Origin: Chlorobium chlorochromatii
GTDB lineage: Bacteria > Bacteroidota > Chlorobiia > Chlorobiales > Chlorobiaceae
Direction: 5' to 3'
Length of the DNA: 64,000 bases
Assembly: GCA_020721255.1 (NCBI GenBank)
Contig: DYND01000006.1
Location: 1-64,000 of the forward strand
Made by a program: the position numbers and the translations under genes
Shown: in pieces, positions 1-64,000 of the stretch
Position numbering within the stretch: position 1 is the stretch's first letter
How the letters are laid out: every line of letters starts with the position of its first letter
Notes under the pieces: model-generated
Databases searched by the model: none
Told to the model about the DNA's origin: nothing
The model's input: only the letters and a program-made list of their open reading frames with translations

Positions 1-59
1 TTCTCAACTCCAGAGGCTTATGTAATTGATACGACGAATCTCCACAGGTATCCCGGTTA

Positions 60-560
60 TCAGGAGATTGCGAATTCTGAGAGATAGGTTTTAATCGACT
101 GATGCTTGCCAAGATTGAGCTTTTTGTGCATTCTGTAGCGAATACTCTCCATTCCTCTTGTTGATATACCAACAGCACGCCCAATCTCTTTTGTGTCATA
201 ATTCAGCTTTACAAGCAAACTGATTTTCAGTTCCCGCTGATTCAGATTTGCATGCTTTTTCTGCAGTTTCGAAAGAAAAACCGAATCAGATTCTGTTAAC
301 TCCATGTTCAAGCGCTTCTCAATAGTTTCAGTTTCAATTAAACTTAAACAGGAGTCAGTCATTCCTCTTTTAACGGTAGTGTCAATATCGAGTGCATGAA
401 TCTGGTCAAGCAAATTACGCAATGACGATGTCTTTTCGGCGATTGCCGTTGAGATTCTCGTCAGCTCCAAATCCTGATTTGTCACTCTTTCTCTGAGTTC
501 TGCAATCTCTTGTTCATACTCTGCCAGAGATTTTTTTTCTACGCTTTGAGATGTATTCAT
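60..560 (-). CDS. Short LuxR-type (GerE-like) HTH regulator
   Basis: The 166-residue protein has a charged, probably coiled-coil N-terminal half and a C-terminal helix-turn-helix of the LuxR/GerE kind. The motif runs LNQRELKISLLVKLNYDTKEIG, then ISTRGMESIRYRMHKKL (about residues 107-150). No receiver or sensor domain is present. Almost its whole length matches the last 150 residues of the 424-residue protein at 1996-3270, so the two are paralogues. It is probably a DNA-binding transcription factor, and its lack of a sensor module means it could act constitutively or compete with the longer paralogue (inference). The stop lies 60 bases from the window edge, so any downstream partner is out of view. 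Confidence 0.75.
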   Translation of the reverse strand: MNTSQSVEKKSLAEYEQEIAELRERVTNQDLELTRISTAIAEKTSSLRNLLDQIHALDIDTTVKRGMTDSCLSLIETETIEKRLNMELTESDSVFLSKLQKKHANLNQRELKISLLVKLNYDTKEIGRAVGISTRGMESIRYRMHKKLNLGKHQSIKTYLSEFAIS

Positions 561-1097
561 GGTTTTTTATAAAGGTTGTGGATGAGTTTTATGAAAATTA
601 CACGACACAAAACATTTTTTACATCTTTTTATTATATAAAATTAATTAAAAACGATTAATCTCTCTTACAATTACTTTAGTCCTGTTTTTTAAATACGTT
701 ACTTTAGTTTACCAACATTTATCACAATCCTATTGCCAAAGAAGTACTCTATAGAATTACTTTTGTTAATCATTGCTGTAACGCTTTCTGCGTAATTGTT
801 GTGACGTGTTCATAGAAGTAATATTTGTTTTTTTTATGAGAATTGCAAAAAAACTTCATTTTTCTGCGTAGAAATATACATGAATTTATTTTATACGCTG
901 CACTGATATTTTATTATCGCGTAATACTTATGCCGGATGGCGTATTTTTATGTTAATTTCCACTATCGATACTATTATTTATGATGTTTTTTCACTGTTA
1001 TGCGGTTATCTAACACAAAGTCGTGTTGAATGTTCTCTGTATCTTTGCTGTCAAAATTAAGCTTTTTTAAACGGTTGTAATCTTTCATCGTTTTTGT
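561..1097. other. AT-rich intergenic region, no gene seen
   Basis: This 537-base stretch lies between a leftward regulator and the rightward lipid kinase, so it should hold both promoters. It is very AT-rich, with several T and A runs, and has no open frame with coding character in either strand. A weak hairpin-like patch lies near 921-952. I see no tRNA, repeat or riboswitch in it. Confidence 0.5.
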
Positions 1098-2015
1098 ATG
1101 AAGGACATTTTCGCTCATTATCTCTTTATTTTTAATCCAGTGGCTGATAAAGGCAGGGCAATGCGCCAGAAGTCATGGTTGCAGGATCTGTTAGCCGGTC
1201 GGCGCAATGCCTCGCTGTTAAGCACGATGTATGCTGGTCATGCCAGCGATATTGCGCGTACGGCAATGGATAAAACGGATTGTATTATTGCCTGTGGTGG
1301 AGACGGAACGCTGCACGAGGTGGTTAATGCCGTTGTTGGTAAAGGGGTCGCTGTTGGTATTCTGCCAATGGGTTCAGCAAATGATTTTGTGAAAACACTC
1401 TATTCTCCTGCAATGCCGCCACTTGGCATAGCACATTTTTTTATGAACAACAGTAAAGATATTGATGTAGGTTTTGTTACTGAGAGTGCTGGAAGGCAAC
1501 ACTATTTTATCAACTCGATGGGGCTTGGTTTTACCGGTCGGATTGCACAATGTGTCAAACAGACTCGTTGGCTTAAAGGCGAACTGCTTTATGTGTATGC
1601 ACTATTTGTTGTGTTACTGCGCTATCAGCCAATGCACTTGCATGTAACACTGATGCAGGAGGATAAAATTGTGGAGCTGGATGAGCCTATTTTTGCTGTT
1701 TCAATAGCGAATGGAGCGATTGAGGGTGGGAAGTTTCGCATTGCCCCTTTGGCGGATCTCTCTGATGGATTACTTGATATTGCGCTGCTTAAAGCAGTAC
1801 CAAAACGAAAACTCTTTCGCTATGTGCTTAAATACATGCGTGGCACTCATATTGATGATCCGCAAGTGCTGTACTATAAGGTAAAATCTTTAGCAATAAC
1901 AATTACAAAACCAGAGGTGATGCACCTTGATGGCGAAGTGTTCGACAACATTGCCGGACGCATGACTATCGAGGTTATACCTAATGCGTTAACCGTCATA
2001 GGCATTCAGGAATAA
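1098..2015 (+). CDS. Diacylglycerol kinase / YegS-family lipid kinase
   Basis: This is a 305-residue DAGK catalytic-domain protein. The ATP-binding signature GGDGTLHE is at residues 67-74 and the MGSANDF loop at 91-97, as in bacterial DgkB/YegS/BmrU-type soluble lipid kinases. These phosphorylate diacylglycerol or related lipids and recycle or modify membrane lipids; the exact substrate cannot be read from sequence. Length and domain order are normal for the family. No clear Shine-Dalgarno sequence precedes the ATG. The gene sits between two leftward paralogous regulators, and its last 20 bases overlap the convergent end of the longer one. Confidence 0.88.
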   Translation: MKDIFAHYLFIFNPVADKGRAMRQKSWLQDLLAGRRNASLLSTMYAGHASDIARTAMDKTDCIIACGGDGTLHEVVNAVVGKGVAVGILPMGSANDFVKTLYSPAMPPLGIAHFFMNNSKDIDVGFVTESAGRQHYFINSMGLGFTGRIAQCVKQTRWLKGELLYVYALFVVLLRYQPMHLHVTLMQEDKIVELDEPIFAVSIANGAIEGGKFRIAPLADLSDGLLDIALLKAVPKRKLFRYVLKYMRGTHIDDPQVLYYKVKSLAITITKPEVMHLDGEVFDNIAGRMTIEVIPNALTVIGIQE

Positions 2016-3270
2016 TCAGTTCTGCGAAGAACATTTTGATAGACTGATGTTTCGCCAGGCCTAATTTTTTATGTAACCTGTAACGCGTACTTTCCATACC
2101 TCTTGTTGAAATATTCATCAACGAAGCAATCTCGGTTGTGTCATAGTTCAGTTTGATCATAAGTCCTATTTTTTGTTCCCGTTTGGTAAGTTGTGGGAAT
2201 TTTTTCTGCAGAAATGATAAAAAAAGTTCATCGGATTTGTTCAACTCTCTGTTGAGCTGTTCTTCGATAGTTTTTTCTGTATCAATCAAGTGCGCGCATG
2301 AGGTTGTAATGCCATCTTTCAGAATAGGATCGATATCAAGAGAGTAAATATGGTCAAGCAATATTTGAACCCCATTATTGTTTTCAGTAGCGGTTATTGA
2401 TCGTGTGGCCAATTCACGATCTTGCGCTTTTATCCTTGTTATCAATGCGGCATTCTCTTTTTCGAGTCCTCGAATCACTTTTTTTTGTGTTTCAGCTTGC
2501 GCATTCATTTTAATAGTCATCTGTGTTATACGATAATCACAACTGTGCTGTACCATTTTTCTTTCGTTTTCGCGCTCTTTTTCTTTTTCACTCAAGTCAA
2601 CACGAAAACATTCCAGTGCTTTAAAAAAATGGTAGTAAGGGTGATCAGATGGTGGTGATAATATGGGTTCATCAAGCATATTCAGCCATGATATTTTGGC
2701 AATTGCCTGTAAATACTCTTTTTGCCATAATATATCGGTGCATTGATCATCAATGTTCAATGCATCATGCGATGCGTTGTTGTTTTTAAAGGTTAGAACA
2801 CTTTGCAGGGCATCATCATAACTTTTGAGCAACGTCACAGAGATATTTGCAGGAGCAATTGCTGAAAACATTTCTACTGTCGTGTACATTGTTTCTGCGA
2901 TATTATAAAAACAAACACGGCCAATCATTGGACACCAGTTAAAAAGAAGTGCTGTAATGGCTTGCTTATATTTGGAGGTGATGTTTTTAACATGCCTAAG
3001 GTTAAACAGAATATGAAATGTTTTTTCCTTCAAGCCACTTTCAGCCATTACAACTTGTAAAAGCTCTACGTCCATAAAGTCAAGCTCTATCTCTTTGGTG
3101 GTCTCAATCCAGATATGTACGATATCACTATCAACAACATTCATACACTTGGTGTATCCCAGTGCTTTGTGCTGCTTTTTCCAGTGGCTTTTTTCGGTGA
3201 TCGCAGGCATATGCTCTTGTTGTTCTACGGTTAGTATTGTTGTTGTGATATCTTTTTTCTGCTCTATCAC
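1996..3270 (-). CDS. LuxR-type regulator with N-terminal sensor-like domain
   Basis: The 424-residue protein has three parts. Residues about 30-155 form a compact alpha/beta domain that looks STAS/SpoIIAA-like (weak resemblance only). Residues about 215-300 are a charged heptad-rich stretch, a probable coiled coil. The C-terminal 130 residues are a LuxR/GerE-type HTH (KREQKIGLMIKLNYDTTEI, then ISTRGMESTRYRLHKKL). The C-terminal half is closely similar to the 166-residue protein at 60-560, including the KHQSIK ending. It is likely a transcription factor that takes a protein-protein or ligand signal through its N-terminus. The 3' end overlaps the lipid kinase gene by 20 bases in the convergent orientation. 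Confidence 0.75.
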   Translation of the reverse strand: MIEQKKDITTTILTVEQQEHMPAITEKSHWKKQHKALGYTKCMNVVDSDIVHIWIETTKEIELDFMDVELLQVVMAESGLKEKTFHILFNLRHVKNITSKYKQAITALLFNWCPMIGRVCFYNIAETMYTTVEMFSAIAPANISVTLLKSYDDALQSVLTFKNNNASHDALNIDDQCTDILWQKEYLQAIAKISWLNMLDEPILSPPSDHPYYHFFKALECFRVDLSEKEKERENERKMVQHSCDYRITQMTIKMNAQAETQKKVIRGLEKENAALITRIKAQDRELATRSITATENNNGVQILLDHIYSLDIDPILKDGITTSCAHLIDTEKTIEEQLNRELNKSDELFLSFLQKKFPQLTKREQKIGLMIKLNYDTTEIASLMNISTRGMESTRYRLHKKLGLAKHQSIKMFFAELIIPECL

Positions 3271-3809
3271 CTTGGCACAGTCAAGCTTATACTGGCAAAT
3301 GATATGCTGAGCGAAGCGAAAAATTCACTTTACAGTCTAATCTCCAGCGATAAACTGTGCAGATTAATGCTTTGCTTCAGTCAGCATGACAGAAAGAGTT
3401 GGATCCGACACTGCATTTGCTGCTTTTTTTTTCGATATCCAAGAATATAGTTATATATGAATTATTTGAAACTTTAATTATTTTATATCTGTTTACTCTT
3501 TACAGACAGGAACTTTTTTGATTCTTGTGTTGCTTGAACATTGCTAAACCGTTAAAAAACGATTTGTACTGCAAGCGACTTGTTTAAAAAACTATGCATA
3601 TAACCCATATTTCTTCTAAACGTTGACCTGCAAAATACGCAGTGACAACAATAAATCAACTCTTCATGTTCGGATAAGTTGAAAAAGCGTGCGCACTTAC
3701 TTTGAATGAGAAAATGACGCCATTTCTGCAGTATTCCGTGAATTTAAAGAACCCGCAGAAACATACTCCATCGCGTCCTGCTTCCTGAATGGCTCCATTC
3801 GAGGATGTG
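3271..3809. other. Intergenic region with dispersed repeat and degenerate palindrome
   Basis: This 539-base gap lies between two leftward genes (tatC upstream, the regulator downstream) and has no credible ORF. Around 3302-3396 an imperfect palindrome is visible: tgctgagcgaagc on the left and gcttcagtcagca on the right, enclosing smaller aatct/agatt arms. It looks like a decayed palindromic repeat. At 3622-3659 there is a 38-base element repeated at 22900-22937, listed separately. The promoter of the leftward regulator should lie in the 3271-3500 part. Confidence 0.5.
3622..3659 (+). repeat. 38-bp dispersed repeat, copy 1
   Basis: The element begins gttgacctgcaaaatacgc and ends aataaatcaa. 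It matches 22900-22937 at 35 of 38 positions with no gaps, and the three differences are all transitions. The flanks beyond it are not clearly similar. It has a TTGACC-like start but points away from a gene start here, so a simple promoter role is unlikely for this copy. Confidence 0.7.
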
Positions 3810-4664
3810 TTATTTCAGCGACGCATTTTTGCGATTGACTTGGGCTGAAATGAGAATGCTTAGTTCATAAAGCAAAATCATTGGCACCCCGATAATAAGT
3901 TGCGTCACAAGATCGGTTGATGGTGTTACAACCGCCGCCACAATCAGCAGAACAACAATAGCGTGTTTGCGGTAAAAGCGCATGAACGCGGGCGTTAAAA
4001 GCCCTATTTTTGAGAGGATATAGGAGATGAAGGGGAGTTCAAACACCAGTCCGGTAGTCAGCAGTGTGCCAATAAAAAAGCTGATATAATCTTGAACTGA
4101 GATGTTGTTTTTAATCAGATTTGAGCCAAAGCCCGCAAAGAATTGCAGAGAAATCGGCAGAAAAACAAAATAGCCAAATGCAATACCAGAAAAGAAGCAG
4201 AGTGAGATAAAGAGTATAGAAAAACGGCTCGCTTTGCGCTCGTGCTCGTGCAGCGCTGGAGCTATAAACTGCCAGAGTTGCCAGGCAATAAAGGGGAATG
4301 CAAGAATGAAGCCAGCAAAAAAAACCACCTGCAAGTAGAGCGAAACCTGACCGTACGGGACCAGGTTTTGCAGTACCAGCGTATCACTGCTGCGCTTCAG
4401 TGGCCCGATAATAACCTCATTGACCAGAAAATCCGCATAACTGGCGCACAACGCCATTACAATCACCAATGCAATCGCTGATTGTATAAGCCGCGAACGT
4501 ATTTCATCGAGATGCCCTATAAAGCTCATCTCATGCTCATGATCTGGTTCCGGTTCTGGTGTCTCTGTTCCGGGTTCAGTAATAATCGTGTTCTGCTGAT
4601 TTTCTTCAGTAAATTTTGCTAATGCGGTTGTCTCTATTTCCTGACTCATGGGTGGTTTATGCAA
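3810..4664 (-). CDS. tatC: Sec-independent protein translocase TatC
   Basis: This 284-residue integral membrane protein is the substrate-receptor core of the twin-arginine translocase, which exports folded proteins across the inner membrane. The conserved N-terminal block MSFIGHLDEIRSRLI precedes six hydrophobic segments. Family features such as FPFIAWQLWQFIAPALHEHE and the late VVTPSTD stretch are present. About 45 acidic residues precede the core, a longer tail than in E. coli TatC. An alternative ATG lies five codons downstream (4649). No tatA/tatB gene is adjacent. It is divergent from the prenyl synthase across 266 bases. Confidence 0.95.
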   Translation of the reverse strand: MHKPPMSQEIETTALAKFTEENQQNTIITEPGTETPEPEPDHEHEMSFIGHLDEIRSRLIQSAIALVIVMALCASYADFLVNEVIIGPLKRSSDTLVLQNLVPYGQVSLYLQVVFFAGFILAFPFIAWQLWQFIAPALHEHERKASRFSILFISLCFFSGIAFGYFVFLPISLQFFAGFGSNLIKNNISVQDYISFFIGTLLTTGLVFELPFISYILSKIGLLTPAFMRFYRKHAIVVLLIVAAVVTPSTDLVTQLIIGVPMILLYELSILISAQVNRKNASLK

Positions 4665-4930
4665 ATGAAGTAAGACACAGGATTATCTATGAAAACACTT
4701 GTTGTTGGTAGTAAAACATCCTTTCGGTGTTTCTATCGCGTCGTCTCTCTTATTCTCAAAGCGTTTACAGCAAATTTTAGAGCGATTCTTGTAAAACATA
4801 GCAACAAAGATTCATGCAGACAAAGAAAATGTTTCATTGCCACACTGGAGTGATCATTTTTTTTGCTCATTGAAATGTTATACTTTAAGCCTTTTAAGGC
4901 AGTTTATCATGATAAAAATCCGGGGAATTG

Positions 4931-5905
4931 GTGAATATTAAGGATGTTACTGCATCGGTTGCCGATGAAATTGAGCTGTTTCAGCAGCGCTATAAACAGG
5001 TGCTCTATTCGCGGAATACCCTGGTGGATAAGGTAACTCGTTATGTACTGAAACAGCAGGGCAAGCAGATTCGTCCTGCAATGGTGCTCCTCTCTGCACA
5101 GTTGTGCGGTGGTGTAACGGATTCAAGCTATCGTGCAGCCATTATGGTTGAGTTGCTCCATTCAGCAACGCTTATTCATGATGATGTTGTTGATGGTGCA
5201 GAAATGCGCCGTGGCTTACCTTCTATTAACGCATTGTGGAAAAATAAGATATCGGTCTTGATGGGCGATTATCTCCTCTCTCGCGGTCTTCTCTACTCGC
5301 TTGATCACAACGATTATGGTTTTCTCCATCTCGTCTCGGAAGCGGTACGCAGAATGAGTGAAGGTGAGATTCTGCAGATTCAGAAAACCCGAAGCCTCGA
5401 TATTACGGAAGAGGATTATCTGAGTGTTATTTCCGATAAAACAGCCTCGCTGATTTCATCATCGTGTGCTATGGGTGCGCAGAGTGCAACGGCTGATGAG
5501 TCAAAAATTGCTTGTTTGAAAAGTTATGGTGAATATCTTGGCCTTGCCTTCCAGATTCGTGACGATCTGCTTGATTATACTGGCGACTCTAAAAAAACCG
5601 GTAAGCAGATGGGCATTGATATCAAAGATAAAAAGATTACGCTGCCACTCATTTATGCGTTGCGAAATGCACCGATTTCCGAACAAAACCACATTCGTTC
5701 TATTTTGAAAAGTTCACGCAAAAGAGCAATAAAAAGTGGTGAAGTGATTGCATTTGTTCGCGCAAAAGGCGGGCTTGAGTATGCTTCAGGCGTTGCTGAA
5801 GAGCTTGCGGCTAAAGCAGTTGCATCCATCAGTACCTTTGCTGAGAGTGCCGCAAAAACATCGTTACTGCGGCTTGTTGATTTTGTGATGGTGAGGCAGT
5901 ATTAA
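4931..5905 (+). CDS. Long-chain all-trans polyprenyl diphosphate synthase
   Basis: This class of enzyme condenses isopentenyl diphosphate onto an allylic primer, giving the C35-C45 tail of menaquinone or related lipids. Both aspartate-rich motifs are present: IHDDVVDGAEMRRG (first) and QIRDDLLDYTGD (second). GKQIRPAMVLLSAQL is typical of the IspB/SdsA-type long-chain synthases. Length is about 324 residues. The start is taken as GTG at 4931, with a ggggaa stretch 5-8 bases upstream; a TTG directly before it (4928) is possible. The product chain length cannot be fixed from sequence. The PASTA gene follows after 33 bases and may be cotranscribed. Confidence 0.9.
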   Translation: MNIKDVTASVADEIELFQQRYKQVLYSRNTLVDKVTRYVLKQQGKQIRPAMVLLSAQLCGGVTDSSYRAAIMVELLHSATLIHDDVVDGAEMRRGLPSINALWKNKISVLMGDYLLSRGLLYSLDHNDYGFLHLVSEAVRRMSEGEILQIQKTRSLDITEEDYLSVISDKTASLISSSCAMGAQSATADESKIACLKSYGEYLGLAFQIRDDLLDYTGDSKKTGKQMGIDIKDKKITLPLIYALRNAPISEQNHIRSILKSSRKRAIKSGEVIAFVRAKGGLEYASGVAEELAAKAVASISTFAESAAKTSLLRLVDFVMVRQY

Positions 5906-5938
5906 GTTTTTGAGCAGATACTAACAGTTATTAGTACA

Positions 5939-6676
5939 ATGAAAAAAGCGGTTCTTCTTGTTCTTCTCTTGATTGGTGCAATCATCATTTTCGATAAAAT
6001 TCTTATGCCGCTTTACATTGCACAAGGCAGTTCGAGGGTGGTGCCTGATGTAACCAATATGGATTATGAGAATGCGGCACAGAAATTACGGCAGTCAGGC
6101 TTTGAAGCCAAAAAAAGCTACAACGTCAAATATCTTAGCAATGTGGATTCCAATCTGGTTATCTCCCAAATGCCTTTAGCCGGATTGGAGGTAAAGCCTG
6201 GCAGAAACGTTTATCTGGTGGTGAACCGTCGTGATAAGCCAAGCTTTCCTATGCCCGATTTTATTGGACGTCCTGAGTTTGATGCCCTTCAGGCGGCAGC
6301 TCGTATGAATATTCTGCTGAGTGATGTACAGCTCAGCACAGTAACAAATTCAGAGGATAACGGCAAAGTGCTCAGCCAGTCAATTCCAGCACAGACCATG
6401 GTGAAGGCAGGTGCTTCAGTTTCCATTATTGTCGGTAAATATGAGGTATCGACAGTTGGCATAAGAAAAGTAGTGTTGCCCGATGTGCTTGGTATGTCGC
6501 TTGATCAAGCACAGCAGGTGTTGATTGACGCAGGTCTTAATCTTGGTAATGTTGTAACAGAGCACTCTGAACTGCTTGTACCAAATACCGTTATCAGCCA
6601 GAAGCCAGCCGTTGGTTCCTATATTTCACCAGAACAACCAATTGAATTAACCATTGTTACCGCAATCGCAGAGTAA
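5939..6676 (+). CDS. Membrane-anchored triple-PASTA protein
   Basis: The 245-residue protein has an N-terminal hydrophobic anchor (residues 4-20) and three PASTA domains, at about 33-98, 102-168 and 174-243. Each has the usual pattern of P-D-x-x-G/N-x at the start and a QxPxxGxxVxxG-like turn near the end (SQMPLAGLEVKPG, SQSIPAQTMVKAG, SQKPAVGSYISPE). PASTA domains bind peptidoglycan or beta-lactams and usually sit on Ser/Thr kinases or penicillin-binding proteins. Here there is no kinase or transpeptidase part, so a structural or sensor role at the cell wall is inferred. It follows the prenyl synthase by 33 bases. Confidence 0.88.
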   Translation: MKKAVLLVLLLIGAIIIFDKILMPLYIAQGSSRVVPDVTNMDYENAAQKLRQSGFEAKKSYNVKYLSNVDSNLVISQMPLAGLEVKPGRNVYLVVNRRDKPSFPMPDFIGRPEFDALQAAARMNILLSDVQLSTVTNSEDNGKVLSQSIPAQTMVKAGASVSIIVGKYEVSTVGIRKVVLPDVLGMSLDQAQQVLIDAGLNLGNVVTEHSELLVPNTVISQKPAVGSYISPEQPIELTIVTAIAE

Positions 6677-6685
6677 TGAGCACGG

Positions 6686-6856
6686 CTATCGATAGTTGGT
6701 ATTTTTGTACTCTTCACGGAGATCTTTAATACCGGTTGTGCGGTCATTGCCATCGCTGATAATACCAAAATATTCAAGTATAATACGCCCGACAAGCCAT
6801 AAACCGGCAAATAGTAAGGCTATTGAAGTCCAAAGGCGATTTATGGTTTCTTTCAT
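6686..6856 (-). CDS. Small single-span membrane protein, 56 residues
   Basis: This short reading frame starts MKETINRLWTSIALLFAGLW and continues with one clear transmembrane helix (about residues 8-30), followed by a charged tail ending KDLREEYKNTNYR. The frame fills the gap between the PASTA gene and the MITE-like element almost exactly, and ends 9 bases from the convergent PASTA stop. The codon pattern and amphipathic tail look like a real protein. No Shine-Dalgarno sequence is obvious. I do not recognise a family; it is hypothetical. Confidence 0.6.
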   Translation of the reverse strand: MKETINRLWTSIALLFAGLWLVGRIILEYFGIISDGNDRTTGIKDLREEYKNTNYR

Positions 6857-6889
6857 TATATCGGTTGTGATAATCGGGGAATAACTTTA

Positions 6890-6992
6890 GGGCATCTCAA
6901 AAACTTAATTGTGCGTAACATCAAACTCTCTCTCGGAAATCCATCAGATTTCGTTATGAATTCGTGCTCACAATAATGTTTTTGAGATGCCC
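6890..6992. mobile_element. MITE-like element with 15-bp perfect terminal inverted repeats
   Basis: The left end gggcatctcaaaaac (6890-6904) and the right end gtttttgagatgccc (6978-6992) are perfect inverted repeats. Both sides are flanked by TTTA (6886-6889 and 6993-6996), a plausible 4-bp target duplication. The 73-base interior has no ORF, and parts of it are also inversely similar (aattgtg near the left end, cacaat near the right). The size and structure fit a non-autonomous miniature transposable element. It lies between the 3' end of the DUF2934 gene and the 5' end of the small membrane ORF, both leftward, so it could also act as a transcript terminator. Confidence 0.65.
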
Positions 6993-7017
6993 TTTAAAAA
7001 GCAAGAGGGCAAGCTGT

Positions 7018-7242
7018 TTATGACGCTTTAAAACACTCTTCTGCTTCACACCAGTCACTCAAGTCACTACCATCATCCTTTCCGTTTGCTTCCCAGCGGT
7101 AGTAGGCAGCAACCCTTATCTGCTCTTCACGCATTTCTGGTGTTATCTCAACAGTTTCAGCTTTTTTGCTTTTTTTGGCAGTTGTTTTCTTCTTTGACTC
7201 TTTTTCTACCGAAACCTCTTTTTCTGTTGCTTTCTTCGCCAT
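7018..7242 (-). CDS. DUF2934 family small protein
   Basis: The 74-residue protein has a Lys/Glu/Ala-rich N-terminal half ([12 protein letters not shown]) and a C-terminal DUF2934-like segment. That segment has the pattern [16 protein letters not shown], then [12 protein letters not shown], matching the family's xAYxxWExxGxPxGxDLxxWxxAE shape. Function is unknown. The basic leader could bind nucleic acid, or the protein could be a small stress-type protein (inference). A T-rich tract precedes the start on its own strand. Confidence 0.7.
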
Positions 7243-7373
7243 AGTTAATGCCTTTTTTAATTGTTTATATAACGTAACTTATACAATTTTTTTAAAGAAA
7301 AAAAGTTACATCTGCGTTAAAAACGTGCTCTTTTATTCCAAGAGAAGAGTATAATTATTTTCAATTTTTTTTT

Positions 7374-8399
7374 TTAGCGTAATCGCTTGCCAAGCGCAGT
7401 AAATGAGATGACAAGCAAAATAGTGAGTGCCTGAATAATCATAAAAATATCTTTAGGAATCAAGGTGTTCACCGTTAAACCGCCGTAGTCGAGAAAACCG
7501 AAAAAAAGAGCAGCAAGCATAATCCATAATGGATGAGCACCCGCAAGCAGTGCAACTGCAATGCCAGTAAAGCCAATACCGCCGGTCATGCCGTTTTCAT
7601 AGTAGTGTCGGTAGCCTAGCACAATATTAGCAGCGCCCAATCCAGCAAAAGCACCACCCATACCCATAGCGAAAAGAGCGTGTTTTGTGGTGTTGATGCC
7701 GCCATAGTTTGCGGCGTCAGGTTGCAAGCCAGCCGCTCGCATTTCATAACCGAATCTCGATCGAAACAGGAAAACCCATAAGAGCAGTGCTGCGCCAACT
7801 GCCAGAAAGCTGCTGAGATTGGCTGGCGAATTTGCAAACCATCCGATAAGTTTGTCGATGGTTGGAATCTGCGCTACATCAATAATCTGTGGTGTGTGTA
7901 CTGTTGAGGGGACAGCAAAATGGTAGGTAAGAAAATAGCCGGTGATTCCTTGGGCAATAAAATTCAGCATAATGGTGCCAATCACTTCATTGACACCAAA
8001 TTGTGTTTTAAGCGCACCTGCAACAAGTGCCCAGCCAGCACCTGCAACCATTCCAGCCAGCGTGCAGAGTGAAATGGCTAAAACGGGAGGCAATGTTGTG
8101 GGTAGCATTATTCCTGCCAATGCCGCTGCAAAAGTTCCCATAAGCAGTTGTCCTTCAGCGCCAATATTAAAGAGGCGCATCTGAAAGGGGAGTGCAACTG
8201 CCAAACCCATGAGTATCAATGTTGTTGTTTTAAAAAGCAGTTGTCCAGCGCCGTAAGGCGAGGCAAAGGTTGCACGAAACATTTTCTGAAAAATTATCAG
8301 AGGATTATGACCTGTCAGTATAATAATGAGGCTGCTGACGGCGAGAGCGGAGATAAGGGAGATGAGTGGAATGAAAAAGCGTAGCTGCTTGCGATTCAT
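7374..8399 (-). CDS. ABC transporter permease, nucleoside/simple-sugar type
   Basis: This 341-residue polytopic membrane protein belongs to the BPD_transp_2 permease family. The conserved stretch ALPFQMRLFNIGAEGQLLMG and the later GIGFTGIAVALLAGAHPLW are hallmarks of YufP/NupP-like permeases, which work with a BMP-type binding lipoprotein, a double ATPase and a second permease to import nucleosides or related substrates. None of those partners is adjacent on either side, so it is either an orphan or its partners are encoded elsewhere. It is divergent from the rhodanese gene. Confidence 0.85.
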   Translation of the reverse strand: MNRKQLRFFIPLISLISALAVSSLIIILTGHNPLIIFQKMFRATFASPYGAGQLLFKTTTLILMGLAVALPFQMRLFNIGAEGQLLMGTFAAALAGIMLPTTLPPVLAISLCTLAGMVAGAGWALVAGALKTQFGVNEVIGTIMLNFIAQGITGYFLTYHFAVPSTVHTPQIIDVAQIPTIDKLIGWFANSPANLSSFLAVGAALLLWVFLFRSRFGYEMRAAGLQPDAANYGGINTTKHALFAMGMGGAFAGLGAANIVLGYRHYYENGMTGGIGFTGIAVALLAGAHPLWIMLAALFFGFLDYGGLTVNTLIPKDIFMIIQALTILLVISFTALGKRLR

Positions 8400-8463
8400 G
8401 GTGGTGTTCAGTCAGGTTAAGTGGACCCTTTCATGATAGTACAAAACTCATGACAAAAATCAG

Positions 8464-8516
8464 TTGCTCGTTACGCTTCTATTTTGTATAATATACCCAT
8501 ACATGGTATAGGTATA
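8464..8516 (+). promoter_or_regulatory. Promoter and operator-like dyad upstream of rhodanese
   Basis: A TTGCTC box (8464-8469) and a TATAAT box (8487-8492) are spaced by 17 bases and point to the rhodanese gene, about 125 bases upstream of its ATG. Immediately after and overlapping the -10 box is a dyad, tatacccatac (8492-8502) and gtataggtata (8506-8516), with 10 of 11 positions complementary around a 3-base centre. Its position near the expected start site suggests a repressor operator (inference). It could also affect the divergent permease gene. Confidence 0.5.
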
Positions 8517-8622
8517 TGGACTGGTGCTTGTTTTGGCTGTTCGGTTACAGTAAAATTAATCGGCACTTATCTATCTCATTTCGATTCAATAATAACTGAC
8601 ACTGCACACCCACACGACACTT

Positions 8623-8976
8623 ATGAATTCTATTCCTCAAGTCACAGCTTCCGCTGCACAGGCAATGCTTAAAAACGGCGCATTGATGGTCGATGTCCGT
8701 GAACCTTATGAGATTGTGCAGAAAGCTTATGATGTTCCCGATGTGCTCGGTATCCCTTTAGGTGAATTGAGAAACCGCTTTCAGGAAATTCCCACAGATC
8801 GTGAGCTTGTTCTTGCATGTCGTAGCGGGAACCGTAGTGAAATGGCGATTCATTTTTTACTCACTCATGGCTATAAGAAGGCGTTTAATTTGCAGTATGG
8901 TATTATGGGCTGGGAAAACGATGGTTTTCCAGTTGTTAAACAAGCTGGCGTGGCAACCAGGTCATGGTTTATGTAG
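8623..8976 (+). CDS. Single-domain rhodanese-like sulfurtransferase
   Basis: This 117-residue protein is one rhodanese domain. The active-site loop is CRSGNRS with the persulfide-forming cysteine at residue 66, and the upstream MVDVREPYE motif is intact. It probably moves sulfane sulfur between small thiols or proteins in the cytoplasm, since there is no signal peptide. Such proteins are common in sulfur-oxidising bacteria. It ends 144 bases before the convergent accD stop. A candidate promoter with an operator-like dyad lies upstream at 8464-8516. Confidence 0.88.
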   Translation: MNSIPQVTASAAQAMLKNGALMVDVREPYEIVQKAYDVPDVLGIPLGELRNRFQEIPTDRELVLACRSGNRSEMAIHFLLTHGYKKAFNLQYGIMGWENDGFPVVKQAGVATRSWFM

Positions 8977-9120
8977 CGCCTTGCAAAACGAAAATCCTGT
9001 CGATGAACCGCTTTGTCCGAGCTCAAGTGTGACACGAAAACTTTATTTACAATCCATCAACAGGGGTTGAGTACACTTGGCAACCAGCGACTTCGCATCA
9101 GCGTGTACAACCAAGATAAT

Positions 9121-9960
9121 TTACACTTTCAGCATACTGAGCAAACTAACCAGCTCGCGTTTCAATTCACGGCGGGGAATAATGCGGTCAAGAAAGCCGT
9201 GCTCGAGAAGAAATTCTGCACGCTGAAACCCTTCAGGCAAATCGCGTTTAATAGTATCTCTGATAACGCGAGGACCGGCAAAACCAATGAGCGCTTTTGG
9301 TTCGCTGATATTGATGTCGCCAAGCATGGCAAACGAGGCAGTAATACCACCCATTGTAGGATCGGTCAAGAGTGAAATATAGGGCAGTTTTCGTTCATGC
9401 AGCAGCGTGAGTTTTGCAGAAGTTTTCGCCATCTGCATAAGGCTGAACGCTCCTTCCATCATTCTGGCACCGCCCGACTGCGAAATGACGAGCAGGGGCG
9501 CATTCAGTTCAAGCGATTTATCTATAGCACGCGCTATTTTTTCGCCAACAACTGAGCCCATGGAACCGCCGATAAAACCAAAATCCATTGCTGATACCAC
9601 GAGCGGTTCACCACCACAAAAACCGTGAGCATTCCGGCATGCTTCTGTTTTGCCCTTCTTTTCGATGGTATCGTACACCCGATCAGGATATTTTTTTGTA
9701 TCGATAAAGGCAAGAGGATCAGCGGCGCGAAGTTCATCGCTGAATTCGGAGTATTTATCTCCATCAAAAAGGATGGAAAAATATTTATACGGCGATATCC
9801 TGAAATGGTGAGCGCATTGCGGACAGGTAAAAAAATGATCTTCAAGCTGAATTTTATGTAACGTCGCGCCACATTCGTCGCATTTCGACCACAATCCCTC
9901 CGGCACATCACGCTTGTCGGTAGGATATATTGATGGTTTTACCCGGTTGAACCAGCCCAT
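9121..9960 (-). CDS. accD: Acetyl-CoA carboxylase carboxyltransferase beta subunit
   Basis: AccD forms the carboxyltransferase with AccA and makes malonyl-CoA for fatty acid synthesis. The N-terminal zinc ribbon is visible as WSKCDECG and, 16 residues later, CPQCAHHF. The crotonase-type core includes [11 protein letters not shown] and [16 protein letters not shown]. The length of about 279 residues is normal. I chose the ATG at 9960 (MGWFNRVKP); a GTG two codons upstream (9966) is also in frame. accA and the biotin-carboxylase genes are not nearby. Confidence 0.95.
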
Positions 9961-10193
9961 TTGCACAATGAAGAGTAAAGGTTATACATTAAAGTTCAAG
10001 GAGATCAGTAAAAAATGTGCTTTACTATTTTTGATAGTTGGATGAGATTGCGCTGGAAATAATCATTTATTCCTAAAGCACCATCTGTCTTGCACATAAA
10101 AATGATCATCACAATTTTTAGACTATACTCTCAAGATAGAAAGTCTGCTTGAGTTCTCAAAAATAGCCTGAATATATCTTTTCCTGCTGGAGA

Positions 10194-12938
10194 ATGAAGA
10201 GGAAGAATTACCATTTGCACATGCAACAAACACTTAAAGTTGTAACACTGCTTATCATCACGCTTCTTGGCGAAGTAGTGCTGCTGCCCAAGAATGACGC
10301 GGCATCGATTACTCTTGTCTATCCCGATACACTCAAGATCTCTCAAAATCGTTATGCACTTTTTCACGCTATGCGACCTGCACGTAAAACCATTGGGGTT
10401 GCGCTCTCCGGTGGTGGGGCAAATGGTCTTGCGCAGATTGGTGTACTCAAAGCATTTGATGAAGCTGGCATATCGGTGGATTACATTGCAGGCACAAGCA
10501 TGGGCGCTATTATTGGAGGATTGTACAGTTGTGGCTACACGACGGTTGACCTTGAAAAAATAGCACAAACCATTCCATGGAAATCATTTATCTCATTAAA
10601 CAGCGATTATTCAAGATCAAATATTTTTCTTGAACAACAGCGCATCCGCGATCGTGCGTCGATTGCAATTCGCCTGAAAAATTTAAAACTGATTATACCA
10701 AGAGCACTCAATTCAGCGCAAAAAATGACACAAACGCTTGATCTTCTGGCGTTAAATGCACTATATCATGCCGCTGATGATTTTTCTTCTTTGCCTGTCA
10801 ATTTTAAGGCAGTAACCACCGATCTTGTTTCAGGAAAACGTATTACGCTTCATGCGGGTTCACTCTCTGAAGCAATGCGGGCAAGCAGTACCGTGCCAAT
10901 TCTCAGCGAACCTGTTGTGAAGGATGACTATCATCTTGTTGATGGCGGGTTGGTGGCAAATCTACCAGTTGATGAGCTGACAACGTTCAAGGCGGATTAC
11001 AAAATTGCCGTTGATACCCATGGCAGCATGTACGCTTCGGGTCAAGAGCTGGATCTTCCCTGGAAAGCTGCAGATCAAGCGATGGGTATTTTAACAGCAT
11101 CACAATATCCGGCACAACGTGCACAAGCCGATATTGTCGTTATACCTGATCTTAACAACCATAAAGCAACCGATTTTTCCAATATCAATAATCTCATTCA
11201 AGCTGGTTATGCCAAAGGAAAAGTGCTTGTAAATTCCATCATATCAAGTATTAAGCTTCAACCCCGACGCGGTATCACCATAACACACTTTACAAAAACT
11301 GCTCAATACCAGCATCAAAATCCAGAGCTTCAGCCTATTGTTGACGAAATACTGCTCAACGCAACCGATTTGAATGGAACGTTACAACAGCTTTTGGCAA
11401 CCGATCTCTTTACCAGCGTGTACGCCTCTGTTGACAGCAAGAAAAAGCAGGTGCTCTTTCATCTTTCACCACTTCCAGCGATCCAGAGTGTGGTGTTTTC
11501 CGGGGATGCGCCAGTGCTTTCTCCTGTTGAAATTGCCGACTGCTTTGATTCAGTGATGAAGCCACTTTATACCAATTCGGATGGCACGTCGGCACTGGAA
11601 TCGTGCATTACAACATATCGCAAAAAAGGATACAGCCTTGTCGTAATTGAGAAGAGTACTGTAGAAAATGGCATACTGCAAGTCACGCTTTCATCGGGCA
11701 AACCGCAGAACATTGAGATTCGGCAAAACAAAAATGTTACAAAAATTACGCCGATAACGCGTGAAATAAAAGTCGATACCACCAAAGCTCTTCAGCTCAG
11801 CAAAGCTGATGAGTCGATCAATAATCTTTACGACACCGGCGTTTTCAACAGGATCTCCCTCTTCGCAACTCTTCCAAATCAAACAAGTCCACGCACGACC
11901 CTCAACTTTTCTCTTGAAGAAAAGCCATCGACAGTGCTGCGCCTTGGGTTGCGTTATGATGAAACAAACAACGCACAAATTCTTGTCGATTTGCGAAATG
12001 AGAACTTTGGAGGCAACACCAGTTCACTTGGTGGATGGGTAAAAGCTGGTAAAAAAAGCTTGCAAGCCAATCTTGAATTTTCAATGCCGCGTATTGGCGC
12101 GTCCCATTTAACGTTTGCGAACCGCATTTTTTACGACCAGCATCTCTTTGAACATGAAGAGATGAGTGAAATGGTGATGAACTATGGAATCGAAAAATAT
12201 GGGTTCAGCCAGGCGATAGGTACACGAATCCGCAAAAATGGACAGTTTCTGGTTGATATGACCGTGCAGAATACACAATCGTACACTGATGACAATATGA
12301 ATGGGGAGCTCAACACTGACAATCGCACTATCCTCTCGGTAGGGACACAATTTATCCACGATTCAAGAGATAACGCTCTGATACCCACCTCAGGCAGCTA
12401 CTCCAGTATAAGATATGCGTTAACAACGGAATTGATAGATAACGAAGAACTCTTCTGGCAGGCATCGGGCAATCACGAGGAGAATCTTCGACTGTTGAAT
12501 CGAACAACGCTTCAGCTCTCGGGATTATTCGGGATAAGCAGTCATGGCGTGCCGCTGTCTGAGAAATTTTTTCTTGGTGGAGCAGGCACAACGTACAGTC
12601 AACGCTTTTTTGGTATGAAAGAGAGTGCACTTCCATGCAACAATATGGCTGCTGCTGGTGTACAGCTTGGGTACAAACCATCATTCGATATCCTTTTTCC
12701 AGCCTCTCTCTTTCTCCATTACAACATTGGCAACTCATGGAATAAGATGGAAAGCATCTCAACATCATCGCTACTGCAAGGTATAGGAACCAGCATTATA
12801 TGGGAAACACCTCTTGGTCCTGCACGATTTGCGGTTTCAAAGCTCTTGCCTTTATCGGAACAGAGTGAAACCGGAGAGAAATTATCGTCCCGATTTACCG
12901 ATACTCTTCTCTATTTCAGCATTGGTCACAACTTTTAG
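10194..12938 (+). CDS. Patatin-like phospholipase fused to outer-membrane beta-barrel
   Basis: The 914-residue protein has an N-terminal hydrophobic export signal (about residues 12-32) and a patatin domain from about 66 to 340. The patatin domain carries the oxyanion loop SGGGANG (72-78), nucleophile motif GTSMG (Ser102) and the partner DGG (Asp250). A POTRA-like region (about 400-590) follows, then a BamA/surface-antigen-type barrel that ends in Phe (YFSIGHNF). This matches the RssA/PlpD-like architecture (type Vd-like), where a lipolytic domain is attached to its own Omp85-type barrel. The enzyme should sit at the outer membrane; lipase activity is predicted from the intact Ser/Asp dyad. 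Confidence 0.88.
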   Translation: MKRKNYHLHMQQTLKVVTLLIITLLGEVVLLPKNDAASITLVYPDTLKISQNRYALFHAMRPARKTIGVALSGGGANGLAQIGVLKAFDEAGISVDYIAGTSMGAIIGGLYSCGYTTVDLEKIAQTIPWKSFISLNSDYSRSNIFLEQQRIRDRASIAIRLKNLKLIIPRALNSAQKMTQTLDLLALNALYHAADDFSSLPVNFKAVTTDLVSGKRITLHAGSLSEAMRASSTVPILSEPVVKDDYHLVDGGLVANLPVDELTTFKADYKIAVDTHGSMYASGQELDLPWKAADQAMGILTASQYPAQRAQADIVVIPDLNNHKATDFSNINNLIQAGYAKGKVLVNSIISSIKLQPRRGITITHFTKTAQYQHQNPELQPIVDEILLNATDLNGTLQQLLATDLFTSVYASVDSKKKQVLFHLSPLPAIQSVVFSGDAPVLSPVEIADCFDSVMKPLYTNSDGTSALESCITTYRKKGYSLVVIEKSTVENGILQVTLSSGKPQNIEIRQNKNVTKITPITREIKVDTTKALQLSKADESINNLYDTGVFNRISLFATLPNQTSPRTTLNFSLEEKPSTVLRLGLRYDETNNAQILVDLRNENFGGNTSSLGGWVKAGKKSLQANLEFSMPRIGASHLTFANRIFYDQHLFEHEEMSEMVMNYGIEKYGFSQAIGTRIRKNGQFLVDMTVQNTQSYTDDNMNGELNTDNRTILSVGTQFIHDSRDNALIPTSGSYSSIRYALTTELIDNEELFWQASGNHEENLRLLNRTTLQLSGLFGISSHGVPLSEKFFLGGAGTTYSQRFFGMKESALPCNNMAAAGVQLGYKPSFDILFPASLFLHYNIGNSWNKMESISTSSLLQGIGTSIIWETPLGPARFAVSKLLPLSEQSETGEKLSSRFTDTLLYFSIGHNF

Positions 12939-12999
12939 GCTGAAGTTTTTTGTATTTTCACAACAGTACCACGCTTGACACAACTGACAAAAAACTATA

Positions 13000-13794
13000 A
13001 TGATTGAGGAACTAAACAAAGAAGAGTCGAATAAGCCAAATATACTCGTCTGTAACGATGATGGAATACAGGGTGAAGGAATTCATGCACTTGCAGCCGC
13101 AATGAAAAAACTCGGCAACGTCACCGTTGTGGCACCTGCGGAACCGCACAGCGGCATGAGCCACGCCATGACACTCGGCACTCCACTGCGAATCAAGAAA
13201 TTCCTGAAAAATGGGCAGTTTTTTGGCTACACCGTTTCAGGCACACCGGTTGATTGTATCAAAGCAGCCATGAGCCACATTCTCACCGCACCACCTGATT
13301 TGATTGTGTCGGGAATAAACTACGGCAGCAACACGGCAATCAATACCATTTACTCCGGCACGGTAGGAGCTGCACTCGAAGGCGCAATACAGGGAATCAC
13401 ATCCCTTGCGTTTTCGTTGACCACGTATGAAAACGCCGATTTTACCTATGCTGCTAAATTTGCACGAAAACTGGCTAAAAAAGTCTTAGCCGAGGGATTA
13501 CCTCCCGACACAATTCTCTCGTCAAACATCCCAAATGTACCGGAATCAGAGATTGCCGGAGTGCTGATTACTGAACAGGGGCGTTCACGGTGGGAGGAGG
13601 CAACTCTTGAACGCCACGATACGTTCGGGAACCCTTATTACTGGCTGAGTGGCAAGCTGCGCCTGCTTGATGAGTCGTTGGAGCAGGATGAATTTGCCGT
13701 TCGTCAGAACTACGTAACAGTAACACCTGTCTCATGCGATATGACGAACCATAGCGCTCTTGGTACGCTGAAACAATGGAAATTGAAAAAATAG
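13000..13794 (+). CDS. surE: 5'-nucleotidase SurE
   Basis: SurE is a metal-dependent survival-protein phosphatase that hydrolyses nucleoside 5'- and 3'-monophosphates. The metal-binding start [14 protein letters not shown], the [14 protein letters not shown] segment and the [10 protein letters not shown] motif are all present. Length (264 residues) is normal. The ATG at 13000 lies inside a TATAAT-like string, and no alternative start exists before the NDDG motif. bshC begins one base after the stop codon, so the two genes are almost certainly cotranscribed. Confidence 0.95.
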
Positions 13795-13795
13795 C

Positions 13796-15487
13796 ATGAA
13801 CACCTTTCTGCTCGACTATAAACAGATTTTGACTCCCAAAAAGGGCTTTTCAAAGCTTTTTCGCGACTATACCTCCGAAACTCCCGAACGTGAAGCATTG
13901 ATGATAGGGAGTTTCCACCTCGACTATAAACGAGAAGGTGATTATTATCGTCAACTTGGTCTGCTTAGCTCCAGAACATTTAATCGTGAAACGCTGGTAC
14001 GGATGCTGTCGCAGCAAAACAGTCGCTGGGGCGGCTCTGCACAACAATTAAAAGAGATTGAGAAGCTTCGTTCACCACGCTGTATGGCGATTGTTACGGG
14101 TCAGCAGCTCGGTATTTTTACAGGGCCACTTTACACAATCTACAAAGCGTTAACGGCCATTATTTTTGCTGAACGCCAGAAAGCGCTCTTTCCAGAATAC
14201 GATTTTGTACCTATTTTCTGGCTTGAGGGTGAAGATCACGACTTTGATGAATCGGCACATACAGCTATGTTTGCTGACAATCAAGTCGTCCATTTCGGGC
14301 AGGAACCCTATCGACGACTGCCTGACCAGATGGTGGCAAACTCCTGTTTTGGCGATGAAATAAAGCAAACTGTGGAAGAATTTCTTCGTCTGCTGCCCGA
14401 TTCTGATTATAAGCAGAGTGTCGCCAATATGCTCACATCGTGCTATTATCCAGGCAACACGTTTGAGATAAGTTTTGCTAACCTCATGATGCAGCTCTTT
14501 AAAGAGCAACCGCTTATTCTTCTTTCAAGTCAGGATCAAGAGTTTAAAAAACTTTCGGTAAAGATATTTCTTCAAGAACTCTCATCAGCGCCAACATCAT
14601 CGTACAATATTATTGCACAAAGCACGAGGCTTGAAAATCTCGGCTACGCAGCGCAGACAAAGCCGCGTGCCGTCAATCTCTACTATGTAAATCAGCATGG
14701 GCAGCGGCAAAAAATCGAACAACCCGCAGACGATACGTTTGTTATTGTGCCTGACAAACAGCGTTATTCACGGCACCAGATGCTTGAACTCTGCCAGGAT
14801 CATCCGGAACGATTCAGCCCGAATGTGGTACTCAGACCAATTATTCAGGACTACATTTTGCCAACCTTTGCCTATATCGCCGGACCTGGAGAAATCAGTT
14901 ACCTGGCGCAATATCGTACCAATTATGAGTTATTTGGGCTCACCATGCCTTTTGTGATGCCTCGTGGCAGCTTTACGCTGATTGAGCCAAAAGTAAGTCG
15001 AATTATGGACAAACTGCTGCAAGTCACTGGAAAACCGGGATTTTCCCGCAAGCAGATTTACCATGCTGTTTTTGGCGATATACAGCAGGTGAAAAAAAAT
15101 GCCGTTGGTATTGCTGAAAACCCGCAACTTGATGCCATATTTGAAAAAACCAGAGAGGAGATACGCCAAGCATTTGCCACACTTGTGCCAATACTATCCA
15201 AAATTGATCCAACGCTTGAGCCTCTGCTGGCAGCATCCACAACGCAGTCAACAAAAATTGTTGATGGAATTGAGCAGAAAGCGTGGAAAGCAAGTCGAAG
15301 AAAACATGAAGAGCTGCTCGAACAGGTTCAGAAAGCTGAAACCGCTCTTTTTCCCGAAGGAATCCCGCAAGAGCGATTGATCAATATTTTCTACTTTCTC
15401 AATAAGTATGGAATGGGATTAATTGATACGCTGAAAAATTTGCTGAACGGGCACTCAACGGAGGAGCATATCATTGTTGAGTTGTAG
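13796..15487 (+). CDS. bshC: Putative cysteine ligase BshC, bacillithiol synthesis
   Basis: BshC performs the last step of bacillithiol formation, adding cysteine to glucosaminyl-malate. The 563-residue protein has the family layout, with [22 protein letters not shown] near residues 97-118, [12 protein letters not shown], and a coiled-coil C-terminal region. Green sulfur bacteria are known to use an N-methylated bacillithiol, which fits the presumed host. It starts one base after surE. Its 3' end overlaps the convergent HTH gene by 17 bases. Confidence 0.93.
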
Positions 15488-15821
15488 CTGGAGAAGAGGT
15501 TGCTGAACAAAGCACCTCAGCTTCATTTGCCTCTTTCTGCATGATTTGGCAGCAGTTACACACCATCCTGTGCAAAGTGACAGGTGTTGTGCCAGCACAA
15601 ATTTGCTGAACAGCAGCAAGAATTTCAGCATGATACGCGTCACTTTTTGGCGATTGCATTCCGCGTTTTTTGTGGATGTATTGCGAAATAGCTGCAGGAG
15701 TAACATCAAGCTTTTTAGCGGCCTGCGACTGCGACATACCAGTTTTCACTAACGTAATAGCAAGATCAGCTCTTATTTGTGGGAGATAGTGCCATACGGC
15801 TTTTTCACAAGGAAATATCAC
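15471..15821 (-). CDS. XRE-like HTH regulator with C-terminal cysteines (COG2522-like)
   Basis: The 116-residue protein starts [21 protein letters not shown] and then has an [23 protein letters not shown], as in the predicted regulators grouped as COG2522 (mostly archaeal). The C-terminal half has several cysteines, including a VCNCC cluster, and could bind metal or an iron-sulfur centre (inference). The gene overlaps the end of bshC by 17 bases and is divergent from the haem-binding protein across 60 bases. A thiol- or redox-sensing role is suggested by the cysteines and the neighbour only. Confidence 0.75.
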
Positions 15822-15881
15822 GACATTACTTTTTAAAGGGTTATTCTTTATAGTAACAATTGTTTAGAACTTCTGCAATCA

Positions 15882-16307
15882 ATGAACACATCATTTCAAT
15901 CAAAAGCAAGCTGGACGCTGCTCGTGCTGATACTGATGCAATTTGTGCCACTCAACCGTATAAACCCGCGTATAACAGCAAAACATGAACTCAATGGGAA
16001 CGCACAACACACGTTGAAAAAAACATGTTATGACTGCCATTCAAACGAAACTCAATGGGCGCGACTCGCGTATATTGCTCCCGTTTCATGGGTGATATCG
16101 AGCACCGTGTCATCCGGTCGCACTGCCTTGAATTTTTCAAAGTGGCAAAACTATACAATGCAAGAAAAAAAGCTATTACGAAAAAAGATTGAATGGATCG
16201 TTTTAGAAGGCACGGCTCATCAACCACTTTATTATGCATTAAAAACTTCAAAAGCACTCACTCACGACGAAAATCAAGTCGTACTCCAATGGCTGAATGA
16301 ACTATAA
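15882..16307 (+). CDS. Haem-binding domain protein with CxxCH
   Basis: The 141-residue protein has an N-terminal signal-anchor helix (about residues 10-24), so it should face the periplasm. A Haem_bd-type domain follows, with c-type haem attachment motif CYDCH at residues 49-53 in the context [13 protein letters not shown]. The family is common in Bacteroidota/Chlorobiota and has no fixed biochemical role; electron transfer or haem-based sensing is likely. The gene overlaps the end of convergent trpG by 6 bases. Confidence 0.85.
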
Positions 16308-16865
16308 TGCAAGAAAATTATTGATAATTTTTTTCCCTTCAGCAGTCATAATTGATTCAGGATGAAATTGTACTCCATAAAGTTTGAGTGCTTCAGAATC
16401 CATACCCATAATCACGCCATCGTCAGTCCACGCGCGCAACTCAAGCGGAGCTGGCAGCGACTCTTTTTCAACAATCAGAGAATGATAACGAGTTGCCGTA
16501 AATGGATTCTGTATCCCCTTAAAAATTCCACGATTATCATGCAATACCTGTGATGTTTTACCGTGCATGATACATGCAGCTCGCACTACGTTACCACCTA
16601 AAGCTGCACCGATCGACTGATGCCCGAGACAAACACCAAGCAATGGAATTTTGCCTTTTACCGCATGAATTAAGGGAACAGAGACACCTGCATCATCAGG
16701 GGTTCCAGGTCCGGGAGAGATAACAATCTTCGCTGGATTCTTTGCAAGAATTTCCTCGACAGAGAGTTCATCATTACGATAGACCTCAACTAATTCACCT
16801 GACTCACCAATATACTGCACCAGGTTGTACGTAAAAGAATCATAATTATCAACAACAAAAATCAT
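16302..16865 (-). CDS. trpG: Anthranilate/aminodeoxychorismate synthase glutamine amidotransferase
   Basis: This class I glutamine amidotransferase supplies ammonia to anthranilate synthase component I (TrpE), or to PabB for folate. The catalytic triad is complete: Cys79 in [10 protein letters not shown] and His168/Glu170 in QFHPES. Length (187 residues) is typical of stand-alone TrpG/PabA. It follows the GlmU-like gene by 20 bases, not a trp cluster, so the pathway assignment between tryptophan and folate is open. It overlaps the haem-binding gene by 6 bases at the 3' ends. Confidence 0.9.
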
Positions 16866-16885
16866 ACCACAACACAGGTTGAGTG

Positions 16886-18130
16886 TTAAAAAAATGAGTA
16901 CCGTGACCCCCCATCTGCAACAGTGCGAAACATTACTTCATAAGCACTACTCATTGTTACTTTCCGACGTTCCATAACTTTCCGTGCGGTTTCAACAGCT
17001 TTTTCTACATCGTAATGTTCAAAGCCTCCACATCCTCCCCATGAAAACGAAGGCACTTCTTTTGGAGGAAAGTCACCGCCAAAAATGTTTGAACCTGTGC
17101 CAACAACCGTGCCTGTATTAAACATTGAATTGATAGCACTTTTACTGTGATCACCCATCAATAAACCAAGAAACTGCAAGCCAGTAGGGCAGGATTGACC
17201 GGCACGACGCAACGTTATTTGACTGTAATTATTTTTAAGATCGCTCGTATTGGTACCGGCGCCAAGATTGCACCATGAGGAGAGATAAGAGTGCCCTAAA
17301 AAACCATCGTGCTGCTTGTTGGCAAAAGGTTCAATAATTGAATCTTCAACTTCTCCACCAACTTTTGAGGCAATACCAACAGCGACATTGCTGAAAATTT
17401 TTGCACCAATTTTTGCCCTCGACCACGGTGCAAGAGAGACATTTTGCATCAGTACGGCCTGTGGATCCACGATAGCACCGGAGCCAATAGCCACAAACCC
17501 ATCTTCACCATCAAGCACCGCACCAGCACGCACCACGGCACCGGCACCAACATAAATATTATTGCGATTCACCAACGCAACTGAAGGATGGACATCACCA
17601 TCAATATGCCCCAGTTCAAGAGTCTCAGCATCACGCAGAAGCTCATCAGGATGAAACGCAATAACATCCCACACATGTTCAAGAACACGAAAACCTGTTA
17701 CTGTTTCGCAGATAAGCTCATCAGCAAGAAGAGCCGTATCGAAAAGATCCGGCATCACCCCATCCGTTACAAGTTGCGAACCATCAATTCGGGCAAAAAG
17801 TAAGGTATCGTCCTGCATATATGCTTTACCGGGCTCAAACGCGCCTTCAAGAATAACTCGAGCTGCCGCTTCATTACAAACAAGACGTCCATTAATCAGC
17901 AGCACATCGCGCTCATCAAGGCGATTAATAATTGCCTCAGGATGTTGCTCAGCATAAAAAGCAGCAAGATATCGCCGCACATGATACGTCAACTGTACGC
18001 CATCTCTCGTAAAATATTCAAGCTTCTCCCGAAGTGTACGAAAGCCTGTATAAAGTCCGTAAACCGGTTTCAGGTTCACAAGAGGCTGAAGTTCAAGCAC
18101 TCTGGTATCTTCAAAAACAATAATCTGCAT
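16886..18130 (-). CDS. Alternative GlmU-like sugar-nucleotide protein with left-handed beta-helix
   Basis: The 414-residue protein matches the alternative GlmU family of Bacteroidota/Chlorobiota. An N-terminal region, about 1-180, differs from canonical GlmU pyrophosphorylase. From about residue 180 a hexapeptide-repeat left-handed beta-helix follows (for example [18 protein letters not shown] and [16 protein letters not shown]). The predicted role is N-acetylglucosamine-1-phosphate uridylyl- or acetyltransferase in UDP-GlcNAc supply; activity is inferred from family membership. trpG follows after 20 bases, and a strong hairpin separates it from the sigma factor gene upstream. Confidence 0.8.
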
Positions 18131-18250
18131 AACCCTGATGCTTATAAGAAGCTGTGATACGAAGTAACAATATAAAAAACAAAGTAATAAGAGGGATAAG
18201 TATTGAACTTTTTATGCTCACGCTAACCAAGACCACCTCAAAACCAGAAA

Positions 18251-18283
18251 GGAGCACCCGGCAAACAATCTTGCCTGTGCTCC
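18251..18283 (-). terminator. Hairpin terminator after the sigma factor gene
   Basis: ggagcac (18251-18257) pairs with gtgctcc (18277-18283), and the stem continues inward with ggcaa/ttgcc. On the minus strand it is followed by a T-rich tttctggtttt. It lies about 50 bases past the sigma factor stop and upstream of the GlmU-like gene. Confidence 0.7.
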
Positions 18284-18334
18284 TCTCGACGTTCGAACTC
18301 TACTTATTTTATTCAAAAAACGTTGGTGAAACAA

Positions 18335-19234
18335 TCAGCTACCAATATACTCCTTCAGAACCTTACTGTAGGCCGACTGCCGCAATCTTCTGATTGCTTT
18401 CTCCTTGATCTGGCGCACACGCTCGCGAGTCAACCTGAATTTTTCGCCAATCTCTTCAAGCGTCAGCGGGTTATCCATGCCAATGCCAAAGTAAGACTTG
18501 ATAACATCAGCCTCTCTCGGCGCAAGAACGGAAAGAGAGCGTTCAACCTCAAGCGTCAGCGAATCGCGATTGAGCCCGTAATCGGGCAAATGACCATCGT
18601 TCTGCAACACATCGAGCAGACGATTATCGTCACCCTGAGCGAATGGCGCATCAACCGACACATGCCGTCCTGCAATTTTCAGGGTGTCGGCAACATCTTG
18701 TGAATCCATCTCAAGCAGGGTAGCAAGTTCACGAGTGTTGGGATCGCGCTCAAACTCCTGCTCAAGCTGGCTGTACGCTTTGCTGATTTTATTGAGGGTC
18801 CCAACACGATTCAATGGAAGCCTTACAATTCTCGACTGCTCAGCCAGCGCCTGAAGTATTGACTGACGAATCCACCATACCGCATAAGAGATAAACTTGA
18901 ATCCACGGGTTTCATCAAACCGCTTAGCCGCCTTGATAAGCCCGAGATTTCCTTCATTAATCAGATCACCGAGAGTAAGACCCTGGTTCTGGTACTGCTT
19001 GGCCACAGAAACGACAAAACGAAGGTTGCCTTTGATCAGCTTATCAAGCGCACGTTTTGCTCGTTTGTACTCAACCGTATCAACCGGCATCTCAAAGCCC
19101 TCTTTGATCGCCATGGTCAACTTCACTTCATCTTCAGCGGTCAAAAGATCATATTTCCCTATCTCCTGAAGGTAGCGATCAAGTGAAAGGCTTTCACGAT
19201 TCGTTATCTGCTTGCTTATTTTGAGTTGCCTCAT
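18335..19234 (-). CDS. rpoD: Primary RNA polymerase sigma factor (sigma-70)
   Basis: This is the 299-residue housekeeping-type sigma factor of the FCB group. Region 1.2 ([20 protein letters not shown]) is followed directly by region 2 ([20 protein letters not shown], then [13 protein letters not shown]), region 3, and region 4 with the [23 protein letters not shown]. The long acidic region 1.1 of E. coli RpoD is absent, as in Bacteroidota/Chlorobiota. An aaggaga Shine-Dalgarno lies just before the ATG, rare in this window. A hairpin terminator follows at 18251-18283. Confidence 0.93.
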
Positions 19235-19386
19235 ATCAAACTCTCCTTAAAAACTTGGGGGACTGACACCATGCACTTTGGTCAGTCTGATAAACAGGAA
19301 AAGTCGGAATGTACCACTTTTCAACGTTGTAACCTAATGAGAGGAAAAGAAGTCATCCCGCAAGAAGCATAACAACCGTATCATTG

Positions 19387-22098
19387 TTATTCACTGAGTA
19401 CTGCAAGATTGCACTTGAGCTTTTCAAGATTATCCTCAGCCTCACGCAGTTTTTCACTCTCTTTTTCAATGACCTCAGGAGGTGCATTATCAACAAAACC
19501 GCTGTTGGACAATTTTTTACGAATCGATGCAACATAGTTGGTAATATTGCTAATCTCTTTCTGAAGTCTGGCACGCTCCTTGTCGAACGATATTAAACCC
19601 TCAAGCAACACAAAGAGTTCATTTCCTTCAACGACCGACCCTGCCGCATGATGTGGGCGCTCAGCGCTCTCAATGAATGTCGGGAGAGATTGGCCAAGTG
19701 CAGCAATCAGTGGAAGATTTGCCGTAATCACGCGGCGATCGTCGTCATTGGCTGATCGGAGAAGAATTTCGGCTTCGCTTTTATGTGGCACACCAAAGAG
19801 TGAACGCAGACTTCTGATTTCGGTAACAAGCTTCTGTATCAAGGAAAAACCACGGCGATCAAGTCCGGCAAGCTCAGCATCCGAAAGCGGCATCGGCGAC
19901 AAGGCAATACTCGCCTCTGATGAACGCGGGAGAACGTGATGCCATATCTCGTCCGTGATAAACGGCATCACGGGATGCAGGGCTTTCAAGGTACCCTCAA
20001 GAATAGACACTGCAAGGCATACCGCGTTGCGAGCATCTTCTCTGGTCAACTCCCCTGACAACTTCACCTTCAGCGCTTCGAGATACCAGTCGCAATAATC
20101 GCCCCAGAAAAAGTCGTGGAGCAGCTTGACAATGTCGTTCACCCTGAACTGGCTGAAACCGTTATGGTAGCGCTCAAGCATGGCGTGGTATCCTGCAAGA
20201 AGCCATTGCTCCGCAAAATCCAGTGTGACCGAACGGGGATCAAAATGTTGGTAGCAGGCGGCAAAATCATCCAAATCGCTGAAATACTTTTCACGCTGCA
20301 TAAAAACGAGGCGTGTGGCATTCCAGATTTTCGTAGCAAAATTGCGTCCAAGCTCACACTTCTCCTCGCCGAAAAGCACATCCTGACCAAGCGGTGCAAT
20401 ATAAATAATGGTAAAACGGAGAGCATCGGTGCCGTAGGTGTCGATCACCTTGAGCGGATCGGGAGAATTACCAAGCGATTTAGAGAGCTTGCGACCTTTC
20501 ATATCGCGGATAATGCTGGTAAAATAGACGTCACGGAAAGGCACATCCCCCTTGAAATAGAGACCAGCCATTATCATTCTGGCTACCCAGAAGAAGATGA
20601 TATCCGGGCCTGTAACAAGCGTATTGGTAGGATAAAACGACTTGAGGTCATCGTTCTCACTCTGCATATCTGTCCAGCCAAGCGTTGTCAATGGCCAGAG
20701 CCATGAGGAGAACCAGGTATCGAGCACATCGTCATCCTGCACCAGCTTGTCGGTACCCGCAAGATGACACGCCTCCTCATAGGTGGCGGCAACCCACACA
20801 CGACCTTCGGTGTCGTACCAGGCAGGAATACGATGCCCCCACCAGATCTGGCGGGAAATGCACCAGTCCTGAATGTTCTCCATCCAGTGGCGGTAGGTAT
20901 TAATCCACTGCTGGGGATGAAAGTGGATGGCACCATCATTGACCACCTTCAGGGCAGGCTCGGCAAGCGGTTTCATTTTAACAAACCACTGCTCGGAGAG
21001 ATAGGGTTCAACAACCACATCGGCACGCTCGGAGTAGCCAACATTGTGCTCATACTCCTCAACACGAACCAGATTGCCAAGCTCTTCCAGATCTTTGAGA
21101 ATTTTGTCGCGCGCAGCAAACCGCTCCATTCCTCCATAACCAAAATCGTCGGTCATTCTGCCATCTTTACCGATAACGGAGAGAATCGGGAGATTATGCC
21201 TCTGGGCAACCTGATAGTCGTTGGGATCATGCGCCGGGGTGATTTTCAGCGCCCCGGTACCGAACTCAATATCAACATAGTCATCAGCAATAATGGGAAT
21301 ATGGCGTCCTGCAACCGGCACAATAGCGTGTTGCCCAATCAAGTGGCAGAAACGAGGATCTTCGGGATTGACAGCAATAGCAACATCAGCCAGAATCGTT
21401 TCAGGTCGGACTGTGGCAATGGTAATATATTCGCCGGGATGGTTGACCAGAGCATACTGCACATAGACCAGCTTGTCGCGGCGAGATTTCATAATAACCT
21501 CCTCATCGGAGAGCGCAGTCTGCGATACCGGGCACCAGTTGATAATACGGGCACCACGGTAGATCAAGCCGTCACGATAAAGCATCACGAAAGCATTGAT
21601 GACCGCTTTTGACGCGCCTTCATCCATGGTAAAGAGGTTACGGCGCCAGTCGCAGGAAATGCCAAGCTTGCGAAGCTGCTTGAGAATAAGGCCACCATAC
21701 TCGTCCCGCCACTGCCAGACATGGTCGAGAAACTCTTTGCGCCCAAGGTCGTGGCGAGTTATCCCCTCTTTTTTCAGCTTTCGCTCCACCACTGTCTGCG
21801 TAGCGATACCAGCATGATCGGTACCAGGAAGCCATAACGCCTCTTTGCCGGTCATACGGTTATACCGTATAAAAATATCCTGTAGTGTATGGTTCAACAC
21901 GTGACCCAGCGTTAGGCTTCCGGTCACATTTGGCGGCGGCATGAGCACGGTATAGGGCTTTTTGCCATCTTCTGCTACATGGGAACTCTCGGCATGAAAG
22001 CTGCCGACCGCTTCCCAGTGCTCACTTCGCCAACGCTCTTCAACATCGTGATGATTGTAACTTTTTTCGAGATTGAATCCTTCGATCTGATCGTTCAT
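19387..22098 (-). CDS. valS: Valyl-tRNA synthetase
   Basis: This class I synthetase charges tRNA-Val and edits mischarged threonine. It has [18 protein letters not shown] near residue 54, where the HIGH motif reads TLGH, and a late KMSKS motif KLSKSLGN. The C-terminal coiled-coil arm ([23 protein letters not shown]) is typical of ValS. The length of 903 residues is normal. clpP lies 20 bases upstream on the same strand, so the two may share a transcript. Long reading frames seen on the opposite strand are shadows. Confidence 0.96.
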
Positions 22099-22118
22099 GA
22101 TGATATACTTGCTCTGGT

Positions 22119-22796
22119 TTAATCTTTCTTTTCCGGTGCGGGACGTTTCTCGAAAATAGCATCGATAATGCCGTAATCAAGCGCTTCCGGTGCGTTCATC
22201 CAACGATCGCGCTCTGAATCCTCTCGGATCTGCTTTACATCCTTGCCGGTATGTTTGGCAAGCAGCTCTTCAAGCAGTGTACGAATCTTCTCGATTTCAC
22301 GCGCCTGAATAACAATATCTGTCTCCTGCCCCTGAGCGCCACCGGATGGCTGATGAATCATGATTCGTGAATGAGGAAGCGATGCGCGCTTGCCTTTAGC
22401 TCCACTTGCAAGAAGAAATGCGCCCATGCTTGCCGCCATACCAACGCACACCGTAGAAACTTCCGGACGGATATATTGCATAGTATCATAAATGCCGAGA
22501 CCGGCAGAAACACTACCGCCTGGAGAGTTGACGTAAATATAAATATCGCGCTCAGGATCTTCGGATTCGAGAAAAATAAGCTGCGCCATAATCAAGCCAG
22601 CAACATGCTCGTCAATCCCGCTACCGAGAAAAATGATGCGTTCACGCAGCAGCCTTGAAAAAATATCGAATGCCCGCTCACCACGCCCTGAAGTCTCAAT
22701 AACCATAGGCACCAACGAATTGGTAATCCCCTGCTCTATTGCGCCTGAGTACATTTTTTTAGCATGGTGCTCAAAACCAAAATTAATATTTGCCAT
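22119..22796 (-). CDS. clpP: ATP-dependent Clp protease proteolytic subunit
   Basis: ClpP forms the tetradecameric chamber of Clp proteases. The catalytic triad is intact: Ser123 in GMAASMG, His148 in MIHQPSGG and Asp197, with the same spacing (25 and 49) as in E. coli ClpP. The 225 residues include a short N-terminal propeptide-like extension. No clpX lies next to it. valS follows 20 bases downstream, and thyX diverges from it across 261 bases that carry a dispersed repeat. Confidence 0.96.
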
Positions 22797-22899
22797 AATT
22801 ACCTTGTTGTTTGAAATTGGTAAACCGCTGAAAAACCGATCAGCACCGAAAGCGCCTCATCCAAAAAGCTCCATATCGCTCTCTTCCGAACTTTTGGAC

Positions 22900-22937
22900 A
22901 TTGACCTGTAAAATACGCAGTGATAACAATAAATCAA
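22900..22937 (+). repeat. 38-bp dispersed repeat, copy 2
   Basis: This copy matches 3622-3659 at 35 of 38 positions, in the same orientation. It begins attgacctgtaaaatacgc and ends aataaatcaa. It lies in the divergent clpP/thyX gap, pointing to thyX and about 120 bases before its ATG. A TTGACC followed after 17 bases by TAACAA could be a weak promoter here, but that reading does not suit the other copy. Confidence 0.7.
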
Positions 22938-23057
22938 GAATTCCAGTGCCAATCAGGAAAAAAAGAGAGCCATGCACAAGTATAGTGACTAATGGATAAT
23001 GGAGCAATTTCAGCTATATTCTGCGTTGTCAGATAACCACCAAAACATTGAAATAAA

Positions 23058-23705
23058 ATGCAGGTACGCCTCATTGCAGTCACTGCTCCGCTCATTCAGG
23101 TTGAGAACCAGACGCTCACACCTGAAGGGCTTATTGCCTACTGCGCACGAGTATCCAGCCCCCATCAAGAGACGCTTGATTATCAAAAGTTGCTCGCCTA
23201 TTGCATTGAGCACAAGCACTGGAGCGTTTTTGAAATGGTGGATATGACGGTTGAAATTGTGACATCACGAGCAATTTCACCGCAGATTTTGCGCCATAAA
23301 AGCTTTCAATTTCAAGAGTTCAGCCAACGCTATGCCAAAGCGCAGGAGATCGAGCGCTATCAGCCGCGCCGACAGGATAGCAAAAACCGCCAGAACTCTC
23401 TTGATGATTTAGATGATGCCACGAAGCTGTGGTTTGCTGAAGCACAAGAACGCATGGCCAGCACGGCGCTGGAGCAATACAACATGGCGCTTGAAAAAGG
23501 CATTGCTAAAGAGTGCGCTCGCGTGTTATTACCGCTTGCCACGCAGACAAAGCTCTACATGAAAGGCTCGGTCAGAAGCTGGATTCACTACCTTGAGGTC
23601 CGAACCGACAAGAGTACACAACAAGAGCATCGCGAGATTGCATTGGAGATAAAGAAGATATTCATGGCACAATTTCCAGTGACGGCAGCGGCACTATTGT
23701 TTTAA
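23058..23705 (+). CDS. thyX: Flavin-dependent thymidylate synthase ThyX
   Basis: ThyX makes dTMP from dUMP with FAD, NADPH and methylene-tetrahydrofolate. The signature RHR-x7-S appears as [11 protein letters not shown] (residues 79-89), with Lys in place of the second Arg. The QRYA continuation and the [19 protein letters not shown] motif are also present. Length (215 residues) suits the family. Its 3' end overlaps pdxA by 12 bases in the convergent orientation. Confidence 0.93.
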
Positions 23706-24686
23706 CCGGTTTTGCGCTATGGTGAGAGCAAGAAGTGTAGCTTCGCGAAAACTTCTTGGTGAAGCCTTTCCTTTCCCTGCAATATTGAACCCCGTACCGT
23801 GATCGGGCGATGTGCGTACAATCGGAAGCCCAAGCGTAACGTTCACGCCAGTGTCGAACGCAAGCACTTTGAAGGGGAGCAGCCCTTGATCGTGGTACAT
23901 AGCCACAACCATATCATAATTGCGATACATGCCGGAGCCGAAAAATCCATCAGCCGCAAATGGTCCTTCAACACGAAGATGAGACGATAGCCTATCAATG
24001 CAGGGGCGGATAATCTCCAGCTCTTCACTGCCCATAACGCCACCATCAGAGGCGTGGGGATTGAGCCCAAGCACGGCAATTCGTGGTGCTTGCAGGTCAA
24101 AATCGATCTTGAGCGATTGTGCGAGGTTGGTCAGAAAAGCGTCGAGATTCATGGTGCGGATGAGTTGCGGCACCTTTTCAAGCGGTTCATGGATTGTTGC
24201 AAGTGCAACCCGAAGCTCAGAGAGCTGGTCGAAAAACATCATCGTTGGTGAAGGTATGCCGAAGAGCGTACCTAACAATCCAGTATGTCCATGTTCTTTG
24301 CACCCAGCCAAAGCAAGCGCCTCTTTGTGGATTGGGGCGGTCACCAAGGCATCACAATCGCCCTTTCGGCAGAGTTCGGCGGCAGCCGTAATCGAAGCAA
24401 TGGCAAGTTCACCCGCCTGTGCGGAGAGTGTTCCTGGCAGAATATCATCCGGTTCTGCAACGCTCAATATTGGCAATATGCCACATCGTGCAGGCATCAT
24501 CTCCTCGGCACTGTTAACTACTTTCAATTTTATCGGCAGATCGAGCGCTTTGCGATAATACTCAAGCACCTTATACGATCCTGCAACCAGAAAGGAAGAG
24601 GTTGCGTTTCCAAAGGTTAAAAAACTTTTCAGGATAATTTCCGGCCCAATGCCGTGCGGGTCACCGATTGACCAGACAATACGCAT
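23694..24686 (-). CDS. pdxA: 4-hydroxythreonine-4-phosphate dehydrogenase PdxA
   Basis: PdxA oxidises 4-phosphohydroxy-L-threonine in the DXP-dependent pyridoxal phosphate pathway. The metal-binding histidines are visible in [10 protein letters not shown] and [12 protein letters not shown], with supporting motifs [21 protein letters not shown] and [13 protein letters not shown]. Length (330 residues) is normal. It follows the DUF4293 gene by 2 bases and is probably translated from the same message. The 3' end overlaps thyX by 12 bases. Confidence 0.95.
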
Positions 24687-24688
24687 GT

Positions 24689-25153
24689 TCAGAGTCGTTT
24701 GTAAGCGTTAGCAATTTTTTCATCTTTTTGTACACCTTTCATTGCGAGCAGAAGCAGGATGGGTTCTGGAAGCAGTATCACCAACCCGAAGTCAGCGTGG
24801 TGGGTAACCGTTGCGCCAATGCTCTTGAAATGTTCATTCATAAAATGAGCAACCGTCAGCCCTGCAAAAATATCACAGAAAAAAAGCATTATAGCGAGCA
24901 TAATAAATTTGCGCTGCATCTCTCTGTTTTTAAAGAGGAAAATAGCTCCCACCGAGATGGCGGCAGTTAATGGCGAAAAAGCGCGTCCGGCAGCAGCGGC
25001 AAAAGTGGAGATTGCATCGGTAATTTCGAGCGGAGTGACATCGGAGATGAGAAAAATGTGACCGGCATTGAAGCTCCAGAAAGGTAAAAACATACTTGTG
25101 ATGGCAAGCAAACCAACAAGGAGCAGGTAGAGGCTTTGGATTCTGGCAATCAT
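24689..25153 (-). CDS. DUF4293 family membrane protein
   Basis: The 154-residue protein starts MIARIQSLYLLLVGLLAITS and has about four transmembrane helices, ending in a charged tail (KDEKIANAYKRL). The pattern, including a basic NREMQRK loop and the LPEPILLLLAMKGV end helix, fits DUF4293, a family restricted mainly to Bacteroidota/Chlorobiota. Function is unknown. pdxA follows 2 bases downstream. The giant surface-protein gene diverges from it across 254 bases. Confidence 0.75.
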   Translation of the reverse strand: MIARIQSLYLLLVGLLAITSMFLPFWSFNAGHIFLISDVTPLEITDAISTFAAAAGRAFSPLTAAISVGAIFLFKNREMQRKFIMLAIMLFFCDIFAGLTVAHFMNEHFKSIGATVTHHADFGLVILLPEPILLLLAMKGVQKDEKIANAYKRL

Positions 25154-25407
25154 GGATTCTAATGGTTAGAGGTCGTTGATATGTTTTTTGAAATATACAT
25201 AATCGTACAGAATAGGAAGAAGAGTGTTGCGCTGGAAAGAGTATTCAGCGGTATGAGACGTTTTTTTTTATTCAGCCATATTTTTTATCTGTTACCGTTG
25301 ACAATATTACATCGAATATTTTTCTTATTTTTCTTAATTGATTTTACAATAAATAGTAAACTAATTATCTCTGTTTTTTTCTCTCCACAACTCTACTATT
25401 TTTCGTT

Positions 25408-28400
25408 ATGGTTGATCGACTTCTTATTCCTCGCAAAGAGATTGTTTTTCTTGTTGATGATCTTGCTGATGTACAACGTCTGTGTGATGGTGCTCTTGCT
25501 TATACTGAAATGTATCTGCTCGATGCGAAAGGCGACGCTTTGCAGCAAATGGCTGCAATACTTGAGGGCAGGGGAGAGCTTGATGCCATTCATCTGTTAA
25601 GTCACGGCGCTTCAGGTGAGTTGCAGCTTGGCACGACGACGCTCAACAGTGGCAATGTGAACGAGTATGCTGGCTTGCTGGCGGAGATTGGTGCAGCGCT
25701 GGCGCCAAATGGCGATTTACTTTTGTATGGTTGCAATGTTGCTGAAGGAGCGAAAGGTGTCGATTTTATCGGCAGAATTGCACAGCTCACGGGTGCAGAT
25801 GTTGCTGCTTCGGTGGATGCGAGTGGCGCGGCAGCGTTGGGTGGCAATTGGGAGCTTGAGTATCAGACGGGTGCAATAGAGAGTGCTTTACCTTTTACGG
25901 AGCAAGCGATTGCTGAGTATGCCGGCGTGATGGATGTGGTCAATAACGCGCCGCCGACGCTGACAGCAAATGGCATATCACCAACGTTCTCTGAGCCTGA
26001 TGGTTTGCATGCTCAGGCAGGATCAGTTAAAGTTTTCCTGACTCCCAATGCAAATGCTAACGATGCAGGTCAAACGATTACTGGATTAACGTTTACGGTC
26101 AGTGGGCTGTTAGACGGTACTGATGAATCGTTTTTTGTTGATGGCACACGGATTGTGCTTGGTGCCAATAGCACAGGCTCAACGGCTACTAACGATATGA
26201 CGTACACGGTGACTGTTTCAGGTACTACAGGAGCCACAGTAGTGCTTTCAAAATCTACTGGGATTGAGGCGGCTGCTATCAATACCTTAATTGAGAATAT
26301 CGCTTATCAGAATACGAGGGTTGATGATCCAACGGCAACGCCATTGGGGGTGTATAGAGTTGTGACCCTCACTGAAATTCGTGATAGTGGTGATGCGTCA
26401 ACGTCGCTGCAGAATATTTTTTCTGAAATTCGTGTTGTTCCTGCAGATGATGCTCCAATATCAACGAGCGAGGTTTTTACAACTTCTGAAGACGTTGACA
26501 AGGTTCTTACGCTTGATGATTTTGGTACCTACAGCGATGCTGCGGATGGTACGTTAGCAACTCCTCTTTCGCTGATAAAAATTACCATGCTGGAAGATAA
26601 TGGCAGTTTAGAGTACAACGATGCTACTGATGGTAATCCAGCCAATTGGGTTACTGTGACGCTTGATCAGGAGATAACCCCCGACGCTATTACTGCAGGG
26701 AAGCTGCGTTTTGTGCCCGATGCCCAAGAAAACGGCTTGCCTTATACCACCATCGGGTTTGCTGTAAAAGATAGCAGTTTGTGGAGCCTCCCTTATACGT
26801 TGACGGTTAATGTTACACCAGTGAACGATCCGCCAGTGTTGACGGGCGACCTTGCAGCACCGATTGATGAAGGTGGCATTTATACCATAACTACTGCTGA
26901 TCTTGGTTACACTGATCTTGATGATACTGCAGCCAACGTATTCTTTACGGCGAGTGATTTGACCAATGGGAAAATTCAGGTGAACGGAGCCGATGCCACC
27001 ACGTTTACGGGTGAACAGCTTGTATCAGGGTTGGTAACATTTGTGCATGATGGCAGCGAAACTCTGGAAGCTTTATTCAACGTCAATGTTGAGGATGGCA
27101 ACGAGGACGATTCAATGCCGATGGCAAGCCTTTTCACGCTGGCGGTAACTCCGAAGAACGATGTCCCAGTGGTGGCTCCTGATACAGCAACCACTCCTGA
27201 AAATACGCCACTTGATGTTGATATGGCGCATGGTGTTTTATCGAACGACAGTGATGTTGACAGCACTACATATAGCGTCAGTGCAATTAACGATGTTGCG
27301 GGCAATGTTGCTTCACCTGTAGTGGGGAGCAATGGCGGTAACTTTACCGTTAATGCGGATGGCAGTTACGCCTTCGATCCCGGTACAGCCTTCGATTATC
27401 TCCTTGCTGGTGCACCGCAAACCACCAGTATCACTTATACGAATACTGACTCTGATGGTGCCAGTGCAAACAGCACGTTAACCATCACCATTACAGGTGT
27501 TAACGACGCTCCCGTAGCTCAAAACGACACCGCTTCGGTTGATGAAAATGCCACGCTCACCGTCGATGCTGCCAACGGCGTTATTCAGAGTGTCGGAGCT
27601 CCATCAGGCGTCGATAACGATGCTGATACGGGCGATACGCTGCAGGTGACGGGTGTCAGCTTTAACGATGTTGCTCAAAGTGCAGATACTTCTTTTGCGA
27701 CACGTTATGGTGCCCTAAAGGTCAATGCGGATGGCAGTTACAGTTATAATCCTGATGGTGCCAATGCTACTGTTAATGCACTTCGCACTGGTGAATCGCT
27801 TACCGAAACATGCACTTACACGGTCAGCGACATAACTGGCGCAACAAGTACCGCGACGTTGACGATTACTATCAACGGTGTTACTGATGGCGCTCCAACC
27901 ATCACTCCTTCCGATACTACAGTGGGCGAAGTTGGTGATGTAACGGTGTATGAAGCTGGTTTAGTAACCGTGACGGATGTAACCGAAACGACAAGTGGCA
28001 ATATCACCGTTACTGTGCCCGATGGTCTGCAATCAGTAACTGCAGGAGGCATTGCCTTTACGGTTGAGCAGTTGGCTGCATTGAGCACGGTTTCACCATC
28101 AGCAGACATTGATACAGGTGAAGGCATTCTCACGTTGATGCAATTTCAGATTACCGATGGCGCAGCTTCAGCGCCGACGGCAGGTGTATTGAGTTACCGT
28201 TACACGCTTAAAGCTCTGCTTGATCATTCTGGTGTCAGCGACATTACTGATACCATTGCGCTGCTGGTTACTGATGCTACTTCAGCCGCAGCCACGGACA
28301 GCAATAATCTTGTCGTGCGCATTGTTGATGATGTTCCAACAGCGGAAGATGATATCCATGCAGTTGCTGAGGGTGCAACGGCAGCAGCAACCGTCACGAG

Positions 28401-31400
28401 CGGCAATGTCTTTTCGGGCAGCACCAATGGCGATGTTGCCGATTATCTTGGCGCGGATAACACGGCAACGCCAGTCAGCGGCATCAGCTTTAACGGTGCA
28501 GCGAAAAGCGTTGGCATGTTGTTTGCCAGCGACTACGGCAGCTTGACCATCAATGCTGATGGCAGCTATACCTACAGCCTCGATAACAGCAACGCAGCCG
28601 TTAATGCACTGAGCAGCACTCAAACGCTTACCGAAGCCTTTACGTACACCATCACCGATGCAGATGGCGACCCTGACTCTGCAACGTTAACCATCACCAT
28701 TACAGGTGCTAACGACGCTCCCGTAGCTCAAAACGACACCGCTTCGGTTGATGAAAATGCCACGCTTACCGTCGATGCTGCCAACGGCGTTATTCAGAGC
28801 GTTGGAGCTCCATCAGGCGTCGATAACGATGCTGATACGGGCGATACGCTGCACGTGACGGGTGTCATCACCGGAACAGCGCCGGATGTTGCGGCAGTGG
28901 GCACATCAAATATTGCAACATTGCTCACTGGCACGTATGGTCATCTCACCATGGCGGCAGATGGCAGCTACACCTATGTTGCTGATACAGCTCAAGCAGA
29001 AGCTTTACTTGAAGGAGTAACAGCAATTGATACATTCAGTTACGCCGTCAGCGACGGCAATGGTGGTACATCATTTGCAACGTTGAACTTGACCGTGACT
29101 GGCGTTAAAGATGTTGCTTTAGCCATCAACGATGTTACCGTGCGTGAGAGCGATGGAACAGCAACATTCACCGTGACCCGCACGGGCGATATGGATGTAA
29201 GCGCATCCGTCAATTACGCCATCAGCGATGGTTCCGCTAAAGTTGCTGACAGCGATTATACTGCCTCACAAACAACAGGTACGCTTACGTTTGCAGCCGG
29301 TGATAGCAGTAAAACGGTGACCGTTGCCATCACTGACGACCATACTTTTGAGCAGCCTGAAACCTTTACCGTCACTCTTTCCAATCCCGATACTGGCACG
29401 GTGATTACGGATGCTGATGCTGTTGGTACCATTACGGATGATGATTTGCTGGAGGTAACCGGTAACGATAAGGTCTCCGAAGGAAGTGCTGCAATTTTTA
29501 CGGTACAGCTCGGACAGTCAAGTGCATCCTTAACAGATATAGCTTTAACGCTTGGCACGATTGGTGATAAAGCCACAGTTACGGACGACTACAGTACCAC
29601 CATGTCGGCGTATTACTACGCTGGTGCTACCAAAACAGACCTTGTTATCACGAATGGTCATCTCCCTCTGCCGGAAAATGTGACTGACTTTTTTGTCAGC
29701 GTACCAACGGTTGATGATAATGTTGGTGGTAACCCCGGTCCGTATGAAGGTGCCGAACATTTCACACTTACTGCAGCAACCATCGATGGTCAAAATGATA
29801 GTGATACCGCAACAATTCTTGATGATGGTACTGGTGGTTATGATCTTCAGGGGAATATTGATCCTGCCGTTACACCGGATGATGATTCTCGTTTAGTGAT
29901 CAACAACGTCGTTGTCAATGAGGGTTCCCCCTACATCGTCTTCCGTGTTGAAGCATCGAGCAATCTCTCGTTTACACTCACCCTTGCCGATGATGCCACG
30001 AATCATCAGGGAAGTGAGACCTATGCTCTGGCGACATTCGATAACACGTTAGTTACTGATGAAGCAGATAAGGATTATGGCCATAAGGTAGATGCGTCAG
30101 GCAATCTTCTCGATGAGCCACTTATCCAAGTATATAACGGTTCAACATGGGAAGATTACGACTCGACCAATTCAGTCTCTGTGCCAGATGGTGGCAGTGT
30201 GCTGCTGGTTCGTGTGCCGATACATAATGATCTTCCTTCCATCTATGAAAGGGCACACGCCTTTACGCTTATCGCAACTCGATCTGATAATCGTACCTCT
30301 ACAGGTCTTGGTATTATTGTTGATGATGGCACTGGCGCCATTTTCAACGACAGTGGTGCGGAAGTAAACAACGCGGTAAAGGATGATGATCTTGATAAAG
30401 ATGGCATTAATCCCGAGGCTGAAACGAGGCTTGCCAATCAAGCTACTGGTAGTAGTAGTGGCGACTTAAATGGTGATGGAGTTCAGGATGATACTCAGAA
30501 CGCCCTTGCTACGCTTGCATGGCGGAGTGCCGATGACTTTGCGGCTGGTAAAAATGGCACTCCGATCGACAGTACGGCAATTATCTCCATTGGCGTTGTG
30601 GACTCCGTAGCCGCCACCGATAGTCAAATATCAACGGTTGCGCAGTTGCTTTCTATTGAGGTTAAAAAGTATGCGGAGATTGACCTGACAACGACCGTTG
30701 TAGCAAATACTGACGGTACAACAACGGTTACTCTCGCTAATGGTACTGAGGTAACAACGCCGTGGGAACCAATCCGTTTCGGTATTGAAGTGCGGGATGA
30801 TCAAGCAGGCTCATCACTTGCCGATGTTTATCCCGAAGACCCGAATGATCCTAACTATGTAGCCGGTTTAGGGCGTACTGGTACGCAGGTGCGTGTGCTG
30901 ATTGATGTGCGTGCTTCAGGTCTTACCAAAGATGATGCCAATGCTTACATCAAGTACGTCTCTGCTGATGCAATTACTCAAGCACACGTTCTCCACGATC
31001 TTGATGGTCACGCCATTACCGACGCTGGCTGGTACGACTTTACGCAACGCACGCCTGGCGGTGATGGTGCATTATTACATTTTGATACCAACAATAAGCT
31101 TGTTGAAATTGAGCTGATTATCACTGATAACGCTTTTGGTGATAATGATTTGCGCGATAATCATATTTTCGATCCCGGCACTCTGGCAATCGTCGGAGCC
31201 AATCCCGTTTATCGTGTTGATCGCCCATCGGCTGACCATGAATTGTCGCTCAGCAAAACCACACCAGATATTGAATTTTACGGTGTACCTGCAACCCATC
31301 CCGAGGCTGTTGCCTTGAAAGCGTGGTATAACCCGATTACGGACGACTACTTCTACGCTCCCGATGGCACTCCAGCACCCTATAGCTGTTATGTTGAACG

Positions 31401-31707
31401 TCCTGATATTGATTTAGGATATGTGTTGCGTCAAGATTCTTCTACCACTGGAGTGTTTGATGTACACTTGTACCTCAACAGCGCCGGTATTACCCAGATT
31501 ATGGGCGAATCGGCCGCAGCGGCGCTGCACTTGGAAGCGCAAGGCTATGTGGATAAAGGTGTGCTTTTTGAATCGGCTCAGGCGATTACTCCCACCAGCG
31601 CGCTTGGTGCCGACCCTTATGCGGGAGGCAGTTCATCCGACATTGGTACAGGCGAGGTGCTTGGTGGCATTGCGGCGCTTGGTCTTCTTGCATGGCTGGC
31701 GTGGTAA
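25408..31707 (+). CDS. Giant DUF4347 / cadherin-VCBS / Calx-beta surface protein
   Basis: The 2099-residue protein has no Sec signal peptide. Residues about 9-175 form a DUF4347 domain, with His66 in LLSHGASG and Cys109 in LLYGCNVAEG. A run of beta-sandwich modules follows: cadherin-like at about 179-350, 353-470 and 472-583, then VCBS/cadherin-like at about 584-1230 (units starting NDAPVAQND or similar, each with a DGSYxY core). A Calx-beta domain occupies about 1233-1346, with two Calx-beta-like modules to about 1650. Two acidic loops follow, DLDKDGINPEAE (about 1661) and DLNGDGVQDD (about 1686), likely calcium sites. The last 20 residues are hydrophobic. It is probably a secreted or surface adhesin, perhaps type I exported; the function of DUF4347 is unknown. 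Confidence 0.88.
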   Translation: MVDRLLIPRKEIVFLVDDLADVQRLCDGALAYTEMYLLDAKGDALQQMAAILEGRGELDAIHLLSHGASGELQLGTTTLNSGNVNEYAGLLAEIGAALAPNGDLLLYGCNVAEGAKGVDFIGRIAQLTGADVAASVDASGAAALGGNWELEYQTGAIESALPFTEQAIAEYAGVMDVVNNAPPTLTANGISPTFSEPDGLHAQAGSVKVFLTPNANANDAGQTITGLTFTVSGLLDGTDESFFVDGTRIVLGANSTGSTATNDMTYTVTVSGTTGATVVLSKSTGIEAAAINTLIENIAYQNTRVDDPTATPLGVYRVVTLTEIRDSGDASTSLQNIFSEIRVVPADDAPISTSEVFTTSEDVDKVLTLDDFGTYSDAADGTLATPLSLIKITMLEDNGSLEYNDATDGNPANWVTVTLDQEITPDAITAGKLRFVPDAQENGLPYTTIGFAVKDSSLWSLPYTLTVNVTPVNDPPVLTGDLAAPIDEGGIYTITTADLGYTDLDDTAANVFFTASDLTNGKIQVNGADATTFTGEQLVSGLVTFVHDGSETLEALFNVNVEDGNEDDSMPMASLFTLAVTPKNDVPVVAPDTATTPENTPLDVDMAHGVLSNDSDVDSTTYSVSAINDVAGNVASPVVGSNGGNFTVNADGSYAFDPGTAFDYLLAGAPQTTSITYTNTDSDGASANSTLTITITGVNDAPVAQNDTASVDENATLTVDAANGVIQSVGAPSGVDNDADTGDTLQVTGVSFNDVAQSADTSFATRYGALKVNADGSYSYNPDGANATVNALRTGESLTETCTYTVSDITGATSTATLTITINGVTDGAPTITPSDTTVGEVGDVTVYEAGLVTVTDVTETTSGNITVTVPDGLQSVTAGGIAFTVEQLAALSTVSPSADIDTGEGILTLMQFQITDGAASAPTAGVLSYRYTLKALLDHSGVSDITDTIALLVTDATSAAATDSNNLVVRIVDDVPTAEDDIHAVAEGATAAATVTSGNVFSGSTNGDVADYLGADNTATPVSGISFNGAAKSVGMLFASDYGSLTINADGSYTYSLDNSNAAVNALSSTQTLTEAFTYTITDADGDPDSATLTITITGANDAPVAQNDTASVDENATLTVDAANGVIQSVGAPSGVDNDADTGDTLHVTGVITGTAPDVAAVGTSNIATLLTGTYGHLTMAADGSYTYVADTAQAEALLEGVTAIDTFSYAVSDGNGGTSFATLNLTVTGVKDVALAINDVTVRESDGTATFTVTRTGDMDVSASVNYAISDGSAKVADSDYTASQTTGTLTFAAGDSSKTVTVAITDDHTFEQPETFTVTLSNPDTGTVITDADAVGTITDDDLLEVTGNDKVSEGSAAIFTVQLGQSSASLTDIALTLGTIGDKATVTDDYSTTMSAYYYAGATKTDLVITNGHLPLPENVTDFFVSVPTVDDNVGGNPGPYEGAEHFTLTAATIDGQNDSDTATILDDGTGGYDLQGNIDPAVTPDDDSRLVINNVVVNEGSPYIVFRVEASSNLSFTLTLADDATNHQGSETYALATFDNTLVTDEADKDYGHKVDASGNLLDEPLIQVYNGSTWEDYDSTNSVSVPDGGSVLLVRVPIHNDLPSIYERAHAFTLIATRSDNRTSTGLGIIVDDGTGAIFNDSGAEVNNAVKDDDLDKDGINPEAETRLANQATGSSSGDLNGDGVQDDTQNALATLAWRSADDFAAGKNGTPIDSTAIISIGVVDSVAATDSQISTVAQLLSIEVKKYAEIDLTTTVVANTDGTTTVTLANGTEVTTPWEPIRFGIEVRDDQAGSSLADVYPEDPNDPNYVAGLGRTGTQVRVLIDVRASGLTKDDANAYIKYVSADAITQAHVLHDLDGHAITDAGWYDFTQRTPGGDGALLHFDTNNKLVEIELIITDNAFGDNDLRDNHIFDPGTLAIVGANPVYRVDRPSADHELSLSKTTPDIEFYGVPATHPEAVALKAWYNPITDDYFYAPDGTPAPYSCYVERPDIDLGYVLRQDSSTTGVFDVHLYLNSAGITQIMGESAAAALHLEAQGYVDKGVLFESAQAITPTSALGADPYAGGSSSDIGTGEVLGGIAALGLLAWLAW
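27481..27658 (+). repeat. Intragenic 178-bp repeat, copy 1
   Basis: This segment encodes residues about 692-751 of the giant protein (starting TITITGVNDAPVAQND). It is repeated at 28690-28867 with five mismatches in 178 bases, 1209 bases apart and in frame. Silent sites are nearly all conserved, so the copies are recent or kept alike by gene conversion. Confidence 0.9.
28690..28867 (+). repeat. Intragenic 178-bp repeat, copy 2
   Basis: This second copy encodes residues about 1095-1154 (starting TITITGANDAPVAQND). It differs from 27481-27658 at five positions. The sequences diverge sharply after the shared gacgggtgtc, so the boundary lies inside the VCBS module and does not coincide with a domain end. 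Confidence 0.9.
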
Positions 31708-31774
31708 GGTAAAATCTGTTTTTCAAGTGTGTTACTCTTTATCAATCAATGCATTATCAACCATCACTGTTATT

Positions 31775-32496
31775 ATGAACATTATTAAAAAGCTTGGAAA
31801 GAAAGGGGTGCTTGCAGCGGTTGCAGCATCCGCAATGTTTTGCGTGGCACCACAGGCAGAAGCCGCGCAGACGTGGCGGCAAAGCTGGTATGCTACAGGT
31901 GCAGGCATGGGCATTGTGAATACCGACGATGGTTCTCCAACGATTGATTTTCAGACTCTTGGTGTACCAGCACACCACAGCTATCTTCTTTTGATTACAG
32001 CGGTACATTTGCTGGCAGCGTAGCGGTTGGGCATGAAGGCGCGTTTTGCAGAAAAAAGTGTGGACCACAAAATGCACGCATTGAGTTAGAGATGGTTTCA
32101 GGTAGTACAGACCGAGAATACGCGGATGTTGGTATTGTCCATAAAGGGCTTAATGACAGCGTGAAATACCGTGCCATTTTTCTTAACGGAATGCTTGGGG
32201 TGTACGATACTGAAAAGATGCGCGTTTGGGCAGGTGCTGGTATCGGTTATGGACAGGTAAAGGTCCCTTATGTTTACTGTAATCCATGTGATTGTTTGCA
32301 AGCAGTAACGCATGAAGCTATTGCCTATCGCGCAAAAGTGCAGGTTGAGCGTGAAATTTCAAAAACCGGCGCTGTATTTGCTGAAGTTGGGTACATGAAG
32401 TTTGATGCAGGCGAAACCAGCAATATTCTTCCTAAGGTTGATTATGGTCAATTAAATCTTGTTGATCTTGCTCTTGGGTTGCGCTTTTACCTCTAA
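31775..32496 (+). pseudogene. Frameshifted outer-membrane beta-barrel protein gene
   Basis: The frame from 31775 encodes a signal peptide (MNIIKKLGKKGVLAAVAASA, AEAA cleavage site) and the start of a mature protein (TWRQSWYATGAGMGIVNTDDG). It then hits a stop at 32021-32023. The remaining barrel lies in another frame: DYSGTFAGSVAVGHEGAFC, continuing past 32092 to RAKVQVEREISKTGAVFAEVGY and ending LRFYL. Adding one T to the tttt run near 31989-31992 joins both into about 240 residues (SYLLFDYSGTF). This is either a real loss-of-function frameshift, phase variation or a sequence error. It lies 67 bases downstream of the giant protein gene. Confidence 0.75.
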
Positions 32497-32533
32497 GCGC
32501 TTTTTAAACAAGAAGAACTTTCCCCTTTCATGG

Positions 32534-32563
32534 GCACCGGTTGCTGAAGAGCGCAACCGGTGC
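32534..32563. other. Intergenic hairpin between convergent genes
   Basis: gcaccggttgc (32534-32544) and gcaaccggtgc (32553-32563) form an 11-bp perfect stem. It lies between the barrel gene and the convergent methyltransferase gene. No U-tract follows on either strand, so it is not a classical intrinsic terminator, but it could still end or protect transcripts. Confidence 0.5.
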
Positions 32564-32611
32564 AGCGTGATCAATTGCGGCAGTTGTCGTCCGAACCACG
32601 CCCCAATCTCC

Positions 32612-33793
32612 TCACCTCGTTACATAAAAACAAGCAAACTTGAGATAGCTTGTCTCCGGCATGGCAAGCAGCACGGGATGGTCGAACGGCTGAGAGTTTT
32701 TGTGGATCATCCTGAGCTGGCAATCCGCCGAAAGGGCAGCCTGGTGTATTGATTGCAGAAAATCCTCCTCCGACACATGGTGGCTGCATGAGGCAGTTGC
32801 AAGAAACCCTCCATTTTTCAGCAGTTGCAAGCCGAGCTTGTTCAAGCGCTTATAAGCTTTCAGTGCGCCGGGCAGGTTTTTGCGGCTCTTGGTAAAGCTT
32901 GGCGGATCAAGCACTACAACATCGAACGACTCTTTTGATGCCACCATTTGGTCAAGCGTATCAAAGGCATCAGCCGCAACAAGGTTGTAGTTTGAAAAGT
33001 TGTTCAATTGAGCGTTGTGGTCAGCGCGTTGCAGAGCCTCTTGAGAAGCATCAATTAACAGCGCCGATGCTGCGCCACCATACAGCGCGTTCAGTGCAAA
33101 ACCACCATCATTGGTAAACACGTCCAGCACGCTTGCCCCTTCAGAGAAGCTGCGGATGATTTTGCGGTTTTCTCGCTGATCGAGGAAAAAGCCGGTTTTT
33201 TGCCCTTCAAAAAGATCAACCTTAAACGTTAATCCTGAATCGTGAATGGTCTGTACCGCATCAGCGCGATTGCCGCGCACCACATCTTTATGGAGCGTCA
33301 AACCCTCCAGCTCACGCAATGGCGACTCGTTACGCACAACAATAACCGCAGGATTCAGCATCTCCTGCAGCACATCACAAATCATCGGTAAATGCAAATC
33401 CATACCTGCTGAAAACGCCTGCAGCACCAGTGCATTATTGAAGCGATCAACTACAAGTCCAGGTAATCCATCCGATTCACCGTGGACAAGGCGGTACGCG
33501 TTCGTCTGCTCCTTGCCGTACACCTTTTCGCGAAGCGCTAACGCTTCAGTAAACTTTTTGAGGAAAAAGTTTTTATCAGGCTCTTCATCCTTGCGGGTCA
33601 GCAGCCGCACAGCAATCAGCGAATGAGGATTGTAAAAACCGGTTCCAAGAAATTTTTTATCGTGGGTAAAAAGCTGAACCGCCTCGCCCGATGCAATATC
33701 GCGCGGAAGGTTTGCGAGTTCGTTGCTGAAAACCCAGAGGTGCCCTTTTTGAATCCGATGGTGCTCTTTTGGTTTGAGGTAAAGTGCGTGCAT
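32612..33793 (-). CDS. PUA-domain SAM-dependent rRNA methyltransferase (RlmI-like)
   Basis: The protein has an N-terminal PUA domain ([16 protein letters not shown] onward), an EEHUD-like middle part and a class I methyltransferase core. The SAM-binding part is [20 protein letters not shown], and the NPPY-like motif reads [11 protein letters not shown], followed by ATASCSHHV. This is the RlmI/YccW family of 23S rRNA cytosine-5 methyltransferases. I chose the ATG at 33793 (393 residues), which fits the family start. A longer frame reaches 33835. Confidence 0.9.
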
Positions 33794-34050
33794 AACGGTA
33801 GTGAAAATGTTGATATGGTTTTGATAGCTCTGCAATTTACCGTAATTAGAGTTTCATTGCAGACGGAGCAGCAGCATGAAATGGCACCAAGAGCGTGCAT
33901 CGTTGGTTGCTGCCATACGGTTCAAACTGCTTGAACAAGCTTGCTGTAATGTGCAGCAAAAGTGATGAATCTCAAAGGAAATAAGTAATGGGCATCAGTG
34001 TCGCATTATTATCCTCAGTATTATCAATGCCATCGTTAAAACATGAAGGG

Positions 34051-34905
34051 ATGAAACAGAAAACAGTGCTTGTACTGGCGCTTTTGCTGGTGCTGCTGGC
34101 TGGCGGATGTGCCGATTTTAAAACGGTTGGCAAGCAGGAGTTGCCCGCCGAGCAGACGGCACTGCTTGCTGAACATGCGGAACTTTATCGTGAAGTAACA
34201 GCCGCGGCACCTTTTATCCGTTCGCTGGATGGTTATGCCGACGTCTGGATAACCACACCAAAACGGAAGCAGCGTGTTTTTTCTAATATTCAGATTAACC
34301 GTGGCGGTGAGTCGCGTATGATGGTGAGCGCGGGTTTTATTAATTGGCCTGTAGCCGATATGTTTTTTAATCGCGATTCGCTCTACGTGCACGATATGCT
34401 CAACAACCGCCTTTTTTTAGGCAGGAACAGCGATGCAAATCTGGAGAAAATTCTTGGTGTGAATTCAGGCTATCAGCTTTTGTCGGAATCGCTGCTTGGG
34501 CTGGTGACTATTTCTGAGCCGTTGAGCGCCATTACCTCAGTCAAGCAGGGGAGTGGAATGCTGCTCTTTACGGTTGCCAGCGCTACGGGCAGCAAAGAGG
34601 TGGTGATTGATCCCGTTACTCAGACGTTGACAGCGCTTCTCCTGAAGGACTCGATAGGGAGAACAACAAGCGAAATGCGTTTTAAGAATTTCGAGCGCAT
34701 CACCCTTGATGGGCAAAGTGCATTAGTTCCAAAAGAGATAGCGCTTTTGCTCTACAACAGCGGCATCAGTGTTGGCGAACATCAACTGGTGATCTCTTAC
34801 GATGAACGGCAGTTTAACAAGCCACCTCGCTCATTGCGCTTTGCACTACCCAAAAAAGCGAAAGTGGTGGATATTGATGATGTGGCGTTTCAGTCGTGGC
34901 TGTAA
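34051..34905 (+). CDS. DUF4292 lipoprotein, LolA-like
   Basis: Starting at MKQKTVLVLALLLVLLAGGC, the protein has a short signal with lipobox LAGGC, so the cysteine should be lipidated. The mature part of about 265 residues is beta-rich. It resembles DUF4292, a LolA/LolB-like fold family of Bacteroidota/Chlorobiota that may bind lipids or lipoproteins. A longer frame from 33988 would put 21 extra residues before the signal and is unlikely. It shares a perfect bidirectional hairpin terminator with sodB. Confidence 0.8.
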   Translation: MKQKTVLVLALLLVLLAGGCADFKTVGKQELPAEQTALLAEHAELYREVTAAAPFIRSLDGYADVWITTPKRKQRVFSNIQINRGGESRMMVSAGFINWPVADMFFNRDSLYVHDMLNNRLFLGRNSDANLEKILGVNSGYQLLSESLLGLVTISEPLSAITSVKQGSGMLLFTVASATGSKEVVIDPVTQTLTALLLKDSIGRTTSEMRFKNFERITLDGQSALVPKEIALLLYNSGISVGEHQLVISYDERQFNKPPRSLRFALPKKAKVVDIDDVAFQSWL

Positions 34906-34920
34906 TTTTCTACAATAAAA

Positions 34921-34967
34921 ATGGAGCAGCTCCCCAGTTTGTTCACGGGAGCAGCTCCATAACTTTT
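34921..34967. terminator. Bidirectional hairpin terminator, 14-bp perfect stem
   Basis: atggagcagctccc (34921-34934) pairs with gggagcagctccat (34947-34960) over a 12-base loop. It is followed by aactttttt on the plus strand and preceded by an A-rich stretch, so it can work in both directions. It separates the DUF4292 gene from convergent sodB. Confidence 0.85.
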
Positions 34968-34988
34968 TTACTATTTCTACTTGATTTT

Positions 34989-35585
34989 TTACTGTTTGAA
35001 GTTCGCAGCAGCGAATTCCCAGTTGAGCAAATTATCAATCACCGAAGCAACGTAATCAGGACGACGGTTCTGGAAATCGAGGTAGTAGGCATGTTCCCAC
35101 ACATCAATCGTGAGAATTGGCTTCTGCCCGCTGGTCATCGGTGTTTGTGCATTGCCTGTTTTGGTAACTTTCAATGTGTCGCCATCAAGCACAAGCCACG
35201 CCCATCCACTGCCAAACTGTGTAGCAGCAGCAGCTTTCAATTCATCTTTAAATTTATCGAAGCTGCCAAAATCAGCCGCAATTTTAGCAGCAAGCTCGCC
35301 GGTTGGTTCGCCACCACCATTCGGGCTGAGGCAATTCCAGTAGAATGAGTGGTTCCAGGCTTGTGCGCCGTTGTTGAAAACGCCAACTTTTTGTGCATCG
35401 TTTGCAGTCTCGGCAATAACCTCTTCAAGGCTCATTGCATCAAACGGTGTGCCTGCTACAAGGTTGTTATAGTTGGTGATGTAAGCAACATGATGCTTGC
35501 CATAATGGAAGCTGATGGTTTTTGCTGAGATGTGAGGCTCAAGAGCGTTCTCTGCATAAGGAAGTGCTGGTTGCTGATAGGCCAT
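34989..35585 (-). CDS. sodB: Superoxide dismutase, iron type
   Basis: This cytoplasmic enzyme dismutates superoxide. The metal ligands are His27, His79, Asp161 and His165 (DVWEHAYYLDFQ). The second-sphere glutamine at residue 75, in the stretch NNGAQAWNH, is the position usual for iron enzymes. The length of 198 residues is normal and there is no signal peptide. A terminator shared with the lipoprotein gene lies directly after the stop. For an anaerobe this gene suggests exposure to oxygen at times. Confidence 0.95.
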   Translation of the reverse strand: MAYQQPALPYAENALEPHISAKTISFHYGKHHVAYITNYNNLVAGTPFDAMSLEEVIAETANDAQKVGVFNNGAQAWNHSFYWNCLSPNGGGEPTGELAAKIAADFGSFDKFKDELKAAAATQFGSGWAWLVLDGDTLKVTKTGNAQTPMTSGQKPILTIDVWEHAYYLDFQNRRPDYVASVIDNLLNWEFAAANFKQ

Positions 35586-35739
35586 AAATAATCTTATTTA
35601 AAAAGTTGAAAAGAGATTCAAAAGCGAAAAGAGAGAGTGGTCAAACAAACGCAATCAATAATTACAATACCATAAAAATGTTTAAACTTCCATAGTTACG
35701 ATTTAGTTTCTTGAATATCCAAAATTTACCCTTGTGGAG

Positions 35740-36090
35740 ATGAAAATCTGCACGATCCTCCGATCTTTTTTCTGTGGCATCGTACTCTGTTGCCTCTTCA
35801 CCGGATGCGATAATCCGCAGTCGATCACCCTTGATCAGGATGATGCCCGCGTTGCAGGCTTTTATTGCGATTATCTTATTCGTTCTGGAGTTGCGCCAAG
35901 CGCTGCAGGAGTGTCGAACCTTGCGCACTTGAGTACCGCTGAAATAGATACCCTTCTTGTCCGTCACTATCTCACTCGCGAGAGTTTCAACCGTCGTCTA
36001 TTATTCTATAAGCGCAGCCCTGAGCGCTGGCAAGCTGTTCTTGAGTTGGTTCAGTTGAATATCCGAAAAAAAATAGTTGGAGAGCAATGA
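35740..36090 (+). CDS. Small lipoprotein, DUF4296-like
   Basis: The short protein has an N-terminal signal with lipobox LFTGC (MKICTILRSFFCGIVLCCLF). The mature part of about 93 residues is largely helical. The pattern EIDTLLVRHYLTRESFNRRLLFYKRSPERW resembles DUF4296 lipoproteins of Bacteroidota, but the match is by eye. GTG at 35734 is an alternative start. Its stop overlaps the start of coaE in an ATGA arrangement, so translation of the two is coupled. Confidence 0.65.
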   Translation: MKICTILRSFFCGIVLCCLFTGCDNPQSITLDQDDARVAGFYCDYLIRSGVAPSAAGVSNLAHLSTAEIDTLLVRHYLTRESFNRRLLFYKRSPERWQAVLELVQLNIRKKIVGEQ

Positions 36091-36728
36091 CACGTAGCTA
36101 CCCTTTTCTGGTTGGTGTTACCGGCGGGCTTGGGAGCGGCAAGTCAACCGTGTGCCATCTCCTTGCCAATATGGGATGTGCTCTTTTCGAGGCTGATCGG
36201 GTGGCAAAGGAGATGCAGCTTACCGATGCCGAAGTTATTGCCGGTATAAAAAAGATTTTTGGTAACAATATCTATTCGCGTGATGTTGATGGTGGTTTAT
36301 TGCTCGACAGGAAAACCATAGCGTCAATTGTTTTTTCATCTCCGGCTAAGCTTCAGGCGTTGAATCAGCTTATCCATCCAAAAGTTTTCACAGCATTTTC
36401 AGCAGCCATTGACGGTGCTCGTCAACGCGGTATCAAGATTCTGGTGAAAGAGGCAGCAATTCTTTTTGAGTCGGGTGGCAACAAAGGGCTTGATGCCGTT
36501 GTGGTTGTTACTGCCGATGAACAGACTCGAATTGCAAGAGCAGTCCGCAAAGGCATGGGCACAGCGGAAGAGATTGCTCGACGCCTTGCTGCACAGTGGC
36601 CACAGAAAAAGCTGACCGCAATGGCAGACTATGTGCTCGTTAACAATCTTTCATGCACCGAATTACAACAGCAGAGTGAACAACTTTATCATACACTGCT
36701 TGCAGCCGCTGATGCGTTGTGTGTGTGA
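36087..36728 (+). CDS. coaE: Dephospho-CoA kinase
   Basis: CoaE phosphorylates the 3'-hydroxyl of dephospho-CoA, the last step of coenzyme A synthesis. The P-loop GVTGGLGSGKSTV is near residue 9. LFEADRVAKEM and IHPKVF are the other usual family segments. Length (213 residues) is normal. It overlaps the lipoprotein gene by four bases. A 46-base ghost of a pentapeptide-gene 3' end begins immediately after its stop codon. Confidence 0.95.
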   Translation: MTRSYPFLVGVTGGLGSGKSTVCHLLANMGCALFEADRVAKEMQLTDAEVIAGIKKIFGNNIYSRDVDGGLLLDRKTIASIVFSSPAKLQALNQLIHPKVFTAFSAAIDGARQRGIKILVKEAAILFESGGNKGLDAVVVVTADEQTRIARAVRKGMGTAEEIARRLAAQWPQKKLTAMADYVLVNNLSCTELQQQSEQLYHTLLAAADALCV

Positions 36729-36774
36729 TTGTTGGTTTATTGGATACTTATGGGAATTGAAATCGAGTGAGTGA
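36729..36774 (+). repeat. Remnant copy of pentapeptide-gene 3' end
   Basis: This stretch starts ttgttggtttattggatact, directly after the coaE stop codon. It matches the last bases of the pentapeptide gene at 37378-37422, differing by one inserted G and two substitutions. It would encode the VGLLDTYG-IEIE tail, but no gene precedes it. It looks like the scar of a tandem duplication followed by deletion. Confidence 0.75.
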
Positions 36775-36845
36775 CATTATGAACAAGACGTTTCTATTCA
36801 ACAATCGCCTCCAGTAATTCCGACCATGCAACGAACTTTTAGCGT

Positions 36846-37418
36846 ATGAATAGCCGTTTGACAGAAAACAGGAGATTTGAAAAAATTGATTTCAGGGAAA
36901 ATGCTCTTCTTGCCGGCAGCTATGAAGAGTGCCAGTTTATCAACTGTAATTTCAACGGCGTTGATCTTTCGGGTATGGCCTTTGTCAGTTGTACATTTGA
37001 TGGTTGCGATGCAAGCCTTGTCAAACTGAAAAATACCAGCCTGCAGGAGGTGAAATTTTTGAACTGTAAATTGCTTGGCGTTGATTTCAGTGATTGCAGA
37101 AAATTTTTGCTTGAGCTTGCTTTTGAGAACTGCATGATTAAGCTATCGCTTTTTTCGAGAATGAAAATGAAAAACATGCACTTTAAAAACTGCAACCTAC
37201 AGGAGGCTGATTTTAGTGAAGCAGATTTGACCGGTACTTTTTTTGATAATTGTGACCTCTCGCAGACGACATTTTTCCATACTAACCTTGAACAGGCAAA
37301 TTTTACTTCCGCTTTTAACTACTCGATAAATCCTGAAACGAACCGCCTCAAAAAAGCGAGATTTTCACTTCATGGGGTTGTTGGTTTATTGGATACTTAT
37401 GGAATTGAGATAGAGTGA
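36846..37418 (+). CDS. Pentapeptide-repeat protein, Qnr/McbG-like fold
   Basis: The 190-residue protein is built of A(D/N)LxX-type pentapeptides, for example CQFINCNFNGVDLSGMAF and NCNLQEADFSEADLTGTFF, and should form a right-handed quadrilateral beta-helix. Proteins of this kind include DNA-mimicking gyrase protectors (Qnr, McbG). Whether this one acts on gyrase cannot be told. The tail (NPETNRLKKARFSLHGVVGLLDTYGI) resembles chromosomal pentapeptide proteins of Bacteroidota. A fragment identical in pattern to its 3' end lies about 650 bases upstream. Confidence 0.85.
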   Translation: MNSRLTENRRFEKIDFRENALLAGSYEECQFINCNFNGVDLSGMAFVSCTFDGCDASLVKLKNTSLQEVKFLNCKLLGVDFSDCRKFLLELAFENCMIKLSLFSRMKMKNMHFKNCNLQEADFSEADLTGTFFDNCDLSQTTFFHTNLEQANFTSAFNYSINPETNRLKKARFSLHGVVGLLDTYGIEIE

Positions 37419-37422
37419 GTGA
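37378..37422 (+). repeat. 3' end of pentapeptide gene, parent of the upstream remnant
   Basis: This is the functional copy of the sequence also found at 36729-36774. About 43 of 45 aligned bases are identical, plus one single-base gap. The match extends four bases past the stop codon. Confidence 0.75.
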
Positions 37423-37594
37423 TGTTTATTACTGCAATCATTGAAACTTTGTCACACTGTTTTTATTGACTATCTTTAAACCAAAGTATGAATTTTTATA
37501 ATCACGTGCGCTGGAGTTTTTGCCGTAATGCTTGCTCTTGCCGCGATTGGTTTTATAACATGTTTTAAGAAAAAGCTTTGGCTTTGTGATAGTT

Positions 37595-40500
37595 ATGGAT
37601 TATAAATTTGTCGAGTATCCCACCCATGTACCGTACAATGTTGTTGAATCAGAGATTCTGACTTACTGGAATGAGCACGGGATTTTTCATAAGAGTCTTG
37701 AAGAAAAACCCGCTGATCGGGTTTTCTCATTTTATGAAGGTCCTCCAACGGTGAACGGTAAACCGGGTGTCCACCATGTTTTCAGCCGTACCATAAAAGA
37801 TATTATCTGCCGTTATAAAACCATGCAGGGATTCAGGGTTCCCCGCAAGGCAGGTTGGGATACTCACGGCTTACCAGTCGAAATTGCAGTTGAAAAAAAA
37901 CTTGGTCTCAAAAATAAATCGCAGGTCGTTGAGTATGGCGATGGCGAGTTCAACGCCGAAGCTCGTGCGCTGGTGTACCATCACATTGACGATAACCGCG
38001 AAGGGTGGGGTAAGCTCACGGAGCGCATGGGCTACTGGGTCGATATGGATAATCCCTACATCACCTGCACGAACGACTATATCGAGTCAGTCTGGTGGGC
38101 ACTGAAAACTATTTTTGATAAAGGGCTTATCTACAAGGACTATAAAATTGTTCCGCAGGATCCCAAATCCGAGACCGTGCTGAGTTCGCATGAACTTGCG
38201 TTGGGATACAAAGAGGTGAAGGATCCAAGTATCTACGTGAAGTTTAAAATCAAAGGTTCTGAAGAGTCGCTGTTGGTCTGGACAACCACCCCGTGGACGC
38301 TGATCTCCAATGTGGCGCTTTGTGTCGGCTCAGATATTGATTACGTCAAGGTTGCTCACGCGGAAAGTGGAGAAGTGCTGCTTCTTGCCAAGTCGCGTCT
38401 CGTGGTGCTTCAAGAGAAAAATGACGAAGGCGAATCACTCTGGAAGGTTGTTGCCAAGCAGAAAGGGAGTGATCTTGAAGGTCTGGAATATGAACCACTC
38501 TTCACCTACATCCAGCCTGAAAAAAAGTGCTGGTATGTCACCGCCGGTTCTTTTGTCTCCACCGAAGATGGTACCGGCATTGTCCATATTGCTCCAGCTT
38601 TTGGTGCTGATGATTACGAGGTTGCTAAAAAATACGATTTACCCATGCTCCAGCCGGTAGCTCGGAATGGATGTTTTACCTCCGAAGTGAGTGATTACGA
38701 CGGTATGTTTTTCAAGGATACCGATCCGCTGATTATTGAGCAACTCAAAAGAGCAGGGAAGCTGTACCGTAAGGAGATGATAACCCACACTTACCCCTAT
38801 TCGTGGCGTTATGATGTTCCTGTGATTTATTATGCTCGCGAATCGTGGTACATCCGCACAACCGCTATCGCCTCACGCATGGTGGAACTCAACAAAACCA
38901 TTAACTGGTGCCCCCCTGAAATTGGTACAGGGCGTTTTGGCAACTGGCTTGAAGAGAACAAGGATTGGGCGCTTTCGCGTGAGCGCTTCTGGGGTTCACC
39001 ATTACCTCTTTGGGTGTCGGAGGATTTTGTTATAGGTGACACTGCCGCTTCGGGCAAAATGTTTGCCGTTGGTTCCATAGCTGAACTGCGCGAGGGTTTT
39101 ATCGATATTGATGGTGAGCAGCTTCTCCTCGGCGATGCTCTCGATAGAAGGCTTGTTGAACTTGACCTGCACAAACCGTTTGTAGATAGAATATACTTCA
39201 TTCGTGATGGCAAGCGCTTCAATCGTACGCCTGAGCTGATTGATGTCTGGTTCGACAGTGGTTCAATGCCTTTTGCGCAGTTGCACTATCCGTTCGAGAA
39301 TCGCGAGCTGTTCGATAAAATGTTCCCTGCCGACTTTATTGCTGAAGGGGTCGATCAAACCAGAGGGTGGTTCTACACTCTCCATGCTATCGCTACGCTT
39401 ATTTTCGACAAACCGGCTTATAAAAACCTGATTGTCAATAGCCTCATTCTCGACAAAAGTGGTCAGAAAATGTCGAAGTCGAAAGGTAATGTTGTTGATC
39501 CTTTTGAGACCATGGAGCGTTATGGCGCCGATGCGCTTCGTTGGTACCTGATGGTGAGCAGCCCGCCATGGAGGGCAAAATCGTTCAATACTGACGAAAT
39601 TGAGGAGGAGCAGCGCAAGTTTTTCCGTGCCTTCATCAATAGTTACAACTTTTTTGTGCTCTATGCCAATGTTGATGGTTTCACCTTTGCTGAACCGGAA
39701 ATGGCGGTTCATGAGCGTTCAGAGCTTGATCGCTGGGTGCTCTCCTGCCTCAACACACTGGTTGAAAATGTGCGTCAGCGCATGGAAAACTACGATATTA
39801 CCGCGGCTGTCCGTTTAATTAACGATTTCACTGTTGACGATCTTTCCAACTGGTATATCCGTCGCTCACGCAAACGGTTCTGGAAAAGTGATATGGGCCC
39901 CGATAAAATTGCTGCGTATCAAACCTTGTATCGTGCGCTTGAAACGGTGGCAAAGCTCTTGGCACCAATAACACCATTTCTTGCCGAGCGCATCTTCCTG
40001 AATCTCAATAACATCAGTAAGCGAGAGACGTATGAGTCGGTGCATCTTGCAGAATATCCGGTTTTAGACCAGACCGCCATTGACCTGCCACTTGAGCACC
40101 GCATGAAGAAGGCTCAGATTATTACCTCACTCGTGCGTACCATGCGCGAAAAAGCATCCATAAAGGTTCGTCAGCCACTCAAACGAATTCTCCTCTCCGT
40201 CACTGATGCAGCATCAAAAGAGGAGTATCGGCAGGTTGGTGCCATCATTATGGAGGAGGTCAATGTCCAGAAGATTGAGTATATCGAGGAGGATGGTTCA
40301 GTCATCAGCAAAAAAGTCAAGGCAAACTTTAAGTCACTCGGACCACGTTTTGGTAAAGAGATGAAGATATTGGCAGAAGCAATTCGCATGATGAGCCATA
40401 AGCAGATTGCCCAGCTTGAACAAACCGGCGAGTTGCCGTTCGATGTCGATGGCAGAGTTTTCGATCTCAAACGTGAAGATGTGGAGATTATGCACGAGGA

Positions 40501-40840
40501 TATTGAAGGCTGGCTTGTTGCCTCCGATGATGCGCATGGCATTATGGTGGCGCTCGATACGGAGATGACCGCTGAGCTTGAGATGCAGGGCTTGGCGCGA
40601 GAGCTGGTGAGCCGCATTCAGGCGTTGCGTAAGGAGAGTGGTCTTGAAATTACTGACCGTATTGAACTTACGCTATACTGTTCGCCAAAATTATATGAGG
40701 CAGTGCAATCGAATGAGGCGTACATTGCCTCCGAAACACTTGCAACATCGTTGCGTTTCCACTTGCTCGAAGCAACAACAGTAACAACAGGCAAAGATGA
40801 GTTAATTAATGGTGAAATTTGCCGCTTGTTGCTTGAATAG
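37595..40840 (+). CDS. ileS: Isoleucyl-tRNA synthetase, large eukaryote-like type
   Basis: The 1081-residue class I synthetase has [20 protein letters not shown] near residue 46 (HIGH region) and late [10 protein letters not shown] (KMSKS). Its size and the absence of a C-terminal zinc finger put it in the IleS2-type group that includes eukaryotic enzymes and many FCB bacteria. IleS2 enzymes are often less sensitive to mupirocin, but that is only a family trend. I chose the ATG at 37595; a GTG three codons upstream is in frame. It stands alone. Confidence 0.95.
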
Positions 40841-40914
40841 TGTAACAGTTAATAGTATTATTGCACTTTATTTCTGTACGGAATTCTGTGAGAACAAGAA
40901 AAACAAGGTCTATT

Positions 40915-41349
40915 ATGGCAAAGAAAAAAGAGAGCGCTCTCAGCAAAGAAGAGGAAATCATGGATGAACCTGTGCTGACAAAAACCTATTTGACTGATGA
41001 AGAACTCGACCATTTCAAGCACTTATTGCTGAAAAGAAGGGAAGAGGTTTTGCGTGATCTTGATATTCTGCGCTCTTCACTCTCTGATGAGAACGTCGAG
41101 GATTCAATTAATTCGAATTACTCCATGCACATGGCCGATCATGGCACAGACACTATGGATCGTGAACAGCGCTTCATGTTTATAGCCCGCGACGAGAAGT
41201 ATATCACCTATATTGATCAGGCGCTCGACCGTATCCGCAACAAAACCTATGGTATTTGTATCAAGTCAGGAAAACCCATTCCCAAAAAGCGGCTTGAGGC
41301 AGTGCCGCATACGTCGGTGAGAATTGAGTTCAAGCAGGGTAAAAAGTAG
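40915..41349 (+). CDS. DksA/TraR-family protein lacking zinc ligands
   Basis: The 144-residue protein starts MAKKKESALSKEE. It has the coiled-coil DksA region (HFKHLLLKRREEVLRDLDIL) with acidic tip (MADHGTDTMDREQ) and the C-terminal YGICIKSGKPIPKKRLEAVP motif. Canonical DksA has four cysteines here; only the first is kept, the second is Ser and the last two are absent. Similar loss is common in FCB bacteria. It probably binds the RNA polymerase secondary channel. A longer frame from 40861 (TTG) is unlikely. A hairpin terminator follows. Confidence 0.85.
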   Translation: MAKKKESALSKEEEIMDEPVLTKTYLTDEELDHFKHLLLKRREEVLRDLDILRSSLSDENVEDSINSNYSMHMADHGTDTMDREQRFMFIARDEKYITYIDQALDRIRNKTYGICIKSGKPIPKKRLEAVPHTSVRIEFKQGKK

Positions 41350-41362
41350 AATTTGGTTGTTC

Positions 41363-41395
41363 AGAGGTGCTTTTTCAAGGCACCTCTTTTTGTTT
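41363..41395. terminator. Hairpin terminator between dksA-like and purF
   Basis: agaggtgc (41363-41370) pairs with gcacctct (41380-41387) over a short T-rich loop and is followed by tttttgtttt. It lies 14 bases after the dksA-like stop, just before convergent purF. Confidence 0.8.
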
Positions 41396-41406
41396 TATCA
41401 CGACGC

Positions 41407-42900
41407 TTAATCGTTTTCATCTTTATCGGTTGTGGCATCGGCAATCTGAATTGGATAATCACCGCTGAAGCATGCCGTGCAGTAACTGCATGTTTCCCCC
41501 TCAAAGGCAGGCACGCTGTTCATCAACCCCTGCATGGTAAGATATTTCAACGAATCGACGCCAATGTACTCCCTGATTTTTTCAATTTCTTCATCCTTAT
41601 TGTCCCAGTTGTCGAACATGTGGGTAAGCAACTGCCGCTTGGTTGGAAAATCCATGCCATAAAAACATGGATTGGTAATTGGCGGTGAGCTGATATGCAG
41701 ATGAATTGCGGCAGGATCGGCTTCACGAATGAGTTTGATCAGCATTTTCGCCGTTGTGCCGCGAACAATGGAGTCGTCAATAAGAATAATGGGTCTGCCC
41801 TGAAGTACGCCACGCACAATATTATATTTGGAGCGAACCTTTATGTCACGGCTGTGAATGCCCGGTTGAATAAAGGTTCTTCCAACATAGTGGTTGCGAA
41901 TGAGACCATGTTCAAATCGTGCTGGTTTCTCCATTTTAATGCTCTCTCGCACAAAACCGAGTGCCGCAGTGTTCGATGAATCGGGCACGCTGACGACGGT
42001 CAGCTCTTTTTCCCCTGGCTGATGTTCAATTGATGACTCTCGCGCAAGATTTTTGCCGAGATTTCGCCTGATTTTGTCAACCGAATGGCCGAAGATAAAG
42101 CTGTCGGGACGGGAGAAATAGACATACTCAAAAATACAGCGAGCTTTGCGTTGTGATTGAGGAAGAAAGATCGACGTTGGTTTTTCGTTGGTCACAGCCA
42201 GATGATCAATCAGTAAAATTTCTCCCGGCTCAATATCGCGAATATATTCTGCCTGAATAATATCAAATGCACACGTTTCGCTGGCAACAATATAGGTGAG
42301 CTCACCAGTAAGCGGATCAACTTTTTTGCCAAGAGCAAGAGGTCTGAAGCCGTAGGGATCTCTCGCTGCTATCAACTGATTATTTGCCAGCAGTACCATC
42401 GAATAAGCGCCTTCAACCTGCGACAATGCTTCGTAAAGCTGATCAATTGGCTCTTTTGCGCGACTGCGTGCAGCAAGGTGAGGGATGATTTCGGTATCCG
42501 ATGAGGCTTGAAAAATCACACCCAATTCTGTCAGTTCACGCCGTAACGTTCGAGAATTGGTAAGGTTGCCGTTATGCGCTATTGCAAGACTGCCGGAGCG
42601 ATAGGTGAGAGAGAAGGGCTGAATATTGTTGACGGAGGCGGATGAACCAGTGGTTGAGTATCGATTATGCCCGATTGCCGCATAGCCACTTAAATTGTCA
42701 AAAACCGTTTCATCTCGAAAAACTTCAGCAACAAGACCCATGCCTTTGTGCTGCTTAAAAAGCGTTTTCTTTTTCAGCTTATTGTATTCGGCAACAACAA
42801 TCCCTGCAGCTTCCTGTCCTCTGTGTTGCAGAGAGTACAATCCATAGAAGGTATCTTCCGCTGGAGTTTTAGAATTAAAAACACCGAAAACTCCACACAT
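41407..42900 (-). CDS. purF: Amidophosphoribosyltransferase PurF
   Basis: PurF makes 5-phosphoribosylamine, the first step of purine synthesis. The start is set at 42900 so that the protein begins MCGVFG, exposing the catalytic N-terminal Cys after Met removal; a TTG two codons upstream would block it. The PRPP motif IILIDDSIVRGTTA is intact. C-terminal cysteines in TCSYCTACFSGDYP suggest the Bacillus-type [4Fe-4S] cluster. The length of 497 residues is normal. Confidence 0.96.
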   Translation of the reverse strand: MCGVFGVFNSKTPAEDTFYGLYSLQHRGQEAAGIVVAEYNKLKKKTLFKQHKGMGLVAEVFRDETVFDNLSGYAAIGHNRYSTTGSSASVNNIQPFSLTYRSGSLAIAHNGNLTNSRTLRRELTELGVIFQASSDTEIIPHLAARSRAKEPIDQLYEALSQVEGAYSMVLLANNQLIAARDPYGFRPLALGKKVDPLTGELTYIVASETCAFDIIQAEYIRDIEPGEILLIDHLAVTNEKPTSIFLPQSQRKARCIFEYVYFSRPDSFIFGHSVDKIRRNLGKNLARESSIEHQPGEKELTVVSVPDSSNTAALGFVRESIKMEKPARFEHGLIRNHYVGRTFIQPGIHSRDIKVRSKYNIVRGVLQGRPIILIDDSIVRGTTAKMLIKLIREADPAAIHLHISSPPITNPCFYGMDFPTKRQLLTHMFDNWDNKDEEIEKIREYIGVDSLKYLTMQGLMNSVPAFEGETCSYCTACFSGDYPIQIADATTDKDEND

Positions 42901-43041
42901 AAGCAAGGTATCTTAAAATTGTGTAAACTGCCCAACTTCCTCTTAACGCGTCAAGACGGAATGAACATAATGATTCAGAGGATAAATTGAAAATAATCAT
43001 TCTCTCTATTACTCATCTTGCTTCAGAAGGTTTGTTTTTCC

Positions 43042-43629
43042 TTATACAAAAGCTTTCAATGCTTTTGAGAGGGCGGAGAGGGGTAATCCCATGACATTGT
43101 AATAACATCCGTCAATCCGCTTGATGTGGCACGCCATTAACGGATCTTGAATGCCATAGCTTCCAGCTTTATCATAAGGTTTTTGCGACAGCAGGTAGCG
43201 CTGTATTTCATGGTCAGATATCGCATCGAACTCGACGGTGGTGCTGATGCACTCGGTGTGGCTTTTGTTATTGCTCAGCAGCACAAAACCGGTATAGACG
43301 CGATGTGTGCGATTCTGCAAGCTTTTGAGCATGGTAAATGCATCATCAAATCCTGTCGGTTTTCCCAGAATGCTTTTCCCTTTTGCCACAACAGTATCAG
43401 CAGCGATAATAATTGTGTTGCGATTTTTTACCAGCTCTGCTCCTGCATTTGCCTTTTGCCAGGCAATTCGAGTGACATTTTCTTCAACGGAGAGTGTTGT
43501 GTCAATGGTTTCATCAGTCTCTACCGAAAGCGTGTCGAAGGGGAGGAGTGTCAGCGCAAGAATATCGCGCCGTCTTGGCGACTGTGAGGCAAGGATCAGT
43601 GTTGGTTTTCCCATGTTGTTCTTTTTCAA
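43042..43629 (-). CDS. maf: Maf-like nucleoside triphosphate pyrophosphatase
   Basis: Maf proteins hydrolyse non-canonical or pyrimidine nucleoside triphosphates, for example dTTP/UTP. The signature LILASQSPRRRDIL, the ETDETI motif and AADTVVAKGK are present. Length (195 residues) is normal. An alternative ATG lies at 43614 (MGKPTLILAS). It follows the symporter gene by five bases and is probably in its operon. Confidence 0.93.
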   Translation of the reverse strand: MKKNNMGKPTLILASQSPRRRDILALTLLPFDTLSVETDETIDTTLSVEENVTRIAWQKANAGAELVKNRNTIIIAADTVVAKGKSILGKPTGFDDAFTMLKSLQNRTHRVYTGFVLLSNNKSHTECISTTVEFDAISDHEIQRYLLSQKPYDKAGSYGIQDPLMACHIKRIDGCYYNVMGLPLSALSKALKAFV

Positions 43630-43634
43630 TGCAA

Positions 43635-45395
43635 TCAGTTAAGGTTGTTCCAGCCACGTCGGTTAAGGTCTGTAAAAATCAGCGCTCCCGCAATAACTCC
43701 CACCGCGATAAAAATCAAGCCCTGTGTCATCTCTCCAAAAATCACTCGTCCGGTACCAAACAGGATGGAGTAGATCATAAGAATACCCAGCGCCCAATCG
43801 ACAAAGAGCATGGTAAAGCCGGTGTCGGAGACTACATCGGGCAGGTTCTTTGATACTTTTTTCCACAGGAATCCGCCAACTCGTGTCGTACGATAAAATT
43901 TCTCCAGATGTTCACGATCTGTTGCAGGTGTGAGATAGGTGACGATGAGTGTTGCGGTAATGGTAAAGGCAACAATGATAAAAATTGAGAAAGGAAAGGC
44001 AATGTCAGTAAAGAGTTGCAGATATGAGAATGCTATAAATGGCGCTACCATGGAGGTAATTTCCGACCACGCATTCAGGCGCCACCAGAACCAGCGGAGA
44101 ATGAGCACAAAGCCGGTGCCGGCACCACATTGGATAATGAATTCCCATGCTCCAGTGATGGTATCAAGCACAAAAAAAGTGATGTAGAGGGCAAATGCCC
44201 CCGTTAAAAACGTCGTAATTTTTGAGATGGTGACGTAGTGCTTTTCATCGCCATCTGTTTTCAGGAATCGTCTGTAGAAGTCGTTAATCAGGTAGCTCGT
44301 TCCCCAGTTGAGGTGCGTCGAAAGTGTGGACATGTAGGCGGCAAGAAACGCCGCAATCAGCAGTCCTTTCAATCCTGGAGGCAGCACGGCTTGCATCACA
44401 TAAACGAAACCGTCCTCTTTTTGATTCATCGGGAGATCGGGGAACATCACGAGGCTTGCAAGGCCGACAATAATCCATGGCCATGGTCTCAGGCAGTAAT
44501 GAGCAACGGTAAACCAGAGTGTTGCAAGCAGGGAGTGCTTCTCATTTTTAGCGCTCATCATCCGCTGGGCAATATAACCGCCACCACCCGGTTCAGAGCC
44601 GGGATACCACGATGACCACCACTGTACAAACGCCATAGCCGCAAATGAGATGAAGGGGAGTGCTACAGCTCCGGTTATGCTTGTACTCGAAGATGCACTG
44701 AAGGTCGGAAAGAAATCGAACATCCATGCAGGCAGTGCTTTTGTGAGTCCACCAGCCGAGACAACTGCGGGCGATTGCACCGCAAGAACCGCAAGAATAA
44801 TGCAGCCAGCCATGGCAATCACAAACTGAATCGCATCAGTAATGGAAACGCCCCAAAGCCCGGATAATCCAGAATAAAAGGTTGTCAGCAGTACAAGGGC
44901 AATAATGGTAATTTCTGGATTCAACTCCGGCACCATGATCCGAATAATTTTGAACATGGCAAGGTTAACCCATCCAATAATCACAGCATTAATGAAAAGC
45001 CCAAAGTAGAGAGCCTTGAACCCGCGGAGAAACCGTGCAGCTTTGCCGCTGTAACGAAGCTCGATAAACTCTAAATCAGTAAGTATCTCTGCCCGTCGCC
45101 AGAGTCGGGCAAAAAAGAAGACGGTCAACATTCCGCCGGAAACAAATGTCCACCATACCCAATTTCCGGCAATGCCGTTTTTAGCCACAAAACCTGCTAC
45201 GGCAAGAGGTGTGTCGGCGGCAAAAGTTGTTGCTACCATGCCCGTACCTGCAATCCACCAGGGGAGTTTTCGCCCTGACAGAAAAAATTCACCGACATTT
45301 TCTGAGGCGCGTGCGGAGAACCGGAGGCCGATAAAAAGTGTCAGCAGCAGGTAGCCGACAATGAAACTGTAATCAAGAATGTTAAGCTTTTCCAT
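43635..45395 (-). CDS. Sodium:solute symporter (SSS family)
   Basis: This 586-residue polytopic membrane protein has about 13-14 hydrophobic helices. It starts with the SSS-type VGYLLLTLFIGLRFSARASENVGEFFLSGRKLPWW, the conserved sodium-site region in the first helices. The substrate (amino acid, sugar or organic acid) cannot be read from sequence. maf lies five bases downstream. A hairpin with ATGAGGAGGT in one arm lies about 65 bases upstream of its start codon. Confidence 0.88.
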   Translation of the reverse strand: MEKLNILDYSFIVGYLLLTLFIGLRFSARASENVGEFFLSGRKLPWWIAGTGMVATTFAADTPLAVAGFVAKNGIAGNWVWWTFVSGGMLTVFFFARLWRRAEILTDLEFIELRYSGKAARFLRGFKALYFGLFINAVIIGWVNLAMFKIIRIMVPELNPEITIIALVLLTTFYSGLSGLWGVSITDAIQFVIAMAGCIILAVLAVQSPAVVSAGGLTKALPAWMFDFFPTFSASSSTSITGAVALPFISFAAMAFVQWWSSWYPGSEPGGGGYIAQRMMSAKNEKHSLLATLWFTVAHYCLRPWPWIIVGLASLVMFPDLPMNQKEDGFVYVMQAVLPPGLKGLLIAAFLAAYMSTLSTHLNWGTSYLINDFYRRFLKTDGDEKHYVTISKITTFLTGAFALYITFFVLDTITGAWEFIIQCGAGTGFVLILRWFWWRLNAWSEITSMVAPFIAFSYLQLFTDIAFPFSIFIIVAFTITATLIVTYLTPATDREHLEKFYRTTRVGGFLWKKVSKNLPDVVSDTGFTMLFVDWALGILMIYSILFGTGRVIFGEMTQGLIFIAVGVIAGALIFTDLNRRGWNNLN

Positions 45396-45459
45396 AATGA
45401 AAAGTGTGTTGGAGGGAGCTTCTCGTTATCTGTTTCGGGTTGAGATACGTATGTCATCG

Positions 45460-45509
45460 GTTGCTCAACCTCCTCATAAGTTTACTCTCCATGAGGAGGT
45501 CTCTGCAAC
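45460..45509 (-). other. Two-step hairpin upstream of the symporter gene
   Basis: The inner stem is acctcctcat (45468-45477) with atgaggaggt (45491-45500), perfect over 10 bp. An outer stem gttgc/gcaac extends it across a 3-4 base internal loop. It lies between the PfkB kinase stop and the symporter start on the minus strand. No U-tract follows. The aggaggt arm resembles a Shine-Dalgarno sequence sequestered in a stem, so it may be an RNA regulatory element, or a terminator-like structure for the kinase gene. Confidence 0.45.
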
Positions 45510-45567
45510 TTGTTCTGCCTTGCTGTTCTGTCAGTTTACTTTAGCAATGGCGAGTGATATTGTGGCG

Positions 45568-46479
45568 TTATGCTTCAGTTCTTGAAAGCTCGCGGAAGCT
45601 CTGGAACCGATCTTCGATTTCGAGCAAGTCAAGCATAGCAATTTTTTCGATACCAAATTTTTCTACACAGAAGCTTGCCATGGTGCTGCCGTAGAGTACT
45701 GCTTTGCGCATTTCGGCATCATTAATGCGTTCACAGCGGGAGAGGTGCCCAATAAAGCCGCCTGCAAAGGTGTCGCCAGCGCCAGTTGGGTCAAAAATTG
45801 ATTCGAGCGGGAAGGCTGGTGCTGCAAAAATACCATCATCAGTAAAGAGCAGTGCGCCGTGTTCACCTTTTTTAATAATAAGGGTTTTTGGTCCCATATC
45901 GCGGATAATTCTCGCTGATTTAACAAGGTTTGGGTCGCCACTCAGCAGGCGTGCCTCGCTGTCGTTAAGAATAAATACATCAACATGTTGCAGTGTTTTT
46001 TTGAGCTCTTCCGGTTTTGATTCAATCCAGAAGTTCATAGTGTCGAGAATCACCAGTTTTGGTTTGCTGATTTGGCCAAGCACCTTGAGCTGAAGTTCAG
46101 GGTCGATGTTGCCAAGGCAGACAAACTCAGCATTACGGTACTCTTCTGGCACCTCAGGGTCAAAATCTGCAAAAACGTTCAATTGCGTGTCGAGTGTATC
46201 GCGGGTGTTCATGTCGTAGTGGTAACGGCCAGCCCAGCGGAATGTTTTACCATCCTCAATTTTTTGAATCCCTTTGGTGTCAATATTTTTAGCGTGAAGC
46301 AGGTCGAAATGCGGCTGCTCAAAGTCAGAACCAACCACACCAACCATCTGAATGTTGTTGGTGAAATAGCTGGCAGAGAGAGCAATGTACGTCGATGAAC
46401 CTCCAAGGGTATTATCGGAACGACCAAAAGGGGTTTCGATATCATCAAAGGCAAGAGAGCCGACAATGAGAAGAGACAT
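45568..46479 (-). CDS. PfkB-family carbohydrate or nucleoside kinase
   Basis: This 303-residue ribokinase-fold kinase has the PfkB signature DPTGAGDTFAGGF near residue 240, with the catalytic Asp, and the N-terminal GGSSTYIALSASYF sugar-binding part. The substrate could be a sugar, inosine or adenosine; sequence alone does not decide. It lies 27 bases downstream of the GH13 gene and is probably cotranscribed, which hints at carbohydrate metabolism. Confidence 0.88.
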   Translation of the reverse strand: MSLLIVGSLAFDDIETPFGRSDNTLGGSSTYIALSASYFTNNIQMVGVVGSDFEQPHFDLLHAKNIDTKGIQKIEDGKTFRWAGRYHYDMNTRDTLDTQLNVFADFDPEVPEEYRNAEFVCLGNIDPELQLKVLGQISKPKLVILDTMNFWIESKPEELKKTLQHVDVFILNDSEARLLSGDPNLVKSARIIRDMGPKTLIIKKGEHGALLFTDDGIFAAPAFPLESIFDPTGAGDTFAGGFIGHLSRCERINDAEMRKAVLYGSTMASFCVEKFGIEKIAMLDLLEIEDRFQSFRELSRTEA

Positions 46480-46506
46480 AGCTGTAATAAGAGTTGATTA
46501 ATGAAG

Positions 46507-48495
46507 TTATGGTAATTCAAAAAGCATACATTCGCCAGGCTTGCAGCTCAACTCAAGCCGGTGATTCTTGATGGTGTAAGGTTGTTCGCCAATGAGCTCC
46601 TGCAATTCGCAATTTTCCATGCTGAACTCCAGAACGCCGGTTCTGGTGTCGTACAGATTGCTGTTCCCGACAAAAAGCAGCGACCGTCCAGCAACGCTTC
46701 TCATAACGGCAAACAAGTCAGGTTCACTGACATAGGGAATGGTCATTGAGCCGGCATCACCGCAGAGAACCAGGTCTATATACCGTTCTCTTATCTCCAG
46801 AACTCTCTGGATATAGCTGTTGAGCGGCACTTGCTCGTTGCTCTTTTCCCAGTCATAAGCAAAAGCGCTGAAGAGTGGCAGTTTCTCAGGTGGATACGTT
46901 GCACGATCTTCATCCGTGAAATTAAGGCCGAGGTTAACGGGATACCATTCGCACAGCTCCAAGCCTGATTGCAGGAATGGGATGGCAGGAAGAATGGCAC
47001 TGAGGGTAAAGATAAAGGTTGAGTGGTTCCGTCCCGCTGCCTGGCGTGGATAACGGAAACAGACGCGCGGTGTGTTGTGATTCTCGCCCGTACCGAAAAA
47101 TGGCAAAGCAACGCCCGTGCGGTTCAAATGATTCAGTAATCCTCTGATAAAGACGATGTCGTGAACAACGAACGGCAAAGAGCCGAGTACGGCATTAAAT
47201 CCCTCTTCGCGAATCTCTGGTGACGGATTAAAGTTTTCGTCCCAGAACGCAAAATCCGGCTTGTTTTCACGCGCTTTGCGCACAACCGTCTGTTTCAGGA
47301 GCGTTGGAAGAGCGTGACCCATATCAATCATTGCACCATCAATCTGATACTCCTCTTGATAATATGGGATAATCCCGGCAATTTCATCCCAAAGGCTCTT
47401 GTTGAAGGTATCAGGATTGTTGAGCGCGTTGTCATACATTCTTATCGTATTGTAAGCAATGTAGTTAAATGATTCATGCGTGTGCATTTTCAAATAGGTG
47501 ACATCGCTCCAGGCTGGTTGCCGATCGTCAGGCGGCCAGTCGGAAAAGGCGCTTGCAATACGGCAAAGGGTACCATCTGTAGCTGTACCGATTAATGCAC
47601 TATGGTCATCACGCACGCTTATTGGTTGTGGAGCAAATTGATTCTGGTACTCCCATGATGGAGCTGGTAGATTATCGAGTTCACGGCGATCAACAACATC
47701 ATAAATTCGGTTCAGCGTATCCCGTTCAAACTGTGGAGCGCCGTAATGCTGCGTCTGCTCATTCTCCTTCAGCCAGTAGAACCAATCAGGATGTTCGGTT
47801 ATCCAGCTACTGTCAATCGAGGTTGTTCGGAACACGAACTCCAGCACAACGTGCATTCCAAGCAGATGAGCTGCTTCCACAAACGCTTTCAGCAAAATTT
47901 CGGGTGAAAGCCCAAGTGCCGGTTCGTTCAGCAGCGGATCAAGCTTGCGTGGATTTTTTATAGCATAAGGGGATCCGAGAGAGCCTTTTCGAGCCTCCAT
48001 ACCTATTTCAGTGATCGGCAGAAGATAGACGGTATTGGCGCCAAGCTTCTTAATATATGGCAGCAATGCAAGAGCTTTAAGCAGTGTGCCCGTTTCGCGA
48101 AAACCGGAGTCGAGTGGTGTCGTATCTATGGTGCCATCACCATTATGATCAAAAGCTGTCGTCAGGCGTATGAACAGATTATACACCACAGCGTTGTTAC
48201 GCCAGTCGCCTGAGCTTGTTTCTGCTTTACTGCTTGTCTTGTCGTTTATAATGGAGTCAATAATGTCGCTGAAATAGCGAGCCGGATTGACCTCTTCAGC
48301 GCCTGTTGCACTGCTGCTCCAAAGTGATGGCACTCTGTAGCGTTGTTCGGAACGGTGTTCAGGTATGTTGTTTAATGCCCGAAGGAGTATGTCAAGATGA
48401 GGAGTCTGCAACGCGATACTCGGTTTGTTGAGAGCCAAACGTATTGGCAAAAGATAACTGATTTTGAGAGTGGAATGTACTAAATTAGCGTCCAC
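46507..48495 (-). CDS. GH13 alpha-amylase-family protein, GlgE-like, altered active site
   Basis: The roughly 663-residue protein has a (beta/alpha)8 barrel of glycoside hydrolase family 13. The pattern resembles GlgE-type maltosyltransferases ([11 protein letters not shown], then [14 protein letters not shown]). The nucleophile motif reads [11 protein letters not shown], with Met where GH13 has invariant Arg two before the Asp. The acid/base motif AFWDENF is present. The third acidic motif reads ENHNTPR, where NHD is usual. Start is set at GTG 48495 because the longer frame to 48627 runs antisense through the truA start. Activity is uncertain. pfkB follows 27 bases downstream. Confidence 0.75.
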
Positions 48496-48518
48496 TCTAT
48501 GAAACAGAATAACTCGCC

Positions 48519-49253
48519 TTGATGAAAAATATTCGGATAAGTGTTGAATATGATGGCACCTCTTTTGCAGGCTGGCAGCGTCAATCCCGCGGGATTGTAA
48601 CAGTGCAGGGGGAGATTGAACAAGCACTTGGTAAAATTTTGCAGGAACCTGTATCGCTTGCAGCAGCAGGCAGAACCGATAAAGGCGTTCATGCCCGGGA
48701 GCAGATTGCCAATTTTGCTACTCACTCCTTGCTCGAACCCGCGCGCATTGTCCATTCACTTAATTCGCTGTTACCGCAAACGATTCGCATCACCAATCCG
48801 CTTGAAGTTCCACTCGATTTTCATGCTCGGCATAGCGCCAGAGAGCGAAGCTATCGTTATTTTTTGCTTGAGCATCCCTCTGCCATTTATGGCCGTTTTG
48901 CCGGATGTTCAGGCGAAGCGCTTGAGCTTGCCATCATGCGTCGTTTTGCGGCATTGCTGCAAGGTACTCACGATTTTTCAGCTTTTTCAAAAGAGGATCG
49001 CGATAATCCGGGGCGAATTTGTACTGTCCATCGTTGCGATTGGTATAGAGAGCATCGGTTTCTGGTGTTTCAGATTTCAGCAAATCGTTTTTTACGAAGT
49101 ATGGTGCGTTATCTTGTCGATGCTATGATCAAAGCTGGTAAGGGTTTACTGAGTGTTGATGAATTTTGTCAAATGCTCGACACTGGCATGGCGACAGTTC
49201 AATTGAATCCAGCTCTACCCAATGGACTTTTTCTCTGGAATGTCCGCTATTGA
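48519..49253 (+). CDS. truA: tRNA pseudouridine(38-40) synthase TruA
   Basis: TruA modifies uridines 38-40 in the tRNA anticodon arm. The conserved [16 protein letters not shown] start and the catalytic Asp motif [12 protein letters not shown] are present, with [10 protein letters not shown] near the end. The length of 244 residues is normal. It diverges from the GH13 gene by only about 23 bases if the GTG start there is right. Confidence 0.95.
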
Positions 49254-49358
49254 CCTTAGAAAAAGTCTTCGATGTGTATATTAACCCTTTGCAGACGATT
49301 GTAATAGTCCTGAACTGTTTTTATGTTAACAACTCCATTTCTAATTAAATAGTGGCTT

Positions 49359-50975
49359 GTGAACTCTCCTCATTTAAAGACGATTTTCAAAATATTTACT
49401 GCAGCATTTTTTGCTGTTCAGTTATTGGCTTTACCAGTATTTGCTGTAGAGTTCCCTTCTGATAAAGGTTTAGTTGCTAAATCCACGGTTTCCGATATTC
49501 TTGACAGCCTTGTAAACGCAACCTATTTTAAAGACGAATATTTTAATGCGCCATCAACCGCTGTGAATAAATTTGGATTCCCATCAAATTTTGTTCCACA
49601 GTATAGTGATTCTACCTATGCGGCACGTATTGCAACGCTGAACAGCAAAACGCCGATCGGCTTTGTTTATAATAATCAGGTTAAAGGTTTCATACGGGCT
49701 TATGCGGTTGAGCGCAGGAGTACGACTGCAAAGATGCTGGGGCTGTCCAAAATATATTTTCCTCTCTTTGAGGAGAAGCTTGATGGTGCGAATGTTCCTC
49801 TTGAAATGAAGTATCTCGCCATTGTTGAGTCAGGTTTAAATCCCACAGCAATCTCTCCGGCAGGCGCAAAAGGTTTGTGGCAGTTTATGTACGGCACAGG
49901 TAAAATGTACGGTCTTGAATCCACCTCATTTGTTGAAGATCGTTACGATCCCTACAAAGCCACGGTTGCGGCAAGTCGTCATTTAAAAGATCTTTACAAT
50001 ATTTATGGCGACTGGTTACTCGCTCTTGCTGCCTATAATTGTGGCCCCGGTAACGTCAATAAAGCCATAAGAAAAGCTGGAGGTGTTAAAGATTACTGGG
50101 TAATATGGGATTATCTTCCAGCCGAAACACGGGGATATGTACCTGCTTTTATTGCGGTTAATTATATCATGAGCTATTACCATGAACATAACATCCGTCC
50201 CGTTGAGCCGGGTTATCTCTACCACGATACTGATACGCTGCGAATTTCCCGTTCACTGGCGTTTGATCAGTTGACGGAAACCATTGGAGTGCCTGCTGGA
50301 GATCTTCAATTTCTTAATCCACAATATAAACTTGGGATTATTCCTCCAGCCGTTGGGGCTGCCAATATTCTTCGTATTCCTAAAAAATATGTAGCGCCAT
50401 TTCAGCAACGGGAAAAAGAAATATATGCGTATAAATCCACTAAAACTCTTGAACGTGAAGAGTTGCTTGCTCGTATGACTAACCAGCGGGATGTTTCAGT
50501 TGCTCAGAATACCGATAATAAGGCTGAAAAAACGCACGTGGTTGTTGATGGTGAAACGCTTGGCTCCATTGCGCGTTTATATCGTGTTTATATCAGTCAG
50601 CTTATTGCATGGAATAACCTGAAAGATCCTGATGTGGCGCCTGGCCAAAAGCTTATTGTGTTTGGTGGAGCTGAAAAAGAGGTTGTTGTGTCATCTGAGC
50701 CATCAGTCAAGAAGGTGATACAGCGTCATAAGGTGAGACGAAAAGAGACTCTCTTTTCCATTGCCAAACAGTATGGCATGACCGTTGAGCGTCTTGCAGC
50801 ACTCAATAAGTTTGGCAACAAAAAATCTCTTGTTGCGGGCAGTCGTATCAAGGTTGAAAAAACAATAACCGTCAAGGAAAAACGATCACTGTCGAAGAAG
50901 AAGACCTATAAAGTCAAAAAATCTAAAGCAAAAAAATCAAAACGTGCAGGTTCATCTCGGAAGCGCCGGAAATAA
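49359..50975 (+). CDS. mltD: MltD-like membrane-bound lytic murein transglycosylase with LysM
   Basis: The enzyme cleaves peptidoglycan glycan strands, forming 1,6-anhydro ends. A GTG start gives a signal peptide (about residues 8-29). The SLT domain has catalytic Glu157 in LAIVESGLNPTAISPAGAKG and ALAAYNCGPGNVNKAI. Two LysM modules are at about 392-436 and 452-500. A strongly basic tail (SKKKTYKVKKSKAKKSKR) ends the protein, as in several FCB homologues. No lipobox is visible, so anchoring is uncertain. Confidence 0.92.
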   Translation: MNSPHLKTIFKIFTAAFFAVQLLALPVFAVEFPSDKGLVAKSTVSDILDSLVNATYFKDEYFNAPSTAVNKFGFPSNFVPQYSDSTYAARIATLNSKTPIGFVYNNQVKGFIRAYAVERRSTTAKMLGLSKIYFPLFEEKLDGANVPLEMKYLAIVESGLNPTAISPAGAKGLWQFMYGTGKMYGLESTSFVEDRYDPYKATVAASRHLKDLYNIYGDWLLALAAYNCGPGNVNKAIRKAGGVKDYWVIWDYLPAETRGYVPAFIAVNYIMSYYHEHNIRPVEPGYLYHDTDTLRISRSLAFDQLTETIGVPAGDLQFLNPQYKLGIIPPAVGAANILRIPKKYVAPFQQREKEIYAYKSTKTLEREELLARMTNQRDVSVAQNTDNKAEKTHVVVDGETLGSIARLYRVYISQLIAWNNLKDPDVAPGQKLIVFGGAEKEVVVSSEPSVKKVIQRHKVRRKETLFSIAKQYGMTVERLAALNKFGNKKSLVAGSRIKVEKTITVKEKRSLSKKKTYKVKKSKAKKSKRAGSSRKRRK

Positions 50976-51117
50976 ACGCGATAAGAATACGCGATAAGAA
51001 TTATCGGGTTTTCACTTGAATCGTTTTCGTATTCAATTAAAGGATAATTATTATTATCTTAAAAAATATCAATAGCTTTGATTTCAATAATTTTTTAAAT
51101 GAGCAATCATTAATCGT

Positions 51118-52308
51118 ATGCGTAATATCATTTTTACCGGAAAAGGTGGAGTTGGTAAAACCTCTATTGCTGCTGCAACAGCACTCAAGGCAGCAGATAT
51201 GGGGTATAAAACTCTTATTATGTCCACCGATCCGGCACACAGTCTGGGTGACTCGCTTGATGTCAAGTTAGGGCCTTCACCTGTAAAAATTGCTGAAAAC
51301 CTTTGGGGTCAGGAGGTCAGTGTTTTTGGTGATCTTAATCTGAACTGGGATGTTGTAAGAGAGCATTTCGCTCATTTGATGGAAGCTCGTGGTATTGAGG
51401 GTGTCTATGCTGAAGAGATGGGCGTTCTGCCAGGGATGGAAGAGCTTTTCTCCCTCTCTTATATTAAACGTTATAATGAGCAGAATGAGTACGATCTGCT
51501 TGTTGTTGACTGTGCACCTACCGGCGAAACACTTCGCCTTCTTTCTTTGCCTGAAACATTCGGCTGGTTTATCAAAATGATTCGCAACGTCGAAAAATTT
51601 ATGGTAAAACCGGTTATCAGACCTCTTGCAAAGAAAGTCAATAAGATAAACGATTTTGTTGCTCCTGTTGAGGTGTACGAAAAAGTTGACAATCTCTTCT
51701 CCTCAACTGAAGGTATTATTGATTTGCTTGCCGATGGTTCCAAGACCACGATGCGTCTTGTCATGAACCCTGAGAAGATGGTTATCAAAGAGTCAATGCG
51801 AGCATTGACCTACCTTAACCTCTATGGTATTACGGTTGATAGAATTACCATTAACCGTGTTATGCCTGACCAGAGTCCTGACCCATATTTCCAGAAATGG
51901 CGTGGAATTCAGCAGAAATATATCGAGCAGATCAGTGAAGCTTTTGCTCCTATTCCGATTGCTGAAGTACCGTTGTTCGATGATGAGGTTGTCGGGTTGG
52001 CCATGCTTCGCAGAGTTGGTGCAAAGGTTTACGAAAATTCGAATCCGCTCGATGTCTTTTTCACTGAGAACCCGATTGATATTTCAAAGGTTTCTGACGG
52101 TCATTATAAAGTACGTGTCAGATTGCCATTTATGGAGAACATGGGTCTTGAACCAAAAATTCTCAAGCTTGGCGATGATCTTACCATCCGTATCGGTGAT
52201 TATCAGAAGATTGTTGCTCTGCCGATTTTCCTTGCTGGAATGGAGTCAACCGGTGCATCCTATGAAGATAAGTGGCTCAGTGTTGATTTTGAAAAAGCAG
52301 CAAAGTAA
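51118..52308 (+). CDS. ArsA/GET3-family ATPase
   Basis: The 396-residue protein is an ArsA-type P-loop ATPase. The deviant Walker A reads [19 protein letters not shown] (residues 8-26), and switch motifs [11 protein letters not shown] and [14 protein letters not shown] follow. Green sulfur bacteria have several ArsA homologues; none is shown to be an arsenite pump by sequence. No arsB, arsC or arsR is adjacent, so an arsenic role is not supported. A strong bidirectional terminator separates it from convergent serA. Confidence 0.9.
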
Positions 52309-52338
52309 GTTATCAGCTCACTTATGACGTTTCTCCAA

Positions 52339-52371
52339 TAAAAAAACCTGCCAAAAGGCAGGTTTTTTTAT
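52339..52371. terminator. Bidirectional terminator between ArsA gene and serA
   Basis: The stem aacctgcc/ggcaggtt has a 4-base loop of A residues. It is flanked by an A-run on the left and a T-run on the right, so it can terminate in both directions. Confidence 0.9.
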
Positions 52372-52393
52372 TCTCTCTTAGGTTATAAGTTTA

Positions 52394-53974
52394 TTACAGC
52401 GTTACAAGGTGGGCAACTTCCACGCCACTTACTTCTCTAACGTCATCGAGCAGCTTCTGCGAGACTTCTCCATCCACCACAATCGCCGTCATAGCCAGAG
52501 CTGTTGTTTCATCTCGCGAAAGTGCTACGTAAGCAATATTCAAGTTGTGCTGGAGCATGAGTTGTGTGACATTGGCAATAACACCTGGCTGATCAATATT
52601 ATTGTAAATGAGAATATTACCTTCGGGTTTGAATTCCACGAGGAACTGATCGATCATGACAATACGAAGCTCTTTATCGCCAAAAAGTGTTCCACCAATC
52701 ATCCGTTTGGTGTGTTCATTTTCAAGCTCGATGCGAATAAGGTTCGTATAGTCGCGATTTTCCTTCTCAAACTTCTGGGTCAGTGTAATACCGCACTCTT
52801 TTGCCATGCTGAATGCGTTAATGTAGTTTGTTTTCTCTTTCTGCGTGGTATCAAGAAATCCTTTAAGTACTGCTGCTGTAATGACTTCACTCAAGGTATG
52901 CAGAAATTCACCGGAGGTTCTTACGGTAATTTTATGAGCATTGAGTGGTGCCATTTGTGCTATAACGGCTCCAAGCTTTTCGGCAAGATTGAGGTAGCAC
53001 TGTACTCCGGGCTCCTGCGCAAGTTCAGCCGCCGAAGCATTGACCGCACCAACGAGTTTTCCGCTTTCTTTCCATTCTACAATCTGCTCTGCAATTTGAA
53101 TCGCTACTTTTTCTTGTGCTTCAACCGTTGATGCAGCAATATGCGGTGTGGCAATAACCTGCTCAAGTTGCAGCAACGGATGGTTGGGATTGACTGGTTC
53201 GGTTTCAAAAACATCGAGTGCGACGGCGGCAACTTTGCCGGAAATAATAGCTTCAGCAAGGTCAGCTTCGTTAATAATGCCACCTCTTGCGCAGTTGACA
53301 ATGATGACACCCTCTTTCATCAGCTCAAACGTCTCTTTGGCAATTAAATTACGAGTTGATTCGTTCAATGATGAGTGGATGGTGATGAAATCTGCATGGA
53401 TAAAGTTTTCATGCAGAGGCAGCAGCTCAATATGAAGTTGTGCCGCGTATTCATCGGGAATCATTGGGTCATAAGCAATCGTTTTCATGCCGAATGCCTG
53501 CATCCGCAGGGCAACTTCCCTCCCGATTTTACCAAGCCCGATGATTGAAAGCGTTTTTCCTTCCAGCTCAACGCCCGTGAATTGTTTTTTATTCCAATGC
53601 CCAAGTTTCAGGTCAGCCGTTGCCTGCGGAATGCGGCGTGCTGCTGAAAGCATCATGGCGCAAGCGTGTTCGGCAGCAGAAATAGTATTTCCACCTGGGG
53701 TATTCATCACAATAGCGCCTTTGCGGGTGGCTGCCTCAATATCAATATTGTCAACGCCAGCTCCAGCTCTCCCTATCAGCTTTAGCTTTGTACCATGCTC
53801 CAGAATATTGGCAGTAGCTTTGGTTGCGCTTCTGACAATCAAGATGTCAAAATCACCGATAATCTCTTGAAGCTCTTCTTTGCTGATTTTTGCCCGTTCG
53901 GTTACATCAAAACCATTTTTTGTGAGTATTTGACCGCATTGAGAATCAACGCCGTCCGTGATCAGTACCTTCAT
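52394..53974 (-). CDS. serA: D-3-phosphoglycerate dehydrogenase SerA, long form
   Basis: SerA starts serine synthesis by oxidising 3-phosphoglycerate. The 526-residue protein has the NAD-binding motif IGLGKIGREVALR, VNCARGGIINEADL with the catalytic Arg region, and TPHIAAST with catalytic His. An allosteric substrate-binding-type domain (about 320-450) and an ACT domain at the C-terminus follow, as in long-form enzymes sensitive to serine. A long rightward frame within it is a shadow. Confidence 0.95.
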   Translation of the reverse strand: MKVLITDGVDSQCGQILTKNGFDVTERAKISKEELQEIIGDFDILIVRSATKATANILEHGTKLKLIGRAGAGVDNIDIEAATRKGAIVMNTPGGNTISAAEHACAMMLSAARRIPQATADLKLGHWNKKQFTGVELEGKTLSIIGLGKIGREVALRMQAFGMKTIAYDPMIPDEYAAQLHIELLPLHENFIHADFITIHSSLNESTRNLIAKETFELMKEGVIIVNCARGGIINEADLAEAIISGKVAAVALDVFETEPVNPNHPLLQLEQVIATPHIAASTVEAQEKVAIQIAEQIVEWKESGKLVGAVNASAAELAQEPGVQCYLNLAEKLGAVIAQMAPLNAHKITVRTSGEFLHTLSEVITAAVLKGFLDTTQKEKTNYINAFSMAKECGITLTQKFEKENRDYTNLIRIELENEHTKRMIGGTLFGDKELRIVMIDQFLVEFKPEGNILIYNNIDQPGVIANVTQLMLQHNLNIAYVALSRDETTALAMTAIVVDGEVSQKLLDDVREVSGVEVAHLVTL

Positions 53975-54125
53975 CGTGTATTGTAATGGATTATTGGATA
54001 GCCTGTAAGTGCTCTATATAGTCATATATGCGCATGAATACAATCAATTTTATAACCATCATGTGCGCCAATCCATCTTTATTTGTTATGAATTGTGGTG
54101 GTTATCTCCTTGCGTTACGTATATG

Positions 54126-54156
54126 TTGAGGTTTTTTTTATCTTACAAGCTATAAT
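54126..54156 (+). promoter_or_regulatory. Possible promoter of the DAHP synthase gene
   Basis: TTGAGG (54126-54131) and TATAAT (54151-54156) are spaced by 19 bases, about 34 bases before the ATG at 54190. The -10 box is perfect, but the spacing is long and the -35 weak, so this is only a candidate. Confidence 0.35.
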
Positions 54157-54189
54157 TTTTATTGATGTTATTCTTGTTATAAAAAATTG

Positions 54190-55242
54190 ATGGAACAGTT
54201 ACATGATTTAAGAGTTTCACGCATTATTCGTCTTCCATCACCAGGGGAGTTGAAAGCAAACCTGCCGGTGGATGAACGAGTTGCCGGTACAGTTACAGGC
54301 AGCCGTCGTGAAGTTGAATATATTTTAAGTGGTCAGGATAAACGGTTATTGGTGATTGTTGGTCCTTGTTCGATCCATGATGTTGCTTCAGCTCGTGAGT
54401 ATGCCCAAAAACTTGCTGAGTTGCGCACTGAGCTGCAGCATGAGTTTTGTATTATGATGCGGGTCTATTTTGAAAAACCACGCACAACCGTCGGATGGAA
54501 AGGCTTTATTAATGACCCACATCTCGACGATACCTACGATATTGAACATGGTTTGCTTCATGCGCGTAAATTATTGATTGAAATCAATGAAATGGGTTTA
54601 CCGGCAGCAACCGAGTTTCTGGATCCTATTTCGCCTCAATATGTGGCTGATGTGGTGAGCTGGGCTGCAATTGGTGCACGTACGATTGAGTCGCAGACAC
54701 ACCGTCAAATGGCCAGTGGACTTTCAATGCCAGTCGGTTTTAAAAACTCAACCGACGGGCGTCTTGGTGTGGCGGTGGATGCCATTCGTTCAGCCATGCA
54801 CCCGCACAGTTTTCTTGGAATCGATCAAGAAGGGTATAGCAGTGCCGTGACCACAAAGGGTAATCCTTTCGGGCATCTTGTGTTGCGTGGAGGACCAAAG
54901 CCCAATTATGATGCTGAAAGTATAGCAGCAGCAGAGGTGTTGCTGGCTAAAGCCGGGTTGCAGCAGTCGCTGCTGGTTGATTGCAGCCATGCAAATTCTG
55001 GCAAAAAGCATGAACAGCAGGGAACCGTTTGGAACAATATTTTACAGCAGAAAATCGCAGGGAATAAAAGCATTGCTGGGGTGATGATTGAGAGTAATCT
55101 CTATTGTGGCAGCCAGCCCTTTCCTGAAGATCGCGATAAATTGATGTATGGCGTCTCGATAACTGATGAGTGTATTTCATGGGACGAGACGGAACGTATG
55201 CTTCGCGAGGGTGCAGCAATGATGCGCCAAGTGATTCAATAA
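54190..55242 (+). CDS. DAHP synthase, class I (AroF/AroG type)
   Basis: The enzyme condenses phosphoenolpyruvate and erythrose-4-phosphate, the first step of the shikimate pathway. Family motifs [27 protein letters not shown] and [14 protein letters not shown] are intact. The length of 350 residues matches the E. coli AroG/AroF/AroH type, which is feedback-inhibited by aromatic amino acids. Start is taken at ATG 54190; TTG one codon earlier is in frame. The GNAT gene follows after about 36 bases. Confidence 0.95.
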
Positions 55243-55278
55243 CCTTTTCATTCATCAGTCGTTTAATTTTTGTTCATA

Positions 55279-56412
55279 ATGGCCATTGACATTCGGCAAG
55301 TCCGAAATAACAAAGAGAAAAAAGCGTTCATTACCTTTGCATGGAAAATCTACCGTAAAGATCCGGAACTCAATAAATATTGGGTTCCGCCGGTTATTGA
55401 TGATTACATGAAAACCCTTGATACTAAAGCGTTTCCCTTGTACGAACATGCCGATCTGGCAATGTTTACCGCGTGGAAAGATGGCGTTATGGCGGGGACT
55501 ATAGCGGCTGTTGAGAATCGTCGCCATAATGAGGTTCATCAGGATAAGGTTGGCTTCTGGGGCTTTTTTGAATGTATCAATGATCAACAGGTGGCAAATG
55601 CTCTTTTTGAAGCAGCAGGCGACTGGTTGAAAAAGCGAGGGCTTACTGCCATGCGTGGCCCTGTAAGCCCATCCATGAACGATCAGTGTGGCATGTTGAC
55701 CAAGGGATACGATAGTCCGCCGGTGTTTCTCATGCTTTACAATCCCCCGTATTATAACGACCTTGTTATGAAGGGTGGTCATCATATCGGGCAGGAGCTC
55801 CTTGCGTGGTATATCGATCAGAAGCTTATTGATATTGAGCGGTTACGACGTCTTTCTGCCTATGTACAGAAAAGAGAGGGATTGACGGTGCGCATTATCA
55901 ACATGAAAAAGTTTGATCAGGAAATTGAGCGTATTCGCGATATTTATAATAAAGCGTGGGAGAAAAACTGGGGCTTTGTGCCCATGACCAACAAAGAGTT
56001 TGATTTTTTAGCTAAAAGTCTTAAACCTCTTGCTAACCCTCATTACATCTATTTTGTTGAAGACAGTAACAAGCGTACCGTTGGTTTTTCTTTGTCGTTG
56101 CCGGATGTCAATCAGGCGTTGAAGCATGTTAATGGTAACCCTTTTTCACCATTCGGGCTGATAAAATATCTCTGGTACAGCCGCAACATAACCATGGTGC
56201 GTACCATTACAATGGGTGTACTGCCTGAATATCGCAATAAAGGTGTGGATAGTATCCTTAACGCTCAAATTGCTGATTATGGTGGTAAACATGGTGTGTT
56301 TGCCAGCGAAATGAGTTGGGTGCTCAAGGCAAATGAGGCAATGAGCAAACTGGCAAAGGTGATCGGTGGTGTTCCCTATAAGGAGTATGTCATCTATGAA
56401 GCTGATCTGTAA
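55279..56412 (+). CDS. GNAT-fold acyltransferase-like protein
   Basis: The 377-residue protein starts MAIDIRQVRNNKEKKAFITF. A C-terminal GNAT-like half contains TMGVLPEYRNKGVDSILNAQI, which resembles the acetyl-CoA loop (Q/RxxGxG/A region). The first half also looks GNAT-like. Related proteins in many bacteria are annotated as N-acetyltransferases of unknown substrate. A longer frame from TTG at 55270 is less likely. A bidirectional terminator follows and is shared with the porin gene. Confidence 0.75.
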   Translation: MAIDIRQVRNNKEKKAFITFAWKIYRKDPELNKYWVPPVIDDYMKTLDTKAFPLYEHADLAMFTAWKDGVMAGTIAAVENRRHNEVHQDKVGFWGFFECINDQQVANALFEAAGDWLKKRGLTAMRGPVSPSMNDQCGMLTKGYDSPPVFLMLYNPPYYNDLVMKGGHHIGQELLAWYIDQKLIDIERLRRLSAYVQKREGLTVRIINMKKFDQEIERIRDIYNKAWEKNWGFVPMTNKEFDFLAKSLKPLANPHYIYFVEDSNKRTVGFSLSLPDVNQALKHVNGNPFSPFGLIKYLWYSRNITMVRTITMGVLPEYRNKGVDSILNAQIADYGGKHGVFASEMSWVLKANEAMSKLAKVIGGVPYKEYVIYEADL

Positions 56413-56433
56413 TTGTTGTGCGGAGGGACAAAA

Positions 56434-56467
56434 CAAAAAAGAGGCTGTCATCAACAGCCTCTTTTTA
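56434..56467. terminator. Bidirectional terminator between GNAT and porin genes
   Basis: agaggctgt (56440-56448) pairs with acagcctct (56454-56462) around a 5-base loop. An A-run precedes it and a T-run follows, so it can serve both convergent genes. Confidence 0.9.
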
Positions 56468-56490
56468 TTTGTTAGAACGAAAAATCTGAA

Positions 56491-57189
56491 TTAGAACGAT
56501 GCCATAAAGACAAGGCTCGATTTTTCAGTGTCAGGGTTGTAAACACATGAAGCTGTATAACGATCTTTTGAAACCGAAATACCAGTGTTTACCAAAGCAA
56601 ATTTATCGTTTTCTTTGTCGCCATAGACATTTTCATTGCCCATGCCAAGAACTGCTTTAGCGGTATAACCATCTTTGTCATAGAATTTATAACCAGCTTC
56701 GCAGTACTTGGCATTATTAGTGTCTAAGCCTGCAATATTCATAGCTGCAAGCAGGCTGACGTTATCTTTTGCGTAAGCAACACTCAGCTCAACAACATTG
56801 GCACTATCGTCGCTGAAATCAAAGGTTCTGGCACTTGGTGTAACAGTTGTGTCAGGAGCATAATAATCAGTTAAGGTGATGCTTACTGGACCGACCGGAA
56901 CTGTTACATAAAGATCAACTTCTTGATAGCGAAATTTATTGCCTGTAGCTGTGCTTATATTCGTATCGCTAAGAGCATAAGAGCCCCATGTACCAAGAGT
57001 AACACCAGTTTTTGGGCAGGTGTAGGAAAGTGAAGGTTGAATAGCTGGGGAATCACCAAGTTCACCACCTCTCCATACGTAGCTGCTGACAACATCTGCA
57101 CCCAGCTTGAAGTCTGCAGCCTGGGCAGTTCCACCGAATCCAGCAAAAAGCGCAACGGCGAGACTTAATAATTTTGTTGTTTTTTTCAT
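56491..57189 (-). CDS. TorF-family putative outer-membrane porin
   Basis: The 232-residue protein starts MKKTTKLLSLAVALFAGFGG with AQA-A cleavage. The mature part is beta-rich, has the family start SSYVWRGGELGDSPAIQPSLSY, and ends in Phe (FMASF), as outer-membrane barrels do. An aaggaag Shine-Dalgarno lies just upstream of this ATG, which favours it over the longer frame to 57288. The substrate is unknown. It is divergent from the RsbW-like gene. Confidence 0.88.
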   Translation of the reverse strand: MKKTTKLLSLAVALFAGFGGTAQAADFKLGADVVSSYVWRGGELGDSPAIQPSLSYTCPKTGVTLGTWGSYALSDTNISTATGNKFRYQEVDLYVTVPVGPVSITLTDYYAPDTTVTPSARTFDFSDDSANVVELSVAYAKDNVSLLAAMNIAGLDTNNAKYCEAGYKFYDKDGYTAKAVLGMGNENVYGDKENDKFALVNTGISVSKDRYTASCVYNPDTEKSSLVFMASF

Positions 57190-57431
57190 AATTATGTCTT
57201 CCTTGTTTCTGATGATTGAAAATGTGAAAATGTTACTTTTTTGTAAAAACTTTCTCCTCAATATATAATAACTGATAAAATTATTCAAAATCGAAAAATA
57301 TTAAGGTATTAATTCGTTTTATCCTTAAAATTTTATAATAATACGGTCGTTTCTTCCGGTTTTGTGCAGAATTCTTTTCGTTGTAGATTCACCCTTGTTC
57401 TTGAGCGTTAAAGTTCTCACAACTCTCTTTT

Positions 57432-57839
57432 ATGGAGCAAGTTACTCTTACATTGCCGAGCAAGTATTCGGACTATGAACGATTGCAAGCTTTTGTAGCC
57501 TCCTTTACCGATTACCAACAGTACAGCCAGGCATTTATTGATGGTGTACAGTTAAGCATTAAAGAGGCGTTTGTCAATGCAGTAAAGCATGGTAATGGTG
57601 AGCAGGCAGCATTGAGTGTTACCTGTTCATTGATGATTCAGGGTGGCAGATTGCTTGCTTCCATTCGCGATTGTGGTGAAGGTTTCAACCTCGATTCGCT
57701 GCCTAATCCATGCGAACTTCAGTATCTGCAGAAACTTTCCGGTCGTGGTATTGCCATCATTCGCAGCCTTGCGGAAATCGTGACGTTGGAGCACGATGTC
57801 GCTGGTTCTACCCTTACCATGCGTTATATTCCTTTTTAA
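57432..57839 (+). CDS. RsbW/SpoIIAB-like HATPase (anti-sigma factor type)
   Basis: The 135-residue protein is a single HATPase_c-like domain of the serine-kinase anti-sigma family. The N box is KEAFVNAVKHGN, the G1 box RDCGEGFN and the G2 box GRGIAIIR. In better-known systems such proteins bind a sigma factor and phosphorylate a STAS anti-anti-sigma factor. No partner sigma or STAS gene is adjacent, so the partner is unknown. pgi follows after about 98 bases. Confidence 0.85.
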   Translation: MEQVTLTLPSKYSDYERLQAFVASFTDYQQYSQAFIDGVQLSIKEAFVNAVKHGNGEQAALSVTCSLMIQGGRLLASIRDCGEGFNLDSLPNPCELQYLQKLSGRGIAIIRSLAEIVTLEHDVAGSTLTMRYIPF

Positions 57840-57937
57840 GAATCTCTCTTATGAAGTTTCGCTTGAGTTTTATTGCGCTTTTCAGTTGTTCTCGTAACGT
57901 TTCGCTTAACACATTTAAAAAAGGTAACTAACAGACT

Positions 57938-59620
57938 ATGGAGTTGTCACAAAGTGCAGCATGGCAATCACTTCATGCACACAAGCTTGAGGTTGAAGCA
58001 TTGCAGATGCGGGAGATGTTTCTTGAGGATAAGACTCGATGTGATCGTTTTTCGATTCAATCAAATGGATTGCTGTTTGACTATTCAAAAAACAGAATTA
58101 CCCCGAAAACGATGGAATTGCTGCTTGCTCTGGCTCGTGAGGCTGAGCTTGAGAAAAAGCGTGATGCCATGTTTGCAGGTGAGGCTATTAATCTGACCGA
58201 GCACCGCTCAGTACTGCATACAGCGCTTCGTCGTCCGGCGGGCTACACATTGCAGATTGACGGTCTTGATTTGTCATCGGAGATTGCTGACGTTCTCGCT
58301 CAGATGAAAGGGTGTTGCGAACGCGTTATTTCAGGAGCATGGACGGGTTACACCGGCAAGCGCATGACCGACGTCGTCAATATCGGAATCGGTGGCTCTG
58401 ACCTTGGTCCTTATATGGTGACCGAAGCACTTCGCCCTTTTGCGCACGGTCAGCTTCAGGTACATTTTGTCTCGAATATTGATGGCACGCACATCAGTGA
58501 AACGCTGAAAAAGCTCAATCCTGAAACAACGCTTTTTATCGTTGCATCCAAAACCTTTACCACGCAGGAGACCCTCACCAATGCCATGACGGCGCGTGAG
58601 TGGTTTTTGAGTCATGCTCAGGAGGCATCGCATATTGCCAAACATTTTATTGCAGTTTCGACCAATCGTGCCAAGGTGGTTGAGTTTGGTATTGATGAAG
58701 CCAACATGTTCCGTTTCTGGGATTGGGTTGGCGGGCGTTACTCGCTTTGGTCATCTATTGGTCTTTCCATCGCGCTTTTTCTCGGTTTCGACCATTTTCA
58801 AGCGCTGCTCAATGGCGCTTACGCAATGGATCAACATTTCTGCAATGAGCCGCTTGAGCGGAACATTCCCGTGCTGATGGCGCTGCTTGGCATCTGGTAC
58901 AACAATTTCTTTGGTTGCTCATCACACGCAGTTATTCCTTACGATCAATATCTGCACCGTTTCCCGGCATATCTTCAGCAGCTCGATATGGAGAGCAATG
59001 GCAAACGCGTCACCTGTCAGGGCGAGGTGGTAACCCATGCCACAGGACCGGTGATCTGGGGTGAACCGGGCACAAATTCGCAACACGCTTTTTTCCAGCT
59101 CATGCACCAGGGAACGGAAGTCATTCCCGCCGATTTTATTGTGCCGCTTAAAACCCAGAATCCTTCAGGGGAGCACCACGATATTCTGCTTGCCAACTGT
59201 TTTGCGCAGACCGAAGCCCTTATGAAAGGCAAAAATGAGCAAGAGGTGCGCCAAGAGCTTACGGCTGCCGGTTGCCCTGAAGCTGAATTGAACATGCTTC
59301 TTCTCCACAAAGTCTTTCCGGGAAATCGCCCAACCAACACTATTCTGCTTGATGAGCTTACTCCGTTCACACTTGGGAGCCTCATTGCCCTTTATGAGCA
59401 TAAAGTTTTTGTGCAGGGGATTATCTGGCAGATCAATTCATTCGATCAATGGGGTGTGGAGCTTGGCAAACAGCTTGCTAAAGTTATTCTGCCTGAAATT
59501 CAAGGTACAGAAAGCGTTGCAACGCACGATAGTTCAACCAATGCGCTGATCAATACCTACCGGAATTTCCGCGCAAAAAGTACGAGTGCCAAACAGGAAC
59601 AACTCTCGTTCTTTGATTGA
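57938..59620 (+). CDS. pgi: Glucose-6-phosphate isomerase
   Basis: Pgi interconverts glucose-6-phosphate and fructose-6-phosphate. The family blocks [31 protein letters not shown] and [15 protein letters not shown] are present, with [14 protein letters not shown] near the C-terminus. The 560 residues fit the larger bacterial and eukaryotic form. A 14-bp hairpin terminator follows. Confidence 0.96.
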
Positions 59621-59682
59621 GTTACAGCGATTGAGTTGCAGAGTGCAGTCGTCGATGGTGATTGTTGACCTATAATCCTGAG

Positions 59683-59730
59683 AATGTCGTGCTGATATTT
59701 TATAACATCAGCACGACATTTTTGTTTCTC
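59683..59730 (+). terminator. Hairpin terminator after pgi
   Basis: aatgtcgtgctgat (59683-59696) pairs perfectly with atcagcacgacatt (59707-59720) over a 10-base loop. A T-tract (ttttgtttc) follows. It ends pgi before the convergent leucine-rich-repeat gene. Confidence 0.88.
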
Positions 59731-59754
59731 GCTGCACAATATGTGGGTTCGTGA

Positions 59755-60951
59755 TTACGGCTTGCAAATAACCTCGCAATCAGGATGAAAGTCAATAAAG
59801 TGATTAAGTTCATCTTCAGGAATTGTTCCCGCAGAAAGTTCAAGTTTTTCAAGCTGCTCAAGCTGCATGATCGGGCTTATTGAGGTGACGCTAGTGTTGG
59901 ATATATCCAGCTCCTCAAGGTTTGTCAACTCTTCCAGCCCTTCAAGAGAGAGAAGTGGTGTGTTGGCAATGTTCAATTCCCGAAGTTCTGTGAGCTTCCG
60001 CAATCCCTCAACGCTCGTTATGGCTGTTTTGCTGCACCGCAGATATTCAAGATTTATCAGTCCGGCAAGTGCGGTTACATCACTGATGTCAGAGTTGTTA
60101 ATACCAAGTTCAATGAGATTTTCAAGATGAGCAATGGGCTCAAGAGAGGTAACACCAGTTTTATAGCAACTCAGTTTTTCAAGCTTCACCAGCTCTTTCA
60201 GTGGCGAAAGATCAGTAATCATGGTTTCGGAGCAATAAAGCTCTTCAAGATTAAGGAGATTGCTGATTGGTTCAAGCGAATTGATGTCAGTGCTCGATAT
60301 CCATAGAAGCTTCAAGCTTGTAAGGTCACGCAGCGACTCAAGCGAGGTAAAGTCGCAGTCGAAAGCGTAAAGCCGCTGCAGATGTTTGAGGTGCATGAGC
60401 GGGGCAAGATCTTCAACAGGCGACTCATCACAACGGAGCTGTTGGAGCTTTTCAAGTATTCTGACCGGTAAAAGATTATGAATTCTGCGGTTATCGCACC
60501 GGAGGCTGGTGATATCGAAAAAGGTCAGCAGCTCCTGCTCAGATGGCTCGTGCCCCATTTTAAGCGTAGCAGTCACAATTTCTTTCCATTCAGGACTGAG
60601 GCAGCTCCACCATTTTTTTCGTGCTGTACTATCGCGCAGGAGCTCTATTCTCGATACCTTGCCAAGATATTCCAGCTCCTCTGCACGATATCTGGTGGTT
60701 TTCGTGCAGTGCTCTTCGTTATGCGGAATTGGGGCGCATTGATCGGTTGATACATTCAGCTTTTCCGTAAGGCAGCGCGTGTACCACTCCGCTTTTTTAT
60801 CATCGAGTTTGTGCTGATGAGATTCCGGAGTCTCCTTATCAAGCGAAGAAATTTCTTCAAAAATATCGTGCTTGCAACGTGGGCATACAGCGCTGTCCGC
60901 AGTGAGAGGATAGCCACAAATTGGGCATTGATTGTAGGTATTTTGCTCCAA
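59755..60951 (-). CDS. Zinc-ribbon plus leucine-rich-repeat protein
   Basis: The 398-residue protein starts with a zinc ribbon: cysteines 9, 12, 23 and 26 in CPICG and CPRC. A charged linker leads to a C-terminal array of about ten 20-22 residue leucine-rich repeats of the internalin-like kind (for example LTSLKLLWISSTDINSLEPISN, given here as a pattern). There is no signal peptide, so it is probably cytoplasmic. Leucine-rich repeats bind proteins; the partner is unknown. Confidence 0.85.
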   Translation of the reverse strand: MEQNTYNQCPICGYPLTADSAVCPRCKHDIFEEISSLDKETPESHQHKLDDKKAEWYTRCLTEKLNVSTDQCAPIPHNEEHCTKTTRYRAEELEYLGKVSRIELLRDSTARKKWWSCLSPEWKEIVTATLKMGHEPSEQELLTFFDITSLRCDNRRIHNLLPVRILEKLQQLRCDESPVEDLAPLMHLKHLQRLYAFDCDFTSLESLRDLTSLKLLWISSTDINSLEPISNLLNLEELYCSETMITDLSPLKELVKLEKLSCYKTGVTSLEPIAHLENLIELGINNSDISDVTALAGLINLEYLRCSKTAITSVEGLRKLTELRELNIANTPLLSLEGLEELTNLEELDISNTSVTSISPIMQLEQLEKLELSAGTIPEDELNHFIDFHPDCEVICKP

Positions 60952-61178
60952 AATTCTAATGGTCTTAAAATGAGTGGAATTGAGCAGTCGTAATCAGTCA
61001 GTCGTCAATCAATATATAAAAAAGCATTCTTGCCATAAAATAACGAGGACATTATAGATAATTTTCTCGTTCAAAAATATGCTATTTTGAAATTAAGACG
61101 CTTTTTTATGAGCGATTAATGTGCTGCTGTTTGGGTACATATTGTAGCTACTTGTGCAATGTAGATTTTTTTATCGTT

Positions 61179-64000
61179 ATGGATTTTATACATTTACACA
61201 CTCATACGCACTACTCGATGCAGAGTAGTCCGATTTTTCCGAATGAGTTGTTTGCTGCTGCGAAGAAGTTTGGCATGGAGAGTATAGCCGTCACTGATTA
61301 TTGCGCCATGTTCAATATGCCGGAGCTGTTCAGCGAGGCAAAAAGTGCCGGCATCAAGCTGATTATCGGGAGTGAGTTGCTGTTACTTGAAACCGATGCT
61401 CATCAGAACCGACGAGTTCCTGTTTCGCCGTCGCTGGTGCTGCTGGTAAAGAACAATGAGGGATACAGAAATCTCTGCATTCTTTTATCGCGTGCGGCCA
61501 AAGATGGCTTTGTTAATGGAATGCCACATTGCGAAAGCCGCCTCCTCGAAACATATCACGATGGTCTTATCTGCTTGTCCGGTTACTCATCGGGCAGAAT
61601 TGGTCGCGCACTGCTTGCTGGCGCCATTGATGAGGCCGAGCGGTTTACGGCCTACTATCAGGAGCTCTTTGGCGATAATTTCTATCTCGAACTCCAGCGC
61701 CACCAGACGCCGTTTGATGACAAGCTCAACGAACAGACAATGGCGCTGGCTGAAAAATTTTCCGTTGAGCTGGTTGCCACCAACAATGTTCACTATCTCG
61801 AGCGAAAAGATGCTGGTTGCTACAGGGCAATGGTTGCCAACCGGACGAAGGAGAAGCTCTCAAGCCAGAATCTGCAGGTGCTGGCAGGGAGTGATCACTA
61901 TCTGAAATCATCTGAAGAGATGGGTCGTCTCTTCAATGACGAGTATCGTGAGTTGAGTAACACCGTGCTGATTGCTGAAAAATGTTCATTCAGCTTCAGC
62001 CACAAAGAACCGGTTTTGCCACATTTTCCCCTGCCGGACGGGTTTGCTGATGAGTTTACCTATCTCCGCTATTTGACGCTGGAGGGAGCAAAGGAGAAGT
62101 ATGCCGATGCTGAAACAGAGGGTATTTCTGCGGAAGAGGTGAGTAATCGCATTGAGCTGGAGCTTGGTGTTATTGAGAAGATGGGGTTCAGCTCCTACTT
62201 TTTGATTGTGAGCGATCTTATTGCGGCATCGCGTCGTATGGGTTACTCAGTTGGTCCTGGTCGTGGTTCAGCAGCAGGGAGTATTGTTGCCTATCTTACC
62301 GGAATTACGCGAATTGATCCTCTGAAGTACAAGCTGCTTTTCGAACGATTTCTCAATCCCGAGCGCTTGTCAATGCCCGATATCGACATTGATTTTACCC
62401 CAGTCGGTAAGCAGAAGGTGCTCGAATATACGGTAGAAAAATATGGCACGGAGAGCGTTGCCAAGGTAATTGCCATTGGTACGTTTGGGGCTAAAGCGGC
62501 AATTCGCGATGCCGGTCGTGCGCTTGAGGTACCACTTCCTTTGGTTGATAAGCTTGCCAAACTTGTGCCCACAAAGCCCGGCATCACGCTCGCAAAAGCA
62601 TTGAACGAAGCCAAGGAGATGAAACAGTTTGCCGAAAGCACGCCTGAGTTGCGCGAGCTGATGGCTTCTGCTCAAGCGCTGGAGGGTCGGGCACGCAATG
62701 TCTCCATGCATGCTGGAGCAGTGGTTATTACCGATGGAGCGCTGGAGGAGCAGGTTCCACTCTACGTTTCCAACAAAATTGAGACGGAAGTGCGCAAGTT
62801 TGCCGATGAATTTGATCTTGATGAGCCTGACCCGACGAAGAGCAAAGCTGCCGATGGTGGTGATGAAAAGCAGGTTGTGACGCAGTTCGACAAGAACTGG
62901 ATTGAAACTGCCGGTTTGCTCAAAATTGACTATCTCGGCCTTGAAACGCTCGCGGTGATTGATGAAACTCTCCGTATGATCAAGCGTCGTCACCATCTTG
63001 ATATTGAGCTTGAAAAAGTTCCCATGACCGACCGCAAGACCTTCAAGATTTTTCAGGAGGGGAAAATGGCTGGAATTTTCCAGTTTGAGTCATCCGGTAT
63101 GCAGAGCTACATGACGCGTCTTCAGCCGACGCAGATTGGTGACATCATAGCCATGAGTGCGCTTTATCGTCCGGGTGCGCTCAATGCGCGGATTGATGAA
63201 CGGCGCAATGCGGTGGATCTTTTTGTCGATCGCAAGCATGGCCGTGAGGCGATTGACTATATGCACCCGATGCTTGAGGAGATTCTGAAGGAGACGTATG
63301 GTGTTATTGTCTATCAAGAGCAAGTGATGCAGATTTCACAGGTTATGGGCGGTTTCTCACTCGCCAAGGCTGATAATCTGCGCAAAGCGATGGGCAAAAA
63401 GAAGCCTGAAATTATGGAGAAGTACAAGGCTGATTTTGTGCAGGGAGCAATTGCGCAGGGTGTGCACGATACGCTTGCAACGCGGGTGTTTGAGCTGATG
63501 GCTGAGTTTGCCGGTTACGGTTTCAACAAAAGCCATTCAGCAGCTTATGGCGTACTTGCTTACTGGACAGGTTACCTCAAAGCGCATTACACCGTCGAGT
63601 TTGTCACTGCTGTCCTCAATAGCGAAATTGGCGATATTGAGCGGATGAAGCATTTGACTGACGAGGCGAAAAGTTTCGGCATCGCCACGCTTCCACCATC
63701 CATCAATAAAAGCGATGCGCTTTTTTCGGTTGAGAATGGTGCTGACGGGCGCGCTTATATTCGTGTTGGTCTGAGCGCTATCAAGCAGGTTGGCGGTGCA
63801 GCGAGAGCTGTTGTTACCTCAAGGATGCGGCGAAAACGTGATTTTGTCAACCTTTTTGATGTGGCAGTATCGGTTGATTTGCGTGTGATGAACCGCAAGG
63901 CGCTCGAATGCCTGATTCTTTCCGGCGCGTTTGATGAAATTGACAAACATCGCGCGAAGCTGCTTGCCAATGTCGATAAGGCGATAAAATTCGGGCAGAT
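61179..64000 (+). CDS. dnaE: DNA polymerase III alpha subunit, 5' part
   Basis: The frame opens with ATG at 61179 and runs past the window end, so only about 940 of the usual roughly 1150-1190 residues are seen. The PHP domain begins MDFIHLHTHTHYSMQSS with its metal-binding histidines. The polymerase core has GPGRGSAAGSIVAYLTGIT and PDIDIDFTP with catalytic aspartates, followed by VSMHAGAVVI, and later ALYRPGAL and GYGFNKSHSAAYG. No intein is seen in the visible part. The PHP motif looks intact, so 3'-5' exonuclease activity there is possible. Confidence 0.95.
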   Translation, partial: MDFIHLHTHTHYSMQSSPIFPNELFAAAKKFGMESIAVTDYCAMFNMPELFSEAKSAGIKLIIGSELLLLETDAHQNRRVPVSPSLVLLVKNNEGYRNLCILLSRAAKDGFVNGMPHCESRLLETYHDGLICLSGYSSGRIGRALLAGAIDEAERFTAYYQELFGDNFYLELQRHQTPFDDKLNEQTMALAEKFSVELVATNNVHYLERKDAGCYRAMVANRTKEKLSSQNLQVLAGSDHYLKSSEEMGRLFNDEYRELSNTVLIAEKCSFSFSHKEPVLPHFPLPDGFADEFTYLRYLTLEGAKEKYADAETEGISAEEVSNRIELELGVIEKMGFSSYFLIVSDLIAASRRMGYSVGPGRGSAAGSIVAYLTGITRIDPLKYKLLFERFLNPERLSMPDIDIDFTPVGKQKVLEYTVEKYGTESVAKVIAIGTFGAKAAIRDAGRALEVPLPLVDKLAKLVPTKPGITLAKALNEAKEMKQFAESTPELRELMASAQALEGRARNVSMHAGAVVITDGALEEQVPLYVSNKIETEVRKFADEFDLDEPDPTKSKAADGGDEKQVVTQFDKNWIETAGLLKIDYLGLETLAVIDETLRMIKRRHHLDIELEKVPMTDRKTFKIFQEGKMAGIFQFESSGMQSYMTRLQPTQIGDIIAMSALYRPGALNARIDERRNAVDLFVDRKHGREAIDYMHPMLEEILKETYGVIVYQEQVMQISQVMGGFSLAKADNLRKAMGKKKPEIMEKYKADFVQGAIAQGVHDTLATRVFELMAEFAGYGFNKSHSAAYGVLAYWTGYLKAHYTVEFVTAVLNSEIGDIERMKHLTDEAKSFGIATLPPSINKSDALFSVENGADGRAYIRVGLSAIKQVGGAARAVVTSRMRRKRDFVNLFDVAVSVDLRVMNRKALECLILSGAFDEIDKHRAKLLANVDKAIKFGQ

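What the first reader, a model, noticed from the sequence alone, without database searches (positions are those of the whole stretch)
25408..25940. DUF4347 head carries a His/Cys pair with caspase-like spacing
His66 (in LLSHGASG) and Cys109 (in LLYGCNVAEG) follow beta-strand-like stretches, each with a small-residue turn. This is the arrangement of the catalytic dyad in clan CD peptidases such as caspases and CHAT domains, with about 43 residues between the two. If real, a protease-like domain heads a large adhesin and could cleave itself or partner proteins after export. The domain has no assigned function, so this is inference from motif shape.
Basis: partly seen in the sequence, partly recalled or inferred. 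Interest (0 to 1): 0.7.

Follow-up and report, generated by a model that had tools for sequence, protein, structure and literature searches.

The report
Caspase-fold head on giant adhesin
A giant surface protein of a green sulfur bacterium begins with a small domain that looks like a caspase-type cutting enzyme with its two catalytic residues intact; this is very probably a known but poorly tested protein family, not a new one.

Summary
ORF 25408-31707 (+, 2099 aa) starts with Pfam DUF4347 (aa 12-174), with His66 in LLSHG and Cys109 in LYGCN as stated. In a profile-drawn set of homologues Cys109 is 96/96 and His66 95/96. An AlphaFold2 model (pLDDT 94.8) puts His after strand 3 and Cys after strand 4, as in caspases. 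Its nearest solved structure is Tce1 (PDB 9QPE), itself a DUF4347 protein described in 2026 as a putative cysteine protease; legumain and caspase-3 follow. The profile aligns His66/Cys109 with Tce1's proposed dyad. The clan CD reading is well supported, but not new: the literature holds 'CPDadh' (Pei et al. 2009, a peptidase family homologous to the MARTX CPD; from memory, at N-termini of putative cell-cell interaction proteins) and Tce1. Activity, self-cleavage and target are untested. Added here: a nearly fixed acid at the end of strand 1; a domain end [YFW]xxxL followed by A/P/G, a disputable candidate cut site from which the window copy departs; no room for a signal peptide in many members; a conserved downstream outer-membrane-barrel gene, frameshifted in the window.

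The parts
25408..31707 (+). ORF of 2099 aa: DUF4347 head, cadherin-like/VCBS/Ig-like repeats, one Calx-beta, unique C-terminal region, short hydrophobic tail
25441..25929 (+). DUF4347 domain (PF14252, aa 12-174), predicted clan CD / CPD-like cysteine peptidase fold
25453..25458 (+). aa 16-17 (Val-Asp) at the end of strand 1; D/E at 16 in 149 of 165 homologues, acid at 17 instead in 6, the window's being one of these
25603..25605 (+). His66, predicted catalytic His after strand 3
25732..25734 (+). Cys109, predicted catalytic nucleophile after strand 4
25849..25851 (+). Trp148 of the conserved GG[DN]WxLE hairpin, possibly the counterpart of the conserved Trp in the CPD G1/G2 hairpin (inference)
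   Evidence: PMC2900308
25918..25935 (+). domain end Y171-A-G-V-M175-D176; in homologues [YFW]xxxL then A/P/G; candidate self-cleavage site, departed from here
31769..32490 (+). downstream outer-membrane beta-barrel-like gene, split between two reading frames near 31990; intact homologues follow the adhesin in four relatives

Best explanation
The first ~175 residues are a cysteine peptidase domain of clan CD type (CPD-like, DUF4347, very probably the published CPDadh family), with a His66/Cys109 dyad. Shown by computation: fold, dyad position and invariance. Inferred: that it is an active peptidase. Inferred and untested: after the adhesin is exported by a route that does not use an N-terminal Sec signal, the head cuts the polypeptide near its own C-terminal boundary (or a partner protein), separating itself from the cadherin-like stalk and so maturing, releasing or re-anchoring the adhesin, by analogy with autoprocessing of MARTX-type CPDs.
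For: H66 and C109 are the only invariant columns of A1 and 95/96 and 96/96 in the profile-drawn set. Model pLDDT 94.8, pTM 0.90, strands 11-16, 33-38, 58-64, 98-107, 131-134, so His follows strand 3 and Cys strand 4. Foldseek: 9qpe_G E 2e-5 TM 0.56, then legumain E 7e-4 and caspase-3 E 9e-4. Profile aligns H66 to His186 and C109 to Cys240 of Tce1 (dyad per PMC13323088). 24 of 85 members give weak hits to Pfam Peptidase_C80, best 2.4e-4. The head sits at or near the N-terminus; 75 of 167 homologues have 45 residues or fewer between an in-frame stop and the domain and only 15 of 167 show a hydrophobic 12-mer upstream, which disfavours Sec export.
Against: No activity has been shown for any DUF4347 protein that I could read: Tce1 was not toxic in yeast and its activity is only proposed (PMC13323088). 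TM-scores to caspase and legumain are below 0.5 and generic Rossmann-like proteins also appear among the hits. The C80 matches are weak. The window copy departs from consensus at position 16 (Val for Asp) and at 175-176 (Met-Asp for Leu-Ala). No conserved Lys/Arg pocket of the InsP6 kind, so the activator is unknown.
Confidence: 0.62

Rival explanations
1. The head is an active clan CD peptidase that works in trans on other surface or envelope proteins, not on its own chain.
For: Same fold and dyad evidence. Tce1 and Tce2 are proposed to act on target-cell proteins (PMC13323088). No cut site is strictly conserved; Pro follows Leu175 in 23 of 156 homologues, which would block cutting there.
Against: Fusion to a giant stalk in nearly all members seen favours a role tied to the stalk; no partner was identified.
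Confidence: 0.2
2. A clan CD transpeptidase: the Cys attacks a peptide bond and passes the adhesin to an acceptor amine, anchoring it covalently.
For: Some legumain-type clan CD enzymes ligate (own knowledge); legumain is among the nearest folds; the protein needs some means of staying on the cell.
Against: No acceptor or conserved donor motif found; nothing specific beyond the fold.
Confidence: 0.06
3. The domain keeps the fold but serves as a binding or folding module; the His/Cys pair is structural.
For: The window copy has lost the consensus acid at 16 and Leu at 175; catalytically dead members of the superfamily are known in other settings (PMC3482391).
Against: His and Cys are the two least variable residues of the family while surrounding residues vary, hard to explain without catalysis.
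Confidence: 0.1
4. The motif resemblance is a chance match on an unrelated alpha/beta domain.
For: Rossmann-like non-peptidases (a dehydrogenase, flavodoxin) also appear in the fold search.
Against: Best hit is a DUF4347 protein with a proposed dyad that aligns residue for residue, and caspases/legumain dominate the list.
Confidence: 0.02

Closest known systems
DUF4347 (Pfam PF14252)
   Same: Full-length match over aa 12-174, E 7.7e-54.
   Different: Window copy has Val16 and Met175-Asp176 where the family mostly has Asp16 and Leu175-Ala/Pro/Gly.
CPDadh family (Pei, Lupardus, Garcia, Grishin 2009, Protein Sci 18:856, doi 10.1002/pro.78; cited in PMC2900308)
   Same: [quoted passage not shown] From memory of the abstract: found at N-termini of putative cell-cell interaction proteins, as here.
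   Different: Paper not held, so identity of CPDadh with DUF4347 rests on memory and position, not on a test.
Tce1 / PA0256, H3-T6SS cargo of Pseudomonas aeruginosa (PDB 9QPE, PMC13323088)
   Same: Annotated DUF4347; nearest solved fold; dyad His186/Cys240 aligns with His66/Cys109.
   Different: 310-aa T6SS effector with no adhesin stalk; domain is C-terminal; 17% identity.
Peptidase family C80 (MARTX and clostridial toxin CPD)
   Same: His/Cys dyad, Trp in a hairpin after the sheet, autoprocessing after Leu with small neighbours (PMC2900308); weak Pfam match in 24 of 85 members.
   Different: No conserved basic residues for InsP6; extracellular bacterial adhesin, not a host-injected toxin; window itself has no C80 hit.
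Caspases, legumain, CHAT
   Same: Clan CD strand order with His after strand 3 and Cys after strand 4.
   Different: About 10% identity, TM below 0.5; no p10-like partner chain; CHAT match in only 3 of 85 members.
LapA-type adhesins with an N-terminal retention module cut by LapG (own knowledge)
   Same: Giant repeat adhesin in which release may depend on cutting near the N-terminus.
   Different: There the protease is a separate papain-like protein; no LapA retention family matched here.

Membership tests
DUF4347 (PF14252) | Profile score above the curated cut-off over the whole domain | tested here: met
   182.3 bits against 24.6, positions 1-163 of 164
Clan CD cysteine peptidases | Caspase-like strand order with His after strand 3 and Cys after strand 4 | tested here: met
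   Model and Foldseek; no coordinates were available, so the His-Cys distance was not measured
Clan CD cysteine peptidases | Invariant His/Cys dyad | tested here: met
   95/96 and 96/96
Clan CD cysteine peptidases | Peptidase activity | not testable with these tools
   -
Peptidase C80 (CPD) | Pfam PF11713 match | tested here: inconclusive
   24 of 85 homologues at E<=1, best 2.4e-4; the window protein itself none
Peptidase C80 (CPD) | InsP6-binding basic pocket | tested here: not met
   No Lys or Arg among columns conserved above 60%
Peptidase C80 (CPD) | Cleavage after Leu flanked by small residues | tested here: inconclusive
   Leu175 144/156 at the domain end, followed by A 65, P 23, G 20, S 10; residue before is V/L/T/I; window has Met-Asp
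CPDadh | Homology to the MARTX CPD and N-terminal place in putative cell-cell interaction proteins | tested here: inconclusive
   Place met; direct comparison with published members not possible, paper not held
CHAT | Pfam PF12770 match | tested here: not met
   No hit for the window protein; 3 of 85 homologues, best 0.013

The most novel reading that the evidence does not exclude
DUF4347 heads are self-excising peptidases of giant adhesins that cut at the conserved Leu175 boundary after export, giving a built-in release switch for bacterial adhesins across phyla; copies such as the window's, with Val16 and Met175-Asp176, have changed specificity or lost self-cutting.
Probability: 0.2. Interest if true: 0.6.

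Novelty: new member of a known kind. Interest (0 to 1): 0.35.

Why it matters
DUF4347 heads are common (over the profile cut-off in 84 of 299 sampled genomes of the phylum of G199, 19 of 198 in the window's own phylum, 17 matches in one Lyngbya genome), yet Pfam still calls them unknown and I found no demonstrated activity for an adhesin-borne one. If active, many giant adhesins carry their own protease, which would bear on how biofilm and consortium-forming bacteria let go or mature their surface proteins. The Cys109 mutant makes this directly testable.

Tried and rejected
Single-sequence search of solved structures found nothing; the de novo TIM-barrel hits of the profile search are artefacts of a short helix repeated in the designs. 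A tie to type I secretion was sought: LssB-like transporters above 500 bits occur in 7 of 18 DUF4347-positive and 2 of 26 negative genomes of the window's family (my count, one-sided hypergeometric about 0.02, threshold chosen afterwards, genomes related), but in 80 loci with flanks only four generic ABC hits lie nearby; the window's own genome has a tandem ABC pair followed by a TolC-like gene on contig C14, the contig that also carries a second DUF4347 copy. Export route left open. Leu175 as cut site: Pro at P1' in 23 of 156 and Phe in 11 argue that it may only be structural. A second structure job was not spent: coordinates are not returned, so it would not have tested the cut site. Direct comparison with toxin CPD sequences was not made.

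Full report
What is there. The ORF at 25408-31707 (+) encodes 2099 aa. Residues 12-174 match Pfam DUF4347 end to end (E 7.7e-54); then come cadherin-like, Big_9/VCBS-type repeats and one Calx-beta. His66 and Cys109 are at the places given. The host genome carries the FMO bacteriochlorophyll protein, so it is a green sulfur bacterium by inference. Flanking genes are housekeeping (thyX, pdxA, a methyltransferase, coaE, ileS).

Are His66 and Cys109 special? Yes. 115 homologous domains gave Cys 115/115 and His 114/115. Because the genome-contig scan used a pattern holding the Cys motif, I repeated this with domains drawn by the Pfam profile from whole genomes: Cys 96/96, His 95/96, the exception being His to Tyr in L021. 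In A1 they are the only invariant columns of an alignment with 36% mean column identity.

Fold. AlphaFold2 on A1 gave pLDDT 94.8 and pTM 0.90; strands at 11-16, 33-38, 58-64, 98-107 and 131-134 put His66 just after strand 3 and Cys109 just after strand 4, the clan CD arrangement (own knowledge of caspases). Foldseek against the PDB put first 9qpe_G, then legumain and caspase-3. 9QPE is Tce1, annotated as a DUF4347 domain-containing protein, for which a dyad His186/Cys240 is proposed by superposition on a CPD (PMC13323088). My profile aligns H66 with chain residue 77 and C109 with chain residue 131, that is His186 and Cys240 if the chain starts at 110 (arithmetic mine). TM-scores to caspase and legumain are under 0.5, so the broad fold is well supported but close kinship to either is not. 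24 of 85 members weakly match Peptidase_C80 and 3 match CHAT.

What is already known. PMC2900308 cites Pei et al. [quoted passage not shown] From memory, that family lies at the N-termini of putative cell-cell interaction proteins, which is this case. PMC3482391 also speaks of caspase-like domains in large bacterial surface proteins as possible autoprocessing domains. The paper itself is not held, so CPDadh = DUF4347 is likely but untested here.

How it may work. A cysteine peptidase at the head of a giant adhesin would most simply cut its own chain. The domain ends in [YFW]xxxL: Leu in 144 of 156, followed by Ala 65, Pro 23, Gly 20, Ser 10. CPDs of toxins cut after Leu with small neighbours (PMC2900308), so this boundary is a candidate site. 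Against it, Pro after the Leu in 23 cases with intact His and Cys would hinder cutting there, and Phe replaces Leu in 11, so the Leu may only pack. An acid at position 16 (149 of 165; at 17 instead in 6) lies at the end of strand 1, where caspases and metacaspases carry a residue of the specificity pocket (own knowledge); this is inference. The window copy has Val16-Asp17 and Met175-Asp176, the only Met of 156 at that place: its specificity may differ, or self-cutting there may be lost. No conserved basic residues are seen, so InsP6-type activation is unlikely.

Export and surroundings. The window protein has room for at most 16 residues before its Met and no signal peptide; across 167 homologues 75 have 45 residues or fewer before the domain and only 15 show a hydrophobic 12-mer there. 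Export by a route without an N-terminal Sec signal is likely, type I being the obvious candidate, but the link could not be shown. In four relatives with the same C-terminal region the adhesin ends in a short hydrophobic tail and is followed at once by a small outer-membrane barrel-like gene; two of these also show the DUF4347 head, the other two adhesins being cut by contig ends. In the window that gene is read in two frames.

Verdict. Interest lies in the untested activity rather than in novelty.

Noticed in passing
31769-32490 (+): Outer-membrane barrel-like gene directly after the adhesin, split between two reading frames near 31990 (pseudogene or assembly error); intact homologues stand at the same place in L192, L193, L194 and L195.
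   Followed up: partly
31640-31707 (+): Adhesin C-terminus ends in a short hydrophobic tail (GGIAALGLLAWLAW) without basic residues, shared by four relatives; kind of anchor or export signal unknown.
   Followed up: partly
L002, L003, L004: Three more DUF4347 matches in the same incomplete genome; L002 lies on the contig with a tandem ABC exporter pair and a TolC-like gene.
   Followed up: partly
L113, L119-L134: Lyngbya aestuarii genome with 17 DUF4347 matches, an unusual expansion.
   Followed up: no
plasmid hits H9-H16: DUF4347 plus Ig-like proteins on Enterobacterales plasmids (Escherichia, Citrobacter, Hafnia, Kosakonia).
   Followed up: no
L018/L031: Two tandem DUF4347 domains in one protein, the first more diverged.
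   Followed up: no
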